Positions 1 through 64,000 of a DNA stretch of 64,000 bases are shown here, one piece after another. Every line of letters begins with the position of its first letter. Positions within the stretch are counted from its first letter, which is position 1. The stretch is from Synechocystis salina LEGE 00031 (GTDB lineage Bacteria; Cyanobacteriota; Cyanobacteriia; Cyanobacteriales; Microcystaceae), in the NCBI RefSeq assembly GCF_015207985.1, contig NZ_JADEVV010000017.1, positions 1-64,000 on the forward strand, read 5' to 3'. Under the pieces are notes generated by a model. It had not been told where the DNA came from. It did not search any database and was given only the letters and a program-made list of their open reading frames with translations. The translations under genes were made by a program, and so were the position numbers.

Positions 1-1137
1 CCCATTACACCGCCCCCCCTCAGCCCCAGCGAAAATCCCTTTGACCCCAGCCTTTTTCCCACGGATCCCTTGATTCCTTCTGGGGAAACCCTCACCCCTT
101 TGCAACGGCGACGGTTAATCGAAGCCCTAGATGCATTGGAAGCTGAGGCCCTGGTGTTGGATCAAGCAGGGCAGGGAGACCAGGCTTTTCAACTCCGTTA
201 CCGCAGTTTACGGGGACGACAAAGGTTGGGGGATTTGGCCGAGGTTGAAGCCCTGGGTCGTATTGGGGCGATCGCCTGGGAGCAGGGGCGCAATCAGGAC
301 GTCATGGCCATCGGTCAACGGTTGGAAGATTTACAACTTTCCCTGACTAGGGAAAAGGCTATGAGCCCGGAACTGTTGACGGCCTTTGCCAAAGCCTATG
401 GGCAACTCCACAGTCTAGATGCGGCGATCGCCGTTTATCAGCAAATGCGTCGGGAAGCTCAACAACAGGGGGATTACCGCCGGGAAAACCAGGCCCTCTC
501 GATGTTGGGTGAATTGTATCTGGCCAAATTTAACTATCCCGCCGCCGCTGAAGTGTATGAAATCCTTTTAGCCAGGGCCACCAACGCCCGCAACAGCTAT
601 TACGAAGGCATTTATTTACAAAAATTGGGGGAAATCTACAAACAGTCTGCCCAGCCCGACAATGCCATTCGCATCAAAGAGCAACTGGTGCAAAGAAGAT
701 TGCAGGACGGTAAGCCAGAATTGGTGCCCGACATCCAGATTGCCATTGGCGATCATTATTTAGAACTAGAACAGGCGGAAAATGCCAGCCAAGCCTATCA
801 AAAGGCCTACACCCTGGCTTGGTCCATTAAACAATTGAGCACAGCGGCGATCGCCTTGGATAAGCTGGGGGATTTGTACCTGTTCAGTGAACAGGCCAAC
901 TATGCCTTGGAAATTTATAAACAACTTTTGCAGGTACAGCAGCAATCCTATAACTATTACGGCATGATGATTACCTACGAAAAAATTGCCCAACTCTACA
1001 TCAATGCCCAACAGCCCAGTGCAGCGTTAACCGCCTATCAACAAGCGTTATCTCTAGCCCGTTCCCTTAAATACAGCACAAAGGAAAACAATATTCTTAA
1101 TCAAATACAAACTATTTCTGGGGGCACTGGGTCATAG
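1..1137 (+). CDS. Tetratricopeptide-repeat protein, 5' end outside window
   Basis: The frame is open from the first base of the window, and its first residues are a Pro/Ser-rich linker, so the true start lies upstream; a TTG at 70 is only the first possible internal start. The visible 378 residues are almost entirely helical repeats of about 40 residues with TPR-type spacing (for example A-AVYQQM, AAAEVYEILL, NALEIYKQLL, ALTAYQQALSLARS). TPR arrays are protein-interaction scaffolds. No catalytic motif is visible, so the partner and role are unknown. The stop is 27 bp before dprA on the same strand, so the two may be co-transcribed. By position it should correspond to slr1196 of PCC 6803 (inference from gene order). 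Confidence 0.8.
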   Translation, partial: PITPPPLSPSENPFDPSLFPTDPLIPSGETLTPLQRRRLIEALDALEAEALVLDQAGQGDQAFQLRYRSLRGRQRLGDLAEVEALGRIGAIAWEQGRNQDVMAIGQRLEDLQLSLTREKAMSPELLTAFAKAYGQLHSLDAAIAVYQQMRREAQQQGDYRRENQALSMLGELYLAKFNYPAAAEVYEILLARATNARNSYYEGIYLQKLGEIYKQSAQPDNAIRIKEQLVQRRLQDGKPELVPDIQIAIGDHYLELEQAENASQAYQKAYTLAWSIKQLSTAAIALDKLGDLYLFSEQANYALEIYKQLLQVQQQSYNYYGMMITYEKIAQLYINAQQPSAALTAYQQALSLARSLKYSTKENNILNQIQTISGGTGS

Positions 1138-1164
1138 ATTTTATTCACAAATTTTTGATTAGCC

Positions 1165-2361
1165 ATGGCGAATTCTGAACAGGCCTATTGGTTAGCCTGG
1201 AGTCAGGTTAAGGGGGTAGGGCCAGTGTTGCTCAAGCGGCTGGCTCAACATTTTGAGCTCTTGGAAAATGCCTGGAAGGCTAGACCGATCGCCTTGGGGG
1301 AAGTGGAGGGTTTTGGCCAAAAATTAATTGAGAAAATTGTCGGACAAAGAAATACTCTCAATCCCTTTCAATTTTTAGAGGAACATCAACAAAAAAATCC
1401 TCAGTTTCTTACCCCCAATGACCCAGACTATCCCCGTTTACTGTGGGAAATCCCGAGTCCGCCGCCGGTGTTGTATTATCTGGGACGTCTTGACCACCGA
1501 GAAAGTCAAGGACAAATTCCCGGAGTAGGCATGGTGGGCACCCGTTACCCCACGGAGCATGGGAGCCGTTGGACCAGGAAAATTAGCCAAGCTCTGGTCA
1601 AATCTGGTTTCACCATCGTTTCTGGCTTAGCCGCTGGCATTGATGCTGATGCCCATAACAGTTGTTTACGGGTGAACGGAAGGACGATCGCCGTTTTAGG
1701 CACTGGGTTAGATTTGGTTTATCCTCCCCAGAATCGGCAATTATTTGAGCAAATCGCCGCAGAAGGACTAATTTTGAGTGAATATCCCGTGGGTAGTAAA
1801 CCGGAAAGGGGCAATTTTCCCGCCCGTAATCGCATCATTGCCGGTCTGAGCAGGGCTGTGTTGGTCATGGAAGCTCCCCCCAAATCCGGGGCATTAATCA
1901 CCGCCAAGTATGCCAACGAATTCAACCGGGACGTGTTTAGCCTACCTAATTCCCCCGATATTCCCGAAGCCCACGGCTGTTTAAATCTCATCCATAACGG
2001 AGCGGAGGTAATTCTCTCGGAAAATCAATTGTTGGCCAGCCTAGGAGCTATGCCCCTACTGGATCAAGGACAAGAGCAAAAAAATGTTCAAGGCGATCAC
2101 CAAGCTCGCTATCCAGTCCCAACCAATGTTCCTACTTCAAGCACTGGGACAAGGGGTAAAAAACCTTTGACTGAACCACCGGAGAACTTGGAGCCAACTT
2201 TAGGAAAAATCCTGGCCGCAGTAGAGGAAGAGCCCACAACCCTAGATCAAATTGTCGCTGTCACAGCCCTGGCCATTGGAGATGTTTCCGCTGGATTATT
2301 ACAGTTGGAAATTCTTGGTTTAGTCAGCCAGGAACCGGGCATGCGCTACCAAAGACGTTGA
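1165..2361 (+). CDS. dprA: DNA processing protein DprA (Smf)
   Basis: A 398-residue protein that in competent bacteria binds incoming single-stranded DNA and loads RecA. An N-terminal helix-hairpin-helix/SAM-like region (about 1-70) contains SQVKGVGPVLLKRL. The Rossmann-like DprA core (about 90-290) carries VGTRYPTEHG, SGLAAGIDADAH, GTGLDLVYPP and NFPARNRIIAGLS. A poorly conserved linker (about 305-345) leads to a C-terminal winged helix (about 345-395). Length and domain order are normal for DprA. The ATG is well placed after the upstream TPR gene. Synechocystis is naturally transformable through type IV pili, and a pilus operon lies further along this window. Corresponds to slr1197 by order. 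Confidence 0.93.
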   Translation: MANSEQAYWLAWSQVKGVGPVLLKRLAQHFELLENAWKARPIALGEVEGFGQKLIEKIVGQRNTLNPFQFLEEHQQKNPQFLTPNDPDYPRLLWEIPSPPPVLYYLGRLDHRESQGQIPGVGMVGTRYPTEHGSRWTRKISQALVKSGFTIVSGLAAGIDADAHNSCLRVNGRTIAVLGTGLDLVYPPQNRQLFEQIAAEGLILSEYPVGSKPERGNFPARNRIIAGLSRAVLVMEAPPKSGALITAKYANEFNRDVFSLPNSPDIPEAHGCLNLIHNGAEVILSENQLLASLGAMPLLDQGQEQKNVQGDHQARYPVPTNVPTSSTGTRGKKPLTEPPENLEPTLGKILAAVEEEPTTLDQIVAVTALAIGDVSAGLLQLEILGLVSQEPGMRYQRR

Positions 2362-2393
2362 ATATGGGGTATCAGGTATCACCACCGAGCAAA

Positions 2394-2720
2394 CTAATCC
2401 ACTGTTACCGCCGTTCCCGTCGCCGTAATTAATAGCAATGCTCCCCGGTCATCTACATTAATGGTTCCAGTATTTACTGACACTCCGATTACTCCATTGG
2501 CCCCTAGTTTTTGGGCCCGTTGACCCAATTCGGCGATCGCCTCTCGGTGGCCTTTTTCAAAAATTTGTTCGTAGCTGCCGGTTCTGCCGCCAATTAAATC
2601 TCGAATACCGGCAAAAAAGTCCCGCAGAGCATTGGTGCCGTATACCACTTCGGCTGTGACAATGCCATGGTAGCGAGCAATAGTCCGGCCTTGAACAATA
2701 TCCGTTGTGGAAGTCAGCAT
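2394..2720 (-). CDS. UPF0145 (YbjQ-like) family protein
   Basis: A 108-residue protein starting MLTSTTDIVQGRTIARY, typical of the YbjQ/UPF0145 family, which forms small oligomeric beta-rich proteins of unknown function (sometimes called putative heavy-metal-binding). Family hallmarks visible are the V-EVVYGTNALRDF segment, the RTGSYE element and the central GANGVIGV strand. The length is standard. It lies opposite to dprA (convergent, 32 bp apart) and is divergent from the DUF4160 gene, so the 70-bp gap at 2721-2793 must carry any promoters for both. The function cannot be deduced from neighbours. Confidence 0.85.
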   Translation of the reverse strand: MLTSTTDIVQGRTIARYHGIVTAEVVYGTNALRDFFAGIRDLIGGRTGSYEQIFEKGHREAIAELGQRAQKLGANGVIGVSVNTGTINVDDRGALLLITATGTAVTVD

Positions 2721-2793
2721 AGTTTTAAGATTCTGTTTTAATAATTTTTAACCTCAAGGTTTATTAATGCTACCACCCCTAAAAATCCAAGAA

Positions 2794-2985
2794 ATGCCCA
2801 CAGTAATTAGGATTGGAAAATTTCGTTTTCATTTTTACTCAGACGAGGGATTAGAACCGGCACACATTCATGTTCGCTCTCCTGATGGTGAATGTAAATT
2901 CTGGCTTGAACCAGCAATACTGCTATCTTCTAACCATGACATTCCTGTGCGTGAGTTGCGTAAAGTAGAGAAACTTAGTTTATGA
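2794..2985 (+). CDS. DUF4160 family protein with frameshifted, shortened C-terminus
   Basis: The start chosen is the ATG giving MPTVIRIGKFRFHFYSDEG, the family's usual N-terminus; an ATG at 2767 adds nine non-conserved residues. The core PAHIHVRSPDGECKFWLEP is classic DUF4160. The frame then reads VEKLSL and stops at 2985. Skipping one A at about 2977 gives KLVYENHHFLRN, which looks like the family's normal C-terminal helix, so I infer a +1 insertion. A 20-bp tandem duplication just downstream (2996-3035) would break the restored frame a second time. DUF4160 genes commonly sit directly before a DUF2442 gene, as here, in what is suspected to be a toxin-antitoxin-like pair. This copy may be non-functional or work in shortened form. 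Confidence 0.6.
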   Translation: MPTVIRIGKFRFHFYSDEGLEPAHIHVRSPDGECKFWLEPAILLSSNHDIPVRELRKVEKLSL

Positions 2986-2995
2986 AAATCATCAT

Positions 2996-3035
2996 TTTTT
3001 GAGGAACGCTTACTATTTTTGAGGAACGCTTACTA
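2996..3035 (+). repeat. 20-bp perfect tandem duplication covering the DUF2442 ribosome site
   Basis: Two adjacent identical copies of TTTTTGAGGAACGCTTACTA lie at 2996-3015 and 3016-3035. Each holds the ribosome-binding sequence GAGGAA. Only the second copy is followed by the bases that complete the ATG of the DUF2442 gene at 3035. Twenty is not a multiple of three, so the duplication also changes the frame of any DUF4160 reading frame running through it. Confidence 0.95.
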
Positions 3036-3307
3036 TGAATTCCATCACCGTTGATTCCAAAATTGTTATTGAACCCACTGCTGTTAGAGCATGGGCGGAG
3101 AAACGAATGATATACATTGAACTCAGTGATGGACGGATCTTTGGCTTTCCTGGCGATCGCTTCCGTATCCTTAAAAAAGCTACCAATGAACAATTGGCAA
3201 AGGTCAAAGTTGAAGTGAATGGTTATGCCCTCCGCTGGGAAGAGCTAGATGAAGATATTACTGTCCCTGGAGTAGTGGCCGGCCATTTTCAGTTGCCTTT
3301 GACCTAA
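3035..3307 (+). CDS. DUF2442 domain protein
   Basis: A 90-residue protein. The DUF2442 signature is visible as the segment MIYIELSDGRIFGFPGDRFRIL followed, after a helical segment, by GYALRWEELDEDITVPGV and a short tail. DUF2442 proteins are small and usually encoded next to a DUF4160 protein; the pair is widespread in cyanobacteria and suspected to act as a toxin-antitoxin-like module, but the biochemical role is not settled. The ATG follows GAGGAA with 8 nt spacing. The original arrangement was probably an overlap with the upstream DUF4160 gene: with one copy of the local repeat removed, the DUF4160 frame ends at 3054, 20 bases inside this gene. Confidence 0.8.
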   Translation: MNSITVDSKIVIEPTAVRAWAEKRMIYIELSDGRIFGFPGDRFRILKKATNEQLAKVKVEVNGYALRWEELDEDITVPGVVAGHFQLPLT

Positions 3308-3490
3308 GGCGATCGCCCTACCCCAGACTAACTGGTCGAGTATTGTCGATCAGATCAGTGATTTCTGCACCAATGCCACTCTTTTCCTGACAATTTTGCG
3401 TTTTCTAACAATTCGTCCAAATTCTGTATCTGATATGGCAGTATGATCGAAGAAGATCCCCATTTTGCATTGTATTAGGAACTATTTGTT

Positions 3491-4126
3491 ATGGCGTTAC
3501 AACTCGGTGATGTTGTCCCCGACTTTACCCAAGAATCCAGCCAAGGCCCCATTTCTTTCCATGAGTGGGCCGGCGATAGCTGGGTTGTCTTATTTTCTCA
3601 CCCTGCGGATTACACTCCGGTTTGTACCACCGAATTGGGCACTGTTGCCAAACTGAAGCCGGAATTTGATAAGCGCAACGTTAAGGTGATTGCCCTCAGT
3701 GTGGACGACGTGGAATCCCATCAAGGCTGGATCTGTGACATTAATGAAACCCAGAATACCAGCGTTAACTATCCCATCTTGGCCGATGGCGATAAAAAGG
3801 TGTCCGATCTCTATGGCATGATCCACCCCAATGCCCTCAATAATTTGACGGTGCGTTCTGTCTTCATCATTGATCCCGCTAAAAAACTACGGTTGACCCT
3901 CACCTATCCCGCTAGCACTGGCCGTAACTTTGCTGAAATCCTCCGGGTCATTGACTCCCTCCAGTTGACTGATTATCACCAAGTGGCCACCCCGGCTAAC
4001 TGGCAAGATGGCGACAAGTGTGTGGTGGTGCCCTCCATTTCCACTGAAGAGGCCAAGGTCAAATTCCCCAAAGGTGTGGAAGAGATCAAACCTTACCTGC
4101 GCATGACCCCCCAACCCAACAAGTAG
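3491..4126 (+). CDS. 1-Cys peroxiredoxin (Prx6 type)
   Basis: A 211-residue thiol peroxidase that reduces hydrogen peroxide and alkyl hydroperoxides. The peroxidatic cysteine is Cys45 in the motif PADYTPVCTTE. The usual 1-Cys Prx C-terminal domain follows, with LRLTLTYPASTGRNFAEILRVIDSLQ and the tail KFPKGVEEIKPYLRMTP. The length and the long C-terminal extension place it in the Prx6/1-Cys class rather than 2-Cys Prx or PrxQ. It is transcribed alone: there are 183 bp of non-coding DNA upstream. It matches slr1198 of PCC 6803, the known 1-Cys Prx there (from memory and gene order). Confidence 0.93.
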   Translation: MALQLGDVVPDFTQESSQGPISFHEWAGDSWVVLFSHPADYTPVCTTELGTVAKLKPEFDKRNVKVIALSVDDVESHQGWICDINETQNTSVNYPILADGDKKVSDLYGMIHPNALNNLTVRSVFIIDPAKKLRLTLTYPASTGRNFAEILRVIDSLQLTDYHQVATPANWQDGDKCVVVPSISTEEAKVKFPKGVEEIKPYLRMTPQPNK

Positions 4127-4337
4127 TTTTGATCTGCATAAATCCTTTGGCCGCGATTGACAGATATTTGAAACACTTTCTGATCCGCCTCCTTGGCCGT
4201 TAGCCATGGGGGCTGACCGATTGGCTTCTGAGATCAATTTGATCAATTAAATTCAACAAGCTTTTGAGCAAAGGGGGAGAATAATCATCTACCCTCTTTT
4301 TTGTGGCCTTTTGCAAAAATTTCCTCAACCTACTCCG

Positions 4338-6008
4338 ATGATCCAAGTTCTTGATCGCCAGTTGGTGGATTTAATTGCGGCGGGGGAAGTGATTGATTCT
4401 CCCTTGGCGGTGGTGCGGGAATTGGTGGAAAATGCCTTGGATGCTGACGCTGATCGAATTTTGGTTCGTCTTTGGTGGGAAGAGTGGCGCTTGGAAGTGC
4501 TGGACAATGGCCAGGGCATGGATTTGACGGAACTGAAAACTAGCGTGTTGCCCCATGCCACCAGTAAAATTAGTAGCCAAGCAGATTTACAGCGAATTAA
4601 AACTTTAGGTTTTCGAGGGGAAGCTCTCCATAGTTTGGCCCAGGTGGCCCAGTTGACCATTAGCAGTCGCAGTGTGGCCAGTGCGGATTGTGGTTGGCGC
4701 ATTACCTACAACCCCCAGGGTCAACCAGAGCAGATTGAACCGGTGGCGATCGCCATGGGGACGAGGGTAGAAGTGCGGCAACTGTTTGCTGATTTTCCCC
4801 AACGTCGGCAAGCCTTTAGCAAAAGTCAACAGTTTTGGCGGCCGATGGTGACCTATTTGCAACAATTAGCCCTCTGCCATCCCCAGGTAACTTGGCAACT
4901 GTGGCAGGACGAACGGTTACGGTTAAGCCTTAGCCCTGGCCCCAATGCTGAAGCTATCTTGTTGCAATGCCTGAAATCCCTCCAGGCTAGCCAGCTTGGC
5001 CATGGGGAACAATCTTCGCCCCTACCCACTACCGTGGAGGATTCATTAGCATCAGCCCATTTAAGTTTGACCTTTGGCTACCCCGACCGCTGCCATCGTC
5101 CCCGTCCAGATTGGTTAATCATTGCCATTAATGGTCGCCCGGTGAATGTGCCGGAGCTAACCCAGACAATTACGGCTGCCTTTCACCGCACCTTGCCCCG
5201 GCAACGCTATCCCCTGTGCTTTGCCCATTGGCAACTGCCCCCCCAGTGCATCGATTGGCACCGTCACCCTGCGAAAACGGAAATTTATTTGCAGGATATG
5301 CCCCACTGGCAGGGACAACTGCAAGCCTTGTTGCAAAAGGAGTTAGCCCTAGTAGAAGGCAGTGCCACTCCCCGCTTGAACCAATTGCTCAAGGCCGCAG
5401 AACCTGGTGGAGTTTACCAGTTGCAGTCCCCAACGTCCCTCACGGAAAGTGTGTTGGGCCAGCCCACTACCCTCAAGGCGATCTCCCAAATTTGCCAGAC
5501 CTACATTGTGGTGGAACATGACCGGGGTATGTGGTTGGTGGAACAGCACGTGGCCCATGAACGGGTTTTGTTCGAGGAGTTGCAACGACATTGGCAATGT
5601 GTTTCCCTCGAGCAACCGCTGATATTGCAAGGATTTAGCTTGGAACAGGTGGAAAAATTACAAAGTTTAGGGCTAGAAATAGATCCTTTCGGGGAGGACA
5701 TCTGGGCTGTGCGGAGTTTACCGGCTCTATTGCATGGGCACCTGGAAATTGTGGCAATTCTCCAGGAACTCAGTCGACTGTCTTCCCTCTCCAACACCCA
5801 AGCGGCGATCGCCTGTCGTAGTGCAATTAAAAATGGTACGGAATTGGATCGCAGTGCTTGGAAAACATTGATTGAGCAATGGCAAAAATGTGAAAATCCC
5901 CACACCTGTCCCCACGGTCGCCCCATCTATTTGGCCCTGGAAGAATCATCCCTGGCCCGTTTTTTCCGCCGGAATTGGCTTGTTAACCCGAAAACTTCTT
6001 CCCCTTAA
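4338..6008 (+). CDS. mutL: DNA mismatch repair protein MutL
   Basis: The 556-residue partner of MutS in mismatch repair. The ATG at 4338 ([18 protein letters not shown]) matches the usual MutL N-terminus; a TTG at 4311 in frame is less likely. The GHKL ATPase domain (1-about 330) shows [17 protein letters not shown] and [12 protein letters not shown]. The C-terminal dimerisation/endonuclease domain (about 370-556) has [17 protein letters not shown], a variant of the DQHA-x2-E-x4-E metal-site motif, then ACRSAIKNG and CPHGRP, so a metal-dependent nicking activity is probable but with altered first motif residues. Corresponds to slr1199. Confidence 0.93.
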
Positions 6009-6191
6009 ATTACTGTGAACCGATGCTGGCTCAACCCACTCTTGGTATCACGGGTAACAAATTTATCGGACAGGGCAGGGTTAACTATAAAGGCTAACTC
6101 GGTTTTCCCCCAAGGCATTTCCGTCCAAACCATCGGAAACGAAGGGTTTAAGCTGGATTTGCCCCCCTTTCCTCCAATTCTAGAAAACATT

Positions 6192-7358
6192 GTGTCAGTA
6201 CTCCTAGAAGGTATTTTTAACGGTTTAAGCACAAGTTCAGTATTACTGATTGCCGCCCTGGGATTGGCGATCGTCTTTGGCCTCATGGGGGTGATTAATC
6301 TGGCCCATGGGGAATTGATGATGTTGGGTGCCTACAGCACCTTTGTGGTGCAAAACCTCTTCCAGGGCTTTGGTGAACCTTGGTTTGACCTCTACATTTT
6401 TGCGGCTTTGCCCGTTGCTTTCCTGGTGGCGGCGATCGCCGGTCTAGTTTTGGAAAGACAGGTCATCCGCTACTTGTATGGCCGACCACTGGAAACGTTG
6501 CTAGCAACCTGGGGAGTAAGCCTGATTTTGCAGCAGTTTGTCCGCAGTGTGAACTGGATTATGGTGCTGGTGGTGGGCATATTTTTACTGCTTTATTTTG
6601 GCGGCACCTGGTTAATCAAACGCCAGGCCGGTGGCAAACCTTGGTTAGGGAAAGCCCAGGTAATTCTTTTCTTCCTCTCAGTGGCGATCGCCAGCATTAG
6701 TGGCTTCGCTGTGGCCCAGGGCAATTCGCCCCTATGGAATCGGGCTTGGTTTGGGGCCAGGAACGTTAACGTCAGTGCCCCCACTTGGTTGCGGGGAGGA
6801 TTTGCCATTGGCACTTTCCAAGTACCCTCCACCCGGATTTTTATCATTTTCCTGACTCTGCTCTGTTTGCTGGCGGTATATTTGATTTTCTACCGCTCCA
6901 ACTGGGGACTGAGGATTCGAGCCGTTACCCAAAACCGTGGTATGAGTGCCTGTTTGGGCATTCCCACTGGGCAGGTGGATGCTTTGACCTTTGCCCTAGG
7001 CTCTGGGCTAGCGGGCATTGCAGGCTGTGCCATTAGTTTTCTCGGGGCAGTGGGGCCTAACATTGGCCAAAACTACATTATCAACACCTTCATGGTGGTG
7101 GTGGTGGGGGGCGTCGGTAACCTATTGGGAACCATCATTGCTTCCCTGGCGATCGGGGTATCCAGTGACCTCATCGGTAGTGGCACCCTAATTCGCCTAT
7201 TTCCCGCAGAGGGAGCCTTGCAACCCCTGTACGAATTTTTCACCTTTTTCGCCACCACCAGTATGGCCCGGGTGTTGGTATTTGCTTTGATTATTCTCTT
7301 TTTGCAAATTAAGCCAGCGGGCATTTTCCCCCCCAAGGGGCGTACCGCAGAGCTATAG
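6192..7358 (+). CDS. urtB: Urea-type ABC transporter permease UrtB
   Basis: An integral membrane permease of the branched-chain amino-acid/urea ABC family (LivH-like). GTG at 6192 is chosen because the protein then starts at VLLEGIFNGLSTSSVLLIAALGLAIVF-like family sequence (388 residues); the frame is open back to a GTG at 6015, but the extra 59 residues do not resemble the family. Conserved segments are MGVINLAHGELMMLGAY near the N-terminus and NRGMSACLGIPTGQVDAL and VVVVGGVGNLLGT near the C-terminus, among about eight to ten hydrophobic helices. urtC follows after 103 bp. The urtA, urtD and urtE partners are not here; in PCC 6803 urt genes are dispersed. Matches slr1200. Confidence 0.88.
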   Translation: MSVLLEGIFNGLSTSSVLLIAALGLAIVFGLMGVINLAHGELMMLGAYSTFVVQNLFQGFGEPWFDLYIFAALPVAFLVAAIAGLVLERQVIRYLYGRPLETLLATWGVSLILQQFVRSVNWIMVLVVGIFLLLYFGGTWLIKRQAGGKPWLGKAQVILFFLSVAIASISGFAVAQGNSPLWNRAWFGARNVNVSAPTWLRGGFAIGTFQVPSTRIFIIFLTLLCLLAVYLIFYRSNWGLRIRAVTQNRGMSACLGIPTGQVDALTFALGSGLAGIAGCAISFLGAVGPNIGQNYIINTFMVVVVGGVGNLLGTIIASLAIGVSSDLIGSGTLIRLFPAEGALQPLYEFFTFFATTSMARVLVFALIILFLQIKPAGIFPPKGRTAEL

Positions 7359-7461
7359 CAGTGACCCATCCATTCCCCTCTGGCAGGTCAGTTCTGTTGC
7401 TCTGGCCCAAGGGGGTAACTCATTTAGCTAACTTGTTTGTTTATCCCTGGTCATTTTTCCT

Positions 7462-8694
7462 ATGCAAAATCCTCCCCAAAACCCTGGTTCTCCCCTAGGC
7501 AAACTCCTAAAGAAGCTAGGTTGGAGTGACTATGCCCTATTTGGAGCGGTGCTGGTTTTTGCCTGTATTCCCTTGATTATTGCCGTTTTATCCCTGTCGG
7601 ATTGGGTGGTGGGTCAATGGTTGCTGAAGAATTTTCCCTTCCTACGGCTCAGGTTAATGGGGCGTTTCCTTTCCTTGGCCATTATTGCCCTGGGCATCGA
7701 CTTAATTTGGGGCTACACAGGCTTGCTGAGCCTGGGTCATGGCATCTTTTTTGCCTTGGGGGGCTACGCCTTTGCTATGTACCTCAATCTCCAGTTGCCG
7801 GATGGTCAATTACCGGAATTTTTTGGTCTCTACGGGGTGGACAAACTGCCGTTGATTTGGCAACCTTTCCATTCCCTACCGATCACGCTGCTGGCCATGG
7901 TATTGGTGCCGGGGGCGATCGCCGCGCTGTTGGGTTATCTGATTTTTCGTAACCGGATTAAGGGGGTATATTTTTCAATTCTGACCCAGGCGGCCCTGTT
8001 GGTGTTCTACAACTTTTTCAACGGGCAACAGAAATTAATTAACGGAACCAATGGTTTAAAAACCGATACGGAAAGAATTTTTGGTTACCTGGCCAGTTCT
8101 GACGGAGCCCAACTGGTATTTTATGAGCTGACCGTGGTGGCTTTGTTGTTGGTTTATATTCTTTGTCGTTGGCTTACCAGCGGACGCTTTGGGCGCATTT
8201 TAGTAGCCATCCGGGACGATGAAACTAGGGTCAGGTTTACGGGCTACGACCCCACCGGTTTTAAGGTGTTGGTGTTTGGCATCTCCGGGGCGATCGCCGG
8301 TTTATCGGGGGGGTTATACACGGTGCAAACGGGTATTATTACCCCCAGCATTATGGACGTGGCCTTTTCCATTGAAATGGTCATTTGGGTCGCGGTGGGA
8401 GGCCGGGCTACCTTAGTGGGGGCAGTGTTGGGAACCCTTTTGGTACGCCTCGCCCAGAGTAGTTTGAGTGAACAATTTCCCGAAGTTTGGCTCTTTTTCC
8501 AAGGGGCTTTGTTCCTGATTGTGGTGACGGTGCTCCCCAACGGTATTGTGGGCTGGTGGCAAGAACAGGGCATTGTCCAACTGCGCAATTTATTCCGGGG
8601 TAAACCCCAGTTGGCCACCTTTCCCAGCTTGGAAGAAGATCCCCTGGTGCAGGAAGAGCGTCAACAATTCGAAGGGGAACCGGAAGAACCGTAA
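7462..8694 (+). CDS. urtC: Urea-type ABC transporter permease UrtC
   Basis: A 410-residue second permease (LivM-like) that pairs with UrtB to form the membrane channel of the ATP-driven urea uptake system. It has many hydrophobic helices. Family segments are DLIWGYTGLLSLGHGIFFALGGY, LIFRNRIKGVYFSILTQA, RILVAIRDDETRVRFTGYD and SIMDVAFSIEMVIWVAVGGR. The acidic tail (LEEDPLVQEERQQFEGEPEEP) is cytoplasmic. It starts with ATG shortly after urtB on the same strand, so the two are probably co-transcribed. Corresponds to slr1201. An NtcA site would be expected upstream of a nitrogen-regulated urt unit, but none was identified by eye. Confidence 0.92.
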   Translation: MQNPPQNPGSPLGKLLKKLGWSDYALFGAVLVFACIPLIIAVLSLSDWVVGQWLLKNFPFLRLRLMGRFLSLAIIALGIDLIWGYTGLLSLGHGIFFALGGYAFAMYLNLQLPDGQLPEFFGLYGVDKLPLIWQPFHSLPITLLAMVLVPGAIAALLGYLIFRNRIKGVYFSILTQAALLVFYNFFNGQQKLINGTNGLKTDTERIFGYLASSDGAQLVFYELTVVALLLVYILCRWLTSGRFGRILVAIRDDETRVRFTGYDPTGFKVLVFGISGAIAGLSGGLYTVQTGIITPSIMDVAFSIEMVIWVAVGGRATLVGAVLGTLLVRLAQSSLSEQFPEVWLFFQGALFLIVVTVLPNGIVGWWQEQGIVQLRNLFRGKPQLATFPSLEEDPLVQEERQQFEGEPEEP

Positions 8695-8852
8695 GCTTTT
8701 TAAGGTTGGGCCGACCTTAACCAAGGAAAATTTTCTCCTGCCGAAAAGCATCACTACTCCGCCACCATTACCACTGCAATTTCCCCTGTACAGAATGGGT
8801 CAAGAGATAGCAATGGGTATGTTAACCTGGTCTAGTTTTATGGCATTTTCCT

Positions 8853-9749
8853 ATGACAGTCTCTGGGTCCGATCGCCGTTGGCCTAGGGGGGTGACTCCC
8901 TATTTGTTTTTGTTGCCCGCTTTGATTATGCTGGCTGCAACGGTTTTCTATCCAGCATTACAGGCTTTTTCCCTCAGTTTTACCCAATACGAACTGGACT
9001 TGACCAAAGCCCCTACCTGGGTAGGGTTAGCTAACTTTGAACGGCTTTGGCGGGATAAAGTTTTTTGGCTGACCTTTCGCCACACTCTTCTTTACCTAGT
9101 GGGGGTAGTGCCGCTATTAATCATGTTGCCCCTGGGGCTAGCCATTTTGGTTAACCAAAAACTGCGGGGCATTACTTGGTTCCGCATGGCCTATTACACC
9201 CCGGTGATTATTTCCATTGTGGTGGCAGGCATTGCGTGGAAAGCTCTCTACGCTTCCAACGGCATCCTCAATCAAATTCTTGCCCTACTAGGATTTAGTG
9301 ATGGCATCCCCTGGCTCACCAGTCCCCATTTAGCCCTCTGGAGTGTGATGGTGGTGACGGTGTGGAAAGGTTTGGGATATTACATGGTTATCTATTTGGC
9401 AGGACTGCAGGCCATTCCCCAGGAACTCTATGAAGCAGGGGCGATCGACGGGGCTGACGGTTGGCGGCAACATTGGGACATCACCATTCCCCTCATGCGG
9501 CCCTATTGTTTATTGGTGGGAGTGCTATCTTCCATTTCCGCCCTCAAAGTTTTTGAAGAAGTGTATATCATGACCCAGGGGGGCCCCCTCAACGCTTCCA
9601 AAACGGTGGTTTACTACGTTTACGAACGGGCTTTTCAGGACTTGGAAATGAATTACGCTTCGGCGATCGGGCTAGTCCTGTTTTTGGTCATCTTCATTTT
9701 TTCGGTGATTAATCTCAAACTTTCCGGCGGTAACCTGCCGTCCCGTTAA
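8853..9749 (+). CDS. Sugar ABC transporter permease (MalF/UgpA family)
   Basis: A 298-residue inner-membrane permease with six predicted helices. The EAA loop, which docks the ATPase, is visible as YEAGAIDGADGWRQHWDITIPLMRP. Other family marks are the N-terminal PYLFLLPALIML helix, FVGL-like VGLANFERLW, and FEEVYIMTQGGPLNASKTVVYYVY near the end. These permeases import oligosaccharides, glycerol-3-phosphate or osmolytes with a binding protein, a second permease and an ATPase, none of which is adjacent, so the substrate is unknown. Matches slr1202. It follows urtC after 158 bp but is unrelated to urea transport. Confidence 0.9.
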   Translation: MTVSGSDRRWPRGVTPYLFLLPALIMLAATVFYPALQAFSLSFTQYELDLTKAPTWVGLANFERLWRDKVFWLTFRHTLLYLVGVVPLLIMLPLGLAILVNQKLRGITWFRMAYYTPVIISIVVAGIAWKALYASNGILNQILALLGFSDGIPWLTSPHLALWSVMVVTVWKGLGYYMVIYLAGLQAIPQELYEAGAIDGADGWRQHWDITIPLMRPYCLLVGVLSSISALKVFEEVYIMTQGGPLNASKTVVYYVYERAFQDLEMNYASAIGLVLFLVIFIFSVINLKLSGGNLPSR

Positions 9750-9767
9750 AGCTCTTAGGAGACATAA

Positions 9768-9863
9768 TTGACCCTGACTGAAAAAAATGGACAAATCCAG
9801 GAGGACAGTATGATGGAATTCCCCGATGTCGTAGTGGAAGAAAAGGAAGTGCAAAAAGTATGA
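9768..9863 (+). CDS. Candidate 31-residue small protein upstream of and overlapping DUF29 gene
   Basis: A small frame starts at TTG 9768, 5 nt after AGGAGA (9757-9762), and also contains an internal double ATG at 9810 preceded by CAGGAGGA. It ends with TGA at 9861-9863, sharing the ATGA overlap with the DUF29 start at 9860. The peptide is acidic (MMEFPDVVVEEKEVQKV at the end). Good ribosome sites at both possible starts and the ATGA coupling suggest translation, either as a small protein or as a leader that couples ribosomes into the DUF29 gene. No family is recognised; it could also be the remnant of a longer gene. Confidence 0.4.
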   Translation: MTLTEKNGQIQEDSMMEFPDVVVEEKEVQKV

Positions 9864-10297
9864 AAACACTGTATGAAACCGACTTCAACCTGTGGATAGA
9901 GCAGACCGTCAACCAACTCAAAAGCGGTGACATCAAGGGGTTAGACCTGGACAACCTCATTGAAGAAATAGAATCCATGGGACGGAATAACAAAAGGGAA
10001 GTACGAAGCCGGTTAATCGTCCTCATGGCTCACCTACTGAAATGGCAATACCAACCCGAAAAACAGAGCAATAGCTGGATCTACACCATCAAAGAGCAAC
10101 GCTTACAACTCAAGCTAATTCTGCAAGACAGCCCTAGCCTGAAGCCCTTTTTGCAACAGGTTTTAGACGATTGTTACCAAGATGCCCGAAAGGATGCAGC
10201 CCAGGAAACCAAACTAACCCCCGACAACTTCCCCAAAGAATCCCCCTACACCCAAGCTCAGATCCTAGACCCCGACTTTTTCCCAAAATCAGAATAA
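9860..10297 (+). CDS. DUF29 family protein
   Basis: A 145-residue protein of the DUF29 family, which is abundant and multi-copy in cyanobacteria and has no proven function. Family marks are the N-terminal YETDFNLWIEQTVNQLKSGD, LDLDNLIEEIESMGRNNKREV, a central LLKWQYQPEKQSNSW and the C-terminal FPKESPYTQAQILDPDFFP. The length is standard. The ATG overlaps the stop of a 31-codon frame (ATGA), implying translational coupling. The stretch after it up to htrA contains a hairpin with a T-tract that probably ends this unit. Corresponds to slr1203 by order. Confidence 0.88.
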   Translation: MKTLYETDFNLWIEQTVNQLKSGDIKGLDLDNLIEEIESMGRNNKREVRSRLIVLMAHLLKWQYQPEKQSNSWIYTIKEQRLQLKLILQDSPSLKPFLQQVLDDCYQDARKDAAQETKLTPDNFPKESPYTQAQILDPDFFPKSE

Positions 10298-10402
10298 ATA
10301 CAAAAAAGCCCTCTAAAACAATGACCTTGTCCTGAAAAACTGACACAAAAATTTCATATGGTCGTCACAGCCCTGCCATACCCCTCCCCTACATTAATAA
10401 AT

Positions 10403-10452
10403 GTCAGCCCAAGCCGTTTTCCCAATTGCTCCTCACCGGGCTGACTTTTTTT
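10403..10452 (+). terminator. Hairpin with T-tract between DUF29 gene and htrA
   Basis: GTCAGCCC (10403-10410) pairs perfectly with GGGCTGAC (10438-10445), followed directly by seven T. The loop is 27 nt, long for a simple terminator, so it may also be the 3' end of a small RNA. Confidence 0.55.
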
Positions 10453-10501
10453 CTCTAGATTTGTTTTAAGCAATAATCCAGCAAATAAGTGCCACCAAGC
10501 C

Positions 10502-11761
10502 ATGAAAGACGTTTCCCTCCATTCTGCCAAACAGACCCCTTCTAAAATTTCCTTGGCCTACCTGGGGCTAGTCCTGGTGGGTATGGGCATTGGTGCTGGG
10601 GGGACCTTCGTTCTAACTAATCCCCAATGGGCAGAACACTTAGCAGATCACTCCGTTATTTCCCCTTTGGTTACTAACCAATCCAGCGCTCCCGCTAAGG
10701 AGAACTTAGCAACTAACTTACAAAGTCGTTTAACCCCTAGGGAGCCTAGTAATTTTGTGGTGGATGTGGTGGAATCCACCGGCCCTGCTGTGGTGCGCAT
10801 CAATGCCCAAAAAACGGTTAAATCCCAGGTACCCCAGGCGTTTAACGATCCCTTCTTCCAAAGATTTTTTGGCTCCCAGATGCCCCCCATGCCCAATGAG
10901 CGGGTGCAACGGGGAACGGGCTCCGGTTTCATCGTTAGCAATGATGGCAAGATTTTCACCAATGCCCATGTGGTGGATGGGGCCGATGAAGTGACAGTAA
11001 CCCTCAAAGATGGTCGTTCCTTCCCCGGTCGGGTGATGGGCTCTGACCCTTCTACGGATGTGGCGGTGGTCAAAATTGACGCTGGTGATCTGCCTACCGT
11101 GGCCCTGGGGGATTCCGATCGCCTGCAGGTGGGGGAATGGGCGATCGCCATTGGGAACCCGTTGGGCTTAGATAATACTGTCACCACGGGGATTTTGAGT
11201 GCTACGGGCCGGCGCAGTGCAGACATTGGTGTGCCCGACAAACGGGTGGAATTTATCCAAACCGATGCGGCCATCAACCCTGGTAACTCTGGCGGCCCCC
11301 TCCTCAATGCCGATGGCCAAGTGATTGGGATGAACACCGCCATTATTCAAAACGCCCAGGGCATTGGTTTTGCCATCCCCATTAATAAAGCCCAGGAAAT
11401 TGCTGAACAGTTAATTGCCACTGGCAAAGTGGAACACGCCTACCTCGGCATTCAAATGGTGACCATGACCCCGGAACTGCAAAGTCAAATTCGCCAAGAA
11501 ACGAATATGGACATTCCTGTGGATAAGGGCGTTGTGATTATGCAGGTTATGCCCAACTCTCCGGCGGCGATCGCCAAACTGCAACAGGGAGACGTGCTCC
11601 AATCGCTCCAAGGACAACCGGTAGAAAATGCTGAACAGGTACAATCTCTAGTGGGCAAACTAGCGGTGGGAGACGAAGTGGAACTAGGCATTCTCCGCAA
11701 CGGCCAAAAAGAGAACTTGAAGGTTACCATTGGTGCTTTGCCGATTACCCCGCCCAACTAA
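10502..11761 (+). CDS. htrA: HtrA/Deg-family serine protease
   Basis: A 419-residue envelope protease/chaperone of the trypsin-PDZ type. One N-terminal transmembrane or signal segment (about 17-40) is followed by the protease domain with the catalytic triad in TNAHVVDGA (His), [10 protein letters not shown] (Asp) and GNSGGP (Ser). A single PDZ domain (about 310-410) closes the protein. This is the architecture of the three cyanobacterial paralogues HtrA, HhoA and HhoB, which protect against heat and light stress; position next to the following genes points to slr1204 (HtrA). I recall a slightly longer annotated form in PCC 6803, but no upstream start exists here before an in-frame TGA at 10442. 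Confidence 0.9.
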
Positions 11762-11899
11762 ATGACTATTGCTAGGACAAACGGGGGCTTTTCTCCTAAA
11801 CTTTTAGGATGTTGGATCAAGGCCCGTCGGCAAAAATTTAAGTTGCCCCTCACCCTCCCCAAGGAAGCTCTGGCCAACCTGAGGAGTTTGCAGGTTTAA
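11762..11899 (+). CDS. Candidate 45-residue basic small protein directly after htrA
   Basis: ATG at 11762 follows the htrA TAA with no gap, and the frame runs 45 codons to TAA at 11897-11899. The peptide is basic in the middle (WIKARRQKFKLPLTLPKEAL) and ends LRSLQV. It could be translated by reinitiation from htrA. No separate ribosome site is evident and no family is recognised, so it may be a chance frame. If real it would be a tail gene of the htrA transcript. Confidence 0.35.
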   Translation: MTIARTNGGFSPKLLGCWIKARRQKFKLPLTLPKEALANLRSLQV

Positions 11900-11949
11900 A
11901 CCGGTTCCCAATCCCTTTTAACTTTGATTTTTTAGATTTAACTAAAATT

Positions 11950-12303
11950 ATGGTTTGGACCAAAGCCCTCGCCCAAAGTGAGCTTCCCCCCGGTAGTCGT
12001 CAAGTGGTTAAGGTAAACCAACAGGCCATTCTGTTGCTGAATGAAGCGGGCACTATCCACGCAGTTAGTAACCAGTGCCCCCATCTCAAATTACCGATGA
12101 AAAGCGGCAAAATTAAGGACGGAGCCATTGTTTGTCCTTTCCACCGCAGTGCCTTCGACCTTTGTTCCGGCGCTGTGAAGGAATGGAGCCCCTTTCCTCC
12201 CGTGGTGGGGAGCTTGATGGGCAAAATGTCTGCGGAAAAGCCCCTGCCGGTGTTCCCTGTGCGGGTGGAAAACGGAGAAGTACAGGTCGATTTGGGTGCC
12301 TGA
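11950..12303 (+). CDS. Rieske-type [2Fe-2S] ferredoxin
   Basis: A 117-residue soluble Rieske protein of the dioxygenase-ferredoxin type. The cluster ligands are visible in CPHLK (Cys, His) and CPFHRSAFD (Cys, His), spaced as in Rieske centres. There is no transmembrane anchor and no oxygenase domain. Such proteins deliver electrons to oxygenases or act in redox sensing; the partner cannot be named from this window. The database name for the 6803 homologue (slr1205) is similar to chlorobenzene dioxygenase ferredoxin. It stands alone between htrA and the DUF1997 gene, with a terminator-like hairpin downstream. Confidence 0.9.
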   Translation: MVWTKALAQSELPPGSRQVVKVNQQAILLLNEAGTIHAVSNQCPHLKLPMKSGKIKDGAIVCPFHRSAFDLCSGAVKEWSPFPPVVGSLMGKMSAEKPLPVFPVRVENGEVQVDLGA

Positions 12304-12366
12304 TCGCTCAGTTGAACCCTTTGCAAAGCAGACAAGACTATATTTTTGATCTAAATGATTTTTCTT

Positions 12367-12392
12367 AATCCCTCAAACTTTGGGGGATTTTG
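12367..12392 (+). terminator. Hairpin terminator after Rieske ferredoxin gene
   Basis: AATCCC pairs with GGGATT across TCAAACTTTGG, with further pairing of CAAA and TTTG inside, followed by TTTTGATT. Placed 65 bp after the stop of the Rieske gene. Confidence 0.5.
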
Positions 12393-12489
12393 ATTAATCT
12401 GTCTAGTGTCTAGAATCAAATAGCTAGGTTCTGGGACAATCTCACCTGAAATCCTGGTTCACAATAGTTTTTATTGAATTCACATTGCC

Positions 12490-13212
12490 TTGACCCATAA
12501 TTCCCAACCCCTACCCGTTGACCCCCAGGACAATGGCTTTCCCCCAGTCCGTTTCCAAACCCATTTCCAAGGCAGAATGGAAATGTTTGCCTCCGGGCAA
12601 GAGGTAGAAGATTATCTACAAGCCCACCAAGGTTGGTTCCGTCGCTGTGCTCAACCTATGCAAGCAGATCCTTTGGGGGATCATGGCTATGTATTAACCA
12701 TTGGTAAATTTGGCGCTTTGGGTTTTGATGTGGAGCCCAAAATTGCTGTGATGCTGGAACCTCCCCAGGATGGCAATTATCTGATGCATACGGTTCCTTT
12801 ACCTGACGGCCCCGATCTGGGTTACGAGGTAGACTTTCTGTCCAATATGACTCTGCATCAGGTCAATGGCGATCGCCTGACGGAGAAAAGTTTAAAACAA
12901 TTTGCCCAAGCGGAAATTCCCTGGCCGGAAACCATTACCCAGGTGGAATGGGACTTGAAAATGGATGTGGCGGTGCAGTTCCCTGGCTATATCTACAAGC
13001 TGCCTATGAAGTTAATCCAATCCACTGGCGATCGCCTCTTAACGGAAATTATCCGTCAAGTTTCCCCCCGTTTAACCTACAAAGTACAGCAGGATTTTCA
13101 CCAGGAAAAGAGTTTGCCCCTACCGCCCAAAAGCGGCCGTTATTTCCAGCGGGTCAAGCGAGCGGGGGAAGATCAATTGGAGCCGGATTTGGAAACGGAA
13201 GTCGAATCTTAA
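12490..13212 (+). CDS. DUF1997 family protein
   Basis: A 240-residue protein resembling the DUF1997 family, found in cyanobacteria and plant plastids and without a defined function. Visible family features are the N-terminal PPVRFQTHFQGRMEMFA strand pattern, the segment LTIGKFGALGFDVEPKIAVML, and WDLKMDVAVQFPGYIYKLP; the fold is probably START-like (inference). The frame starts at TTG 12490; no ATG occurs before the conserved start, so TTG or a nearby alternative is likely. There is no signal peptide or membrane segment. Corresponds to slr1206 by order. Confidence 0.75.
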   Translation: MTHNSQPLPVDPQDNGFPPVRFQTHFQGRMEMFASGQEVEDYLQAHQGWFRRCAQPMQADPLGDHGYVLTIGKFGALGFDVEPKIAVMLEPPQDGNYLMHTVPLPDGPDLGYEVDFLSNMTLHQVNGDRLTEKSLKQFAQAEIPWPETITQVEWDLKMDVAVQFPGYIYKLPMKLIQSTGDRLLTEIIRQVSPRLTYKVQQDFHQEKSLPLPPKSGRYFQRVKRAGEDQLEPDLETEVES

Positions 13213-13285
13213 TCTGTCCTGACCAAACGGTTAGGGGGGATTACTGAATTACCTTAAAGATCAACAGACCAATTTTTTAGTGCCC

Positions 13286-14824
13286 ATGGCCATGCCCCTT
13301 GTCCAATCAATGAAAAAACCCCTACCTATTCTGCTCGGTTTGTTGGGGTTAGGGATCTTGGTGGTGGGAATTTTTGCCTACCGTTCGGCCTATGGCCCTT
13401 CCCGCCAGTCAGAATTGGATAAATATACGGTCATGGCGACGGAGTCTCCCCTGGAGGTGGAAATTAAGGCCAGTGGCACCGTTCAACCCCAACAAACCGT
13501 CAACATTAGCCCCAAAGCCCCCGGCCGTTTACTGCGACTTTTTGTGGAACAGGGGGATGTCGTTAAAAAAGGCGATCGCATTGCGGTGATGGAAAATCAA
13601 GAGTTTTTTGCCGACGGTAAGCAATCAGAAGCCCGTTTACAGGAGGCGATCGCCAGGTATGAACAAGCTCGCATCAGAATTCCGGCTGAAATTGACCAAC
13701 TGCGGGCCCAAGTGAATCAAGGTCGTACCCGCATTGCCCAGGCCCGCTCCCAATTGGCCAGTGCCCAGGCTCGTTTGGAACAAGCCCAATCCCGTATTCC
13801 CAGCAACATTGACCAACTGCGGGCCCAGGTGGCTTCAGCGGAATCTCGCCTCAAGCTGGCGGAAAATCGTCGCAACCGTAATCAAAGCCTCCTCCAGGAA
13901 GGGGCCATTACCCAGGATCAGTATGATGAACTTTCCAACGAGTTTTTAAATGCCCAGGCCAGTCTATTTGAAGCCCAAAGTCGCCTCAATAATGCCAAAA
14001 CCACCGCCTCCCCGGAAGTGGGGCAGATTGAGCAAGAAATTATCCAACTCCAAGGGGCGATCGCCGAAGCAGAACAGGGGCTAGTGGACCAAATGTCCCA
14101 ACTGCAACAACGACAGGCCACCGCCGAAACGGAATTAGCCACTCTCCAAGCCGCCGCTTCCCAAGCAGAAGCCCAACTACTGCGGAGCAAAATTGCCTAT
14201 GAAGATACCTTCATCCTGGCCCCCTTTGACGGCATCATCACCCAAAAATTTGCCACAGTGGGTTCCTTTGTTACTCCCACCACCTCCGCTTCCAGTACAG
14301 CTTCCGCTACCTCCACTTCCATTGTGGCTTTAGCCCAGGGTTTAGAAGTGGTGGCCAGGGTACCTGAAGTTGACATTTCCGCTCTCCGTCCGGGGCAAAT
14401 GGTGGACATTGTGGCCGACGCCTTTCCCAACGAAGTTTTTACGGGCCGGGTAATCCGGGTTGCCCCCGAAGCCATTGTGGAAAATAACGTCACTTCCTTT
14501 GAGGTCACCATTGGTTTAACCACTGGCCAGGGACAATTGCGCTCCAAGATGAACGTGGACGTGGTCTTCAAGGGGGATAGGTTGACCGATGCTTTAACTG
14601 TGCCCACCGTGGCCATTGTGACTGTGGGGGGTAGAACCGGGGTCATGGTGCCCGATGCAGAGGATAAGCCCCAGTTTAAGCCTGTCACCATTGGCCTCGT
14701 GTTGGACGACAAAACTCAAATTCTCAGAGGACTAGGACCCAGGGAACGGGTATTTATTGATTTGCCAGAGGGGAGCGAGGATGCCCTCAAACCGCCGGAA
14801 GACTCCAACGAATCCGGCAATTAA
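13286..14824 (+). CDS. Membrane fusion protein, HlyD/DevB/MacA family
   Basis: A 512-residue periplasmic adaptor. One N-terminal membrane helix (about 12-32) is followed by a lipoyl/barrel-sandwich half-motif (VQPQQTVNISPKAPGRLL), a long coiled-coil hairpin (about 105-290, rich in QAR, AQA and LEQAQ heptads), the second lipoyl half (FILAPFDGIITQ) and a beta-barrel domain. Such adaptors connect an inner-membrane ABC exporter with TolC. No ABC gene is adjacent, so the partner is encoded elsewhere. ATG 13286 is preferred over GTG 13280. A Ser/Thr/Ala-rich stretch (about 328-350) breaks the second lipoyl segment from the barrel. Matches slr1207. A strong terminator follows. Confidence 0.88.
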   Translation: MAMPLVQSMKKPLPILLGLLGLGILVVGIFAYRSAYGPSRQSELDKYTVMATESPLEVEIKASGTVQPQQTVNISPKAPGRLLRLFVEQGDVVKKGDRIAVMENQEFFADGKQSEARLQEAIARYEQARIRIPAEIDQLRAQVNQGRTRIAQARSQLASAQARLEQAQSRIPSNIDQLRAQVASAESRLKLAENRRNRNQSLLQEGAITQDQYDELSNEFLNAQASLFEAQSRLNNAKTTASPEVGQIEQEIIQLQGAIAEAEQGLVDQMSQLQQRQATAETELATLQAAASQAEAQLLRSKIAYEDTFILAPFDGIITQKFATVGSFVTPTTSASSTASATSTSIVALAQGLEVVARVPEVDISALRPGQMVDIVADAFPNEVFTGRVIRVAPEAIVENNVTSFEVTIGLTTGQGQLRSKMNVDVVFKGDRLTDALTVPTVAIVTVGGRTGVMVPDAEDKPQFKPVTIGLVLDDKTQILRGLGPRERVFIDLPEGSEDALKPPEDSNESGN

Positions 14825-14851
14825 CCAAGCCAAACACCATCAAACGTCAAG

Positions 14852-14876
14852 GGAGCCCCAAGTCGGCTCCTTTTTT
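14852..14876 (+). terminator. Rho-independent terminator after the membrane fusion gene
   Basis: GGAGCC (14852-14857) and GGCTCC (14865-14870) form a perfect 6-bp stem with a 7-nt loop followed directly by six T. Confidence 0.8.
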
Positions 14877-14919
14877 CATGGCGACACTCAACGACAAAAA
14901 AACTTCTTGTCAACTTTAG

Positions 14920-14958
14920 TTTACAAAAATTTACAAAGCTGTTACATTTATTTACATA
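14920..14958 (+). promoter_or_regulatory. Two tandem HLR1 (RpaB-binding) elements upstream of pgr5
   Basis: HLR1 is defined as two (G/T)TTACA(A/T)(A/T) octamers separated by 2 nt and is bound by the response regulator RpaB. Here TTTACAAA-AA-TTTACAAA (14920-14937) and GTTACATT-TA-TTTACATA (14941-14958) both fit perfectly, giving four direct repeats on one strand. They lie 90-128 bp before the pgr5 ATG. RpaB is known to control high-light-responsive and photosystem I genes, so light-intensity control of pgr5 is expected; whether it activates or represses depends on the start site, which is not visible with certainty. Confidence 0.75.
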
Positions 14959-15047
14959 AGGCAAAGGAAGTCTCCTCCGGGAGCAAGCCAATGCCCCAGG
15001 AATAATTATTTTTCTTGATTGTTTGTAGGAATTTAGGAGTCACTGCC

Positions 15048-15245
15048 ATGTTCGCCCCCATCGTTATTTTGGTTCGTCAACAGTTGGGCAAAGCTAAGTT
15101 CAATCAGATCCGTGGCAAGGCGATCGCCCTCCATTGCCAGACCATCACCAACTTTTGTAACCGGGTGGGCATCGATGCCAAACAGCGCCAAAATTTAATC
15201 CGTTTGGCTAAATCCAACGGCAAAACCCTGGGTTTATTGGCCTAA
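15048..15245 (+). CDS. pgr5: PGR5 homologue, cyclic electron flow
   Basis: A 65-residue protein starting MFAPIVILVRQQLGKAKFNQ. It is the cyanobacterial PGR5 homologue needed for antimycin-sensitive ferredoxin-to-plastoquinone cyclic electron flow around photosystem I. The conserved ILVRQ-LG--KFN-IRGKAI-LH-Q-I--FC pattern is complete, with the single GKAIALHCQ cysteine region and the C-terminal RLAKSNGKTLGLLA. The ATG at 15048 follows TTAGGAG with suitable spacing; an earlier in-frame start at 15015 adds unrelated residues. It is a single-gene unit with its own 5' region carrying two HLR1 boxes. Corresponds to ssr2016 in PCC 6803. Confidence 0.93.
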   Translation: MFAPIVILVRQQLGKAKFNQIRGKAIALHCQTITNFCNRVGIDAKQRQNLIRLAKSNGKTLGLLA

Positions 15246-15490
15246 TTCTTTATTGCTGACCGTTCTTACCAAACTGAGTCGGTCCAGGTCTTTTGAGATT
15301 GACATTCACTGATCCGGCTCTCCCCTATAACTTTCCTAGAAATCCTCCCTAACTCTCTACGTCCATGGGGGGATTGCTTTGTCTGGATATGGAACACCTG
15401 TGTCTTGCTGAGAAAACAGTCACAATCGTCCCAGGCCGAAAGCAGGGATAATACCCTTGGTGGCAACCTCAGCAATTGACCGGAGGCGTT

Positions 15491-17464
15491 ATGAAGAGTT
15501 TATGGGATGACCAAGAAGCAAACCAATATCAGGGGGATTTACCCCAACGGGTTTATACATCCCGTTTGCTGGGTCGGGAGTCGTCCCTGGTGCTCCATGG
15601 CGGCGGCAATACCTCGGTGAAATGTCAAGTAACTAATTTGGTGGGGGAAAAGGAAGACATTCTCTATGTCAAGGGTAGTGGTTGGGATTTGGCCACCATT
15701 GAGGAAGCCGGGTTTGCCCCGGTGAGAATGCCCCATTTGCTCAAACTATCTAAGTTGACGGCATTATCCGATCGCCAGATGGTCAATGAATTAAAGACCC
15801 AAATGACCCTGGCCAGTGCCCCCAGCCCTTCGGTGGAAACCATTCTCCACGCCATTTTACCGTTCAAATATGTGGACCATACCCACGCCGATGCGGTGGT
15901 GACCATTACCAATACGGCCAATGGAGAAGAAAGAATTCGGGAAATCTACGGCGATCGCCTGGTAATTATTCCCTATGTGATGCCGGGGTTTGATTTAGCT
16001 CGGGTGTGCGCCCAAAGATTTGCCGCCGAAGCCCATGGGGGAACAGTGGGCATGGTGTTAATGAACCATGGCATTTTTTCCTTTGGGGCCACCGCTAGGG
16101 AAGCCTATGAAGGCATGATCAGTTTAGTGAATGAAGCGGAAGAATATCTCAAAAATCAAGGAGTCTGGCAGATTGACTATGGTCAACCCCAAAAATCTGC
16201 CCAGGAAAAACGACAGGTTCTGGCCCAATTACGCTGTGACGCCAGCAAAATAGCTGGATTTCCCCTGGTAATGCGGCAATATCAAGACGAAGCTAGTTTA
16301 AGCTTTGTACAAAGACCTGATTTAGTTACCATTAGCCAGCAAGGCCCCGCTACCCCAGATCACGTTATTCGCACCAAACGCCTACCCCAGTTAGGTCGGG
16401 ACGTAGGGGATTATGCCCAGCAATATCGACAGTATTTTCAGCGCAACGACGGCAAAGGTGGGGAAACTAAAACCATGCTCGACCCAGCCCCTCGCATCAT
16501 CCTTGATCCAGAACTGGGACTACTCACCCTAGGAACTTCCGCTAAAAGTGCGGCGATCGCCGGGGATATTTATCAGCACACCATGGCAATTATTCAGCGG
16601 GCCACAGGATTAGGTGGTTACCAAGCTTTGCCAGAGTCGGACATTTTTGCGGTGGAATACTGGGATTTGGAGCAGGCCAAATTAAAACAAGCTGGCAATC
16701 CCCCCATGTTTGCCGGGGAAGTGGCCCTAGTGACGGGGGGAGCCTCCGGCATTGGTAAAGCTTCCGTTGCCCAATTACTGAAACAAGGGGCGGCGGTGAT
16801 TGCGTTAGATATTCAACCCAGTATCAAAGATCTTTATCATCGTCCCGACTTTATTGGCATTGAATGCGACCTCACGGATACCAATGCTTTTAAACAAGCT
16901 CTGGAGCAGGGCATAGCCCAATTTGGTGGTCTGGATATGCTGGTGCTGAATGCGGGTATTTTTCCCGTGGCCCGGGCGATCGCCGAATTATCTACGCTGG
17001 AATGGCAAAAGGTTTTAAACATTAATTTAGATGCCAATTTAACTCTGTTGCGGGAATGTTATCCCCTGTTAAAGTTAGCTCCCAGGGGAGGCCGGGTGGT
17101 GGTAATTGGTTCTAAAAATGTGGCTGCACCGGGGCCAGGTTTAGCGGCTTATTCAGCGTCAAAAGCGGCATTAAATCAGTTAATGCGGGTGGCCAGTTTG
17201 GAATGGGCTAAGGACAATATTCGTTTGAATACTATTCATCCTAATGGGGTATTTGATACAGGTTTTTGGACAGAGGAAGTGCTAGAAGCCAGGGCACAAC
17301 ATTACGGTTTAACAGTGGAAGAATACAAAGCTAATAATTTGTTAAAAGTGGAAATTACCAGTGAAGATGTGGCGGCATTAGTCACAGCCATGGCTAGTCC
17401 CTTATTTAGTAAAATCACTGGTGCTCAGTTACCTTTAGATGGCGGCAATGATCGAGTTATTTAA
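15491..17464 (+). CDS. Bifunctional class II aldolase / short-chain dehydrogenase
   Basis: A 657-residue fusion. The N-terminal half (about 1-360) is a class II (FucA/RhaD-like) aldolase domain with LVLHGGGNTSVK, LYVKGSGWDLA, VDHTHADAVVTITN and MNHGIFSFG, where the His residues would bind zinc. The C-terminal part (about 415-657) is an NAD(P)-dependent short-chain dehydrogenase with TGGASGIGKASV, LVLNAGI and the catalytic YSASK. Such fusions are annotated as rhamnulose-1-phosphate aldolase/lactaldehyde dehydrogenase; the true substrate in cyanobacteria is unknown. CGGAGG stands 4 nt before the ATG. Its TAA touches the cobN ATG directly, so the two are translated from one message. Matches slr1208. 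Confidence 0.9.
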   Translation: MKSLWDDQEANQYQGDLPQRVYTSRLLGRESSLVLHGGGNTSVKCQVTNLVGEKEDILYVKGSGWDLATIEEAGFAPVRMPHLLKLSKLTALSDRQMVNELKTQMTLASAPSPSVETILHAILPFKYVDHTHADAVVTITNTANGEERIREIYGDRLVIIPYVMPGFDLARVCAQRFAAEAHGGTVGMVLMNHGIFSFGATAREAYEGMISLVNEAEEYLKNQGVWQIDYGQPQKSAQEKRQVLAQLRCDASKIAGFPLVMRQYQDEASLSFVQRPDLVTISQQGPATPDHVIRTKRLPQLGRDVGDYAQQYRQYFQRNDGKGGETKTMLDPAPRIILDPELGLLTLGTSAKSAAIAGDIYQHTMAIIQRATGLGGYQALPESDIFAVEYWDLEQAKLKQAGNPPMFAGEVALVTGGASGIGKASVAQLLKQGAAVIALDIQPSIKDLYHRPDFIGIECDLTDTNAFKQALEQGIAQFGGLDMLVLNAGIFPVARAIAELSTLEWQKVLNINLDANLTLLRECYPLLKLAPRGGRVVVIGSKNVAAPGPGLAAYSASKAALNQLMRVASLEWAKDNIRLNTIHPNGVFDTGFWTEEVLEARAQHYGLTVEEYKANNLLKVEITSEDVAALVTAMASPLFSKITGAQLPLDGGNDRVI

Positions 17465-20400
17465 ATGCCCACTACAACTGTTGCGATTATTTTTTACCGT
17501 TCCCACTACTTATCAGGTAACACTACTCCCATTGATGCTATTTGCCAAGCTTTAGAAAAATATAATTTAAATCCCCTTGCTATCTATGTTTCTTCCCTAC
17601 GGGAGCCGGACGTCCAAGCAGAAGTTTTAGCTATTTTCGAGAATTTGGATCAACCTTTAGGAGCTATTTTAAATACCACTAGTTTTTCCCTGGCTAAGTT
17701 ACAAAGACAGGTCGGTAATCTCGAAACTATTCCTCTCTGGCAAAAACTGAATGTCCCGGTGCTCCAGGTAATTCTTAGCGGTGGCGATCGCCAACAATGG
17801 CAGGAGAGCCTAAGGGGTTTAAATCCGAGGGATCTAGCCATGAATGTGGCTTTACCAGAAGTGGACGGCAGAATTATCACCAGGGCCATTTCCTTTAAAG
17901 CAATGGCAACTCGTCATCCCCAACTGGAAACGGAAGTGGTAATTTATGAGCCTGTGCCAGATCGGGTTGAGTGGGTAGCAGAACTAACTAAAAATATTAT
18001 TAATTGTGCTCAAACTAAAATTCCCCAACGGAAAGTCGCCCTAATTTTAGCGAATTATCCCAATAAAGATGGTCGTTTAGCTAATGGGGTAGGGCTAGAT
18101 ACTCCTGCTAGTTGTTTGCAGATTTTAGAAGCTTTAAAAAATGCTGGTTATACTCTTGACCCAATTCCCCAGGATACTAAGACTTTAATTAAACAATTAA
18201 CCCAAGGGGTAACTAATGACCAGGAATTAGCCTCATATCGAGCTGTTCATCAAACTATTGCCACAGAAAAAGTATGGGATTTTTTTTATAGCCTACCCCA
18301 GCCTGTACAACAGGCCATGACAGAGCGGTGGCAGACCAGGGAAAGTTGGGATAATTTACCGGATCAATTTGTCATTAGTGGCATCCAATTGGGTAATGTT
18401 TTTGTCGGTATTCAACCAGCCCGGGGCTATGACTTTGATCCTAGTTTGAACTACCATGCTCCGGATTTAGAACCTACTCTCCATTACCTGGCTTTTTATC
18501 TTTGGTTACGTCAGGAATTTTCTGCCCAGGCGGTAATTCATTTGGGTAAACACGGTAATTTGGAATGGTTACCGGGCAAAAGTGTTGTTTTATCTGACCA
18601 TTGCTACCCAGAAATTGCCCTAGGAACCTTGCCTAATTTTTATCCCTTTATTGTCAACGATCCAGGGGAAGGAACCCAAGCTAAACGCCGGAGCCAGGCC
18701 TGTATTATTGACCATTTAACTCCTCCTTTAACTAGGGCAGAATTATATGGTGATTTGGAGAAATTAGAGGCTTTAATTGATGAATATTATGAAGCCCAGG
18801 CTTTGGATCCAACTCGCGTTAAGACCATTGGCGATCGCCTCAGGAAACTATTTGAGGAAAGTCACCTCCAGAAAGATTTAGGATTACAACCACCAGAGCT
18901 AAAGGATTTAAATCCCCTATTAACTTCAGCGGATAGTTACCTATGTGAACTAAAGGAAGCCCAAATCCGGGATGGTCTACATATTCTTGGTCAAACTCCC
19001 CAGGGGGAACAGTTGCGGGATTTAGTAATTAGCATTGCCCGATCGCCGTCCTATCAAAGACTTGGTTTAACCCAGGCGATCGCCCTTGATTTAGAACTAG
19101 AATTTGATCCAGTTTTAGATGACCCCAAAGAGCCATGGCAATTGTCTTCCATTATGGTGATGAATTTGCAACAATGGGGATTGGTTAAATTTATTGAACC
19201 GCTTCAATCCTGTCGCATAGCGGGACAGGTGATTGAAATTTTAGAAGAAATTGCGAAGGAATTAGTGGGAAGTTTACTTGAAGGAATAACTACGGATCAA
19301 ACAGTTAATTTATCTTTCCAAAAGCCCGATGGTAAAACTAAACCTAGTCTTGATTACATTGAAAAAATTCTTCTGCCACTACTACTACAAACTCCCCAAG
19401 AAATCACCAATTTAATCCGGGGTTTAAATGGTGGATATATTGCCAGTGGTCCAGCGGGAGCACCTAGTCGGGGTCGACCTGATGTATTACCGACGGGACG
19501 GAATTTTTATTCAGTGGACATTCGAGCCATTCCCACGGAAACGGCCTGGGACATTGGCCGTCGGGCCGCCGAAACCTTAATTGAAAAGTACACCCAAGAC
19601 CAGGGAGAATATCCCCAAACCCTAGCCATTTCCATTTGGGGCACTTCCACCATGCGCACAGGCGGGGATGACATTGCCCAGGTTCTTGCCCTGTTAGGAG
19701 TACAGCCAGTGTGGGACGGCCCTTCCCGTCGCATTATTGATTTTGAAATTTTGCCCCTTACCGTACTAAAACGCCCCCGGGTGGATGTGACTGTCAGAAT
19801 TTCTGGATTTTTTCGGGATAGTTTCCCCAACTTAGTGGAGTTTCTCCACCAGGCGATCGCCGCTGTGAGTCAACTGGATGAACCGGAAGCGATGAATCCT
19901 TTAGCAGCAAAAGTTAAGCAAGAAACAAAGCAATGGCAACAATTGGGTTTACCGATGGAGGAAGCTGTCACTAAAGCAACCTATCGTATTTTTGGCTCTA
20001 AGCCAGGGGCCTACGGAGCGGGTTTACAAGGATTAATTGAGGCGCAAAATTGGCAAGACGATAGTGATTTAGCCAGGGCCTATCTCAATTGGAGTTGCTA
20101 TGCCTACGATCGCCAGGGCGTTGGCCACAATCAACCGGAAGTATTTGAGCAGCGGCTAAAAAATCTCCAAATTGTTTTGCATAACCAAGACAATCGAGAA
20201 CACGACTTACTAGACTCCGATGATTATTATCAATTTCAAGGGGGATTAACGGCGGCAGTGCGGTCATTGACGGGGCAAAATCCCACCGTTTATTTTGGGG
20301 ATAATGCCAACCCTGCCCAGCCCAAAATTAAGTTATTAAGCCAAGAAATTACCAAGGTTTACCGTTCCCGAGTAGTCAATCCCAAATGGATCACTGGGGT

Positions 20401-20731
20401 GATGCGCCATGGCTATAAGGGAGCGTTTGAAATGGCGGCTACGTTAGATTATCTCTTTGCCTACGATGCCACTACCCATTGTGTAGAGGATTTTATGTAT
20501 GCGGGGGTGGCCCAGGCATATCTACTCGATGACAAGGTCCAGCAATTTATCCAACAGCATAATCCTTGGGCGTTAAGGGATATGGCGGAAAGGTTATTGG
20601 AAGCCCACCAACGACAACTTTGGAACAATGTTGACAGCGAATTACTAGATCAACTACGGGCGATCGCCCATGATGCGGAAGAAATTTTGGAAAATAGTCA
20701 AATCTACCCTAGGCAAGAAAAGCTGAAATAA
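17465..20731 (+). CDS. cobN: CobN/Mg-chelatase H-like large subunit, N-terminally short
   Basis: A 1088-residue protein of the CobN/BchH family, the large subunit that holds the corrin or porphyrin ring during ATP-dependent metal insertion (cobalt for CobN). Visible marks are FYRSHYLSGNTTPIDAICQAL at the start, HLGKHGNLEWLPGKSVVLS, the GGYIASGPAGAPSRGRPDVLPTGRNFYSVD block, WGTSTMRTGGDDIAQ and the C-terminal WITGVMRHGYKGAFEMAATLDYL. Family members of about 1250 residues have roughly 150-190 residues before the first motif; here it begins at residue 7, so the N-terminal domain appears to be missing. The ATG abuts the stop of the preceding aldolase fusion. Corresponds to slr1211 by order. Confidence 0.85.
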   Translation: MPTTTVAIIFYRSHYLSGNTTPIDAICQALEKYNLNPLAIYVSSLREPDVQAEVLAIFENLDQPLGAILNTTSFSLAKLQRQVGNLETIPLWQKLNVPVLQVILSGGDRQQWQESLRGLNPRDLAMNVALPEVDGRIITRAISFKAMATRHPQLETEVVIYEPVPDRVEWVAELTKNIINCAQTKIPQRKVALILANYPNKDGRLANGVGLDTPASCLQILEALKNAGYTLDPIPQDTKTLIKQLTQGVTNDQELASYRAVHQTIATEKVWDFFYSLPQPVQQAMTERWQTRESWDNLPDQFVISGIQLGNVFVGIQPARGYDFDPSLNYHAPDLEPTLHYLAFYLWLRQEFSAQAVIHLGKHGNLEWLPGKSVVLSDHCYPEIALGTLPNFYPFIVNDPGEGTQAKRRSQACIIDHLTPPLTRAELYGDLEKLEALIDEYYEAQALDPTRVKTIGDRLRKLFEESHLQKDLGLQPPELKDLNPLLTSADSYLCELKEAQIRDGLHILGQTPQGEQLRDLVISIARSPSYQRLGLTQAIALDLELEFDPVLDDPKEPWQLSSIMVMNLQQWGLVKFIEPLQSCRIAGQVIEILEEIAKELVGSLLEGITTDQTVNLSFQKPDGKTKPSLDYIEKILLPLLLQTPQEITNLIRGLNGGYIASGPAGAPSRGRPDVLPTGRNFYSVDIRAIPTETAWDIGRRAAETLIEKYTQDQGEYPQTLAISIWGTSTMRTGGDDIAQVLALLGVQPVWDGPSRRIIDFEILPLTVLKRPRVDVTVRISGFFRDSFPNLVEFLHQAIAAVSQLDEPEAMNPLAAKVKQETKQWQQLGLPMEEAVTKATYRIFGSKPGAYGAGLQGLIEAQNWQDDSDLARAYLNWSCYAYDRQGVGHNQPEVFEQRLKNLQIVLHNQDNREHDLLDSDDYYQFQGGLTAAVRSLTGQNPTVYFGDNANPAQPKIKLLSQEITKVYRSRVVNPKWITGVMRHGYKGAFEMAATLDYLFAYDATTHCVEDFMYAGVAQAYLLDDKVQQFIQQHNPWALRDMAERLLEAHQRQLWNNVDSELLDQLRAIAHDAEEILENSQIYPRQEKLK

Positions 20732-20822
20732 ATTAGGTAGATATTGAATGGTGTAAATAGTCACCATTGTTTAGTATTCGATTAGCCTAGCCTGTTCAAA
20801 CACTTTAACCAAAGGTATGTCC

Positions 20823-23357
20823 ATGGCAATCACCGCATTTACCCTGGGAGACTTTTTGCAAGCCAATGGCTATATGCCCCATGGCCATTGCTACCTTTGG
20901 CAAACTCCCCTGGTCTGGCTCCATGTCACCGCCGATTTCTTCACGGCGATCGCCTACTATTCCATCCCCGTCATTCTGCTGTACTTCCTGCGTAAGCGAC
21001 AGGATATTCCCTTTCCCAACATTATTTTTCTATTTGGGGCCTTTATTCTATGTTGTGGTACCAGTCATTTTTTTGACATTGTTACCCTCTGGTATCCCAT
21101 CTATTGGGTATCCGGTGCAATTAAAGCTTCCATGGCGATCGCTTCCGTCATCACCGTCTCTGAATTAATTAAAATTGTACCCAATGCTCTGAACTTAAAA
21201 TCTCCCACAGAATTGGCCAGCCTTAATCTTGCCCTTAATCAAGAAATTAAAGAAAGACAAACAGCCGAAATAGCGCTACAAGAATTAAACAATCATCTTG
21301 AAAAAAGGGTAGAGGACCGGACTACTCAATTAGCAAAAATCAATCAACAGTTAGAACGGGAAATTCAGGATAAAACCCAAGCAAAAGAAGCCCTAGAAAA
21401 AAACAAAGACCAACTAGCGCAATTAGCCGCCATTGTGGAATCTTCCCAGGATGCCATTATTAGCAAAACTCTAGATGGGATAATCACTAGCTGGAACGAG
21501 TCCGCCGAAAGATTATTTGGCTATACGGCTGAAGAAATGATTGGCACCCATATCACCAAGCTGATTCCTGAAGGTTTAATCATAGAAGAGGATCTTATTT
21601 CCGAATGTATTCGCCAGGGTCAGAGGATTAATACCTACGAAACTCAAAGACAGCGTAAGGATGGCAGTAAAATTGATGTTGCCCTGACCATTTCTCCCAT
21701 TCGAGATGAGCACAGAAATGTGGTGGGAGCGTCTAAAATCGCGCGGGATATTACCGCTAGATTGGAGGTGGAAAATGCCCTACGGGAAAGTCAACATTTC
21801 ATTGAAAAATTAGCCAATTATTCTCCCCAAATTCTATACATTTTAGATCCCATTGCCTGGAAAAATATTTATGTTAATTATCAGTCTTTAGAAATCCTAG
21901 GCTACACCCCAGAGGAATTTAAAAATGGTGGCACCGAGTTGTTATTAGATATTATCCATGGCGATGATTTATCCACCCTCTATGAAAATCAAAACTTTTG
22001 GCAAACTGCCCAGGAAGGTCAGATTTTAACCACCGAATATCGTATGCGGCACAAAAATGGGTCTTGGCGATGGTTACGTTCCAGGGAAGTGGTTTTTGCT
22101 CGAGATGACTATGGCCAAGTTACCAAGGTTTTGGGTACAGCCCAAGATATTAGTGATAGTAAAAAACAAGAGCAAAAGCTCTATGAACAGGGGCGCCGGG
22201 AGTTACTACTAAGGCAGATTACCCAACGCATTCGCCAATCTTTAGATCTACCAACTATTTTTGAAACGGTGGTGCAGGAAATTCGTCAATTTTTAGGGGC
22301 GGATCGAGTGGTAATTTTTCAGTTTGCATCAGCTACAAATTTTGCCATTGGCGACATTGTGGCAGAATCAGTATTACCCTCTTTTCAATCTCTCCTCAAT
22401 CAAACTATTGAAGAAACTTGCTTTAGTAGCAATTACGCCCACAAATATCAACAGGGTAGAATCCAAGCCATTGAGGATATTTATCAATCTACTTTACGTC
22501 CATGCCATATTGATTTCTTGGCCGGTTTACAAGTGAGGGCTAACTTGGTTTTACCATTGGTCAATGACGCAGTTTTATGGGGCTTACTCTGCATCCATCA
22601 ATGTGATCAGACTCGACTTTGGGAACCAACGGAAATCGACTTGCTTAAGCAGATAACTAATCAGTTTGAAATCGCAATTCAGCAGGCCATTTTATATGAG
22701 CAGGCCCAACAGGAACTAGCTTCAAAAAATCATCTTTTTGTTCAGTTAACCAATGAGTTGCAACAGAAAAAAGTTCTACTCAAAGAAATTCATCATCGGG
22801 TTAAGAATAATTTACAAATCATGTCTAGTTTGCTTTATCTGCAATTTAGTAAAGCATCTCCAATGGTGCAGAAGTTAAGTGAAGAATATCAAAATCGTAT
22901 TCAGTCCATGGCCCTTATCCATGAGCAACTATATCGCAGTGAAGACTTGGCCAATATTGATTTCAATGAATATCTCAAAAATTTAACCCATAACATTTGC
23001 CAAAGCTATGGTTTTCACCAGGGAGATATTAGTATAAAACTTTTGGTTGAGCAAGTTAAAGTGCCCCTGGAACAATCTATTCCTTTGGGGTTGATTATTC
23101 AAGAATTAGTGTCTAATGCTTTAAAACATGCTTTTCCCACCGCAGTTGGGGAAATTTCAATTCAGTTTACCTCAGTGGAAAATCATTATAGCCTCCAAGT
23201 ACAAGACAACGGAGTGGGGGTATCCAAGGAGATTGACTTGGAAAATACTGATAGCTTGGGTATGCAACTTATTTACAGTCTTACCGAGCAACTGCAGGGA
23301 GAATTGCATTATCAATATGCCGACGGCGCTAAATTTGCCCTGCAATTTTCAATTTAG
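20823..23357 (+). CDS. etr1: Ethylene/UV-A receptor histidine kinase SynEtr1 (UirS)
   Basis: An 844-residue hybrid photoreceptor and ethylene receptor. Three N-terminal membrane helices (about 26-110) carry the copper-dependent ethylene site: Asp38, Ile75, Cys78 and His82 in ILCCGTSHFFD, aligning with plant ETR1 Ile62, Cys65 and His69. A coiled coil (about 125-200) precedes two PAS domains (about 205-320 and 330-445), a cyanobacteriochrome GAF domain (about 465-630) with the candidate bilin Cys561 in RPCHIDF, and a HisKA_2/HWE-type kinase (KEIHHRVKNNLQ) with N- and G-boxes. ATG 20823 follows AAAGG better than ATG 20817. In PCC 6803 (slr1212) it signals to UirR and governs negative phototaxis and biofilm traits. 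Confidence 0.93.
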   Translation: MAITAFTLGDFLQANGYMPHGHCYLWQTPLVWLHVTADFFTAIAYYSIPVILLYFLRKRQDIPFPNIIFLFGAFILCCGTSHFFDIVTLWYPIYWVSGAIKASMAIASVITVSELIKIVPNALNLKSPTELASLNLALNQEIKERQTAEIALQELNNHLEKRVEDRTTQLAKINQQLEREIQDKTQAKEALEKNKDQLAQLAAIVESSQDAIISKTLDGIITSWNESAERLFGYTAEEMIGTHITKLIPEGLIIEEDLISECIRQGQRINTYETQRQRKDGSKIDVALTISPIRDEHRNVVGASKIARDITARLEVENALRESQHFIEKLANYSPQILYILDPIAWKNIYVNYQSLEILGYTPEEFKNGGTELLLDIIHGDDLSTLYENQNFWQTAQEGQILTTEYRMRHKNGSWRWLRSREVVFARDDYGQVTKVLGTAQDISDSKKQEQKLYEQGRRELLLRQITQRIRQSLDLPTIFETVVQEIRQFLGADRVVIFQFASATNFAIGDIVAESVLPSFQSLLNQTIEETCFSSNYAHKYQQGRIQAIEDIYQSTLRPCHIDFLAGLQVRANLVLPLVNDAVLWGLLCIHQCDQTRLWEPTEIDLLKQITNQFEIAIQQAILYEQAQQELASKNHLFVQLTNELQQKKVLLKEIHHRVKNNLQIMSSLLYLQFSKASPMVQKLSEEYQNRIQSMALIHEQLYRSEDLANIDFNEYLKNLTHNICQSYGFHQGDISIKLLVEQVKVPLEQSIPLGLIIQELVSNALKHAFPTAVGEISIQFTSVENHYSLQVQDNGVGVSKEIDLENTDSLGMQLIYSLTEQLQGELHYQYADGAKFALQFSI

Positions 23358-23414
23358 TTGGCTTGCTTAATCACCAAAAAAGCTACCAGAAATCAAAATT
23401 ATTTGGTTGGTATT

Positions 23415-24140
23415 ATGAGAAGTAAGGTGTTAATTGTGGAGGATGAACGACTGGTGGCCCAGCACATTGCTCAGTTGTTAAAGAGCGATGGTTATGAAGT
23501 TTGTGCGATCGCCAGTGATGGAGCAACGGCGCTGAAAAAAATTGCTGAATTTTACCCAGATTTAATTTTGCTAGATATTCGCATTAAAGGGGAGATTGAC
23601 GGAGTAGAGGTGGCTGAGCGGATTAAATCTCTCTATTCCATTCCCATTGTTTATCTCACAGCTTTTTCCGATGGCGAAACCCTGGAGCGGGCCCAGAAAA
23701 CCAATCCCCAGGGCTATGTGATCAAGCCCTTTAGGCGACAACAACTGATCTCTACACTGGCGATCGCCATGGCTAACCATCAACAGCAAGAAAAACCAGA
23801 GGAAGACAATCTCTCCGGATCAACGGGGCATTATCGCCTGCAACCGACCTTGGACTATATCCAAGAACACCTCGACCAAGGCATTACCGTTGAGTTTCTG
23901 GCCGGGGCGATCGGCATGAGCACAGCCTACTTTTGTCGCTTTTTCCAAAAGGAAATGGGGTGTTCACCCTACCAATTCATTATTCAACAACGGGTTGAGC
24001 GAGCCAAAATAATATTACTGGAAAGGGAATTGCCCATTAGCGAAGTCGCGTTGAGATGTGGCTTCAGCTCCCACAGTCAGCTTAACTACCATTTTCGTAA
24101 CCTCTTGGGCATTACCCCGAAGGAATATCGCAGTCGTTAG
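23415..24140 (+). CDS. uirR: Response regulator UirR, receiver plus AraC-type HTH
   Basis: A 241-residue transcription factor. The receiver domain (about 1-120) starts KVLIVEDERLVAQH, has the phospho-acceptor Asp in LILLDIRIKG, a conserved Thr in IVYLTAFSD and Lys in YVIKPF. A linker leads to an AraC/XylS DNA-binding domain (about 140-241), with two helix-turn-helix motifs, including AIGMSTAYFCRFFQKEMG and CGFSSHSQLNYHFRNLLGITPKEYR. The ATG at 23415 gives MRSKVLIVEDER; the open frame further upstream is not homologous. In PCC 6803 (slr1213) it is phosphorylated in response to UirS and activates lsiR downstream. It is 57 bp after etr1, so in one operon. Confidence 0.92.
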   Translation: MRSKVLIVEDERLVAQHIAQLLKSDGYEVCAIASDGATALKKIAEFYPDLILLDIRIKGEIDGVEVAERIKSLYSIPIVYLTAFSDGETLERAQKTNPQGYVIKPFRRQQLISTLAIAMANHQQQEKPEEDNLSGSTGHYRLQPTLDYIQEHLDQGITVEFLAGAIGMSTAYFCRFFQKEMGCSPYQFIIQQRVERAKIILLERELPISEVALRCGFSSHSQLNYHFRNLLGITPKEYRSR

Positions 24141-24179
24141 CGTTTCCTAGGTAAAACCCACGCAAAAAAATAAAATTGA

Positions 24180-24208
24180 TGTCAAAAATCAACTAGTTTG
24201 TCAAAAAT
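24180..24208 (+). promoter_or_regulatory. 10-bp direct repeat, candidate UirR operator
   Basis: TGTCAAAAAT occurs perfectly at 24180-24189 and 24199-24208, a 19-bp centre-to-centre spacing close to the roughly two-turn spacing used by AraC-family regulators. It lies downstream of the AraC-type uirR gene and upstream of its known target lsiR. A possible -10 (TAGGAT, 24236-24241) follows. The assignment to UirR is inference. Confidence 0.4.
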
Positions 24209-24239
24209 TGACCAAGACAGATCTGGGAATTTTCCTAGG

Positions 24240-24666
24240 ATAGATTTGTGCTGGTGATAGGCGGGCTGTAGATGCCATCGGCTCAACTCCCCGCGTTGCC
24301 AAGGATTAGACCCATTCCTACCCGCTTATTTTTTAGGCAAGCTCTTGCAAGTTTGAATCCTAATTTACATTTTTAGGTCTGGGTCTTAGATAGCGGTTTC
24401 CTTCGACCCCAGGGCCTTGGCGAGCGAGATCCATGTTTTGGTGCCTTGACTAGCAACGAACACCAGCCGTTTTCCTTGAATCCTTCTGTGGTCAGTCCTA
24501 ATAGTCACCATTTGGTGCAACACCTAGGGAGCCGAGAATTTTCTCCTATGTCAACCCCCGTAACAGTTGAAATGGGGGAACTTCTCGCCCTTAGTTCTTC
24601 CCATGGCAAAGGTATCGACTGAACACTGTTATCGTTTATCCTCCAAAGCTTGCAAAGGAGTTTCCC
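24240..24666 (+). ncRNA. csiR1: csiR1 small RNA / long lsiR leader region (approximate limits)
   Basis: The 526-bp gap between uirR and lsiR is unusually long and has no credible gene. In PCC 6803 the small RNA csiR1 (carbon stress induced RNA 1) is encoded in exactly this gap and is co-controlled with slr1214. The sequence here shows a candidate promoter region ending near 24241, GC-rich structured segments around 24260-24330 ending in TTATTTTTT, and a strong hairpin at 24524-24594. The limits given are approximate: they are set by the promoter guess and the start of lsiR. Confidence 0.45.
24524..24594 (+). other. Long imperfect RNA hairpin in the lsiR leader
   Basis: CTA-GGG-CGAGAA (24524-24538, small bulge) pairs with TTCTCG-CCC-TAG (24582-24594), and an inner stem CCCCC (24555-24559) pairs with GGGGG (24574-24578) across a 14-nt loop. 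No T-tract follows, so it is not a simple terminator; it ends about 70 nt before the lsiR ATG. Confidence 0.6.
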
Positions 24667-25785
24667 ATGACCGCCGTAATCACCCGCCAAATTCCTAGCG
24701 AATTCCTGCAAACCTTAATTAAGGAAAAGGCCACCGGGAGACTGACGGTGCAGAATCCCCTTGATGAGTTGGTCACCTGGCAGGTTTATCTTGGCAAAGG
24801 GAAAATTAATTTTGCTAACAGTGGCGTGGGGGGGATGCAAAGGGTCAGGTATCTTCTGGGTAATTATCTGAATGAGAATAAAATTAGCCTACCTCCCAAA
24901 ATTACAGACGACTATAAATATATCTGTGACCTTTGGAAACAGGAAGTAATTTCCTTTCAGCAAACCCGCTCGATTCTAACTCAGTTTGCCCAGGAAGCAT
25001 TGGTTCATTTTTTGGCCATTCCCGTTACCCAATGTTATTTTGATCAAGACGATAGCATTAAGGACCTATTTCTTAATTTAGAATTGGCAAAAACCACCCA
25101 ATCTGTGGAACATAAGATTAGATACTGGGGAGAACTATATCCTCAGATCAATTCGCCTTTTCAGCGCCCCTTGGTGGAAAATTGGCAAGAAGTAAAAACC
25201 ATGCTGAATTTGAGCTATCGCCGCAGTGAACAGTGGTGTGAGCATCTCTTGGAGGGATTTAAAAATCTCTCTTGTTTATATGAGCTAGCCCGCAAAACAA
25301 ACAGCAGTGTTTTAGAGTTAGCCTTGTTATTTTATCCGCGGATTAAGTCAGGGGAAATCAAAATGTTGCCCTATCAAGAAATTTCAGTTGATGATACCAA
25401 CCTACCGGTGGTAATTTCCGTTAATAATCGACCCTCTGTGCAGCAAGTTGTGCGAGAAACATTGGGCCAGCGGGGTTTTAAAGTCGTTTGCATTGACGAC
25501 CCCTGCCACGCTTTAGCGGCCGCCATTAGTCATAATCCCCAGTTAATTCTAATTGATGCGGACATGCCGGGGATCAGTGGCTATGAACTCTGTCGTTTGC
25601 TGCGAAAATCTTCCGCGGTGAAGGAAACTCCCATTATTCTACTCAATCAAAATGATGGGGTAATGGAGCAAATTCAAGGACGTATAGCTAAGGCTTCTGG
25701 ACAGATCAATAAACAGTTTTTATCCCAAGAGTTGCTGCAGGTTAGGAAAGACTATTTGGATTCTGCCCCAGCTCTTTGCCCCTAG
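24667..25785 (+). CDS. lsiR: PatA-type response regulator LsiR (DUF4388 plus receiver)
   Basis: A 372-residue regulator of the PatA subfamily. The N-terminal DUF4388 domain (about 1-100) shows the motif ATGRLTVQNPLDELVTWQVYLGKGKINFAN, a helical middle follows, and a C-terminal receiver (about 245-365) has the phospho-Asp in LILIDADMPGISGYEL. There is no DNA-binding domain. In PCC 6803 LsiR (slr1214) is induced by UirS/UirR under UV-A and switches cells to negative phototaxis, probably through the type IV pilus motor. AAAGGAG lies well placed before the ATG. The long structured 5' region suggests post-transcriptional control. Confidence 0.9.
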   Translation: MTAVITRQIPSEFLQTLIKEKATGRLTVQNPLDELVTWQVYLGKGKINFANSGVGGMQRVRYLLGNYLNENKISLPPKITDDYKYICDLWKQEVISFQQTRSILTQFAQEALVHFLAIPVTQCYFDQDDSIKDLFLNLELAKTTQSVEHKIRYWGELYPQINSPFQRPLVENWQEVKTMLNLSYRRSEQWCEHLLEGFKNLSCLYELARKTNSSVLELALLFYPRIKSGEIKMLPYQEISVDDTNLPVVISVNNRPSVQQVVRETLGQRGFKVVCIDDPCHALAAAISHNPQLILIDADMPGISGYELCRLLRKSSAVKETPIILLNQNDGVMEQIQGRIAKASGQINKQFLSQELLQVRKDYLDSAPALCP

Positions 25786-25856
25786 GAAAAGTTTCTGAGT
25801 TTGTGATACATTTCCCTATTATGGAGTGATTTCCAATTTGTCTGGGGTTTGTTGCT

Positions 25857-26516
25857 GTGGTTTTAAACCGTTTAGCGTTGGCTGGCCTATGGTTGGCATT
25901 GGTGATTTTTGCCTTTGGTTTTGCTCCCCCCAGTGATCCCCAAACCTTAGCTTTAATCAAGGCCCTTTCTCTTGGTCAGTGGCAGGACATCAATCCGGTT
26001 ATTATTGCTCTGTTCAATCTGATGGGAATCTGGCCCATGGCCTATGCTGCCATGTTAATCGGCGATCGCCAGGGGAGAAAATTTCCAGCTTGGCCCTTTG
26101 TGGCAGGGTCATTCTTTTTGGGGGCTTTTGCCCTACTGCCCTATTTAGTTATCTGGCCGCCCCCGACACAAACCGATTCCCAGACATCGAACTCGGCATC
26201 ATCAAAAGTAGCTAAATTCTGGCGCTCTCCCTGGTTGGGGCGAATTTTATTCCTGTTGGCGATCGCCTGTGCGCTTGGGGCAGTGCTTCTGGGGGATTGG
26301 GGCGATTATTGGCAACAACTACAAACCAATCAATTCATCGCCGTGATGAGTAGTGATTTTCTCTGTTTAACCCTGGCCTTTCCCCTATTGCTGGCCCAAA
26401 ATCTGCACCATGGGCAAGGGATGCGTTCCTCACTGTTAACTCCTATGGCCATGGTGCCCTTGTTTGGTGCTTTAGCCTACCTGAGTATCCGCCGAGACCA
26501 CAACGTCACAGAGTAA
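25857..26516 (+). CDS. Conserved cyanobacterial membrane protein, function unknown
   Basis: A 219-residue protein starting at GTG 25857. Several hydrophobic segments are visible (about 5-25, 45-65, 80-100, 128-150, 165-185 and near the C-terminus), with a Thr/Ser-rich cytoplasmic or lumenal loop around 100-120. The segment NPVIIALFNLMGIWPMAYAAMLIGDRQGRKFPAWPFVAGSFFLGAFALLPYL resembles a family of hypothetical proteins shared by cyanobacteria and plastid-bearing eukaryotes. No catalytic motif is present. It lies between lsiR and the convergent aroQ, and matches slr1215 by order. Confidence 0.75.
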   Translation: MVLNRLALAGLWLALVIFAFGFAPPSDPQTLALIKALSLGQWQDINPVIIALFNLMGIWPMAYAAMLIGDRQGRKFPAWPFVAGSFFLGAFALLPYLVIWPPPTQTDSQTSNSASSKVAKFWRSPWLGRILFLLAIACALGAVLLGDWGDYWQQLQTNQFIAVMSSDFLCLTLAFPLLLAQNLHHGQGMRSSLLTPMAMVPLFGALAYLSIRRDHNVTE

Positions 26517-26521
26517 AATCC

Positions 26522-26980
26522 TTAACCATCGGCCTTTTCGTTGAGATAGTCCACCAAAGCCCTCAACCCTAAACGATAACTATTTAACCCAAAGCCACAA
26601 ATTTGCCCGATCGCCACTGGGGCAATGTGGGAAATATGGCGAAACGATTCCCGCTGATGGATATTACTCAGATGCACTTCCACACAGGGGAGTTGTACCG
26701 CCGCTAAAGCATCCCGGAGAGCAATGCTGGTGTGGGTATAGGCCGCCGCATTAAAAACAATGCCGTGGTAATTACCCAGGGTACTATGGATGGCACTAAC
26801 TAATTCCCCTTCCCCATTAGACTGAAAAGTGGCCACTTCTACCCCTAAATCCACCCCATCTTTTTGGAGATAATGATTAATTTCCCCTAAGGTGAGGGAG
26901 CCATAAATCCCCGGTTCCCGTTGGCCCAACAAATTCAAATTGGGGCCATGGAGCACCAATACTTTCCAAACAGTCGACAT
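26522..26980 (-). CDS. aroQ: Type II 3-dehydroquinate dehydratase
   Basis: A 152-residue enzyme that dehydrates 3-dehydroquinate to 3-dehydroshikimate in the shikimate pathway; type II enzymes are small dodecamers. Motifs are [17 protein letters not shown] (with the lid Arg and catalytic Tyr), [31 protein letters not shown] (His base) and [14 protein letters not shown]. The length is normal. A 45-codon frame on the same strand ends 26 bp upstream, so the two could be co-transcribed. The gene is convergent with the membrane protein gene, 5 bp apart. Matches sll1112. Confidence 0.95.
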
Positions 26981-27006
26981 ATTTTTACTAGCCAGTTAAC
27001 TTCCCT

Positions 27007-27144
27007 TTAACGGCGGGAACGGCGATCGTTGACGGGAATGGGAATTAGTTCCGGCTCCGGTTCCCCCTGGGGGCCGAGCAAGCCTTCGATCAACTTCTGG
27101 GCCAGTTCTCTAAGTTTATCGAGCAGTCTTTCTAAATAGTCCAT
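27007..27144 (-). CDS. Candidate 45-residue small protein upstream of aroQ
   Basis: A 45-codon frame beginning ATG and reading MDYLERLLDKLRELAQKLIEG, an amphipathic helix, then a Gly/Pro/Glu linker (LLGPQGEPEPELIPIP) and a basic tail VNDRRSRR. The composition looks like a designed small protein rather than random sequence, and AGGAG stands upstream of the ATG, although with long spacing. It ends 26 bp before aroQ on the same strand. The amphipathic helix suggests membrane-surface or protein binding; the function is unknown. Confidence 0.55.
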   Translation of the reverse strand: MDYLERLLDKLRELAQKLIEGLLGPQGEPEPELIPIPVNDRRSRR

Positions 27145-27494
27145 TACCAAGGACGACTCCTGTGATGATGTCTAACTGAACCCCGACGGAATAAGCACCA
27201 CCAGATCTGTTTAATAAAGTCACAGCTTAAGGTGCTAGCCACAACCCTGGGGCAAAACCCTAGGCAGTGATCCCGGGTCAGACCATATTTGGCCAAGGCT
27301 CAGAATGTATGAGGGGGCCAGGGAAATTTATTTTTAGCCCATGGGAACAGCCTAACACAATTTTTTCGGACAGAGATCCATCAGTTTTTAGCCAATCTTA
27401 ACCATTGACCAGCGATTTTTTGCCAGTCCAAAATGGTTGGAACCGCATGGGGATAACGTATATTGGGGGGTGTCGTTTCGCCCCGGGAGTTGCC
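27145..27494. other. 350-bp intergenic region between the small ORF and mgtE
   Basis: This stretch carries the divergent 5' regions of the small-ORF/aroQ unit and mgtE. Two near-identical blocks, AACCCTGGGG and AAACCCTAGG, lie 12 bp apart near 27242-27265. I see no convincing -35/-10 pair, no tRNA and no riboswitch; an M-box-type magnesium riboswitch was looked for and not recognised. Confidence 0.5.
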
Positions 27495-28886
27495 ATGACA
27501 GAGGTCACTACGACTGTTCGACTCAATCCTGACCGAGAAGAATTACAAGGATTAGTGCGGGCCCAGATTGAAACTCTCCTCGAAACTTCCCAATTCGATG
27601 CGGCTAAAACCATTCTTACCCCTGTGCAACCGGCGGATATTGCCGATGTCATTGAGTCTCTCCCCAGTCGGCTCCAGGTACTTGCCTTTCGCTTACTCTC
27701 CAAAAATGAGGCGATCGATGTTTATGAACATTTAGCCCCCCCGGTGCAGGAATCCCTCCTGGAGGATTTTAAACATCCTGAAGTACTGGAAATTTTTAAC
27801 CAAATGTCCCCCGACGACCGGGTGAGATTATTGGATGAGCTTCCGGCCAAAGTGGTAAGGCAACTGTTTAAGCACCTCAGCAACGAAGAACGCAAAGCCA
27901 CCTCCCTGCTGTTAGGCTATAAACCGGAAACCGCTGGTCGGATTATGACCACGGAATATGTTTCCCTCAAGGAAGATTACACCGCCAGCCAAGCCCTAGA
28001 CCGCATCCGCCACATTGCCACCAGCTTTGAAACTATTTACGTTCTCTACGTCACCGATGATTCCCGTCGTCTCACCGGCACCCTTTCCCTGCGTAATTTG
28101 GTCATGGCTAGGCCGGAGGAGTATATTGCCCAAATTATGGTACCTGATGTGGTTTCCGTCCACACCAACACGGACCAGGAGGAGGTGGCCCGCACCATCC
28201 AGCACTACGACTTTTTGGCGGTGCCCGTGGTGGACTCGGAGCAAAGACTAGTGGGCATTGTCACTGTGGACGATGTGATTGATATTTTGGAGGAAGAAGC
28301 AACGGAGGATATCTATACCGCTGGGGGAGTGCAATCCCAGGGGGATGACTATTTTAAAAGCAGTTTAATGACTGTGGCCCGGAAGCGGGTGGTGTGGTTA
28401 TTTATTCTTTTAATCACCAATACCCTCACCAGTCAGGTGATTCACTCCCAAGAGGATGTGTTGCAAAAAACTATTACGTTGGCGGCCTTTATTCCCTTGC
28501 TCATTGATGCGGGGGGCAATGTGGGGGCTCAATCTTCCACGGTGGTCATCCGGGGCTTAAATACGGAGGATGTACGACTGACCCAAGTTTTACCGGTAAT
28601 TGTCAGGGAAGGGGGAGCCGGCGCTTTATTAGGCTTGATGCTGGGTATTGTGGTAACGGTGTGGGCCTATTTTCTCCAAGGGGATTGGTTGGTGGCCATT
28701 ACGGTGGGCAGTAGTTTATTCATTATTTCTCTGTTGGCGGCCTTTGCGGGGGGCGGCTTACCCTTTTTGTTTAAGTCAATGAAGCTAGATCCGGCTTTGA
28801 TGTCGGCTCCTTTTATCACTACGGCGGTGGATGTGTTGGGGGTGGCTATTTACCTGCTCATTGCCCGCTCTTTGTTGGGAATTTAG
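27495..28886 (+). CDS. mgtE: Magnesium transporter MgtE
   Basis: A 463-residue magnesium channel. The cytoplasmic N domain (about 15-130) includes LPSRLQVLAFRLLSKNEAIDVYEHL and the MSPDDRVRLLDELPAKVV repeats. Tandem CBS domains (about 135-260) are visible as IMTTEYVSLKEDYTASQAL and IMVPDVVSVHTNTDQEEVA, VPVVDSEQRLVGIVTVDDVIDI. Five C-terminal helices (about 290-463) contain the family pore sequence PLLIDAGGNVGAQSS and DP-LMSAPFITTAVDVLG. The ATG at 27495 follows CGGGAG; the frame is open to 27405 but not conserved there. The MgtE mechanism uses the N and CBS domains to sense cytosolic magnesium. Matches slr1216. Confidence 0.95.
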   Translation: MTEVTTTVRLNPDREELQGLVRAQIETLLETSQFDAAKTILTPVQPADIADVIESLPSRLQVLAFRLLSKNEAIDVYEHLAPPVQESLLEDFKHPEVLEIFNQMSPDDRVRLLDELPAKVVRQLFKHLSNEERKATSLLLGYKPETAGRIMTTEYVSLKEDYTASQALDRIRHIATSFETIYVLYVTDDSRRLTGTLSLRNLVMARPEEYIAQIMVPDVVSVHTNTDQEEVARTIQHYDFLAVPVVDSEQRLVGIVTVDDVIDILEEEATEDIYTAGGVQSQGDDYFKSSLMTVARKRVVWLFILLITNTLTSQVIHSQEDVLQKTITLAAFIPLLIDAGGNVGAQSSTVVIRGLNTEDVRLTQVLPVIVREGGAGALLGLMLGIVVTVWAYFLQGDWLVAITVGSSLFIISLLAAFAGGGLPFLFKSMKLDPALMSAPFITTAVDVLGVAIYLLIARSLLGI

Positions 28887-28896
28887 GGTCTGGTGC

Positions 28897-30084
28897 TTAC
28901 CAATGGACTGTTTGCCTCTCCTGCACCACCCGTTCGTAAATAGCGGCGGTTTCTCCGGCTAGCTTAGACCAATTGAATCGTATGCCCAAATCCTCATAGG
29001 CCGCTTCCACCAATTGTTTGGCTAGGGAAGGATTGGAGAGAATTTCCAGGATGCCATAGGCGAGGGAGTCGGGATTGTTGGTTTGGGTAACTATGCCCGT
29101 GCTATGGTGACGCACCACTTCTGCCAACCCGCCGGTATTGGATACCACCACTGGCACCCGGGCGGCAAAGCTTTCCAGGGCGACAATGCCAAAGGGCTCG
29201 TACAAACTGGGAAAAACGGCACAGTCGGCAATGGTTTGGAATTTATCTAAATCTTCGTCGGACATGAAGCCGGTGAAAAAGCAATGTTCCCAAATGCCTA
29301 AGTTCCAGGCTAACTGCTTGAGGCGATCGGTGTTGCCCCCACCGATGATGACGAATTTTACCTGATTGTTTAGGGATTCTAAGACTTGGGGAGCGGCGGT
29401 TAATAGAACAGAAATGCCTTTCTCATAGGTCATGCGGCCGACGTAGTAAACAATTTTTTCCCCGTCTCTGGCAAATTTACGGCGAAAGTTTGGGTAATCA
29501 AAGCCTGGGCGGCGGTGCTTTTTTTCGGGGCGGATGCCATTGTAAATTACGTCAATTTTGTCCCAGGGGGTACCAAAGGCCCTTTCTAGCTCGTGGCGCA
29601 TGTAGTTACTGCAAACGATTACTCGCCAACCGTTGTAAATCAGAATCCCTTCTTTGCCGGCAATGTAGCGTTGGGTGTCGTTGTACAGTCCGTTATAGCG
29701 CCCGTATTCGGTGGCATGGATAGTTACCACTAGGGGAATTTTGCCATAGTGCTTGAGGTTGATGGCCGCATCTCCCACCAACCAATCATGGGCGTGGACG
29801 ACGTCAAATTTTTCCTTTTGCCGGAGTAGTTCTTGCCCTTGGTGTTCCATGGCATGGTTCATGTTATCCACCCAATGGAAAAAGTCGTTGCTGGGGGGCA
29901 CTGGTACCCGATAGACGTGAATGCCATCTACCATTTCCTGGGGTAAGCTTTCCTCTGTGGCCACCGTGATTAGGTGGATTTCATAGCCCTGCTGAACCAA
30001 TTCCGGGTAGAGTTCTGCCACATGGCGAGCAATGCCACCGACAATGCGGGGGGGGAATTCCCAAGCTAGCACCAGAATTTTCAT
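28897..30084 (-). CDS. GT4-family glycosyltransferase (GT-B fold)
   Basis: A 395-residue retaining glycosyltransferase related to starch/glycogen synthase-like and hexosyltransferases. The start is set at MKILVLAWEFPPRIVGGIARHV, the conserved N-terminus; an open frame to 30153 is ignored. Motifs are HAHDWLV in the acceptor half, GRMTYEKGISVLL in the hinge and the nucleotide-sugar EX7E motif in PSLYEPFGIVALESF. A class assignment to UDP- or ADP-glucose is not possible by eye. It lies 10 bp from the 3' end of mgtE (convergent) and is divergent from the DUF1868 gene. I recall its 6803 homologue as sll1971, which would not be next to slr1216. Confidence 0.88.
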   Translation of the reverse strand: MKILVLAWEFPPRIVGGIARHVAELYPELVQQGYEIHLITVATEESLPQEMVDGIHVYRVPVPPSNDFFHWVDNMNHAMEHQGQELLRQKEKFDVVHAHDWLVGDAAINLKHYGKIPLVVTIHATEYGRYNGLYNDTQRYIAGKEGILIYNGWRVIVCSNYMRHELERAFGTPWDKIDVIYNGIRPEKKHRRPGFDYPNFRRKFARDGEKIVYYVGRMTYEKGISVLLTAAPQVLESLNNQVKFVIIGGGNTDRLKQLAWNLGIWEHCFFTGFMSDEDLDKFQTIADCAVFPSLYEPFGIVALESFAARVPVVVSNTGGLAEVVRHHSTGIVTQTNNPDSLAYGILEILSNPSLAKQLVEAAYEDLGIRFNWSKLAGETAAIYERVVQERQTVHW

Positions 30085-30364
30085 GGCTGTGACCAATTTT
30101 TGTGAGTGCATGGAGGGGAAGACGGCGATCGGGGCCATTGGTGTCGTGGGCACTCTAAAACATTATGCGCAATCTTGGCGTGGTCATACTGCCGAATTTT
30201 CCCCTAGGGATAATGAAATCATGGATTTTGGCCACTGCAATGGGCTTTTTAGCTCCTGCCTAACCGCTGAAAACCTGGAAAGATCGACACTAAATGTCCA
30301 GAGATTCCACCCAGCCAGTAAACTTGCCATAGGAACTTTTTCAATCTGTGTCAGGGAGGCGAGT

Positions 30365-31141
30365 GTGGACGATACTTACCAAGGCTATATTAATCGGGTG
30401 GCGCCCCAAACCTTGGCGATCGCCTACGAGCAACAATTGGTCAATGCCCAGGGTTCACCTAAGTTTGACCAAGGGCAACCGGTACCTTTTCCTGGCTTCA
30501 GTGTGGTAACGCCGATCGCCGCCGATGATCAAATCAATCAAAGCTTTTATGGCCATCTAACCACTGTGCAGGGCCAGGTGGGGGAAATTTTGGGGGAGAG
30601 TTTGGTGGCAGTGCCCCCGCCTAGTTTGCATCTCACAGTGGCGGATTTAATTTGGGACGGCCCCTACCAGGCCCTCCGTCGCCATAACCCAGATTTTGAA
30701 AAACAACTCTGTAGCTGTTTACAACATTCCTTTGCTGATCATCAACATCAGTCAGGGCAATACACCGGCTGTCATTGGCAGGTGCTGGGATTGTTAGTGT
30801 TGCCCCGTTCCCTGGGGGTGGTTTTGGTGCCCCAACGGGAGGCGGATTATGAACCGATGCTCAAAGTAAGAAGAGCCATTTTCCAAAATCCCACCCTGAT
30901 CGGTTTGGGTATTGAGCAGCAATACCGTTACACCGCCCACATCACCCTTGGTTACTTCGACCCGGCGATCGAGAAGTTAGCAGACCCAATTGGGGTTAGT
31001 GAGCAGCTGGCCGCCGTTAATGACCGCTGGATTGGCCGTGACCCTCAAATTCTGGATATTCATAGCATTGAACTGCGTTATTTCAGTGATATGACCCAAT
31101 TTACTCGCCATGATCACTATCCGGTGTTGAGGGCCAGCTAG
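30365..31141 (+). CDS. DUF1868 (2H-phosphoesterase-like) protein
   Basis: A 258-residue protein. GTG 30365 is chosen because GGGAGG stands 5 nt upstream; the frame runs back to 30032 into the glycosyltransferase gene and is not credible there. Two HxT-type motifs, HLTVADL and HITLGYF, mark the 2H phosphoesterase fold, in which the His residues act on 2',3'-cyclic or similar phosphoesters. The family's substrate is unknown. The overall reading TPIAADDQINQSFYGHLTTVQGQVGEILGESLVAVPPPSLHLTVADLIWDG fits DUF1868. Confidence 0.75.
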   Translation: MDDTYQGYINRVAPQTLAIAYEQQLVNAQGSPKFDQGQPVPFPGFSVVTPIAADDQINQSFYGHLTTVQGQVGEILGESLVAVPPPSLHLTVADLIWDGPYQALRRHNPDFEKQLCSCLQHSFADHQHQSGQYTGCHWQVLGLLVLPRSLGVVLVPQREADYEPMLKVRRAIFQNPTLIGLGIEQQYRYTAHITLGYFDPAIEKLADPIGVSEQLAAVNDRWIGRDPQILDIHSIELRYFSDMTQFTRHDHYPVLRAS

Positions 31142-31294
31142 GGGCTGGAGATAGACTTTTAGACCGCGGTCAATGCATAAATTTTCTCTGGTTAATATGG
31201 AGAGTGTACAGGGCCAATTTGTGGCTTATGGGGATACTTTTCTTCGGATTTATCGCTTTCTATGGGTAATGGGAAAGAAGTTTTCTGTTAATTG

Positions 31295-31636
31295 ATGGGA
31301 GTGTTTACCAAAATGTTCAAGTTACTTGTCCGTGGTTATGCTACACCTTTGGGCTTAACTGCTCTGTTTGGCCTATTTACCTCCTTGGCGATCGCCGTTC
31401 CAGTGGAAGCCCAGGGACAAAATAGTTTTGAAAATTACCGCCAGCAATGTCTCCGTCGGGTGGAACAAGCCGGTATCAAGGGGGCGGCGGCCCAGGAAAT
31501 GTGTAATTGCACAATTAATAAGTTCAAGCAAAAGTACTCCATAACGGAATTTACCAAGCTTGTGCAACAGTCCGAAACCAATAAGGCGATCGCCAGACAA
31601 TTGGCGGAAGTAGGGGAAGAATGCTTGTACGAATAG
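31295..31636 (+). CDS. Small secreted protein, function unknown
   Basis: A 113-residue protein with an N-terminal signal peptide (basic start, hydrophobic PLGLTALFGLFTSLAIAVPV, cleavage probably after VEA). The mature part is about 75 residues, mostly helical, with three to four cysteines (QCLRR, MCNCT, ECLYE) that may form disulfides in the periplasm. The layout with CxC and spaced Cys resembles small cyanobacterial periplasmic proteins of unknown function. ATG 31295 is chosen; ATG 31313 is also possible and has GGAG upstream. It ends 37 bp before the convergent lipase gene. Confidence 0.65.
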   Translation: MGVFTKMFKLLVRGYATPLGLTALFGLFTSLAIAVPVEAQGQNSFENYRQQCLRRVEQAGIKGAAAQEMCNCTINKFKQKYSITEFTKLVQQSETNKAIARQLAEVGEECLYE

Positions 31637-31673
31637 GGGGGCCTAGGGGAAATTCCAATAATTCCCGCTTCAC

Positions 31674-32282
31674 TCAGGTCAAAGGTTTAGCCAAAGCCAG
31701 GGCCACCTCTGCTAAACAACGGGCATCCGATACCATCCAGGCATGGACTAGCACGGGCAAAATAATTTCTCGGCCAATTTCTAAATGGGAACTGCTGGGG
31801 GGCAAAATCATCAGGTCAAAGGGAGTCCAAATCACCGTCACCTGGAGTCCCGCCAGTAACTCGCAACAATCTCGGTTTAAATCCCGCAAAAAATCACTCT
31901 GCCAGGCCATTTCCCTCACTCCTTGGTAGGGCAAACTATAGCCCAGGAGGGTGCCTTGGTTGGGGGCGGAAATAGTGATGTAGCGCCTGACCCGTTCTAC
32001 GCCCCCGAGACGCTGTAAGTAATAACGAGTTACTAATCCCCCCATGCTAAAGCCAATTAAATCCACTGGTTGCTGGGGCGCAAATTTTTGATCGATATAT
32101 TGCTGTACTTGGGTTGCTAGCACGGCAAGGGAAGCACTGCCATCGTTGGGCTCTAAATCTAGGCAATGGACCGACCAACCTCCCTGGGTCAAAAAGTCCG
32201 CCATCGTTGCAAACTTGGCCCTAGTGTCGTAAATGCCATGGACTAAAACAACGGGATGACGGTCTGGGACTTCTGCTACCAC
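31674..32282 (-). CDS. Alpha/beta-hydrolase, triacylglycerol lipase-like
   Basis: A 202-residue hydrolase starting at GTG 32282. The oxyanion motif is PVVLVHGIYDTR and the nucleophile elbow GFSMGG (Ser). The acid is probably in WTPFDLMILP, and the final His in LPVLVHAWMV. It is a compact lipase or esterase without signal peptide, like the LipA-type enzymes that are suspected to process galactolipids. It starts 6 bp after the pmgA stop, so it is translated from the same message. Corresponds to sll1969, which in PCC 6803 has been described as a lipase gene. Confidence 0.88.
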   Translation of the reverse strand: MVAEVPDRHPVVLVHGIYDTRAKFATMADFLTQGGWSVHCLDLEPNDGSASLAVLATQVQQYIDQKFAPQQPVDLIGFSMGGLVTRYYLQRLGGVERVRRYITISAPNQGTLLGYSLPYQGVREMAWQSDFLRDLNRDCCELLAGLQVTVIWTPFDLMILPPSSSHLEIGREIILPVLVHAWMVSDARCLAEVALALAKPLT

Positions 32283-32288
32283 TAGGTT

Positions 32289-32903
32289 CTACAAACTCAG
32301 AAAACGGTAGCTTTCGCTGAAGAAGCGTTTAATTGCATTTTGACTAGTTCCCTGGGGCCGCCGTTTAATTTTCTTGCTCAGGCGCAAACGGGTGCCATCT
32401 TCATTCCAATGGACTTGGTCAAAAATTTGCATCAAAATGCCTAACCCCCGGCCATTCTCCGACTCATCGGGGGGAAACCAGGGGCTCACACAATTGGGGC
32501 AATCAAGCACTACCTGGGGGCAAGGACAGGGACGATCAAACCCCATGCCCTGGTCGGTGATGATCCAACAATAACCCCGGGCGGATTGGCGGTATTCCAC
32601 TGTGATGGACTTGCTTGGGTTGAGGGCGTTGCCATGGGTGGCAGCATTGACTAAAGCCTCCTGTAACCCCAGCCTGACCTCGTTGTGCAGAGGCTTGGGC
32701 ACAGAATTGAGCAATAAATCAAGGATGGGATAAAGATAGAGGGTTGAGGAAAAACTGATTTTTTGCCAATGGGATTGCCTGTGGGGAAAATTAATGTTTA
32801 GCAAACGCTCCACCTCACACTGGACTAGTAGCAATCTAACAGTACTGACTTTGACCATTATACTCGATCGCCTGGGTGGTCTGAATGTGCCTGCCGCTAC
32901 CAT
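32289..32903 (-). CDS. pmgA: PmgA, anti-sigma/histidine-kinase-like regulator
   Basis: A 204-residue protein with a GHKL ATPase domain of the RsbW/SpoIIAB type: N-box EALVNAATHGN, G1 DQGMGFD, G2 GRGLGILMQIF. In PCC 6803 PmgA (sll1968) is needed for photomixotrophic growth and for reducing photosystem I content under high light. The start at 32903 is chosen because it gives 204 residues and leaves 20 bp from the upstream methyltransferase stop; an internal ATG at 32858 gives 189. Cysteines cluster in the loop PCPCPQVVLDCPNC, which is unusual for RsbW proteins and might bind a metal. Confidence 0.92.
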   Translation of the reverse strand: MVAAGTFRPPRRSSIMVKVSTVRLLLVQCEVERLLNINFPHRQSHWQKISFSSTLYLYPILDLLLNSVPKPLHNEVRLGLQEALVNAATHGNALNPSKSITVEYRQSARGYCWIITDQGMGFDRPCPCPQVVLDCPNCVSPWFPPDESENGRGLGILMQIFDQVHWNEDGTRLRLSKKIKRRPQGTSQNAIKRFFSESYRFLSL

Positions 32904-32923
32904 AACCCCTAGAAAATCTTTGG

Positions 32924-34315
32924 TTAACCATTGACTGCTTGGAGAATCACTGCACACTCCACATGGGCCGTTTGGGGGAAAAAGTCGCAACCTTGAACCC
33001 AGGTAATTTCATAGGAGCCCTCAGCACAGAGGAGTTTCAAATCCCTTGCTAGGGTAGGGGGCTGACAACTGATATAGGCAATTTTCCCTGGGCGCTGTTG
33101 GACAATTTCCCTGAGCACCTCTGGGTTACACCCCTTACGGGGAGGGTCGAGGAGCAAAATATCTGGAATATTTGACAGGGTGGGTAAAACAGTTTCCACC
33201 GTACCAGCTAAAAAGTCCACGTTGGTAATCTGGTTCATCTCAGCATTGCGTTGTCCTTGCTGCACCGAGTCTTGATTGACCTCAATGGCGATCGCCTGAC
33301 GAACTTGGCGGGCTAGGGGGAGGGTGAAAGTGCCCACACCGGCATAGGCATCCACCAACAATTCTGTGCCTTGTAAATTTAATGCTTGCTGCAGCCGAGT
33401 TAACAATAGCTCCGCCGCCTCACTATTGACCTGAAAGAATGTATTCGCCCCCAGGCTAAAGCTTAAATCGGCAAACTTTTCTCGGCAGGTGCCCCGCCCC
33501 GCAATCACTATGGTTTCTTCGCCAAAAATGCGGTTGTTAGGTTCTGGCTGAATGTTTAAACAAATGCCGCCTAAATCAGGATAACGCTCCAACCATTCCC
33601 CGGCTTGCTCTTCCAAATCCGGTAAACCTTTATGGGCGGAAATTAGGGTCAGCAACATTTCCCCGGTACGGTGGCCAATGCGTAGGCTTAAATGGCGTAG
33701 TTTGCCCTGTTTTTTCTCTTCATCGTAGATAGACCAACCGCGATTTTCAATATCTTTCTTCACCTCCGTCAACAATAAATTCAGGCGATCGTCCTGGACG
33801 GGACATTGGTTAATATTTACCAAACGATGGCTGCCTTTGCGGTAATAACCAGCTTGCACCTGGCCGGTTTTGGAGCGAGCCAGGGGATAGGTGGCTTTGT
33901 TGCGGTAACCCAAACTAGCGGGGGACTGTAACATGGGTTCCAGAGGTAAAGCGGTGAAACCACCAATGCGCTCCAGGGCATCAATAATCTGTTGCTGTTT
34001 ACTTTCTACTTGGAATTGATAATCCAGATGTTGCCATTGGCAGCCGCCACATTTGTCCGCCACAATGCAAGACGGTCGGGTGCGCTGGGGGGAAGGCTCT
34101 AAAATTTTGAGCAGTTGGGCCAGGGCATAATTTTTCTTGACCCGCATCAGTCTGACTTCCAGGCGATCGCCGGGGGCCGTGTCGGGCACAAATACCACCC
34201 TGTCATCGAAGCGGCCGATACCTTCTCCCTGGTGATTGAGGCCGGTAATGGTCAATTCCACTACGGCCCCCTGTTGCCAAAGAGGACTAGTGGAGAAATT
34301 ATTACTCTGGATCAT
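32924..34315 (-). CDS. 23S rRNA (uracil-5-)-methyltransferase, RlmD/RumA family
   Basis: A 463-residue SAM-dependent methyltransferase. It has an N-terminal TRAM domain (about 12-70, LTITGLNHQGEGIGR), iron-sulfur cysteines in CIVADKCGGCQWQHL, and a Rossmann methyltransferase domain with VDAYAGVGTFTLPL, LLLDPPRKGC and the catalytic Cys in ISCQPPTLARD. Such enzymes form 5-methyluridine in 23S rRNA. pmgA and the lipase follow on the same strand at 20 and 6 bp, suggesting a three-gene operon. Matches sll1967. The exact target uridine cannot be given. Confidence 0.92.
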   Translation of the reverse strand: MIQSNNFSTSPLWQQGAVVELTITGLNHQGEGIGRFDDRVVFVPDTAPGDRLEVRLMRVKKNYALAQLLKILEPSPQRTRPSCIVADKCGGCQWQHLDYQFQVESKQQQIIDALERIGGFTALPLEPMLQSPASLGYRNKATYPLARSKTGQVQAGYYRKGSHRLVNINQCPVQDDRLNLLLTEVKKDIENRGWSIYDEEKKQGKLRHLSLRIGHRTGEMLLTLISAHKGLPDLEEQAGEWLERYPDLGGICLNIQPEPNNRIFGEETIVIAGRGTCREKFADLSFSLGANTFFQVNSEAAELLLTRLQQALNLQGTELLVDAYAGVGTFTLPLARQVRQAIAIEVNQDSVQQGQRNAEMNQITNVDFLAGTVETVLPTLSNIPDILLLDPPRKGCNPEVLREIVQQRPGKIAYISCQPPTLARDLKLLCAEGSYEITWVQGCDFFPQTAHVECAVILQAVNG

Positions 34316-34383
34316 CGAAAATTGGTTCCAATACTTGCACGGCCTTAATTACAGCCATTGTATCTTGCCATTACTTTCTTCCC

Positions 34384-35454
34384 CTACAACAAATTTTCGT
34401 ACTGCGGTTGGGATTGTAATTGTTTGAGTAAACCCTTAATGTCCTGGGTCTGGTCTTTGGGAACCACCAGGGTGACATTGCCTTCTCGCACAATCACCAC
34501 ATCTTTTAAACCGATGGTGGCAATTACCTGGTCCTCATCACTGGCGTAAACAATACAGCCCTGGCTATGCAAGTTGACATGGTTGCCCAAGTCCACATTG
34601 GCCTCGGCTTCGGGAAACAGTCGCTCCAACGCATTCCAATCCCCCAAATCGTCCCAACCAAAATTGGCCGGCAGAACCGAGGCTAATTGGGTTTTTTCCA
34701 TCAAGACATAGTCAATACTTTTCTTTTCTAATGTTGGATAAGCAGCCGCTCCGTGGGCTTTTAACGCAGTGAGTAATTGAGGGGCATGGTTAGCGAACTC
34801 CCCTAGTACCACCCCGGCGCGGAAAATGAACATGCCACTATTCCAACTAAACTTACCGCTGTCCACAAAGGCCTGGGCTGTGGCTCGGTCGGGCTTTTCG
34901 GTAAAACGGTTCACTTGATACACCGGCAGGTTGCCCATTTCCCGTTGCAATACGCCTTGTTCAATATATCCATAACCAGTGGCCGGGCCATGGGGCTTAA
35001 TACCGAGGGTGACAATGGCGTCCTCTTCCTGGGCGTAGGCGATCGCCGCAGCCAAGGTTTGCTCATAGGCGGCTTGGTCTTTAATCCAGTGGTCAGCGGG
35101 GAAAAAACCAATGATGGCATCCTCCCCATAGCGTTGGGCAATTGCCAAGCTAGCCCAGGCCACAGCGGGGGCCGTGTCTTTTCCTTCCGGCTCCACCAGA
35201 CAATTTTCCTTGGGCAATGAAGGCAATTGGGCCAAAACCCCCTCCGCAATGGGGGCCGCCGTAATTACCCATAAATTTTCCCAGCCCCCGGCCAAGGGTA
35301 GTAATCGTTGGGCTGTGGCCTGTAGCAAACTGACCCCGGAACCATCCAGGGACAAAAATTGTTTAGGCCGTTGCTTACGGCTGAGGGGCCAAAACCTTTC
35401 TCCTTTGCCACCGGCAAGAATTACGGGAATGAAAACGGAGGATGATGGGGTCAT
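34384..35454 (-). CDS. Mannose-1-phosphate guanylyltransferase
   Basis: A 356-residue nucleotidyltransferase that makes GDP-mannose from mannose-1-phosphate and GTP. The signature LAGGKGERFWPLSR with K-PKQFL, the FFPADHWI metal site, GYGYIEQG, NRFTEKPD and WNSGMFIFR are all present. It lacks the C-terminal cupin isomerase domain of bifunctional ManC. GDP-mannose feeds capsule, S-layer glycan and glycolipid synthesis. ATG 35454 is preferred over TTG 35463. The neighbours are RlmD and a penicillin-binding protein, so the context does not show which glycan it serves. I do not recall a 6803 locus tag for this exact form in this place. Confidence 0.9.
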   Translation of the reverse strand: MTPSSSVFIPVILAGGKGERFWPLSRKQRPKQFLSLDGSGVSLLQATAQRLLPLAGGWENLWVITAAPIAEGVLAQLPSLPKENCLVEPEGKDTAPAVAWASLAIAQRYGEDAIIGFFPADHWIKDQAAYEQTLAAAIAYAQEEDAIVTLGIKPHGPATGYGYIEQGVLQREMGNLPVYQVNRFTEKPDRATAQAFVDSGKFSWNSGMFIFRAGVVLGEFANHAPQLLTALKAHGAAAYPTLEKKSIDYVLMEKTQLASVLPANFGWDDLGDWNALERLFPEAEANVDLGNHVNLHSQGCIVYASDEDQVIATIGLKDVVIVREGNVTLVVPKDQTQDIKGLLKQLQSQPQYENLL

Positions 35455-35529
35455 AGGGAGCAAAATTAGCTAGCCGGGCATTTTCAACGCCTAGGATACA
35501 ACGGCGGCAATGCCCTTAGGTTGCAACGG

Positions 35530-36822
35530 CTAAGATTCAGAGGGTTGGGGCGTTAGGTTACGGGCCGGGTCCCCCAGCAAAACCTTATCCATGGGGCCGG
35601 GATTCAAGTTCTCTGGCAATATCTGCCAATGCTCAGCGATTTGTTGCAACAGTCGGTCCTGCTCTACCCGCAAACGGTCAAAGTTGGGGCCATTATTGAT
35701 AATGGCAAACCAAACAGTGCCTCGCTCCTGGGTGGGAATGATGCCGGCAAGGGCACTGACCGTATTTAATGTACCGGTTTTTACCGTTAATCCCTGGGGC
35801 ATACTGCGCCATTCCAATGTTCCCTGGCGATCGCGCCCCATAACAGGAAAAATATCGTCAATGCCTAGGCCGTGGGGTTGGAGCTGCTCTGCTAAAACTT
35901 GGTACATCTTTGTCACTGCCCTGGGGGAAAGCCGATTGTCCACTCCGAGGCCAGAGCCGTTTTGCAACTGAATTTCCGCCGCTGGAATTGCCCCCAAACG
36001 GGAGGTAGTTTGGGCCACGATCGCCGCTCCCCCCATGGCCTGGGCCAACATCTCAGCCATGTCGTTATTGCTGTAGATGTTCATCTGTTTGAGCAGGGCC
36101 GCCAGGGGAAGGGATTGGTGCTCTAGTAATGGTTCTAGGTTGGGAGGTAAAACGGCCTGGGTCTGGATGGTGCCAGCAATTTTTACCTGGGGCCGGGGAG
36201 TATTCGAGGGCAGATCCCCAAAGGCTTTATTGACTATGGCCGACCATTGGCTTTCATCCACTGCCTGTTTGAATAAAGCTCCCGCTACGGCAGGGTCAGC
36301 TTCAAAGTTCATGGCGAAATTGCCCACCACTACCAAATCTCCAGTCACCTCTCGGATCCCTGCTCGGTTGAGGGCATTGCCAACGGCGATCGCCTCTTCC
36401 CAGACGAAGAGAGGATCATGGTCCCCGGCGATCAGTAAATTACCCTGTAAAACCCCAGCGGTAATGGGGCCATCGGCATAAAAACGGGTGGTAAAGCGAT
36501 GATCCGGTGGCCATGTGGCTAAAGCGGCGACGCTGGTGGCAATTTTGGTTAGAGAAGCGGCGGGAAAAGCATTATTGGCTTGGTTATAGCCCAAATAGGC
36601 CCACTCCGACTGCAACCAGATACCCTGGCGCTGGCGGTCATAACCCAAGGATTCCAGGCGATCGAGGTAATTATCAACAATTCTGTCGATGGCGGGGTCC
36701 GCTTGGGTTGGTACGGCAAAAACCTTTGCTTCTTGCCAGGCCACTTCCTGCCCAACTAATGGTTCCCCAGGGTTGCCCCAACTGAGTAGGGCTAATACCG
36801 TCGCCCCCAGGATTTTCACCAT
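35530..36822 (-). CDS. D-alanyl-D-alanine carboxypeptidase/endopeptidase (DacB, PBP4 type)
   Basis: A 430-residue class C penicillin-binding protein. A signal peptide (about 1-24) is followed by the active-site motifs SxxK in PAASLTKIA, SxN in NIYSNNDMAEM and KTG in VKTGTLNTV. The insertion between the first and second motif is typical of the DacB family, which trims and cuts peptidoglycan cross-links. AGGAGA stands before the ATG. The C-terminal tail is Pro-rich. The next gene on the strand is petC3, 59 bp upstream in transcription order. Confidence 0.9.
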   Translation of the reverse strand: MVKILGATVLALLSWGNPGEPLVGQEVAWQEAKVFAVPTQADPAIDRIVDNYLDRLESLGYDRQRQGIWLQSEWAYLGYNQANNAFPAASLTKIATSVAALATWPPDHRFTTRFYADGPITAGVLQGNLLIAGDHDPLFVWEEAIAVGNALNRAGIREVTGDLVVVGNFAMNFEADPAVAGALFKQAVDESQWSAIVNKAFGDLPSNTPRPQVKIAGTIQTQAVLPPNLEPLLEHQSLPLAALLKQMNIYSNNDMAEMLAQAMGGAAIVAQTTSRLGAIPAAEIQLQNGSGLGVDNRLSPRAVTKMYQVLAEQLQPHGLGIDDIFPVMGRDRQGTLEWRSMPQGLTVKTGTLNTVSALAGIIPTQERGTVWFAIINNGPNFDRLRVEQDRLLQQIAEHWQILPENLNPGPMDKVLLGDPARNLTPQPSES

Positions 36823-36881
36823 AATTAATTTTCTCCTCTCACCAATTGTCCAACCTAGCCTTTGAAAACCATGGCTAGACC

Positions 36882-37283
36882 CTAAGCTTTGACCAAAACG
36901 TTGTTGCCGCTCACCTGGGTAGCGTAGGTAGGCAGATTCCTGGTGGCGGGCCCCTTGAGCACCTTACCCGTAGCAGCAAATTCCGCCCCGTGGCAAGGGC
37001 AAACAAATTTACCGTTAGCTTTCTTCCATTCCACCTGACAACCATTGTGGGTGCAGGTGGGATTGACCGCACTGATCTGGCCGCCACTACCATTGGGCAC
37101 CACCGTCACCGGTCCCTTAGGAGTGTTCCCTTTTAATTCCCCCTTGGCCTTGAGATCCGCCATGGTACCGACATTGACCGTTTGTCCCTGGCCGTTACTG
37201 CTGTTACCGCCAAAGCAACCCGTGATGACGGCGATCGCCGTACTGAAGGCAGTGTAAGAAATTAGCTTGCGTCGCTTGACCAT
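36882..37283 (-). CDS. petC3: Rieske iron-sulfur protein PetC3
   Basis: A 133-residue Rieske protein of the PetC3 type. The N-terminus has a basic Tat-like or lipoprotein signal, KRRKLISYTAFSTAIAVITGC, in which ITGC is a possible lipobox. Cluster ligands are CTHNGC and CPCHG. It is shorter than the main cytochrome b6f subunits PetC1/PetC2 and lacks their long glycine linker. In PCC 6803 PetC3 (sll1182) resides in the cytoplasmic membrane, not in the b6f complex, with a low midpoint potential. It follows the HlyD-like adaptor gene (gap 87 bp). A role in secretion is not implied by sequence. Confidence 0.92.
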   Translation of the reverse strand: MVKRRKLISYTAFSTAIAVITGCFGGNSSNGQGQTVNVGTMADLKAKGELKGNTPKGPVTVVPNGSGGQISAVNPTCTHNGCQVEWKKANGKFVCPCHGAEFAATGKVLKGPATRNLPTYATQVSGNNVLVKA

Positions 37284-37370
37284 AGTGGCTAGAGAAAAAG
37301 AACTGCCATCAGTGTAGCCAAATTATTGGTACTGTGGCAGCGACCATGGGTGAGCACAAAGTTAGGAAAA

Positions 37371-39128
37371 TTAACGGACAGTTTCCAGGCTTTCAATTTT
37401 CTTGGTGAATAATTCGGTGAAGATACTCATCACCGTGCGTTTTTCCCTGACTTTAATGTTGGCCGTCACGGACATCCCCGATTGGAGGGGAATCTCTCGC
37501 CCTTGGCTAACCAATTCCTGGCTATCCAGTTTAATTCTGACGGGGAAACGATAATATTGATAAGTTTGATCTGGGGGCAGAGCATCGGAACCGACAGACT
37601 CCACCACCCCATCGACCCCCCCAAATTCGCTGTAGGGGAAGGAGTCAATGCGCACGTCGGCGGGCATACCAGTGCGAACGAAGCCAATGTCCTTGTTGGT
37701 GACGTCTACTTCGGCAATCAAACTATCGGCGGGGATAATTTTCAGCAGAGGTTCGGTTTGGTTGGGGGGGGTAACGTAACCAGGGGTTGCTTTGAGATCG
37801 AAAACTATCCCATCCACCGGGGAGGTAATTTCCTGATAGCCCAGGTTGACCTTGTTCCTTTCAATCTGCCCGTTTAACTCGGTGAGCCGTTTGTCGTTAT
37901 CAACAATAATTTTGGTGATCTGGGTATTAATTTCCGCCAGCCGCTTATCATTATCCGCCAGGCGATCGTAAATATCCTTGTCAGTGACGGCACTGGTGTT
38001 GGCTAGGCGGGCTTGGGCCTGGGAAATTAAGGACTGGAGGCGCAATTGCTCCGTTTCCAGCCGCTGAATTTCCGCTTGGCGGGACTCAATTTGTTGTTTT
38101 TGGCGGTCCACTTCCACCACGGTGTTAACCTTTTGCTCGATTAACTGTTGGGTTCTGTCGTTGAGGGACTGTTGTTGTTTTTCCACCTGTAACCGTGCCA
38201 GGGCTCCCTCTTCCAGCAAAGGAGTCATGCTGTCCACAATGCCCGCCTCAATGGCCAGGCTTTTCTCGGCTTCTGCGAGGGCCGCTTCGTTGCGCCCCAA
38301 TAAACCAGCTAGGATTTTTTGGTCTTCCCGCAATTGGCTTCTTTCTGCCCTCAACTGCAAACCGGCTTGTTCCAACTGTTTCTGAATTTGGCGAATTTCT
38401 AACTCGGCGGCGGTCATGCGACTGCCCAGTTCAAAGCGGGCCATTTCCAGACGGGAAAGCTGTTCAGAAGTGAGTTTTCCTTCCCCACTGGCGGTTCTTA
38501 GCCCCAATTGTTGGCGATAAAGTTCATTTTCATTAATCAATTCCGCCCGATTATTAGCTAGGGCCACAACTTCCCAGGGTAGGTTAAGTTGGGTGACGGC
38601 CCTCTGGAGGGCACTGCCTTCCAAGCCGTTTTGCAGGAGGGTACGGTAGAAAGCGTTTTCCTGGAGGATTTTGGCACGCACATTTTGGGCGGCGGTCAAT
38701 TCTGCCTGGGTACTGCTGGAATCCATAATCACCAGCACTTCACCTTTTTTGACCTTGCGGTTATTTTCCACCAACACTTCTTTCACCACCCCGTTCAGTG
38801 GTGCATTGATATCTTTCACCTTATCAATAGGTTTTAATTGCCCCGTGGCGGGCACCACCTGTTCAATGGTGGCAATGGAAGCCCAGGTCACAGCCACAAC
38901 AGTCACTCCCATAATGGCAATGGCAATGCCTCGGGCCCACATGGGGGACTGACGCATGACGATGGCCTGTTCCGGTTGGAATAGGGATGAGTTGGACGTA
39001 AGGGCGACGGGGGTTTTGGCGGCCTTCTCCTGTTCTTTCTCCTTGACGTCGGCCAAGGTGCCTGCATCCATGGTTTTGGGGCTGTGGCCGTTCCGTTGGG
39101 GGACGTTTTTTTGGATAGGGCTATTCAT
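37371..39128 (-). CDS. Type I secretion membrane-fusion protein, HlyD family
   Basis: A 585-residue adaptor with a cytoplasmic N-terminus of about 60 residues, a single membrane helix (about 70-92), a lipoyl half (TGQLKPIDKVKDINAPLNGVVKEVLVE), a very long coiled coil (about 140-400) and the second lipoyl half (EITSPVDGIVFDL) with a beta-barrel. It bridges an ABC exporter with TolC. ATG 39128 is preferred over TTG 39149. The exporter gene lies just upstream on the same strand, so the two form an operon. In PCC 6803 the homologue sll1181 acts with sll1180 and the TolC protein slr1270 in export of surface and S-layer proteins. Confidence 0.9.
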   Translation of the reverse strand: MNSPIQKNVPQRNGHSPKTMDAGTLADVKEKEQEKAAKTPVALTSNSSLFQPEQAIVMRQSPMWARGIAIAIMGVTVVAVTWASIATIEQVVPATGQLKPIDKVKDINAPLNGVVKEVLVENNRKVKKGEVLVIMDSSSTQAELTAAQNVRAKILQENAFYRTLLQNGLEGSALQRAVTQLNLPWEVVALANNRAELINENELYRQQLGLRTASGEGKLTSEQLSRLEMARFELGSRMTAAELEIRQIQKQLEQAGLQLRAERSQLREDQKILAGLLGRNEAALAEAEKSLAIEAGIVDSMTPLLEEGALARLQVEKQQQSLNDRTQQLIEQKVNTVVEVDRQKQQIESRQAEIQRLETEQLRLQSLISQAQARLANTSAVTDKDIYDRLADNDKRLAEINTQITKIIVDNDKRLTELNGQIERNKVNLGYQEITSPVDGIVFDLKATPGYVTPPNQTEPLLKIIPADSLIAEVDVTNKDIGFVRTGMPADVRIDSFPYSEFGGVDGVVESVGSDALPPDQTYQYYRFPVRIKLDSQELVSQGREIPLQSGMSVTANIKVREKRTVMSIFTELFTKKIESLETVR

Positions 39129-39277
39129 AGTTCTAGAGGCGATCGCCAAAGATGATGGACAAAGAAGTGATTAGGCGAGGAAATTATTTACGCTAATTGT
39201 ATAGACAAAGTTTTAAAACCGATGGGGACAGGCCGTCTGGCTAGTTAATAAAAATTCATACGGTTTAGACCAGGGAA

Positions 39278-41044
39278 TTAAACATCGTCACTGCCGGCTC
39301 CCTGCTGTTGGTAGAGGTAATAGTAACGTCCCTTGAGGGCCATTAATTCTTCATGGCTACCTTGTTCCACAACGGAACCTTGGTCCATCATAACGATTAC
39401 ATCGGCACTCCGGACGGAACTAAGGCGGTGGGTAATGAAGAAAACCGTGTGTTCCCTAAAAGCATCACCCAAGTTAATGCAAACCTGTTGTTCGGTGATG
39501 TAGTCCAGGGCACTGGTGGCTTCGTCCAACACCAAAATACGAGGGCGTTGTAATACCGATCTGGCGATGGCAATCCGTTGCCTTTGTCCCCCGGACAGGG
39601 TAGCGCCCCGTTCCCCCACCCTGGTGTTATAGCCGTTGGGTAAGGTCATGATGAACTCGTGGGCAGAGGCCACTTTGGCGGCGGCAATAATTTGTTCTGT
39701 GCTGGCATCGGGGTTGGTGAGGGCAATATTCTCCTGCACCGTACCCTCAAAGAGCAAGGTTTCCTGGGGCACTACCCCCACCTGGCGACGGAGGGAATAG
39801 AGTTCTACTTTGCCAATATCAAGGCCATCCACCAAAATCCTCCCCCCTTCCGGTTCGTACAGTCGGGAGAGCAGTTTGGTCAGGGTACTTTTGCCAGCAC
39901 CACTCTGCCCCACTAGGGCCACAAAGGTTCCAGGGGCGAAGGAAAGATTGATATTACTCAATTGCAGGGGTCCCTGTTTTTTAAACCGGAAACTGACGTT
40001 TTCAAACTTCACTTCGCCGGCAATTTCTGGCATGGGGATGTTTTGGCGATCGCGCTCCGATTCTTGGGGCGTATCAACAATGTCCGCCAACCGTTCCAAG
40101 GACAGGGCAGTTTCCTGGAAGTTTTGCCACAGTTGGGTCAAACGCAGAATGGGGGAGGTCACGTAGCCGGCAATGATCCGAAAAGCAATTAATTGACCCA
40201 GGGTTAAATCCCCGTCCAGCACTAGGGATGCCCCCACCCAGAGCACCAATAAACCGGATAGCTGGTTAAGAAAATGACTGGAGGAGCTGGCTAAGGTGGA
40301 GGTAATAACGGTGTTGAAGCCGGCCCCCACGTAACGGGAATATTTGTCCTGCCATTGCCAGCGGGAACGCAACTCAATGTTTTGAGCTTTAACGGTCTGA
40401 ATACCGGACATCACCTCCACCAGATAGGACTGGGTTTGGGCATTTCTTTCTGCCTTGAGCCGCAATTGCCTCCGGATCAGGGGAGAAAATACCAGGGTCA
40501 AAACAACAAAAATAGGCACAATACCCAGGGCTACCGCCGTCAGCAGGGGGCTATAGATAATCATGACGACGATATAGACCACAGAAAACACTGAGTCCAG
40601 TACCACCGTCAGGGCAGTGCCGGTTAAAAATTGGCGGATATTTTCCAGTTCGTTGACCCTGGTGGAAATTTCCCCCACTGGGCGGTTCTCAAAGTAACGC
40701 AGGGGTAAGCGCAATAGGTGGTCAATGATTTCCGACCCCAAACTCATATCGATGCGATTGGTGGTGTCTACAAACAAATAGGTTCGTAGGGTGCTCAAAA
40801 GCGCCTCAAAAATGGCGATCGACACCAACGCAATACCCAACACCTGCAGAGTATCTTTGCTGTTTTGCACAATCACTTTGTCGATGATGATTTGGATCAT
40901 CAAGGGATTGGCCAGGCCAAATAGTTGGACAAAAAAGGAGGCCACAAACACCAACAGGAGAATATGGCGATATTTCACCAACGCTGGCCAAAACCAACTC
41001 AGGCCAAATCTCTGTTGCGGGGTGTCTTTGGAAGGATGCATCAT
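39278..41044 (-). CDS. HlyB-like ABC exporter, membrane plus ATPase half (3' part of split gene)
   Basis: The 588-residue half-transporter has six membrane helices (about 20-290, starting RFGLSWFWPALVKYR) and a complete ATPase: Walker A GQSGAGKST, signature LSGGQRQRIAIARS, Walker B RILVLDEATSAL, H-loop FITHRLSS. The start is given as ATG 41044, because GGGGAGGT stands 4-5 nt upstream; the frame is open to TTG 41089. The preceding 42272-41074 frame encodes the missing N-terminal CNBD and peptidase-like part, out of frame by one base. In PCC 6803 the homologue sll1180 is, as I recall, one protein of about 1010 residues. The half could still function alone. Confidence 0.85.
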   Translation of the reverse strand: MMHPSKDTPQQRFGLSWFWPALVKYRHILLLVFVASFFVQLFGLANPLMIQIIIDKVIVQNSKDTLQVLGIALVSIAIFEALLSTLRTYLFVDTTNRIDMSLGSEIIDHLLRLPLRYFENRPVGEISTRVNELENIRQFLTGTALTVVLDSVFSVVYIVVMIIYSPLLTAVALGIVPIFVVLTLVFSPLIRRQLRLKAERNAQTQSYLVEVMSGIQTVKAQNIELRSRWQWQDKYSRYVGAGFNTVITSTLASSSSHFLNQLSGLLVLWVGASLVLDGDLTLGQLIAFRIIAGYVTSPILRLTQLWQNFQETALSLERLADIVDTPQESERDRQNIPMPEIAGEVKFENVSFRFKKQGPLQLSNINLSFAPGTFVALVGQSGAGKSTLTKLLSRLYEPEGGRILVDGLDIGKVELYSLRRQVGVVPQETLLFEGTVQENIALTNPDASTEQIIAAAKVASAHEFIMTLPNGYNTRVGERGATLSGGQRQRIAIARSVLQRPRILVLDEATSALDYITEQQVCINLGDAFREHTVFFITHRLSSVRSADVIVMMDQGSVVEQGSHEELMALKGRYYYLYQQQGAGSDDV

Positions 41045-42272
41045 CAGCACCTCCCCTTGTCCCTCTTCTCCCCAGCTCCGGCACGGCAATTTTCACTTCC
41101 CGATCGCCAACTTCGTACACTAAGGCGAGGCTATCCTGCCAACGGATCAGAAAAGGAACCTGCATTTGCCCAAAAACACCGGTGGGAATCCGCACCAACT
41201 GACTAGTCAAGCCCATCAATTCAATAATTGCCCCACAAATAGGTAAGGAAAGGGCCTCACTGCGCTTAATTTCTTCGGTGACAATCCGTTGGATAATATC
41301 CCGGCGGAAAGGCATACCGAAATATTGACTAATCATCTGGAAGCAGGCTACCCCGGCATCGGTGGGATTCTGCCCCCGCACAATGGGATAGTTTTTGCGC
41401 CCAGATTTGACCACGGTGGGCTCTGGTAATGGCTCCCCCAACTGGTTAGGATCGGCATAGGGAATGTCATCCCAGGGGGAATCCTCCGGGGCCAGGGGGG
41501 TCACTGTCGCTAGGGGCACTTCTCCATGGCCGTTGCCACCACCATTGTGTTTCTGTCCAGAACCCCCAGGGTAAAACCGGGGCAAGGGAGGGATACCAAT
41601 TAGACGTACGGGTGTTTGAGCCTTGAGCACAAGGGGAGAATCTGAGGCCGGCAGGGCACTACCCCGGGGACATTGTTCCAACTCCCCACTACTCACCAAC
41701 CAGAGCTTCTCCGGATCGGGCAAGTTGCTGGGCAGATTATGGCTGCCTGGTTCCAACTGATGCACCTGGCTGTGGGGCAACATTTCTAGGGTCAGCTGGC
41801 GCAAATCCACATTGCCTTGGGCGGTGCGCTGCAGTTGTTCTCCCAATAAATCGAACAGTTCCACCCGACCGCACTGGTGGCGATAAACCCTGGCCAGTTC
41901 TGGATATTTATCCACCAAAGCCAAAAATTCGTCCCTAGTTAGGCTGGCACAAATAGTTTCCGTTGAGGCGATCGCCGTTTCACAGGGGACATTTCTGATG
42001 GCATTGTTATCGCCGATCACTGCCCCATTCTGGAGCAAAGCCATGGTGGCAGGGTAACCAGTGCCGGGGTCATAACCCAGCAACCTTGCTTGGCCACTGA
42101 CTAAAAAATAGACATTATTGGCCAACTTTCCCCGGGCCAGGATTATCTGTCCCATGCGAAACCTTAACGGCCTCAATTTTGCCGCTATCTCGGCGATCGC
42201 CGGAGCAGGGAGTTGAGCAAAGGGTTCAATTTCCTGCAAAAAGGATTGATAATCGGCAATGGTCAGACTCAT
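40806..42272 (-). CDS. HlyB-like exporter N-terminal part, CNBD plus degenerate C39 (5' part of split gene)
   Basis: Residues 1-about 400 are homologous: a cyclic-nucleotide-binding-like domain (about 15-140, FRMGQIILARGKLANNVYFLVSG), a linker with HNGGGNGHG, and a C39-like peptidase domain (about 285-400, PIVRGQNPTDAGVACFQMISQYFG). The catalytic Cys position of DCG is Ala (DAG), so it is probably a non-cleaving C39-like domain as in haemolysin exporters. After about 41070 the frame leaves the homology and reads 89 unrelated residues to 40806. ATG 42272 is preferred. With one G removed from the run at 41070-41073 it would fuse to the ABC half, giving about 997 residues. Confidence 0.75.
   Translation of the reverse strand: MSLTIADYQSFLQEIEPFAQLPAPAIAEIAAKLRPLRFRMGQIILARGKLANNVYFLVSGQARLLGYDPGTGYPATMALLQNGAVIGDNNAIRNVPCETAIASTETICASLTRDEFLALVDKYPELARVYRHQCGRVELFDLLGEQLQRTAQGNVDLRQLTLEMLPHSQVHQLEPGSHNLPSNLPDPEKLWLVSSGELEQCPRGSALPASDSPLVLKAQTPVRLIGIPPLPRFYPGGSGQKHNGGGNGHGEVPLATVTPLAPEDSPWDDIPYADPNQLGEPLPEPTVVKSGRKNYPIVRGQNPTDAGVACFQMISQYFGMPFRRDIIQRIVTEEIKRSEALSLPICGAIIELMGLTSQLVRIPTGVFGQMQVPFLIRWQDSLALVYEVGDREVKIAVPELGRRGTRGGADDASFQRHPATEIWPELVLASVGEISPYSPVGVCGLLFCPTIWPGQSLDDPNHHRQSDCAKQQRYSAGVGYCVGVDRHF
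41070..41073 (-). other. Frameshift site in the HlyB-like exporter
   Basis: The minus strand reads GAG CTG GGG AGA here. Removal of one G from the GGGG run gives PELGEEGQGEVLMMHPSKD, joining the two homologous halves in one frame. It may be a real mutation, a sequencing error, or phase variation at a short homopolymer. Confidence 0.7.
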
Positions 42273-42626
42273 AGCAACAAATAAAAGGACGGAGAAATTT
42301 GGTTTGGCAAATAGCTGAGCGACAATTGGCGACGGCTTTAGATATATTGAAACATCTTCACCTTTCAACCAAGGCTTGGGCCGACGAAAAGCCAGGCAGT
42401 GCCCCTAGAGGCCTCCACTTCCCCCAGACATTACAACAGATCGGACTTTTTTCACCAGACCGAGTTCCTAGTTTACCCCCAAGAAAGTTTGGCAAAAACG
42501 CTGTCCTCCAACCGAAAAATTATTCCAAGTTAGGAAATTAGCCCCATTGATTGATCCTGTTCGCCTTCCAGGGGGCAATAAATATCGTACAATGAAGGGT
42601 CTGAAATTTTTTGTTCCTTGCCCAGC
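42273..42626. promoter_or_regulatory. Divergent promoter region of exporter gene and rpoC1
   Basis: This 354-bp gap separates the minus-strand exporter from rpoC1. A possible rpoC1 -10 is TACAAT at 42588-42593, 34 bp before the ATG, with no well-spaced -35. An 80-codon frame in it (42299-42541) has no family resemblance and is not called as a gene. Nothing else is recognised. Confidence 0.35.
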
Positions 42627-44507
42627 ATGAAAGCCCAATCAGAACCTCGGTTTGATTACGTCAAAATTGCGATCGCCTCCCCCGAAAGGATCCGCCAGTG
42701 GGGAGAACGCACCCTACCGAACGGCACCGTAGTGGGGGAAGTGACCAAACCCGAAACCATTAACTACCGGACCTTAAAGCCGGAAATGGACGGTCTGTTC
42801 TGTGAAAAAATCTTCGGCCCTTCCAAGGATTGGGAATGCTGGTGCGGCAAATACAAACGGGTACGGCACCGGGGCATTGTCTGTGAACGCTGTGGCGTAG
42901 AAGTAACGGAATCCCGCGTCCGGCGTCACCGCATGGGCTATATCAAATTGGCCGCCCCCGTCACCCACGTGTGGTACCTCAAAGGCATTCCTAGCTACCT
43001 CAGCATCCTTTTGGACATGGCCCTGCGGGATGTGGAGCAGATCGTCTACTTTAACGCCTACGTGGTACTTGACCCCGGCAACGCCAGCAATTTGCAGTAT
43101 AAACAACTGTTGACGGAAGACCAGTGGGTGGAAATCGAAGACCAAATTTATGCCGAAGACTCGGAACTAGAAGGCATCGAAGTGGGCATTGGTGCCGAAG
43201 CAGTGCAACGGCTATTGGCGGAATTGCAACTGGAGGAAGTGGCGGAAAAGCTACGGGAAGAAATTCTGGCCAGTAAAGGGCAAAAGCGGGCCAAGCTCAT
43301 TAAACGTCTGCGGGTAATTGATAATTTCATCGCTACCCACTCCCAAGCGGAATGGATGACCCTGGATGTGATTCCTGTTATTCCACCGGATCTCCGCCCT
43401 ATGGTGCAGTTAGATGGGGGGCGGTTTGCCACCTCTGACCTAAACGATCTTTATCGGCGGGTAATCAACCGTAATAACCGTCTGGCCCGTTTGCAGGAAA
43501 TCCTCGCCCCGGAAATTATTGTCCGTAACGAAAAACGGATGCTCCAGGAAGCGGTGGATGCCCTCATTGATAACGGCCGCCGGGGTCGCACGGTGGTAGG
43601 GGCCAACAATCGAGCCCTTAAATCCCTCTCCGACATCATTGAAGGTAAGCAGGGTCGTTTCCGTCAGAACCTCTTGGGTAAACGGGTCGACTACTCCGGT
43701 CGTTCCGTCATTGTGGTGGGGCCCAACCTCAAAATTTATCAATGTGGGCTGCCCCGGGAAATGGCGATCGAGCTCTTCCAGCCCTTTGTGATTCACCGCT
43801 TGATCAAACTGGGCATTGTCAACAATATCAAAGCAGCCAAGAAGTTAATTCTCAAGGGAGACCCCCAAATCTGGAGCGTGCTGGAAGAAGTGATTACCGG
43901 CCACCCTGTCATGCTCAACCGGGCCCCCACCCTACACCGTTTGGGTATTCAGGCCTTTGAACCAATTTTGGTGGAGGGACGGGCAATCCAACTCCATCCC
44001 CTAGTGTGTCCCGCTTTTAACGCTGACTTCGACGGTGACCAAATGGCGGTACACGTGCCCCTGTCTCTGGAAGCCCAGTGTGAAGCCCGGCTATTAATGC
44101 TAGCCTGCCACAACGTTCTTTCCCCTGCCACCGGGAAGCCCATTGTGGCGCCCTCCCAAGATATGGTACTGGGCTGTTATTACCTCACAGCGGAAAATCC
44201 CAACGCCCAGAAGGGAGCCGGACGTTACTTTGCCGGTATTGAAGACGCTCTGCGGGCCTACGACCATGGCCAGGTGGACCTCCACGCCCAAATTTGGATT
44301 CGTCACCTGGATGAGGAGGTAGTGACGGAAAAACCAGATACGGAAGTTCTCAAAACCGAGGAATTGGGAGATGGCACGGTAATGAAATATTATCGGGAAC
44401 GGAAGGTGCGGGAAGCAGCGGACGGGGAAATCATCACCCAGTACATTCAAACGACTCCAGGGCGAATCATCTACAACAAAACGATCGCCGAAGCGTTGGT
44501 CTTTTAA
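42627..44507 (+). CDS. rpoC1: RNA polymerase gamma subunit (RpoC1)
   Basis: A 626-residue subunit. In cyanobacteria the beta-prime subunit is split into gamma (RpoC1, N-terminal) and beta-prime (RpoC2). The zinc-binding cysteines CWCGKYKR and CERCGVEV, the clamp region and the catalytic loop [12 protein letters not shown] with its three aspartates are all present. ATG 42627 ([14 protein letters not shown]) is used; an upstream start at 42618 is not conserved. rpoB precedes it in many cyanobacteria but not here, and rpoC2 does not follow; the gene stands alone with a good terminator behind it. Matches slr1265. Confidence 0.96.
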
Positions 44508-44536
44508 AGTTGGCCAAAGCCATTAGTTAGTTTATC

Positions 44537-44573
44537 CAGCCGTTTAACTTTTCGGAGTTACGGCTGTTTTTTT
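44537..44573 (+). terminator. Terminator after rpoC1
   Basis: CAGCCGT (44537-44543) pairs with ACGGCTG (44560-44566), extended by TAACT/AGTT with a small bulge, and is followed directly by seven T. The carbamoyltransferase gene on the other strand ends 20 bp downstream. Confidence 0.8.
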
Positions 44574-44593
44574 GCAATGGCAAGGCTCAAGGA

Positions 44594-46441
44594 TTAATCC
44601 AACTCAAATTCATCTTGCCACTGTTGGTCTTGGGGCCGTTGGGGCTGGGGCGTTTTAGCTAAAACGAAATTTTCCAACACTAAGTAATCCATTTCCGTCC
44701 GCATAAAGCAACGGTAGGCATCCTCTGGGGTGCAAACAATGGGTTCTCCCCGCACGTTGAAAGAAGTGTTGACCAGAACCCCACAGCCAGTTAACGCTTC
44801 AAATGCCTGCAGCAACTGATAATAGCGGGGATTAGTGTCCGGGTGGACGGTTTGAATACGGGCAGAATTATCCACGTGGGTAATGGCGGGGAGCTGGGAG
44901 CGGGGAATGTTTAACTTTTCGATGCCAAATAATTGCTCCTGCTCTGGGGTCAGCGGCAAACGCAGTTCTTCCTGCACATCGGCCACAATCAACATGTAGG
45001 GACTGGGCTGGTCCAAGACAAAATAATCCCCTACTTTTTCCGCCAACACCGAGGGAGCAAAGGGTCGAAAAGATTCCCGGTATTTAATTTTCAAATTCAT
45101 CACCGATTGCATGGTGGTATTGCGTGGATCCCCCAGGATCGACCTTCCCCCCAAAGCCCTGGGACCAAATTCCATGCGCCCTTGGAACCACCCCACCACA
45201 TTGCCTCCGGCGAGGATATGGGCCACTTTGTCGAATAAATCCCCATCAGGATAATAGTCGTACACAGCTTCCACGGCAGGGTCTTTGAGATAGGCTTCAA
45301 TGTCTTCGTTACTGAAACGGGGTCCTAGGTAGGAACCGGCCATGGCATCGGGCTGGTGCGCCGTCCTGTCGTTTTGTAAATACTGGTACCACACCGAAAG
45401 GGCAGAACCGATCGCCCCCCCTGCATCCCCAGCGGCGGGTTGAATCCAAATATTTTTAAATTTGCCTTCCCGCAGTAAACGACCATTGGCCACACAGTTG
45501 AGGGCGACCCCCCCAGCTAAACAAAGATTTTCTAAACCGAGTTCTTCATACACCGTATTACCGAGGCGCAGCACCACTTCCTCTGTCACCACCTGAATGG
45601 AGGCGGCAATGTCCATTTCCCGCTGGGTTAAAGGACTCTCTGGCGATCGCCGGGGCGCACCAAACAGGTCGGCAAACTTTTTATTGGTCATGGTTAGACC
45701 GGTGGCATAGTTGAAATAGGCCATGTTGAGACGAAAGGTTCCGTCTGCCTTGAGATCCAATAAGTTGTCTAAAATTAGGTCCACATATTTGGGTTCACCG
45801 TAGGGAGCCAAACCCATGAGCTTATACTCGCCGGAATTAACCTTAAAACCCGTGTAGTAGGTAAAAGCAGAGTAAAGCAGACCGAGGGAATGGGGAAAGT
45901 GAATCTCCCAATGGGGTGTTAACTGGTTACCGTGGCCAGACCAAAGGGAAGTGGTGGCCCATTCCCCTACCCCATCCATACACAACACGGCGGCTTCGGT
46001 GAAAGGGCTGGGGAAAAAGGCAGAGGCGGCGTGGGATTGGTGATGCTCGTTAAAAAGCAAGGGGGGCAGCTCTTTAGTCTGACAGTCGCCCAGTTCCGCC
46101 AGAGCTTTTTTCAACACAGTCTTGAGATAAAGTTTTTCCTGCAACCAAGCGGACATGGCCGCAATGAAAGACCGCAGTCCCCTAGGAGCAAAAGCTAAGT
46201 AAGTTTCCAATAACCGTTCAAAGGTCACCAAGGGTTTTTCGTAAAAAACAATGTAATCCACTTCCTGGAGGCTAATTCCTCCTTCGGCAAGGCAGTAGTT
46301 GATACCCTGGGAGGGAAAAGCAGCATCGTGTTTTTTGCGGGTAAATCGTTCTTCCTGCACCGCCGCCACAATAACGCCATCTTTTACTAAAGCTGCCGCA
46401 CTGTCGTGGTAATAAGCAGAAATGCCAAGAATGTGAGTCAC
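44594..46441 (-). CDS. NodU/CmcH-type carbamoyltransferase
   Basis: A 615-residue protein starting at GTG 46441. The N-terminal Kae1-like domain carries ISAYYHDSAAALV, HHQSHAASAFF (metal His) and CMDGVGEW, and the C-terminal TobZ/NodU domain shows GRMEFGPRALGGRSILGDPR and LVNTSFNVRGEPIVCTPEDA. These enzymes make carbamoyl adenylate from carbamoyl phosphate and transfer it to sugars or antibiotics (nodulation factor, cephamycin, tobramycin). The acceptor here is unknown; the surface-glycan genes in this window are suggestive but not adjacent. Matches sll1178. Confidence 0.93.
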   Translation of the reverse strand: MTHILGISAYYHDSAAALVKDGVIVAAVQEERFTRKKHDAAFPSQGINYCLAEGGISLQEVDYIVFYEKPLVTFERLLETYLAFAPRGLRSFIAAMSAWLQEKLYLKTVLKKALAELGDCQTKELPPLLFNEHHQSHAASAFFPSPFTEAAVLCMDGVGEWATTSLWSGHGNQLTPHWEIHFPHSLGLLYSAFTYYTGFKVNSGEYKLMGLAPYGEPKYVDLILDNLLDLKADGTFRLNMAYFNYATGLTMTNKKFADLFGAPRRSPESPLTQREMDIAASIQVVTEEVVLRLGNTVYEELGLENLCLAGGVALNCVANGRLLREGKFKNIWIQPAAGDAGGAIGSALSVWYQYLQNDRTAHQPDAMAGSYLGPRFSNEDIEAYLKDPAVEAVYDYYPDGDLFDKVAHILAGGNVVGWFQGRMEFGPRALGGRSILGDPRNTTMQSVMNLKIKYRESFRPFAPSVLAEKVGDYFVLDQPSPYMLIVADVQEELRLPLTPEQEQLFGIEKLNIPRSQLPAITHVDNSARIQTVHPDTNPRYYQLLQAFEALTGCGVLVNTSFNVRGEPIVCTPEDAYRCFMRTEMDYLVLENFVLAKTPQPQRPQDQQWQDEFELD

Positions 46442-46472
46442 GTTAAACTATCCTGACCAAAGGGAACACTAA

Positions 46473-46502
46473 TGTCACTGTCAATTCGTTGCCTCGTATA
46501 AT
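46473..46502 (+). promoter_or_regulatory. Candidate promoter for the DUF2808-ftsW unit
   Basis: A perfect -10 TATAAT (46497-46502) with a weak -35 TGTCAC (46473-46478) at 18 bp spacing, about 70 bp before the DUF2808 ATG. Confidence 0.4.
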
Positions 46503-46570
46503 AACTTGGGTTGGGAACTAGACCGATCGCCAATTCGTTTATCTTTGATCAGGAGTCAGGACCATAGGCC

Positions 46571-47128
46571 ATGCTGAAAAATTTCTACTCGCTGTTGGGC
46601 ACCCTAGTGGGGATGGGGTTAGTTCTTTCCCCGGCGATCGTTGTCCAAGCACAAACGGATCCGTTCCCCGCCAATGCCACCTTTTTCACCGGTACTCCCC
46701 CCAGTTTGGCCGATGTGGATGCCAGCTTCAACGGCGTTAATATTCCCAACAGCAGGTATTTCTTTAGTATTAGTCTACCTGCGGGGGAAATTGAGCCCCT
46801 CGGCAAAGTGGTGCTGCATCAACAACCCAATCCTTCTCCCATTAGCCTGGATTTAAGCCAAACGGAAGTATTTTTGGGCATGCCCTCCCAGCGGGGCAAC
46901 GACTTGTCCAGTTCTGCCGTTTCCACCAGTGGCGACTCCCAAACCATTGTGGTGCAATTTGATCCTCCCATTGCCCCCGGCAATACCGTCACTATCGCTT
47001 TGCTGGCGGAGCAAAACCCACAGGTGGAGGGGGTTTATCAATTTCGGGTGCAAGCTTTTCCCCCAGGGCCGGCCCCCGTTGGTTTGGATTTAGGGGTGGG
47101 GCGGTTACAATTTTACGAAAATCGCTAG
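46571..47128 (+). CDS. DUF2808 secreted protein
   Basis: A 185-residue protein with a signal peptide (LLGTLVGMGLVLSPAIVVQA, cleavage after QAQ or VQA). The mature part shows the DUF2808 pattern: an N-terminal RYFFSISLPAGEIEPLGKVVL, the segment VFLGMPSQRGNDL, the strand TIVVQFDPPIAPGNTVTIAL, and VYQFRVQAFPPGPAPVGLDLGVGRLQFYE at the end. These proteins are common in cyanobacteria, periplasmic or outer-membrane associated and of unknown function. The next gene starts 4 bp after its stop, so the two are co-transcribed. Corresponds to slr1266 by order. Confidence 0.85.
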   Translation: MLKNFYSLLGTLVGMGLVLSPAIVVQAQTDPFPANATFFTGTPPSLADVDASFNGVNIPNSRYFFSISLPAGEIEPLGKVVLHQQPNPSPISLDLSQTEVFLGMPSQRGNDLSSSAVSTSGDSQTIVVQFDPPIAPGNTVTIALLAEQNPQVEGVYQFRVQAFPPGPAPVGLDLGVGRLQFYENR

Positions 47129-47132
47129 CCCA

Positions 47133-48314
47133 ATGATCACCGCCGCCAATCTAATCCGAATCATTTTTCCCTTCTATGACCCTGAAGTACTGCGATGGTC
47201 GGGGGAAGCCCGTTTGATGCGGACTTTGTTTTTCGCCTGGATAGCGATCGGGGTGGTGGTGCTATTCTCTGCTTCCTATGCGGAAAGTCTGGATACCAGT
47301 GGCACGGGTCTGAGCATTATCCTCAAGCAAATTGCCTACCTCTGGCTGGGGCTAAATATTTTTAATTTTCTGGTGCGTCTGCCCCTACAGGTCTGTCTCA
47401 AGCTAGTGCCCTGGTTTCTAGTTGTAGTTTTACTGTTGATTTTTCTAACTAAAAGCGGCTTAGGGGTGGAAGTGAATGGGGCCCGTCGCTGGATTAGTTT
47501 AGGGCCAATCTTGATCCAACCGTCGGAGTTTATGAAGCCCTGTTTAGTGCTCCAGGCGGCTAATTTGTTTGGTAATTGGCATCGTTTTCCCTGGCGATCT
47601 CGCCTCATCTGGTTGGGCATTTTCGGGCTGACCCTGGGCAGTATTTTGCTCCAGCCCAACTTGAGCACCACCGCCCTTTGTGGCATGGGTTTATGGCTGA
47701 TTGCCCTGGCCTCAGGTCTTCCCTGGGGTTATCTAATTTCCACTGCCCTATTGGGGATAATCACCGCTGTCACCAGTATCTCCATTCGGGACTATCAAAG
47801 GGCTAGGGTGACTTCTTTTCTGGACCCCTTTGCCGATCCAAGGGGCGATGGCTATCAATTGGTACAAAGTTTATACGCGATCGCCTCTGGGGGGATTTTA
47901 GGTCGAGGATTTGGCATGTCCCAGCAAAAATTATTTTATTTGCCCATACAAACCACAGATTTCATTTTTGCGGTCTTTGCGGAGGAATTTGGGCTGGTGG
48001 GTTGCGTTGCTTTTCTGCTTTTTCTCGGCTTATTTGCCACCATGGGACTGCGGGTAGCCATGCGTTGTCGCCATCGGGTCAAGCGGTTAATTGGGCTAGG
48101 GGTGGTAATTTTTCTAGTGGGCCAATCTTTGCTCAATATTGGCGTGGCCAGCGGCGCTCTACCCACCACCGGTTTGCCTCTGCCCTTTTTTAGCTATGGT
48201 GGCAGCTCCTGTCTATCAAGCTTGGTGCTGGCGGGGTTGCTGGTGCGAGTGGCGAGGGAAAGTAATGAAGCGGAAGTGATTCCCCTGACAACCAAAACTG
48301 CCCCGGCGGTTTAG
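47133..48314 (+). CDS. ftsW: FtsW/RodA-family peptidoglycan polymerase
   Basis: A 393-residue SEDS protein with about ten helices. SEDS proteins polymerise lipid II into glycan chains together with a class B PBP. Family segments are VNGARRWISLGPILIQPSEFMKPCL, LLQPNLSTTALCGMGLWLIALASGLPWGY, GYQLVQSLYAIASGGILGRGFG, TDFIFAVFAEEFGLVG (with the catalytic Asp) and LPLPFFSYGGSSCLSSLVLAGLL. The length and motif set match the FtsW branch as annotated for slr1267. It begins 4 bp after the DUF2808 stop. Confidence 0.93.
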   Translation: MITAANLIRIIFPFYDPEVLRWSGEARLMRTLFFAWIAIGVVVLFSASYAESLDTSGTGLSIILKQIAYLWLGLNIFNFLVRLPLQVCLKLVPWFLVVVLLLIFLTKSGLGVEVNGARRWISLGPILIQPSEFMKPCLVLQAANLFGNWHRFPWRSRLIWLGIFGLTLGSILLQPNLSTTALCGMGLWLIALASGLPWGYLISTALLGIITAVTSISIRDYQRARVTSFLDPFADPRGDGYQLVQSLYAIASGGILGRGFGMSQQKLFYLPIQTTDFIFAVFAEEFGLVGCVAFLLFLGLFATMGLRVAMRCRHRVKRLIGLGVVIFLVGQSLLNIGVASGALPTTGLPLPFFSYGGSSCLSSLVLAGLLVRVARESNEAEVIPLTTKTAPAV

Positions 48315-48344
48315 GTTTAATTTTCGATTTTTATTCAAACTGCT

Positions 48345-49898
48345 ATGGCGGATAAAACCATTGGGGTGGTGGCGGCGGGCCATGCCCAAACAGCGGAAGC
48401 GGGCAAACGCATGCTGGAAGAGGGGGGCAATGCCTTCGATGCGGCGATCGCCTCGGTGTTGGCGGCCTGTGTGGTGGAATCGGGTTTAACTTCCCTGGGA
48501 GGAGGGGGTTTTTTGTTGGCCCAGACCGCGGCTAAGAAAAGTTACCTGTTCGACTTCTTTTGCCAAACACCCCTAGTCAATCCCGGGGAAAAAGCAGTGG
48601 ACTTCTACCCCGTGGCCCTCAACTTTGGGGGAGCTTGGCAAACTTTCCACATTGGCAAAGGGGCGATCGCCGTGCCGGGGATGGTGGCGGGGCTGTTTAC
48701 GGTACACAGGAAACTGGGGCGCTTACCTTTCAAGGCCTTGATTGAACCAGCGGTGCAATATGCTCGCCAGGGGTTTACCCTCAACCGTTTCAATGATTTT
48801 ACCAATCGCCTGTTGGAGCCGATTCTGACCCAACAGGAGGAAGGCAGACAATTTTACGCCCCCCAAGGAAAAATTCTCCGCCAAGGGGAAAAAGCCTATC
48901 TGCCCCAGTTTGCGGACGTGCTAGAACAATTGGCCCGCTACGGCCCTGATTGGTTTTATCGGGGAGAATTAACCGAGTGGGTGTTGGCATCTTTGGGGAA
49001 AGCCAGTGCCTTAACTGCCAAGGACTGGGCTGACTATCAAGTGACAATTCGTCCCCCCCTGCGGACCCAATATCGCCAACGGCAATTGTTAACAAATCCT
49101 CCCCCCAGTGCTGGGGGCATTCTGATTGCCTTTGCCTTGCAGTTGCTCGAAAAGTACGACCTAAGCCAATATCCGTTGGGTAGTGCGGCACAAATCCAAC
49201 TTTTTAGCCAGGTAATGGCCCTGAGCAACAGGGCTCGCCGGCAATACCTGGATGGCAATCTCCACTGCCAGGATATTGAGGCCAAATTTCTCGACGGCGA
49301 TCGCCTCTCTAAGCTGCAACCATCTTACCTGGCCAACAAATTGGGTAGCACCACCCACATTAGTGTTTTGGACGGGGAGGGCAATGCCGCTAGTTTAACC
49401 AGTTCCAATGGGGAGGGGTCGGGGCATTTTATTCCCGGCACAGGCATTATGCTGAACAATATGTTGGGGGAAGAAGACCTCAATCCCCAGGGATTTTACC
49501 AATGGCAACCGGGGCAACGTTTATCATCGATGATGGCCCCCACTATCCTTTTGGATCAGGAACAACCCCAGTTAGTTTTGGGGTCAGGGGGATCAAATCG
49601 TATTCGCAGTGCCATTTTGCAGGTGGTCTGCCATCACCTGGATTACCAATTACCGTTAACTAAAGCGGTGGGGCAGGGACGTATCCATTGGGAAGCCCAC
49701 AAATTGGATTTGGAGCCAACCCCTGTGGCTGACATTCTGGCCCAACTGCAATTTGACGATGATACCGAGAGTACCCTCTGGACAGAACAAAATATGTTTT
49801 TTGGGGGAGTCCATGGGGTTGCCATCACTAGCGCTGGGACCCTGGAAGGGGTTGGGGATCCCCGGCGATCGGGGGCCGTAGCCTACAGTGTCGAATAA
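48345..49898 (+). CDS. ggt: Gamma-glutamyltransferase
   Basis: A 517-residue Ntn-hydrolase that cleaves gamma-glutamyl bonds of glutathione and transfers the group. The large subunit part includes [30 protein letters not shown] and [17 protein letters not shown]. The autocleavage Thr begins the small subunit in [23 protein letters not shown], followed by [15 protein letters not shown] and the [17 protein letters not shown] substrate loop. The signal peptide usual in proteobacterial GGT is absent: the protein starts [20 protein letters not shown], so it is probably cytosolic. Matches slr1269. In the gene order one would expect slr1268 before it; no such gene is seen here. Confidence 0.92.
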
Positions 49899-49994
49899 CA
49901 TTGGTTACAATTCTTAGGGCAATGCGGTAAGTTATTTAGCGAACAGCGTTTCCCCCTTTTGCGATTACGGCTGAGTTGTCTGGTCACATTCCCA

Positions 49995-51584
49995 ATGAAA
50001 TCAATCCATCCGCTCAAATTTTGGTCTTCTTCCACTCTGTTGTTGCTACTCAGCACCAGCGTCGGTGTCTTTTTGCCCGGCTTCAGTGGCGGCCAGGGGA
50101 CGATCGTCGTGGCCCAAAGTCCTACTATTACTCCCGCTGAGACCCCCCTCCCATCTGTGGAGACAGGAACGGAGAGTAGCGCCAATGGGTTCGCTTTGCC
50201 TGAGTTACCCCCCGCCATGCCCGATGAGCGTTTGAATCCTTCTGGTAATCCCCTCATGTTTCCCACCAAACCCGACGAGGTGGATACCACGGTACGGCAG
50301 GCCATTACCTTGGACGAAGCTATTGCTTTGGCCCTTAGGAACAATGAACAGCTACAGGAGGCCAAGCTATCCCTGGAGCAACAAGAGGCTGGTTTAATGG
50401 CTGCCCGGGCGGCCCTCTACCCCAATTTAGATACAGATTTCACCTTTAGTCGGGATAGTAGTGCGGCGGCCGAAGCCAACAATGCCCTCATTGCCAACCA
50501 GGATCAAACCACCACCATCACCCCAGAATTACGCCCGGAAACCAGCACCAATGCGGTGGGTAATATTAACTTGACCTACAGTATCTATGCCGGTGGGGAA
50601 AGGAGTGCCCAAATTGCTAAGGCGGAGCAGTTGGTGCAAAACAGTCGCCTTCAAGTGGAAGTGGTGGCGGAACAAACCCGCTTTGAAGCTACGGATCGTT
50701 ACTATGCTCTCCAAGGGGCCGATGCTCAGGTGGCGATCGCCCAGGCTTCCGTGGAGGATGCTTCCCAGAGTTTACGGGATGCCCGCCTTCTGGAACAGGC
50801 TGGTTTAGGGACTCGTTTTGATGTGTTACGGGCGGAAGGGGATTTGGCCACTGCTAATGAAGCTTTAACCAGATCGATCGCTGATCAACGCAATGCCCGC
50901 CGCCGCCTGGCCCAACTGCTGAGTGTGGGGCAACGGGTGGAATTAACCGCTGCTGATGAAATTGTGGAAGCGGGGGATTGGAACTTACCCCTCGATGAAA
51001 GCATTGTGCAAGCTTACAAAAATCGAGCTGAATTAGAACAGCAATTAGTGCAAATTGAGGTGAGTGAACAGGACCGCTACATTGCCCTGGCGGCAATGAA
51101 ACCCAGGGTGGATTTTCTGGCTAATTACACCTACCAAAACAATTTCGATAGCAGTGCCGGGTTAGTGGATGGTTATTCCTTTGCCGCCCGGGTACGCTGG
51201 AACTTTTTTGACGGGGGAAGAGCATTGGCTGAAGCCCGCCGGGCCGATCGCCAAATGGACATTGCCAAAACCACCTTTGCTGAACAGAGAAATCAAATTC
51301 GCTTGGAGGTAGAGGAATCCTACTACACCCTAATCTCCAATAAAGAAAATATTGGTAGTACCCGCACCAACGTCATTCGTTTTGAAGAAGCTCTCCGTTT
51401 AGCCCGATTGCGTTTCCAGGCTGGGGTGGGGACCCAAACCGATGTTATTAATGCCCAACGTGATCTGGCCAACGCCCGGGGACGGTTCCTGCAGGCAATT
51501 ATTGGCTATAACCAGTCCTTGAACCAACTCCAGCGTTCCATTAGTAATTTGCCCAACAACCATCTCTTTGATATTCAACCCTAG
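49995..51584 (+). CDS. tolC: TolC-type outer-membrane factor
   Basis: A 529-residue outer-membrane export channel. A signal peptide (about 1-40, MKSIHPLKFWSSSTLLLLLSTSVGV) and a Pro/Thr-rich linker lead to the OEP domain (about 95-529), with two internal repeats: LDEAIALALRNNEQLQEAKLSL and LDESIVQAYKNRAELEQQLVQI, and long coiled-coil helices and strands (YSIYAGGERSAQI, RVRWNFFDGGRALAEARRA). ATG 49995 is preferred over TTG 49959. It should be the outer part of type I secretion with the HlyB/HlyD-like genes at 37-42 kb; in PCC 6803 slr1270 is the TolC for S-layer and other export. Confidence 0.93.
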   Translation: MKSIHPLKFWSSSTLLLLLSTSVGVFLPGFSGGQGTIVVAQSPTITPAETPLPSVETGTESSANGFALPELPPAMPDERLNPSGNPLMFPTKPDEVDTTVRQAITLDEAIALALRNNEQLQEAKLSLEQQEAGLMAARAALYPNLDTDFTFSRDSSAAAEANNALIANQDQTTTITPELRPETSTNAVGNINLTYSIYAGGERSAQIAKAEQLVQNSRLQVEVVAEQTRFEATDRYYALQGADAQVAIAQASVEDASQSLRDARLLEQAGLGTRFDVLRAEGDLATANEALTRSIADQRNARRRLAQLLSVGQRVELTAADEIVEAGDWNLPLDESIVQAYKNRAELEQQLVQIEVSEQDRYIALAAMKPRVDFLANYTYQNNFDSSAGLVDGYSFAARVRWNFFDGGRALAEARRADRQMDIAKTTFAEQRNQIRLEVEESYYTLISNKENIGSTRTNVIRFEEALRLARLRFQAGVGTQTDVINAQRDLANARGRFLQAIIGYNQSLNQLQRSISNLPNNHLFDIQP

Positions 51585-51716
51585 AGGGTATCTGCGAAAT
51601 CCCAATTTGCCTCTTAATTCTGCACAGCCAAACCCCCCAATGGTGGCAGATTTTTCCCATGTGACAGTCCAGGGGCATCATCTAAACCGGCCCTTTTTCC
51701 CAACCTAATTTTCCCT

Positions 51717-52457
51717 ATGGCCACCGACTTTGCTGAGCTAACACTGCAACAAGCGTTTGTTTTTGGCGTACCGGTACATCTGTGCAATGACTATGGCCAT
51801 TGGCTGGAAAATTGTCTTGCCCTTGGTCAAGGGGCCCACGTGGTTACCCTCAACTCGGAAATGGTGATGCTGGCCGAAAAAGAAGCGGCGGTGCAGCGAG
51901 TTATCCAGCGGGCGGAACTGGTTATTCCCGACGGGGCTGGGGTAACCATTTATTTGAAACTGGAAGGCATCGAGCAAAACCGTTGCCCTGGCATTGAACT
52001 GGCGGAAGCGATGGTGCGTCACATTGGCCGGAGTAAGAGGAATCAGGCGATCGCCTTTTATGGAGGGGCACCGGGCATTGCTGAGCTGGCGGCCCAACGT
52101 TGGCAAGGGGAATATCCAGGGTTGAAAATTTTGGCAAACCATGGCTTTTTAACTGAAGCGGAGCAGAAAGCTTGGCAACAAACCCTGGCCCAGGAGCAGC
52201 CCTGTCTAATTTTGGTCGGTTTGGGCGTTCCTCGGCAGGAGTATTGGATTCGGGACCACCGCCACCTTTGTCCCCAAGGGATTTGGATTGGGGTAGGGGG
52301 AAGTTTTGATGTGTGGTCTGGTACTAAGGAAAGGGCACCGGAATTTTTCTGTCGCTATAACCTGGAGTGGTTTTATCGGCTCTACCAAGAACCCTGGCGC
52401 TGGCGGCGGATGTTGGCCCTGCCTAAATTTTTCTTCCGCACCCTCATCCATCGGTGA
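51717..52457 (+). CDS. WecG/TagA/CpsF family glycosyltransferase
   Basis: A 246-residue GT26 glycosyltransferase. The family pattern is clear: VVTLNSEMVMLAEKE, VIPDGAGVTIYLK with the conserved Asp, PGIELAEAMVRHIG, IAFYGGAPGIAELAA, LILVGLGVPRQEYWI and GVGGSFDVWSGTKERAP, then a basic C-terminus (WFYRLYQEPWRWRRM). These enzymes add N-acetyl-hexosamine or mannosamine to lipid-linked sugars in capsule, teichoic acid or exopolysaccharide synthesis at the membrane. It follows tolC after 132 bp. Matches slr1271. Confidence 0.92.
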   Translation: MATDFAELTLQQAFVFGVPVHLCNDYGHWLENCLALGQGAHVVTLNSEMVMLAEKEAAVQRVIQRAELVIPDGAGVTIYLKLEGIEQNRCPGIELAEAMVRHIGRSKRNQAIAFYGGAPGIAELAAQRWQGEYPGLKILANHGFLTEAEQKAWQQTLAQEQPCLILVGLGVPRQEYWIRDHRHLCPQGIWIGVGGSFDVWSGTKERAPEFFCRYNLEWFYRLYQEPWRWRRMLALPKFFFRTLIHR

Positions 52458-52686
52458 TGTTTTAACCATAAATTTTGCTCCGGGGACGAAAAGGGGGAGA
52501 AATTGTGGATAAAGGTTACGCCTGGGGGAAATTGGGTTACATTTATTAGGTATCGCCGTCTAGATTGGTGTTGACTGGCAGGCGATCGCCCACACCTCCG
52601 GTTACGCTGACGAAATATTAAATTTTATTAACTTTTGCGGCTTATTTTCCAGTCCGTTGGTCATTTTGGTTGAGGAGTGTTCTGTG

Positions 52687-53451
52687 ATGATTAACCGATC
52701 GATGAAATCTTGTTTATTAGCGGCCCTAGGGGGATTGCTACTGGGGGGAATGGCCGCTCCGGCGATCGCCAACCCCGTTAGTATTGTCCCTGGTATGGCG
52801 GCCCCAGCCCCGGACAAAGAAACGGCCCAAGCCAACTATGACCAGAGTTACCAAGCCTATACAGAGCTTTTGGGGCAGGTCACCAGCATTAACCAGTTTC
52901 GGGACGTGTCCCCCAACAATTGGGCCTACGAAGCACTGCGGAATTTAGTCGATAACTACGGTTGTATTGTTGGTTACCCTGATAGAACTTTCCGTGGCGA
53001 TCGGGCTTTGACCCGCAACGAGTTTGCCGCCGGTTTGAGCGCCTGCCTAACTCAGTTGGAGGCAAGAATGTTGGCCTCCCGGCAACAATTGGGGCAGTTT
53101 ATGGAAGAAAAAGAAACATCCATCGCCGCTGGGGACACCCTGGAGAATGTTTTCACCCGAGCTTCCTACAATTCCACAGGGCGTTTTTACGACCTCACCA
53201 GTATTTCTGGACAAGCTAACAAAATTTTCGGTTGGCGCAGTTGGCCTGGCTCCTACTTTGACAACATGATTGCTGAAGACGCGGCAGTGGTGGAAGCTGT
53301 TTACCAAGATGCGTTGGAGCAACAAACCAGGGGCACCGTGATCCATACCAGGGACTTACCAGACCCCTTTAACCAGTCCCTGTTGGAAGATTGGTCTCAA
53401 TACACCCGCTTTGGGAATCCTCCTCTGCCCCCCACCGCCCCCGGTTTTTAA
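52687..53451 (+). CDS. SLH-domain secreted protein without porin barrel
   Basis: A 254-residue protein with signal peptide (MKSCLLAALGGLLLGGMAAPAIAN). An SLH domain (about 75-125) reads FRDVSPNNWAYEALRNLVDNYG followed by GYPDRTFRGDRALTRNEFAAGL, identical in layout to the N-terminus of the cyanobacterial major outer-membrane porins. A short helix follows, but no OprB barrel; the C-terminal 120 residues are different (TRASYNSTGRFYDLTS). SLH binds peptidoglycan-linked pyruvylated polymer. GAGGAG lies 9 nt before ATG 52687. It may tether the outer membrane. Matches slr1272. Confidence 0.85.
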   Translation: MINRSMKSCLLAALGGLLLGGMAAPAIANPVSIVPGMAAPAPDKETAQANYDQSYQAYTELLGQVTSINQFRDVSPNNWAYEALRNLVDNYGCIVGYPDRTFRGDRALTRNEFAAGLSACLTQLEARMLASRQQLGQFMEEKETSIAAGDTLENVFTRASYNSTGRFYDLTSISGQANKIFGWRSWPGSYFDNMIAEDAAVVEAVYQDALEQQTRGTVIHTRDLPDPFNQSLLEDWSQYTRFGNPPLPPTAPGF

Positions 53452-53480
53452 GGCATTAACGCTCGTTTTCCTCTGAATCT

Positions 53481-53921
53481 ATGTTTCTAACTGCTCTGCG
53501 GTCTTTTCTTGTCATCCTGGCCATAGCCGGTCTCTCCTTGGCGATCGCCATGCCCGCTTGGGCCTTGACTGAAGTACCCCTGACGGAAATTGACTACAAA
53601 CCCTGTCCGGCAGACCTAGCGGAAGGCAATGTGGGCAGTGGTTCGAGCAATCCGGCCAACTGCTTTTTAGTAACCGGCATTGCCAATAATCGGACGGGGA
53701 AAACAGTGTATGATGCCGACGTTTTTGGCCGTATCTACGATGCCAACCACGAACCGGCCATGCAAAATCGCACCCGCTTGGGTAACATTGCCGAAATTCC
53801 CCCAGGAAAAAGCAACTTTGAGGTGCGTATCAACGTGCCCGCCCAACAACCCCTACCTTTGCAGTTAGAACAGTTCAAAGCCTCGGGTTTTTCCGCTAAA
53901 ATCCGCGGCCAGGCACTGTAA
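53481..53921 (+). CDS. Secreted conserved hypothetical protein
   Basis: A 146-residue protein with a signal peptide (LVILAIAGLSLAIAMPAWA, cleavage after AWA). The mature part is a single predicted beta-sandwich: EVPLTEIDYKPCPADL, NCFLVTGIANNRTGKTVYDADVFGRIYDANHEP, GNIAEIPPGKSNFEVRINVPAQQP. This looks like a fibronectin-type or DUF3124-type periplasmic domain; the family is not certain. Two Cys may bridge. It starts 29 bp after the SLH gene and is probably co-transcribed. Matches slr1273 by order. Confidence 0.75.
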   Translation: MFLTALRSFLVILAIAGLSLAIAMPAWALTEVPLTEIDYKPCPADLAEGNVGSGSSNPANCFLVTGIANNRTGKTVYDADVFGRIYDANHEPAMQNRTRLGNIAEIPPGKSNFEVRINVPAQQPLPLQLEQFKASGFSAKIRGQAL

Positions 53922-53996
53922 ACTTTGTTGACTGGCCTCCGGTCAGATCTCAGCGGAGTTTTGATTGAGACTGAGTTAACACTTTGTTACTTGTTA

Positions 53997-54024
53997 TTGA
54001 CAGTGTTGGCCAGGACAGTACCAT
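53997..54024 (+). promoter_or_regulatory. Candidate promoter of the pilMNOQ operon
   Basis: A perfect -35 TTGACA (53997-54002), 16 bp, then TACCAT (54019-54024) as -10. It is about 80 bp before the pilM ATG. Confidence 0.4.
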
Positions 54025-54105
54025 AGACTGATAGATTTTTTCCACCTCCCACCCTTACTCCTTAATAATTTTGTTTTATCATCGCCAGCGGTTACCGCAA
54101 CCCCC

Positions 54106-55209
54106 ATGTTTAGCCGTCTCACTAGCTTATTTAGCCGTAAATCCTCCGGGGTAGGGCTAGAAATTACCCCCGAAAGGGTTAATGTTGCCCAACTTACTTC
54201 CCAGGGTCAGAATTATAAACTGAGGAAATTTGGCCACGCTTCCATTCCGGAGGGAATTTTTGAGGAGGGGAAGATCGTTGATTCTCCGGCCCTGGCGGAA
54301 ATTATTCAGGAACTGCTGGGCGAGCATAGCATTAACACCAAGCAGGTGGCGACGGCGGTGCCCATGCGGGAGGCCATTATTCGTATGCTGCCGGTGCCGG
54401 CGGAGTTGGACGAAAATGAATTGCGCGACATGGTGCTGAACCACGAAGCGGCCCTGTATTTGCCCTATCCCAGGGAAGAAGTGGATTTGGATTACCAAAA
54501 ACTAGGCTTGTTCGAGGATGAAGACGGCATTGAAAAGGTGCAGGTGTTGTTGGTTGCCACCCGTCGGGAGGTAACCGATTCCTATCTAGATACTTTTCAG
54601 CAGGCGGGGCTCCAGGTAGATGTGCTGGAAATTAATAGTTTTGCCCTGATTAGAACCATTCGGGAACAGTTGCGGCAGTTTGGTTCCCGGGAGGCGGCGG
54701 TGCTGGTGGATATTGAATTCGACAGCACGGAAATTGCCATCATTGTGGATGGAGTGCCCCAATTTTCCCGCACAGTTCCCATTGGCACCTACCAGATGCA
54801 GAATGCCCTTTCCCGGGCGATGAATTTGCCCCCTTCCCGCAACCCAGAAATTTTGCAGGGTATGACCATTCCCGTCACCCAGTTCGACACTATGAGCACC
54901 CAAGGCACAGCGGTTAATCCCGGTATGAACGCCCTAATGCGGGTCATGGGGGAACTAACTGATGAGCTGCGGCGGTCCATCAACTTCTACCTCAACCAGA
55001 GTGAGGAATTGGAACTGGTGCAGTTGCTCTTGGCCGGTCCCGGTGGTGGTCTGATCCAATTGGACGAGTATTTCACCCAACGCTTAAGTATTCCCACTGT
55101 CAAGGTAGACCCCTTTGAAGCCCTGGCGATCGATACTGATCAGAACTTTTCTGACGTAGAACGTCCCAGTCTGGCCACGGTTTTGGGATTGGGTATCCGG
55201 GAAGCCTAG
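54106..55209 (+). CDS. pilM: Type IV pilus assembly protein PilM
   Basis: A 367-residue actin-like ATPase of the FtsA/MreB fold that binds the N-terminus of PilN inside the membrane. Motifs: SSGVGLEITPERVNVAQL (phosphate 1), VLVDIEFDSTEIAIIVDGVPQFSRTVPIG (phosphate 2) and LLAGPGGGL (adenosine). It opens the pilM-pilN-pilO-pilQ operon in the usual order. Type IV pili drive twitching, phototaxis and DNA uptake in Synechocystis. Matches slr1274. Confidence 0.96.
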   Translation: MFSRLTSLFSRKSSGVGLEITPERVNVAQLTSQGQNYKLRKFGHASIPEGIFEEGKIVDSPALAEIIQELLGEHSINTKQVATAVPMREAIIRMLPVPAELDENELRDMVLNHEAALYLPYPREEVDLDYQKLGLFEDEDGIEKVQVLLVATRREVTDSYLDTFQQAGLQVDVLEINSFALIRTIREQLRQFGSREAAVLVDIEFDSTEIAIIVDGVPQFSRTVPIGTYQMQNALSRAMNLPPSRNPEILQGMTIPVTQFDTMSTQGTAVNPGMNALMRVMGELTDELRRSINFYLNQSEELELVQLLLAGPGGGLIQLDEYFTQRLSIPTVKVDPFEALAIDTDQNFSDVERPSLATVLGLGIREA

Positions 55210-55296
55210 CTCCTTAGACTTGTTCGCCTTGCCCATACTTGTTAGTTACTTCACTCCTCTTCTTTATTCGATGCCATACTCCACTGAAACCCTCCC

Positions 55297-56145
55297 ATGT
55301 ATAGCCTAGACGTCAACTTTCTCAAGGACCGCAACTCTGACGTTGTTCGGTCCACCCAAACCACCAGCATTACCCTAGCGGGGGACGATCTACAGAAACA
55401 AATGCCGCTTTACATTGGGGCAGGGGTGATGGTACTACTACCTGCTTTAGCTGGGTTGGGAGTGCTGCTGATAAATTGGCAAAAGGGTGTCGCCCAGACC
55501 AATATTCAACAGTTAGAAACAGAGTTGACCCAACTACAGGGGGAACAGCAGAAAATCCAGGAAGTGCAAGCAAAAACAGCGGCGGCCCACCAGGATGCGG
55601 ACGGCTTAATCGCTGTGTTTAATCAAATTAAGCCTTGGTCGGCTTTGTTGCAGGAGATTACTAATCAGTTACCCCAGGAAGTACAGTTACAAAGTATCCA
55701 ACAGGAAGGAAACGTGTTGACTCTGTCTGGGTTTGCCGGGAACTACGGCGCCCTAAATGATTTTCTCCTCACTTTACAGAGTTCAAAGTTTTTACAGGCT
55801 AATAAAACTCAGTTAATGACGGCCAATGCAGCAGCTTTACCCATTACCGGGGAAGGCACAACAGCCCAAACGGGCGGCACAGAGGAACCAGAAGCTGACC
55901 AGGGCACTTCTACGGTTTTGATTCCAGCGGGGGTGAGCTACACCATCCAAACGGAAATCACTAACACCCCAGACAAAGATCTGATAACAGCATTAATTAA
56001 AAATGGGGCGGCGGGTTTAGTGGCCCGGTTTAAGTTTTTAGAGCTCAAGGGGGTATTGGATCGGCCAGCAGATGTGCCGGATGTCCCCCCTCCCCCGATT
56101 GTGGAACCGACAGGGGATGCTCCTCCACCGGAGCCGTCAAACTAG
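55297..56145 (+). CDS. pilN: Type IV pilus assembly protein PilN
   Basis: A 282-residue inner-membrane protein starting MYSLDVNFLKDR, the conserved PilM-binding N-terminus (variant of INLLP). One transmembrane helix (about 38-62) is followed by a coiled coil (about 65-105) and a ferredoxin-like periplasmic domain (ALLQEITNQLPQEVQLQSI, VLTLSGFAGNYGALNDFLLTLQSSKF). A Pro-rich C-terminal tail is present. It forms the alignment complex with PilM and PilO. Spacing to pilM is 87 bp. Matches slr1275. Confidence 0.94.
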   Translation: MYSLDVNFLKDRNSDVVRSTQTTSITLAGDDLQKQMPLYIGAGVMVLLPALAGLGVLLINWQKGVAQTNIQQLETELTQLQGEQQKIQEVQAKTAAAHQDADGLIAVFNQIKPWSALLQEITNQLPQEVQLQSIQQEGNVLTLSGFAGNYGALNDFLLTLQSSKFLQANKTQLMTANAAALPITGEGTTAQTGGTEEPEADQGTSTVLIPAGVSYTIQTEITNTPDKDLITALIKNGAAGLVARFKFLELKGVLDRPADVPDVPPPPIVEPTGDAPPPEPSN

Positions 56146-56199
56146 CAACCTTAATTTATTACCAACAATTGCGACTGAATTTGTTTTTAGAGGGGTGTC

Positions 56200-57009
56200 A
56201 TGACTAGCTACAGTGAAGAGTATTCGTCAACAACGACAATTATTGATGAGGAATTTGACGCCGGGGGCAATTATCCGACGGCATTTGGGATAACTTTTAC
56301 TCCCCAGGTAAGTGGCATCAGCCTAGGGATTCTTGGCTTGCTGGCCATGGGCTATGTGTTGCTCAATTTTTTCATGCCAGCTTTGGGGGAGTATCAACAA
56401 CTTAAGCAAGATGAACAGGCAAAGCAGGCCGAGGTTGATCAGCAATCCCCGGAAATTTTGATGCGTCGTTTGGCTAATGCGGAGGTGCAGTTACAGGAAG
56501 CGCAGCAGAGAAAAGCAACGGTACTAGAACTCTATGCCAATAGCGAGGATTTGAACACAATCCTCTATAACTTCAACACTTTGTTCGTCGATAGGGACAT
56601 GAAGTTATTGAGTTTTTTGCCCCAGGGAGAGCCGGTGGTGATTGCTGATGATAGTCTGGGGGCCAACGTCAATAATCGGCTGAAGCGGCAAACCTATACC
56701 ATTTCCATGGCCGGTGGCTTTAGCCAAACCTTGGCCTTAATCAGGGACATTGAACGGCTACAGCCGCTGATTTTAATGAAAAATTTGCGGACTAGTTTGG
56801 TCAACCCAGAATTTCCAGTCAATGTGGTCAGGGATGGGGACACCGTGCAAGTACAGACCGATGCGTCGGATACTCTGACTACAGATTTAACTTTGGAGGT
56901 GTTTATGCCATTAACCCCTGAGGAGATTGCGGCCCTGACTCCCCCACCGCCGCCACCTGGCCAGGAGGGACAACCCCCAGCGGAAGGAGAAACGCCTCCG
57001 GCTCCCTAG
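56200..57009 (+). CDS. pilO: Type IV pilus assembly protein PilO
   Basis: A 269-residue inner-membrane alignment protein. A cytoplasmic N-terminus with an acidic Ser/Thr stretch (MTSYSEEYSSTTTIIDEE) precedes one helix (about 38-60), a coiled coil (about 65-110) and a periplasmic ferredoxin-like domain. The tail is Pro-rich (PPPPPPGQEGQPPAEGE) as in PilN, and could contact PilQ or the envelope. AGGGG precedes the ATG. The stop TAG overlaps a GTG of the PilQ frame. No PilP gene follows, as is usual in cyanobacteria. Matches slr1276. Confidence 0.93.
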   Translation: MTSYSEEYSSTTTIIDEEFDAGGNYPTAFGITFTPQVSGISLGILGLLAMGYVLLNFFMPALGEYQQLKQDEQAKQAEVDQQSPEILMRRLANAEVQLQEAQQRKATVLELYANSEDLNTILYNFNTLFVDRDMKLLSFLPQGEPVVIADDSLGANVNNRLKRQTYTISMAGGFSQTLALIRDIERLQPLILMKNLRTSLVNPEFPVNVVRDGDTVQVQTDASDTLTTDLTLEVFMPLTPEEIAALTPPPPPPGQEGQPPAEGETPPAP

Positions 57010-57104
57010 TGGGCAATTTTACTGATAAATTATCGCTAACGGTCTTACGGTTTTTGAATAATTATTCAATAATTGATTTTAATTGGTGTGTGAGGAGCAA
57101 TTCT

Positions 57105-59465
57105 GTGAAAAATTTTCGGTTTTGGTTAACGACGGAAATGGTAGCCTGCTGTTTACTGACTATGGCCCCCGCCCAGGCGGAAACCCTGCCCCAGTCGGAT
57201 ACATTTGGCGCAAATCTAGAAACGGCGATCGCCAGTGACTCGAGTCGAGATTGGCTAAAGTTTGAAAAAAATTTGGAGCAGTCCCTCAAGCAAAAAGGAG
57301 ATATTGATTCTTGGTCACCATCATTGGAGTTGACTCAGACCAAATCTCTTATCAAGCCAAGGCAAAAGTTAACGAATATTGAGTTGCTAGTGCAGGAGTT
57401 GGAAGCCCTATCCGATCCCTTAGCTTTAAACTTTCCAGAACCGAACCAGACCAGTGTTGCTCAAATGGCTCCCCCCAGCCGTCCTATGCCTCCTCCCCCA
57501 GCGGGCAGTGGACAAGTCATGTTTCCCAATCCGGAAATTATTATTCAACAACAGGGTGGTGCTCCCCAGGGAGGAGCGAGAGTAGGTAATCCCAGTATTT
57601 TGTCCCCCGCTGTGCCCGTGGCTCCTGTCCGTTCTAGGGCAGTGCCCCCACCGGTGGGAGATTTGGCTATTTCCAATATCAATGCGTCCTTCGACATGAT
57701 TGATCTTGGGCAAAGGGGTCAGGTTAACGTACCGAGTTTAGTATTACGAGAAGCCCCAGCCCGGGAAGTTTTGGCGGTGTTGACTCGTTATGCCGGTATG
57801 AACCTGATTTTCACAGACAATCAGAACAATGAAGGTACCCCCACCCCTGGTACTCCTCCAGGTGGACAAGATGCTCCTCCCCAAGCTCAATCCACTATCA
57901 CTCTGGATATTCAAAATGAAAGTGTTCAGGATGTCTTTAACTACGTTCTGATGGCGTCAGGGCTCAAAGCTAGTCGTCGGGGTAACACCATTTTTGCAGG
58001 GGCTAGTCTGTTGCCTTCAGCACGAAATATTATTACCCGCACCATCCGGTTGAACCAAGCCAGCGCTGAGTCTGTAGCCAGTACATTGGCTTCCCAAGGG
58101 GCTGAAGTGAATATTCTCTTCGAGGGCCAAGAAGATGTCCAACTCGCCGAGAACGCTCCGCCAAGGGTAATTAAGCAGCCTCCTACCCTAGTTCCCTTAA
58201 CTGTTCAAAAACCAGCCAACGACTCTTCAGTTTTAATCCTGGAAGGGTTGGTAGTTAGTACTGATCCACGCTTGAACACTGTAACTTTGGTGGGCGAACC
58301 CCGTAATGTGGAATTGGCTAGCTCCATGATCACGCAAATGGATGCTCGCCGTCGCCAAGTGGCAGTGAACGTCAAAATTATTGACATTAACCTAAATAAT
58401 ATTCAAGACTTCAACAGTAGTTTTGCTTTTGGTATTGGCAACAGTTATTTTGTGCAGGATCGAGGCACGGCACTAATGCGATTTGGCGATGGAGCACCGC
58501 CACAAGTACCTGATTTAATTACTCCCATAGGTAGAGCCAGCAATCCTCCTGTACTGCCCAATCCGTTTGCAATCGATGACCCAAACATATTTTTCGATCC
58601 TAGCAACCCCATAAATTTCATCGTACCGAATCCACCATTTGGCAGTAACCTCCGTCCGTTATCAGAACCTGGCGGCCCCGAAAGATTCTTTGGTCCCCAG
58701 TTTTTTTATCCCGGTCTCCCCGCGAATGCAGCTAATCCATTCTTGCCAGGAATTACTGAGTTTGATGCTGAAGACGGGACAATTACCATAGATCTTCCTT
58801 CTTTTTATGAACCGCCCAGGAGTTTTCAGGCAGAGATCATATCCCAAATTCAAAGTGGTAACGCTAAGATTTTGACGGATCCGACCCTAATTGTTCAAGA
58901 AGGAGAATCAGCCCAGGTCAAACTAACGGAATCTGTCATTGCCAGTGTTAATACCGAAGTTGATACCCAAGGTAACACGGCGGTAAGGACTATCACTCCC
59001 GTACTAGAAGATGTGGGCTTGACATTAAATGTTATCATTGACCGGATTGATGATAATGGTTTTATTACTTTACGGGTTAATCCTATTGTTGCTTCCCCTG
59101 CTGGGCAGGAAACTTTTGATAGTGGCGCCGGAGCTATTAACGAGATCACTCTGATCAATAAACGTGAACTCACTTCCGGTCAGGTACGACTCAGGGACGA
59201 CCAAACATTTATTCTCTCAGGAATTATTTCAGAAATACAGAGAGCAACCACGAGTAAAGTGCCTATTTTAGGAGACCTGCCGGTAATTGGGGCTCTTTTC
59301 CGTTCTTCCTCCGATCAAACTGACCGATCTGAAGTAATTATATTGTTAACTCCTAAGATCATCCCCGATAGTACGGAGGCTCAGTTTGGCTTCCGTTACA
59401 ATCCTGATGCGGCAACGGCGGAATTCCTCAGACAAAAAGGATTCCCTGTTCAGGCTCAGCCCTAA
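57105..59465 (+). CDS. pilQ: Type IV pilus secretin PilQ
   Basis: A 786-residue outer-membrane secretin. GTG 57105 is chosen: GAGGAG is 7 nt upstream and the protein then starts with a proper signal peptide (MKNFRFWLTTEMVACCLLTMA, cleavage after AQA); the frame is open back to GTG 57009, which overlaps the pilO stop but lacks these features. A Pro-rich linker (about 120-195) precedes the STN domain (VLREAPAREVLAVLTRYAGMNLIF), N-domain repeats (ITRTIRLNQASAESVASTLASQGAEV) and the secretin barrel with VAVNVKIIDINL, ILTDPTLIVQEGESAQVKL and FILSGIISEIQ. Matches slr1277. Confidence 0.93.
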   Translation: MKNFRFWLTTEMVACCLLTMAPAQAETLPQSDTFGANLETAIASDSSRDWLKFEKNLEQSLKQKGDIDSWSPSLELTQTKSLIKPRQKLTNIELLVQELEALSDPLALNFPEPNQTSVAQMAPPSRPMPPPPAGSGQVMFPNPEIIIQQQGGAPQGGARVGNPSILSPAVPVAPVRSRAVPPPVGDLAISNINASFDMIDLGQRGQVNVPSLVLREAPAREVLAVLTRYAGMNLIFTDNQNNEGTPTPGTPPGGQDAPPQAQSTITLDIQNESVQDVFNYVLMASGLKASRRGNTIFAGASLLPSARNIITRTIRLNQASAESVASTLASQGAEVNILFEGQEDVQLAENAPPRVIKQPPTLVPLTVQKPANDSSVLILEGLVVSTDPRLNTVTLVGEPRNVELASSMITQMDARRRQVAVNVKIIDINLNNIQDFNSSFAFGIGNSYFVQDRGTALMRFGDGAPPQVPDLITPIGRASNPPVLPNPFAIDDPNIFFDPSNPINFIVPNPPFGSNLRPLSEPGGPERFFGPQFFYPGLPANAANPFLPGITEFDAEDGTITIDLPSFYEPPRSFQAEIISQIQSGNAKILTDPTLIVQEGESAQVKLTESVIASVNTEVDTQGNTAVRTITPVLEDVGLTLNVIIDRIDDNGFITLRVNPIVASPAGQETFDSGAGAINEITLINKRELTSGQVRLRDDQTFILSGIISEIQRATTSKVPILGDLPVIGALFRSSSDQTDRSEVIILLTPKIIPDSTEAQFGFRYNPDAATAEFLRQKGFPVQAQP

Positions 59466-59468
59466 TTA

Positions 59469-60293
59469 CTATCGGGAAACTAAGATATTTACCAGCCGTT
59501 CCAGCAAATTAACTCGATAAAAGGGTTGACAGATCTGGGATAGCTGGTTTTCTTTGGCTTGATAATCTTTGAAAACAATCACGTTGCCGTAAACACTTTC
59601 GGAAGGAAAAAGCTTTTCTAGCTCGGTTACTTCTAGTTGATGAAGATCAAAAACTATTTCCTTGCAGTCCGGGGCGAAATCCAACAAAATTCCCTGGCCG
59701 TAACCGAGGGTTTTTAATAATTTCAGAATGTTTAATGTATTTTGGAAAAATTCTGGGGCCCAGCCTTTTTGATTTTGTCCACGATTTACTCCCCCGCCAT
59801 ACTCAAACATCACCACAGCGGGTATAAGCTTTTCGTCTAAGTTTTCTAACTGTTGAATAATTGTCCATTCCCAACCTTCAATGTCGAGTTTTAGACAAGT
59901 TATTTGCTCAATTTGTTGTTGATTTACTAAAGTTTGCAGGCTGATGGTTTTTACCTGGCGAGCCTGCCCAGAAGCACCGAACCATTGAGGGGAAAGGGAA
60001 CTAAAATTGCTGTTGAAGATGCCCGCAAATTTACCAACATAAAGAGTTTGTTCTCCATTTTGATTAGACAAACAAACAGGTAAAAGAGTTAATTTGGGAT
60101 GCTCCGCTAATTTTTTTAATGCTTTCACTGGTAAAGGCTCGATCGCCAAACTCTTAAAATTCAACTCAGCAAAAATTTGACAATAAAAGGCAAAGGTTCC
60201 TACCCCCACATCAATGCATACTCCCTGGCGCTGGGGATCAACTTCCGGTAAAAGTTGGGCTAATAGGGCTTGGCAACAGGGTTCAACACGCAT
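59469..60293 (-). CDS. FkbM-family methyltransferase (first of two)
   Basis: A 274-residue SAM-dependent O-methyltransferase of the FkbM family. Motif I is CIDVGVGTFAFYCQIFAEL, EPLPVKALKKL follows, and LKLDIEGWEW is the FkbM acidic signature. Members methylate hydroxyls of polyketides, glycans or peptides. The next gene on the same strand (18 bp upstream) is a second member, only distantly similar. The stop is 3 bp from the pilQ stop on the other strand. The family and the neighbours suggest glycan methylation, but this is inference. Matches sll1172-group genes (sll1173 region). Confidence 0.85.
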   Translation of the reverse strand: MRVEPCCQALLAQLLPEVDPQRQGVCIDVGVGTFAFYCQIFAELNFKSLAIEPLPVKALKKLAEHPKLTLLPVCLSNQNGEQTLYVGKFAGIFNSNFSSLSPQWFGASGQARQVKTISLQTLVNQQQIEQITCLKLDIEGWEWTIIQQLENLDEKLIPAVVMFEYGGGVNRGQNQKGWAPEFFQNTLNILKLLKTLGYGQGILLDFAPDCKEIVFDLHQLEVTELEKLFPSESVYGNVIVFKDYQAKENQLSQICQPFYRVNLLERLVNILVSR

Positions 60294-60311
60294 AAGTGGG
60301 GTTTAAAAGCA

Positions 60312-61064
60312 TTAATCGGGACGTAAAAAGAGGGCATTGAGATAGCGCACATGGCCATCCGCAGCGACCACTTGATCCAGATTGCCAGCATACCGTAGTC
60401 CGAGATTGTCTAACAGTGGGAAAATATCTCGAAATTGACATTGCCCCTCATAGAGACCATCCAGGGAAATTTCTAAGATACAAGCCTTAGCTTGGCCCAA
60501 TATTTTTTCTCCGCCCCGAATTACTCGGTCTTCGTAACCTTGCACGTCGATTTTTATCAATAATTCCGGCAGTAATTTTCTTTCAAATTGTGCCATTTCC
60601 CCATCAAGGGTTGATTGGCGGACGATAATTTTTTCCTGCTCCCGCACCATGGGATACAAACTTTCGCAAAGCTCCGTAGTTGGCAAGAGGGACGAAGAAG
60701 CGGTAAAAAGCACATGGCTATTAATTTCCAATTGATCCACCCGATCGCCGAGGGCCAAGTTGAAAGTACGAACCCGGTTTTGCTGGCGATCGCCCCATTG
60801 TCGGAGTTGTTGATAGGGCAGGGGCAGAGGCTCAAAAGCAAAAATTTGGGCTTGGGGGAAGTAACGGCGCATTTTTGCAGCAAATTGTCCCTTGTTGGCC
60901 CCAATGTCGATAATGGTTTGGATATCTAACTGTGTGACTCCCAGCAGGCGACTGTCCCAACTAGGGGTCAGTAAATTGCCCACAAAATTAAAAAAATTAT
61001 CACTACAACGACGAAAAAAGGGGCTACTCAGTAGCGTATTGGCTCTGGGGTTATTATTTGGCAT
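60312..61064 (-). CDS. FkbM-family methyltransferase (second of two)
   Basis: A 250-residue FkbM methyltransferase with motif I IIDIGANKGQFAAKM, FAFEPLPLPYQQL, LGDRVDQLEIN and the IDVQGYEDRVIRGGEKIL signature. The C-terminal part (ACILEISLDGLYEGQ-Q) is typical. An 18-bp gap to the downstream FkbM gene marks a two-gene unit. It is divergent from tilS, 39 bp apart. It differs enough from its neighbour that it is not a recent tandem duplication. The acceptor is unknown. Confidence 0.87.
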   Translation of the reverse strand: MPNNNPRANTLLSSPFFRRCSDNFFNFVGNLLTPSWDSRLLGVTQLDIQTIIDIGANKGQFAAKMRRYFPQAQIFAFEPLPLPYQQLRQWGDRQQNRVRTFNLALGDRVDQLEINSHVLFTASSSLLPTTELCESLYPMVREQEKIIVRQSTLDGEMAQFERKLLPELLIKIDVQGYEDRVIRGGEKILGQAKACILEISLDGLYEGQCQFRDIFPLLDNLGLRYAGNLDQVVAADGHVRYLNALFLRPD

Positions 61065-61103
61065 TACCCTGGGAAAGTTGAAATAAAAGACAGAACAGAA
61101 TAG

Positions 61104-62093
61104 ATGGTTTGGACATTACTGCATAGTCGGCTCCATCAATGCTTGCAACAGCGATTTCCTCAATTAAGAGCAAGTCGCATCCTCGTAGCGGTATCGGGGG
61201 GACAAGACTCCCTCTGTTTACTGCATCTCCTTAACGATTTAACCAAACAATGGCAGTGGCATTTGGCCGTAGCCCACTGTGACCACCGTTGGCCCACTGA
61301 TGAAGGTATTGCGGATCACGTACAGCGCCTTGCCCAAGGTTATAAATTACCCTATTTCCAACGGGATGCCCAAAATTTACCTCAGACTGAAGCAGCGGCC
61401 CGCCATTGGCGTTACCAGGCCCTCACGGCGATCGCCATTGAAGAACATTTTCCAGTGGTGGCGACGGGACATACCCAGAGTGATCGGGCAGAAACGCTGC
61501 TATTCAACTTAGTGCGGGGTAGTGGCAGTGACGGTTTGCAGGCAATGAACTGGGTGAGGGATTTGGCCGAGTCCCACTCAGGAAAAACTCCGATCAAGTT
61601 AATTCGTCCCCTATTGGAAATTAGCCGTCAAGAAACGGGGGATTTTTGCCAGCAAGAAAAATTATCGGTGTGGGAAGATGTGCTGAATGAAAAATTAACC
61701 TATCGCCGTAATCGCATCCGGGGAGAACTTATTCCCTACCTCCAGAAACACTTTAATCCCCAAGTGGAACAAAACTTAGCCCAAACGGTGGAATTGTTAA
61801 CGGCAGAAGTAGCCTATTTGGAGCAAATTAGTGAGGAATTTTATCAAACTTTAGTCCAATCGGATCAAAAAAGCCTAGATCGCCGTCGGCTCAGTCAACA
61901 ACCGTTAGCTTTGCAACGACGCATTATTCGCCAGTTTTTACAAAATTGCCAATCTAAGACTGCCAATTTTGCCCAGATCGAACAGGTGGTGAATTTAATT
62001 AATGCCCCCAACCGTTCCCAAACTTCCTCTCTACCAAAGCAGGGAATAGTGAGGGTGGAAGGGAATTTTTTAAGGTATTTAACTGTTGACTAA
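61104..62093 (+). CDS. tilS: tRNA(Ile)-lysidine synthase TilS
   Basis: A 329-residue N-type ATP pyrophosphatase that converts the C34 of tRNA-Ile(CAU) to lysidine so that it reads AUA. The P-loop is VSGGQDSLCLL. GHTQSDRAETLLFNLVRGSGSDGL and WEDVLNEKLTYRRNRIRGELIPYL are family blocks. The C-terminal substrate-binding part is short, as in other cyanobacterial and plastid (Ycf62) forms. The gene is essential in most bacteria. Matches slr1278. Confidence 0.95.
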   Translation: MVWTLLHSRLHQCLQQRFPQLRASRILVAVSGGQDSLCLLHLLNDLTKQWQWHLAVAHCDHRWPTDEGIADHVQRLAQGYKLPYFQRDAQNLPQTEAAARHWRYQALTAIAIEEHFPVVATGHTQSDRAETLLFNLVRGSGSDGLQAMNWVRDLAESHSGKTPIKLIRPLLEISRQETGDFCQQEKLSVWEDVLNEKLTYRRNRIRGELIPYLQKHFNPQVEQNLAQTVELLTAEVAYLEQISEEFYQTLVQSDQKSLDRRRLSQQPLALQRRIIRQFLQNCQSKTANFAQIEQVVNLINAPNRSQTSSLPKQGIVRVEGNFLRYLTVD

Positions 62094-62102
62094 TCCCCCT
62101 TA

Positions 62103-62120
62103 GCCCCCCTTAAAAAGGGC
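62103..62120. terminator. Hairpin between convergent tilS and thrC
   Basis: GCCCCCCTTAAAAAGGGC folds into a short stem (GCCC/GGGC) that could end transcription from both sides. The CCCCCTTAAAAAGGG form is a common cyanobacterial intergenic motif. Confidence 0.4.
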
Positions 62121-62143
62121 ATTAATTCCCCAAGGTTTCCCTT

Positions 62144-63268
62144 TCAAAAGCCCATGGCCTTAGCAACCACATCTAAATCTGGCTTCAGTCCAGCCTTAAC
62201 CTCATTGCCACTGTTATTGACCGCACAATCTGGATCTTTTAAACCATTACCCGTCAGCACACAAACCACCGTGGCGCCAGCGGGGACTTGATCCTTACGT
62301 TTCAACAAACCAGCTACGGAAGCGGCACTGGCGGGCTCACAGAAAACCCCTTCCTCGGCGGCTAGGATGCGATAGGCTTCCAAAATTTCCCCATCGGTGA
62401 CGGGGTGAAATTCCCCATTGCTGGCTTTGGAAGCGGCCCAGGCTTTGTCCCAGTTGGCAGGATTACCAATGCGAATGGCGGTGGCTAGGGTTTCGGGGTG
62501 GCTAATGGGTTGGCCTTGAATGAACGGGGCCGATCCGGCGGCTTGGAAGCCCATCATGCGGGGGAGGCGATCGCCTTTGCCCAGCTCTTTGTATTGACAA
62601 AAACCCATCCAGTAGGCGGTGATGTTACCGGCATTGCCCACGGGGATGCAGAGCCAATCGGGAGCTTGGCCGAGGACATCGACAATTTCAAAAGCAGCGG
62701 TTTTTTGCCCTTCCAAGCGGTAGGGATTAACAGAATTAACCAGGGTGACGGGGTAATGTTCCGATAACTGGCGCACCGTAGTCAAAGCATCATCAAAGTT
62801 GCCGTCAATGGCAATTACCTCCGCCCCGTAAATTAAAGCCTGACCTAGTTTTCCTAGGGCAACATAGCCATCGGGAATGATCACAAAAGCCCGCAAACCG
62901 GCCCGCCTGGCATAGGCCGCCGCCGCCGCTGAAGTGTTACCCGTGCTAGCACAAATTACCGCCTTGGCCCCTGCTTCCTTGGCCTTGGAAATGGCCATAG
63001 TCATGCCCCGGTCTTTGAAACTGCCAGTGGGGTTCAGACCGTCGTACTTGACAAACACTCTTACGTCCTTGCCAATACGCTTGGCGATCGCCGGGGCGGG
63101 AATGAGGGGAGTATTACCCTCCAACAGAGTCACCACCGGAGTTTGGTCGGACACCGGCAAATAGGGACGATAGGTTTCAATCAATCCACGCCAACGACAG
63201 GCCGAACTCTGGGGACAGACGGGGGTAGCACTGGGCAACACTGTCGAATTTGGGGCGGATGGAGGCAT
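62144..63268 (-). CDS. thrC: Threonine synthase
   Basis: A 374-residue PLP enzyme making threonine from O-phosphohomoserine. The PLP Lys lies in [14 protein letters not shown]. The phosphate-binding loop is [14 protein letters not shown] and the [18 protein letters not shown] block is conserved. The ATG at 63268 is preferred over ATG 63292. The N-terminal CxxC-like start ([14 protein letters not shown]) is seen in bacterial forms. There is no S-adenosylmethionine-binding N-terminal extension as in plants. Matches sll1172. Confidence 0.94.
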
Positions 63269-63576
63269 AGTGAAAGAATGACAAAAAATCATGGCGGGCC
63301 ATGGCCCAGGGTTCCATTCTACAAAACAGCGGGCACCGAAATGTCGATCGCCTCAGAATTGGATTATTGCCCAAACGATTAATAAACATAGGTTAAACAT
63401 ATAGTTCAGGCCTTGGTCTGTCCTGGTTGGAGTCCTATAATCAGGAAAATTGGCAAAATGCCCCCAGGCGATCGCCCACAAGTCCGGTAAGCTTGACCCA
63501 GGTATAACCCTTTGTGGGGCAACACCGCTGGAACACCCCCCTGACCACCATTAGCCGTGAGGAGACCATTGGCCCT
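63269..63576 (+). promoter_or_regulatory. 308-bp region upstream of ndhC with sigma-70-type promoter
   Basis: TTGGTC (63413-63418), 17 bp, then a perfect TATAAT (63436-63441) is a good housekeeping promoter for ndhC. This predicts a leader of about 130 nt. The remaining part toward thrC holds its 5' region with no evident promoter pair. Confidence 0.6.
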
Positions 63577-63939
63577 GTGTTTGTTTTAACCGGTTACGAA
63601 TATTTTCTTGGCTTTCTCTTTATTTGCTCCCTGGTGCCAGTGTTGGCCCTGACTGCATCTAAACTCCTCCGCCCCAGGAGTGGTGGCCCGGAACGGCAAA
63701 CCACCTACGAATCCGGTATGGAGCCCATTGGGGGAGCCTGGATTCAATTCAATATCCGCTACTACATGTTCGCCCTGGTGTTTGTGGTCTTCGATGTGGA
63801 GACGGTGTTTCTTTATCCCTGGGCCGTTGCCTTTAATCAGTTGGGCCTGTTAGCCTTTGTAGAAGCATTGATCTTCATTGCCATTTTGGTGGTTGCCCTG
63901 GTCTACGCTTGGCGCAAAGGGGCTCTGGAGTGGTCCTAG
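63577..63939 (+). CDS. ndhC: NAD(P)H-quinone oxidoreductase subunit 3 (NdhC)
   Basis: A 120-residue NDH-1 membrane subunit with three helices. GTG 63577 ([15 protein letters not shown]) is chosen as the family N-terminus; the open frame to 63514 adds unrelated sequence. GAGGAG lies 14 nt upstream. The conserved loop [41 protein letters not shown] is complete. NdhC works in respiratory and cyclic electron flow. ndhK and ndhJ normally follow and would lie past the right window edge; the last 61 bases show no coding start. Matches slr1279. Confidence 0.96.
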
Positions 63940-64000
63940 AAGTATTAGTAGTTGCCACCAATCCATTGTCCTTGCCTTGCCTGACCTTTCTATTGTCTTC

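Follow-up and report, generated by a model that had tools for sequence, protein, structure and literature searches.

A conserved candidate UirR operator before lsiR and the changing sequences downstream of it in Synechocystis

Which part of the long gap between uirR and lsiR carries the signal that joins this light-responsive regulator to its target? The window, the 64,000-nucleotide stretch of Synechocystis salina LEGE 00031 DNA analyzed here, encodes on its plus strand a sensor kinase with ETR1_N, PAS, GAF, HisKA_2 and HATPase domains (uirS, slr1212/etr1-like; 20817-23357), a receiver protein with an AraC-type DNA-binding domain, HTH_18 and HTH_AraC (uirR, slr1213-like; 23415-24140), and a protein with DUF4388/PATAN and receiver domains (lsiR, slr1214-like; 24667-25785). 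The genes were assigned from their domains and, for lsiR, also from a tree, and the names uirS, uirR and lsiR are taken from the PCC 6803 literature. Gene order, the position of the promoter before csiR1 and lsiR, and the regulator domains are the same as in the UirS-UirR/csiR1-lsiR system of PCC 6803. For that strain, passages in citing papers report UV-violet induction through UirS-UirR: UirS phosphorylates UirR, UirR activates the csiR1 promoter and csiR1-lsiR is co-transcribed (PMC6508509, PMC6682694, PMC5812497, PMC3546692, PMC6236058, PMC5794059, PMC9614035), with phosphorylated UirR as the activator and a common start for csiR1 and lsiR (PMC6508509, PMC6682694, PMC5812497), and UirR~P drives PcsiR1 about 6-fold in E. 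coli (PMC6508509, PMC6682694, PMC5812497 and PMC9614035, citing Ramakrishnan & Tabor 2016). For PCC 6803, then, the link between regulator and promoter is established knowledge, to the extent that these citing papers report it.

The gap is exactly the 526-bp interval that an earlier note on this DNA had delimited (24141-24666), since the uirR stop ends at 24140 and the lsiR ATG lies at 24667. The two perfect repeats described in that note are also present: copies of TGTCAAAAAT occupy 24180-24189 and 24199-24208, 19 bp apart from start to start, and are the only ones on either strand of the window. Taken alone, this repeat is suggestive, mildly unusual but not compelling, as shuffled versions of the window hold a mean of 0.37 copies and at least two in 8 of 100 shuffles, dinucleotide shuffling of the gap yields some identical 10-mer pair at a distance of 11-40 bp in 78 of 5000 cases (27 of 5000 when only the first 120 bp are shuffled), and the whole window contains three 10-mer families with copies within 40 bp, TGTCAAAAAT included. 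It is conservation in five genomes, rather than these shuffle statistics, that marks the repeat as real beyond chance. Comparison of the five genus genomes (G000, the window's own, and G001 to G004) extends the unit from 10 to 15 bp, as GTCAAAAATYNNYYA is found in all ten half-site copies, and the first base of TGTCAAAAAT is T in seven of them and G in three. On this conservation we define half-site A (GTCAAAAATCAACTA) at 24181-24195 and half-site B (GTCAAAAATTGACCA) at 24200-24214, both on the plus strand; the ten half-site copies score 22.0-26.9, compared with 14.5 for the best other half-site in the window. The gap also holds TTTCCTAGG twice (24143-24151 and 24231-24239, 88 bp apart), and the upstream copy is not kept in G003 or G002 in the operator-region alignment. 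Elsewhere in the window, a 20-nt unit, TTTTTGAGGAACGCTTACTA, forms a perfect tandem duplication at 2996-3035.

Directly after half-site B, and sharing its last base, is a -35-like element read from the sequence as AAGACA (24214-24219, plus strand), which agrees with TTGACA at four of six positions; across the genomes it reads AAGACA or AGGACA, with GAC-A kept in all five. The possible -10 of the earlier note is identifiable by sequence and alignment as TAGGAT at 24236-24241 on the plus strand (TAAGAT in G002), and the second TTTCCTAGG copy overlaps it. The -35-like element lies 16-18 nt from the -10, while the start of half-site B is 36-38 nt from it in all five genomes, and the predicted transcription start falls about 7 nt past the -10, at 24248 on the plus strand. 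A generic sigma-70 scan of 24000-24800 called no promoter at the operator, its one match being elsewhere on the minus strand and at shuffle background. The arrangement is that of an AraC-type operator: a direct pair of half-sites, each of 15 bp and within the roughly 15-17 bp expected, the downstream one by a weak -35 at a near-fixed distance from the -10, and a cognate AraC-family activator, UirR, present in each of the five genomes. The AraC-type spacing proposed in the earlier note agrees with this layout. The araI1-araI2 pair of AraC is built in a similar way, with direct half-sites for a double-HTH activator and a weak -35 at the downstream half-site, but repeats at 21 bp compared to the 19 bp observed here; unlike AraC, UirR has a phospho-receiver as its signal domain. 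The promoter also sits where a UirR-dependent csiR1-lsiR promoter would be placed, between uirR and lsiR and before csiR1.

To define how specific the site is, we searched the five genomes for GTCAAAAAT-N8..12-GTCAAAAAT and found exactly one match in each (0 for the reversed control), always with a 10-nt spacer and always upstream of an LsiR-clade gene. Alignment of the operator region across the five genomes shows the boxes and the -35/-10 to be kept and little else. A phylum scan of 386 genomes, a sample that does not include G003, gave 10 matching genomes, of which four belong to this genus and all have the 10-nt spacer, and the six outside it have spacers of 8, 9 or 12 nt; four genomes had a reversed-control match, which sets the background. 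Among 291 genomes of the order, UirR reached E<=1e-45 in five, and these are the same five that carry the operator. Allowing up to three mismatches in the five genomes produced seven further matches against two for the control, all with three mismatches and one of them common to the close pair G000 and G004, and single half-sites elsewhere numbered 17 against 12 for the control (6 against 1 in G002). These counts suggest one strong paired site per genome, with additional weak sites possible.

Relative to the window's UirR, identity in the other genus genomes is 99% (G004), 88%, 75-76% and 66-67% (G002), and both HTH regions are largely invariant across the five. Searching genome contigs for UirR returned three loci at 27-34% identity, none of the genus, although near relatives may be excluded from that search. 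Six REC-AraC loci outside the genus were considered as possible UirR, and tblastn aligned five of them to UirR at 22-28% identity; none has both a UirS-like kinase and LsiR-like neighbors, apart from a single receiver/GAF protein close to the L069 gene, and because of the low identity and the lacking neighbors we do not treat them as UirR. A tree built from 20 PATAN-receiver proteins groups the G001 LsiR with the other four at 100/99; its placement inside the clade is at 92/90, and the G001 and G002 branches are long.

The G001 genome separates the operator from uirR altogether. An unrelated ORF begins 4 nt past its uirR stop and no lsiR lies beside uirR, while the operator and -10 are found on another contig, C16, well inside its 62 kb, in the order operator/promoter, EAL-domain gene and, 110 bp later, lsiR. 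As the G001 operator precedes this EAL-lsiR pair at a distance from uirR, the operator goes with lsiR and not with uirR, as expected of a UirR target acting in trans.

Downstream of the promoter, the window carries a csiR1-like RNA region on the plus strand (24248-24400, 3' end approximate), recognized by a primer match and alignment. The earlier note placed csiR1 in this gap, as in PCC 6803. The PCC 6803 csiR1 reverse qPCR primer (PMC6508509) matches 24332-24351 with 2 mismatches, and the region is 84% identical to G004 over 24245-24660; the forward primer, however, has no match within 3 mismatches and aligns by eye at about 24271-24288 with 4, so that homology to PCC 6803 csiR1 is judged from two primers of which one maps within 3 mismatches. 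By eye, the sequence of G004, a putatively 6803-like genome, too differs from the published primers. In G001 to G003 the only csiR1 matches were at E 0.7 or there were none, and absence from three of five genomes indicates that csiR1 is not essential to the operator's job. The stretch from the -10 to the lsiR ATG measures 425 nt (window), 426 nt (G004), 91 nt (G003) or 227 nt (G002), with the start of the leader, up to TGCCATCG, common to the window, G004 and G003 in the alignment. The 227-nt leader before lsiR in G002 (L037) is unrelated to csiR1 by alignment, 141 nt of it fold moderately well with z -1.94, and it could represent another RNA that has taken this position.

This pattern is similar to the csiR1 'actuaton' described by Kopf et al. 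2015 (PMC5386190). There, the sRNA cassette csiR1 has been integrated behind a conserved -10 and ahead of lsiR in 6803, whereas 6714 lacks it; the 204-bp gap of G003, a putatively 6714-like genome, compares with the 205 bp given there for strain 6714. The same authors describe the csiR1 start site in 6803 as rather constitutive under the conditions used. Beyond the 'actuaton', the two deeper genomes, G001 and G002, show further slot contents, which implies that the slot changed more than once and makes csiR1 one of several occupants of a conserved promoter-lsiR space, with two further states added.

We consider it very probable that the two 15-bp boxes are the operator of UirR, a candidate assignment based on one site per genome, its location before lsiR each time, the weak -35 geometry and the co-occurrence of UirR. 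The earlier note's proposal, with UirR binding at the repeats and csiR1-lsiR driven from there, gains support from the same observations, the five sites before lsiR, the AraC geometry and the presence of UirR in the same five genomes, with the contact itself predicted from sequence. Conservation and co-occurrence across five genomes, a small number, of one genus do not name the binding protein, and another genus-wide regulator might be involved. An inorganic-carbon or light-stress regulator, for example, could bind the boxes while UirR acts elsewhere in the promoter; PMC6508509 reports less csiR1 at high inorganic carbon and under ethylene and more of it on slr1214 deletion, which indicates that more than one input reaches the csiR1 promoter. 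We nevertheless regard this as improbable, since one paired site per genome suggests a dedicated rather than a global regulator, the boxes and the -35/-10 are nearly all that is kept in the five genomes, and the citing papers report that UirS-UirR suffices to operate the promoter in E. coli, a host with no cyanobacterial regulators of its own. Two further explanations we judge extremely unlikely. The conserved element could be a palindrome for a symmetric dimer, as GTCAA-AAA-TTGAC at 24200-24212 is perfect in the window, but the other four genomes lack it, having TCGAC, TCAGC, TCGAT and TCGCT in place of TTGAC, and retain the direct repeat. Chance similarity preserved only by the closeness of the species would fit the frequency of comparable pairs in the shuffled gap and the 99% UirR identity of G000 and G004; both boxes, however, are intact in G002, the genome with the most distant UirR, and in G001, where the element stands in another gene context.

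The remaining alternative shifts attention from the boxes to the RNA: a large csiR1 hairpin would be a conserved riboregulator on which the function of the gap mainly depends. The large hairpin of the earlier note does exist in the window, as a predicted structure on the plus strand (24308-24386; inverted repeat and folding) with arms at 24308-24320 and 24374-24386 and an inner stem-loop at 24333-24363, and 24300-24392 folds at z -2.35, with only 3 of 200 shuffles as good. Its conservation is not supported. In a comparison of two sequences, the window and G004, the outer stem is poorly kept, the G004 copy prefers another fold (z 0.05), and of 22 pairs 2 are lost and 3 vary on one side, with none changed two-sidedly; by comparison, the inner stem-loop keeps 11 of 11 pairs, with folding z of -1.09 and -0.73. 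Rfam returned three matches, at E 0.34-4.3 and 13-18 bits compared with the 47-53 required, such that no family reached its gathering threshold. As the RNA is also absent from three of the five genomes, we hold a riboregulator as the main element of the gap to be very unlikely.

Returning to UirR as the regulator that acts through the boxes, we combine the observed sequence, conservation, uniqueness and gene context with the activation by UirR~P taken from the literature, and infer the contact with the boxes, the two-protomer geometry and the start point. Two UirR~P protomers would bind the boxes head to tail, with the center of box B near -41 of the predicted start and that of the other box near -60, such that the downstream protomer could touch the weak -35 and help RNA polymerase at the poor AAGACA-N16-18-TAGGAT promoter. 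Transcription from there would pass through csiR1 and then reach lsiR by read-through. Because the site is the only paired one of its kind in each genome, UirS-UirR looks, from these sequences, like a one-promoter pathway with LsiR as its output. The known regulatory link would then be narrowed to a precise and testable 34-bp candidate operator. UirS-UirR is in use as a UV-violet/green optogenetic pair, and its dynamic range is reported at only about 6-fold (PMC9614035). The extent of the operator, its uniqueness and the changing downstream cargo are additions to that link of uncertain novelty: among the matches listed for TGTCAAAAAT in print, no paper is cyanobacterial by its title, and the UirS-UirR literature searched, which is secondary to the primary UirR papers, gave no operator sequence, although those primary papers may already describe it. 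Neither the single site per genome nor the separate EAL-lsiR operon of G001 features in the PCC 6803 accounts given in the citing papers.

The cargo itself differs from genome to genome, as the promoter module is kept and followed by csiR1 in the window and G004, a short leader in G003, an unrelated leader in G002 and an EAL gene in G001. Whether operator plus promoter act as a portable module for UV-A output, with cargo exchanged within the genus among an sRNA, bare leaders and an EAL-type phosphodiesterase with LsiR, is in our estimation evenly balanced. The G001 gene, identified by sequence scan and domains directly 3' of the UirR-type operator/promoter (minus strand, L036 1800-2723 on G001:C16), matches PF00563 at E 1.5e-74 and has the EVL, DDFG and EGVE motifs, so that both the EAL phosphodiesterase domain and its catalytic motifs are present and activity is predicted. 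Its first ATG is about 7 nt past the -10, and either leaderless translation or a later start is possible. An EAL gene also adjoins 9 of 15 other PATAN-receiver loci in the five genomes; the G001 lsiR pair resembles these pairs and is the only one among them with a UirR-type operator. Given how common such neighbors are, EAL-lsiR may be the older arrangement. In the EAL tree the G001 row is on a long branch and the order of arrangements is not separated, and the G001 EAL protein has no tblastn match in the window at 1e-3 that would mark a remnant in the gap.

If the module is portable, G001 offers a natural rearrangement where one signal is expected to induce LsiR together with a c-di-GMP enzyme. 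A single promoter in that species would then let UV-A alter both c-di-GMP and pilus direction, joining two branches of phototaxis control that have been investigated separately. According to two papers, raised c-di-GMP goes with reduced motility in Synechocystis (PMC7690835), and loss of an EAL domain in Thermosynechococcus leads to constant negative phototaxis (PMC9090330), a result opposite to the simple reading that a phosphodiesterase promotes negative phototaxis. The window's own genome has other PATAN-receiver genes with EAL neighbors, at G000:C23:26393-27457 (L051) and G000:C79:22190-23257 (L052).
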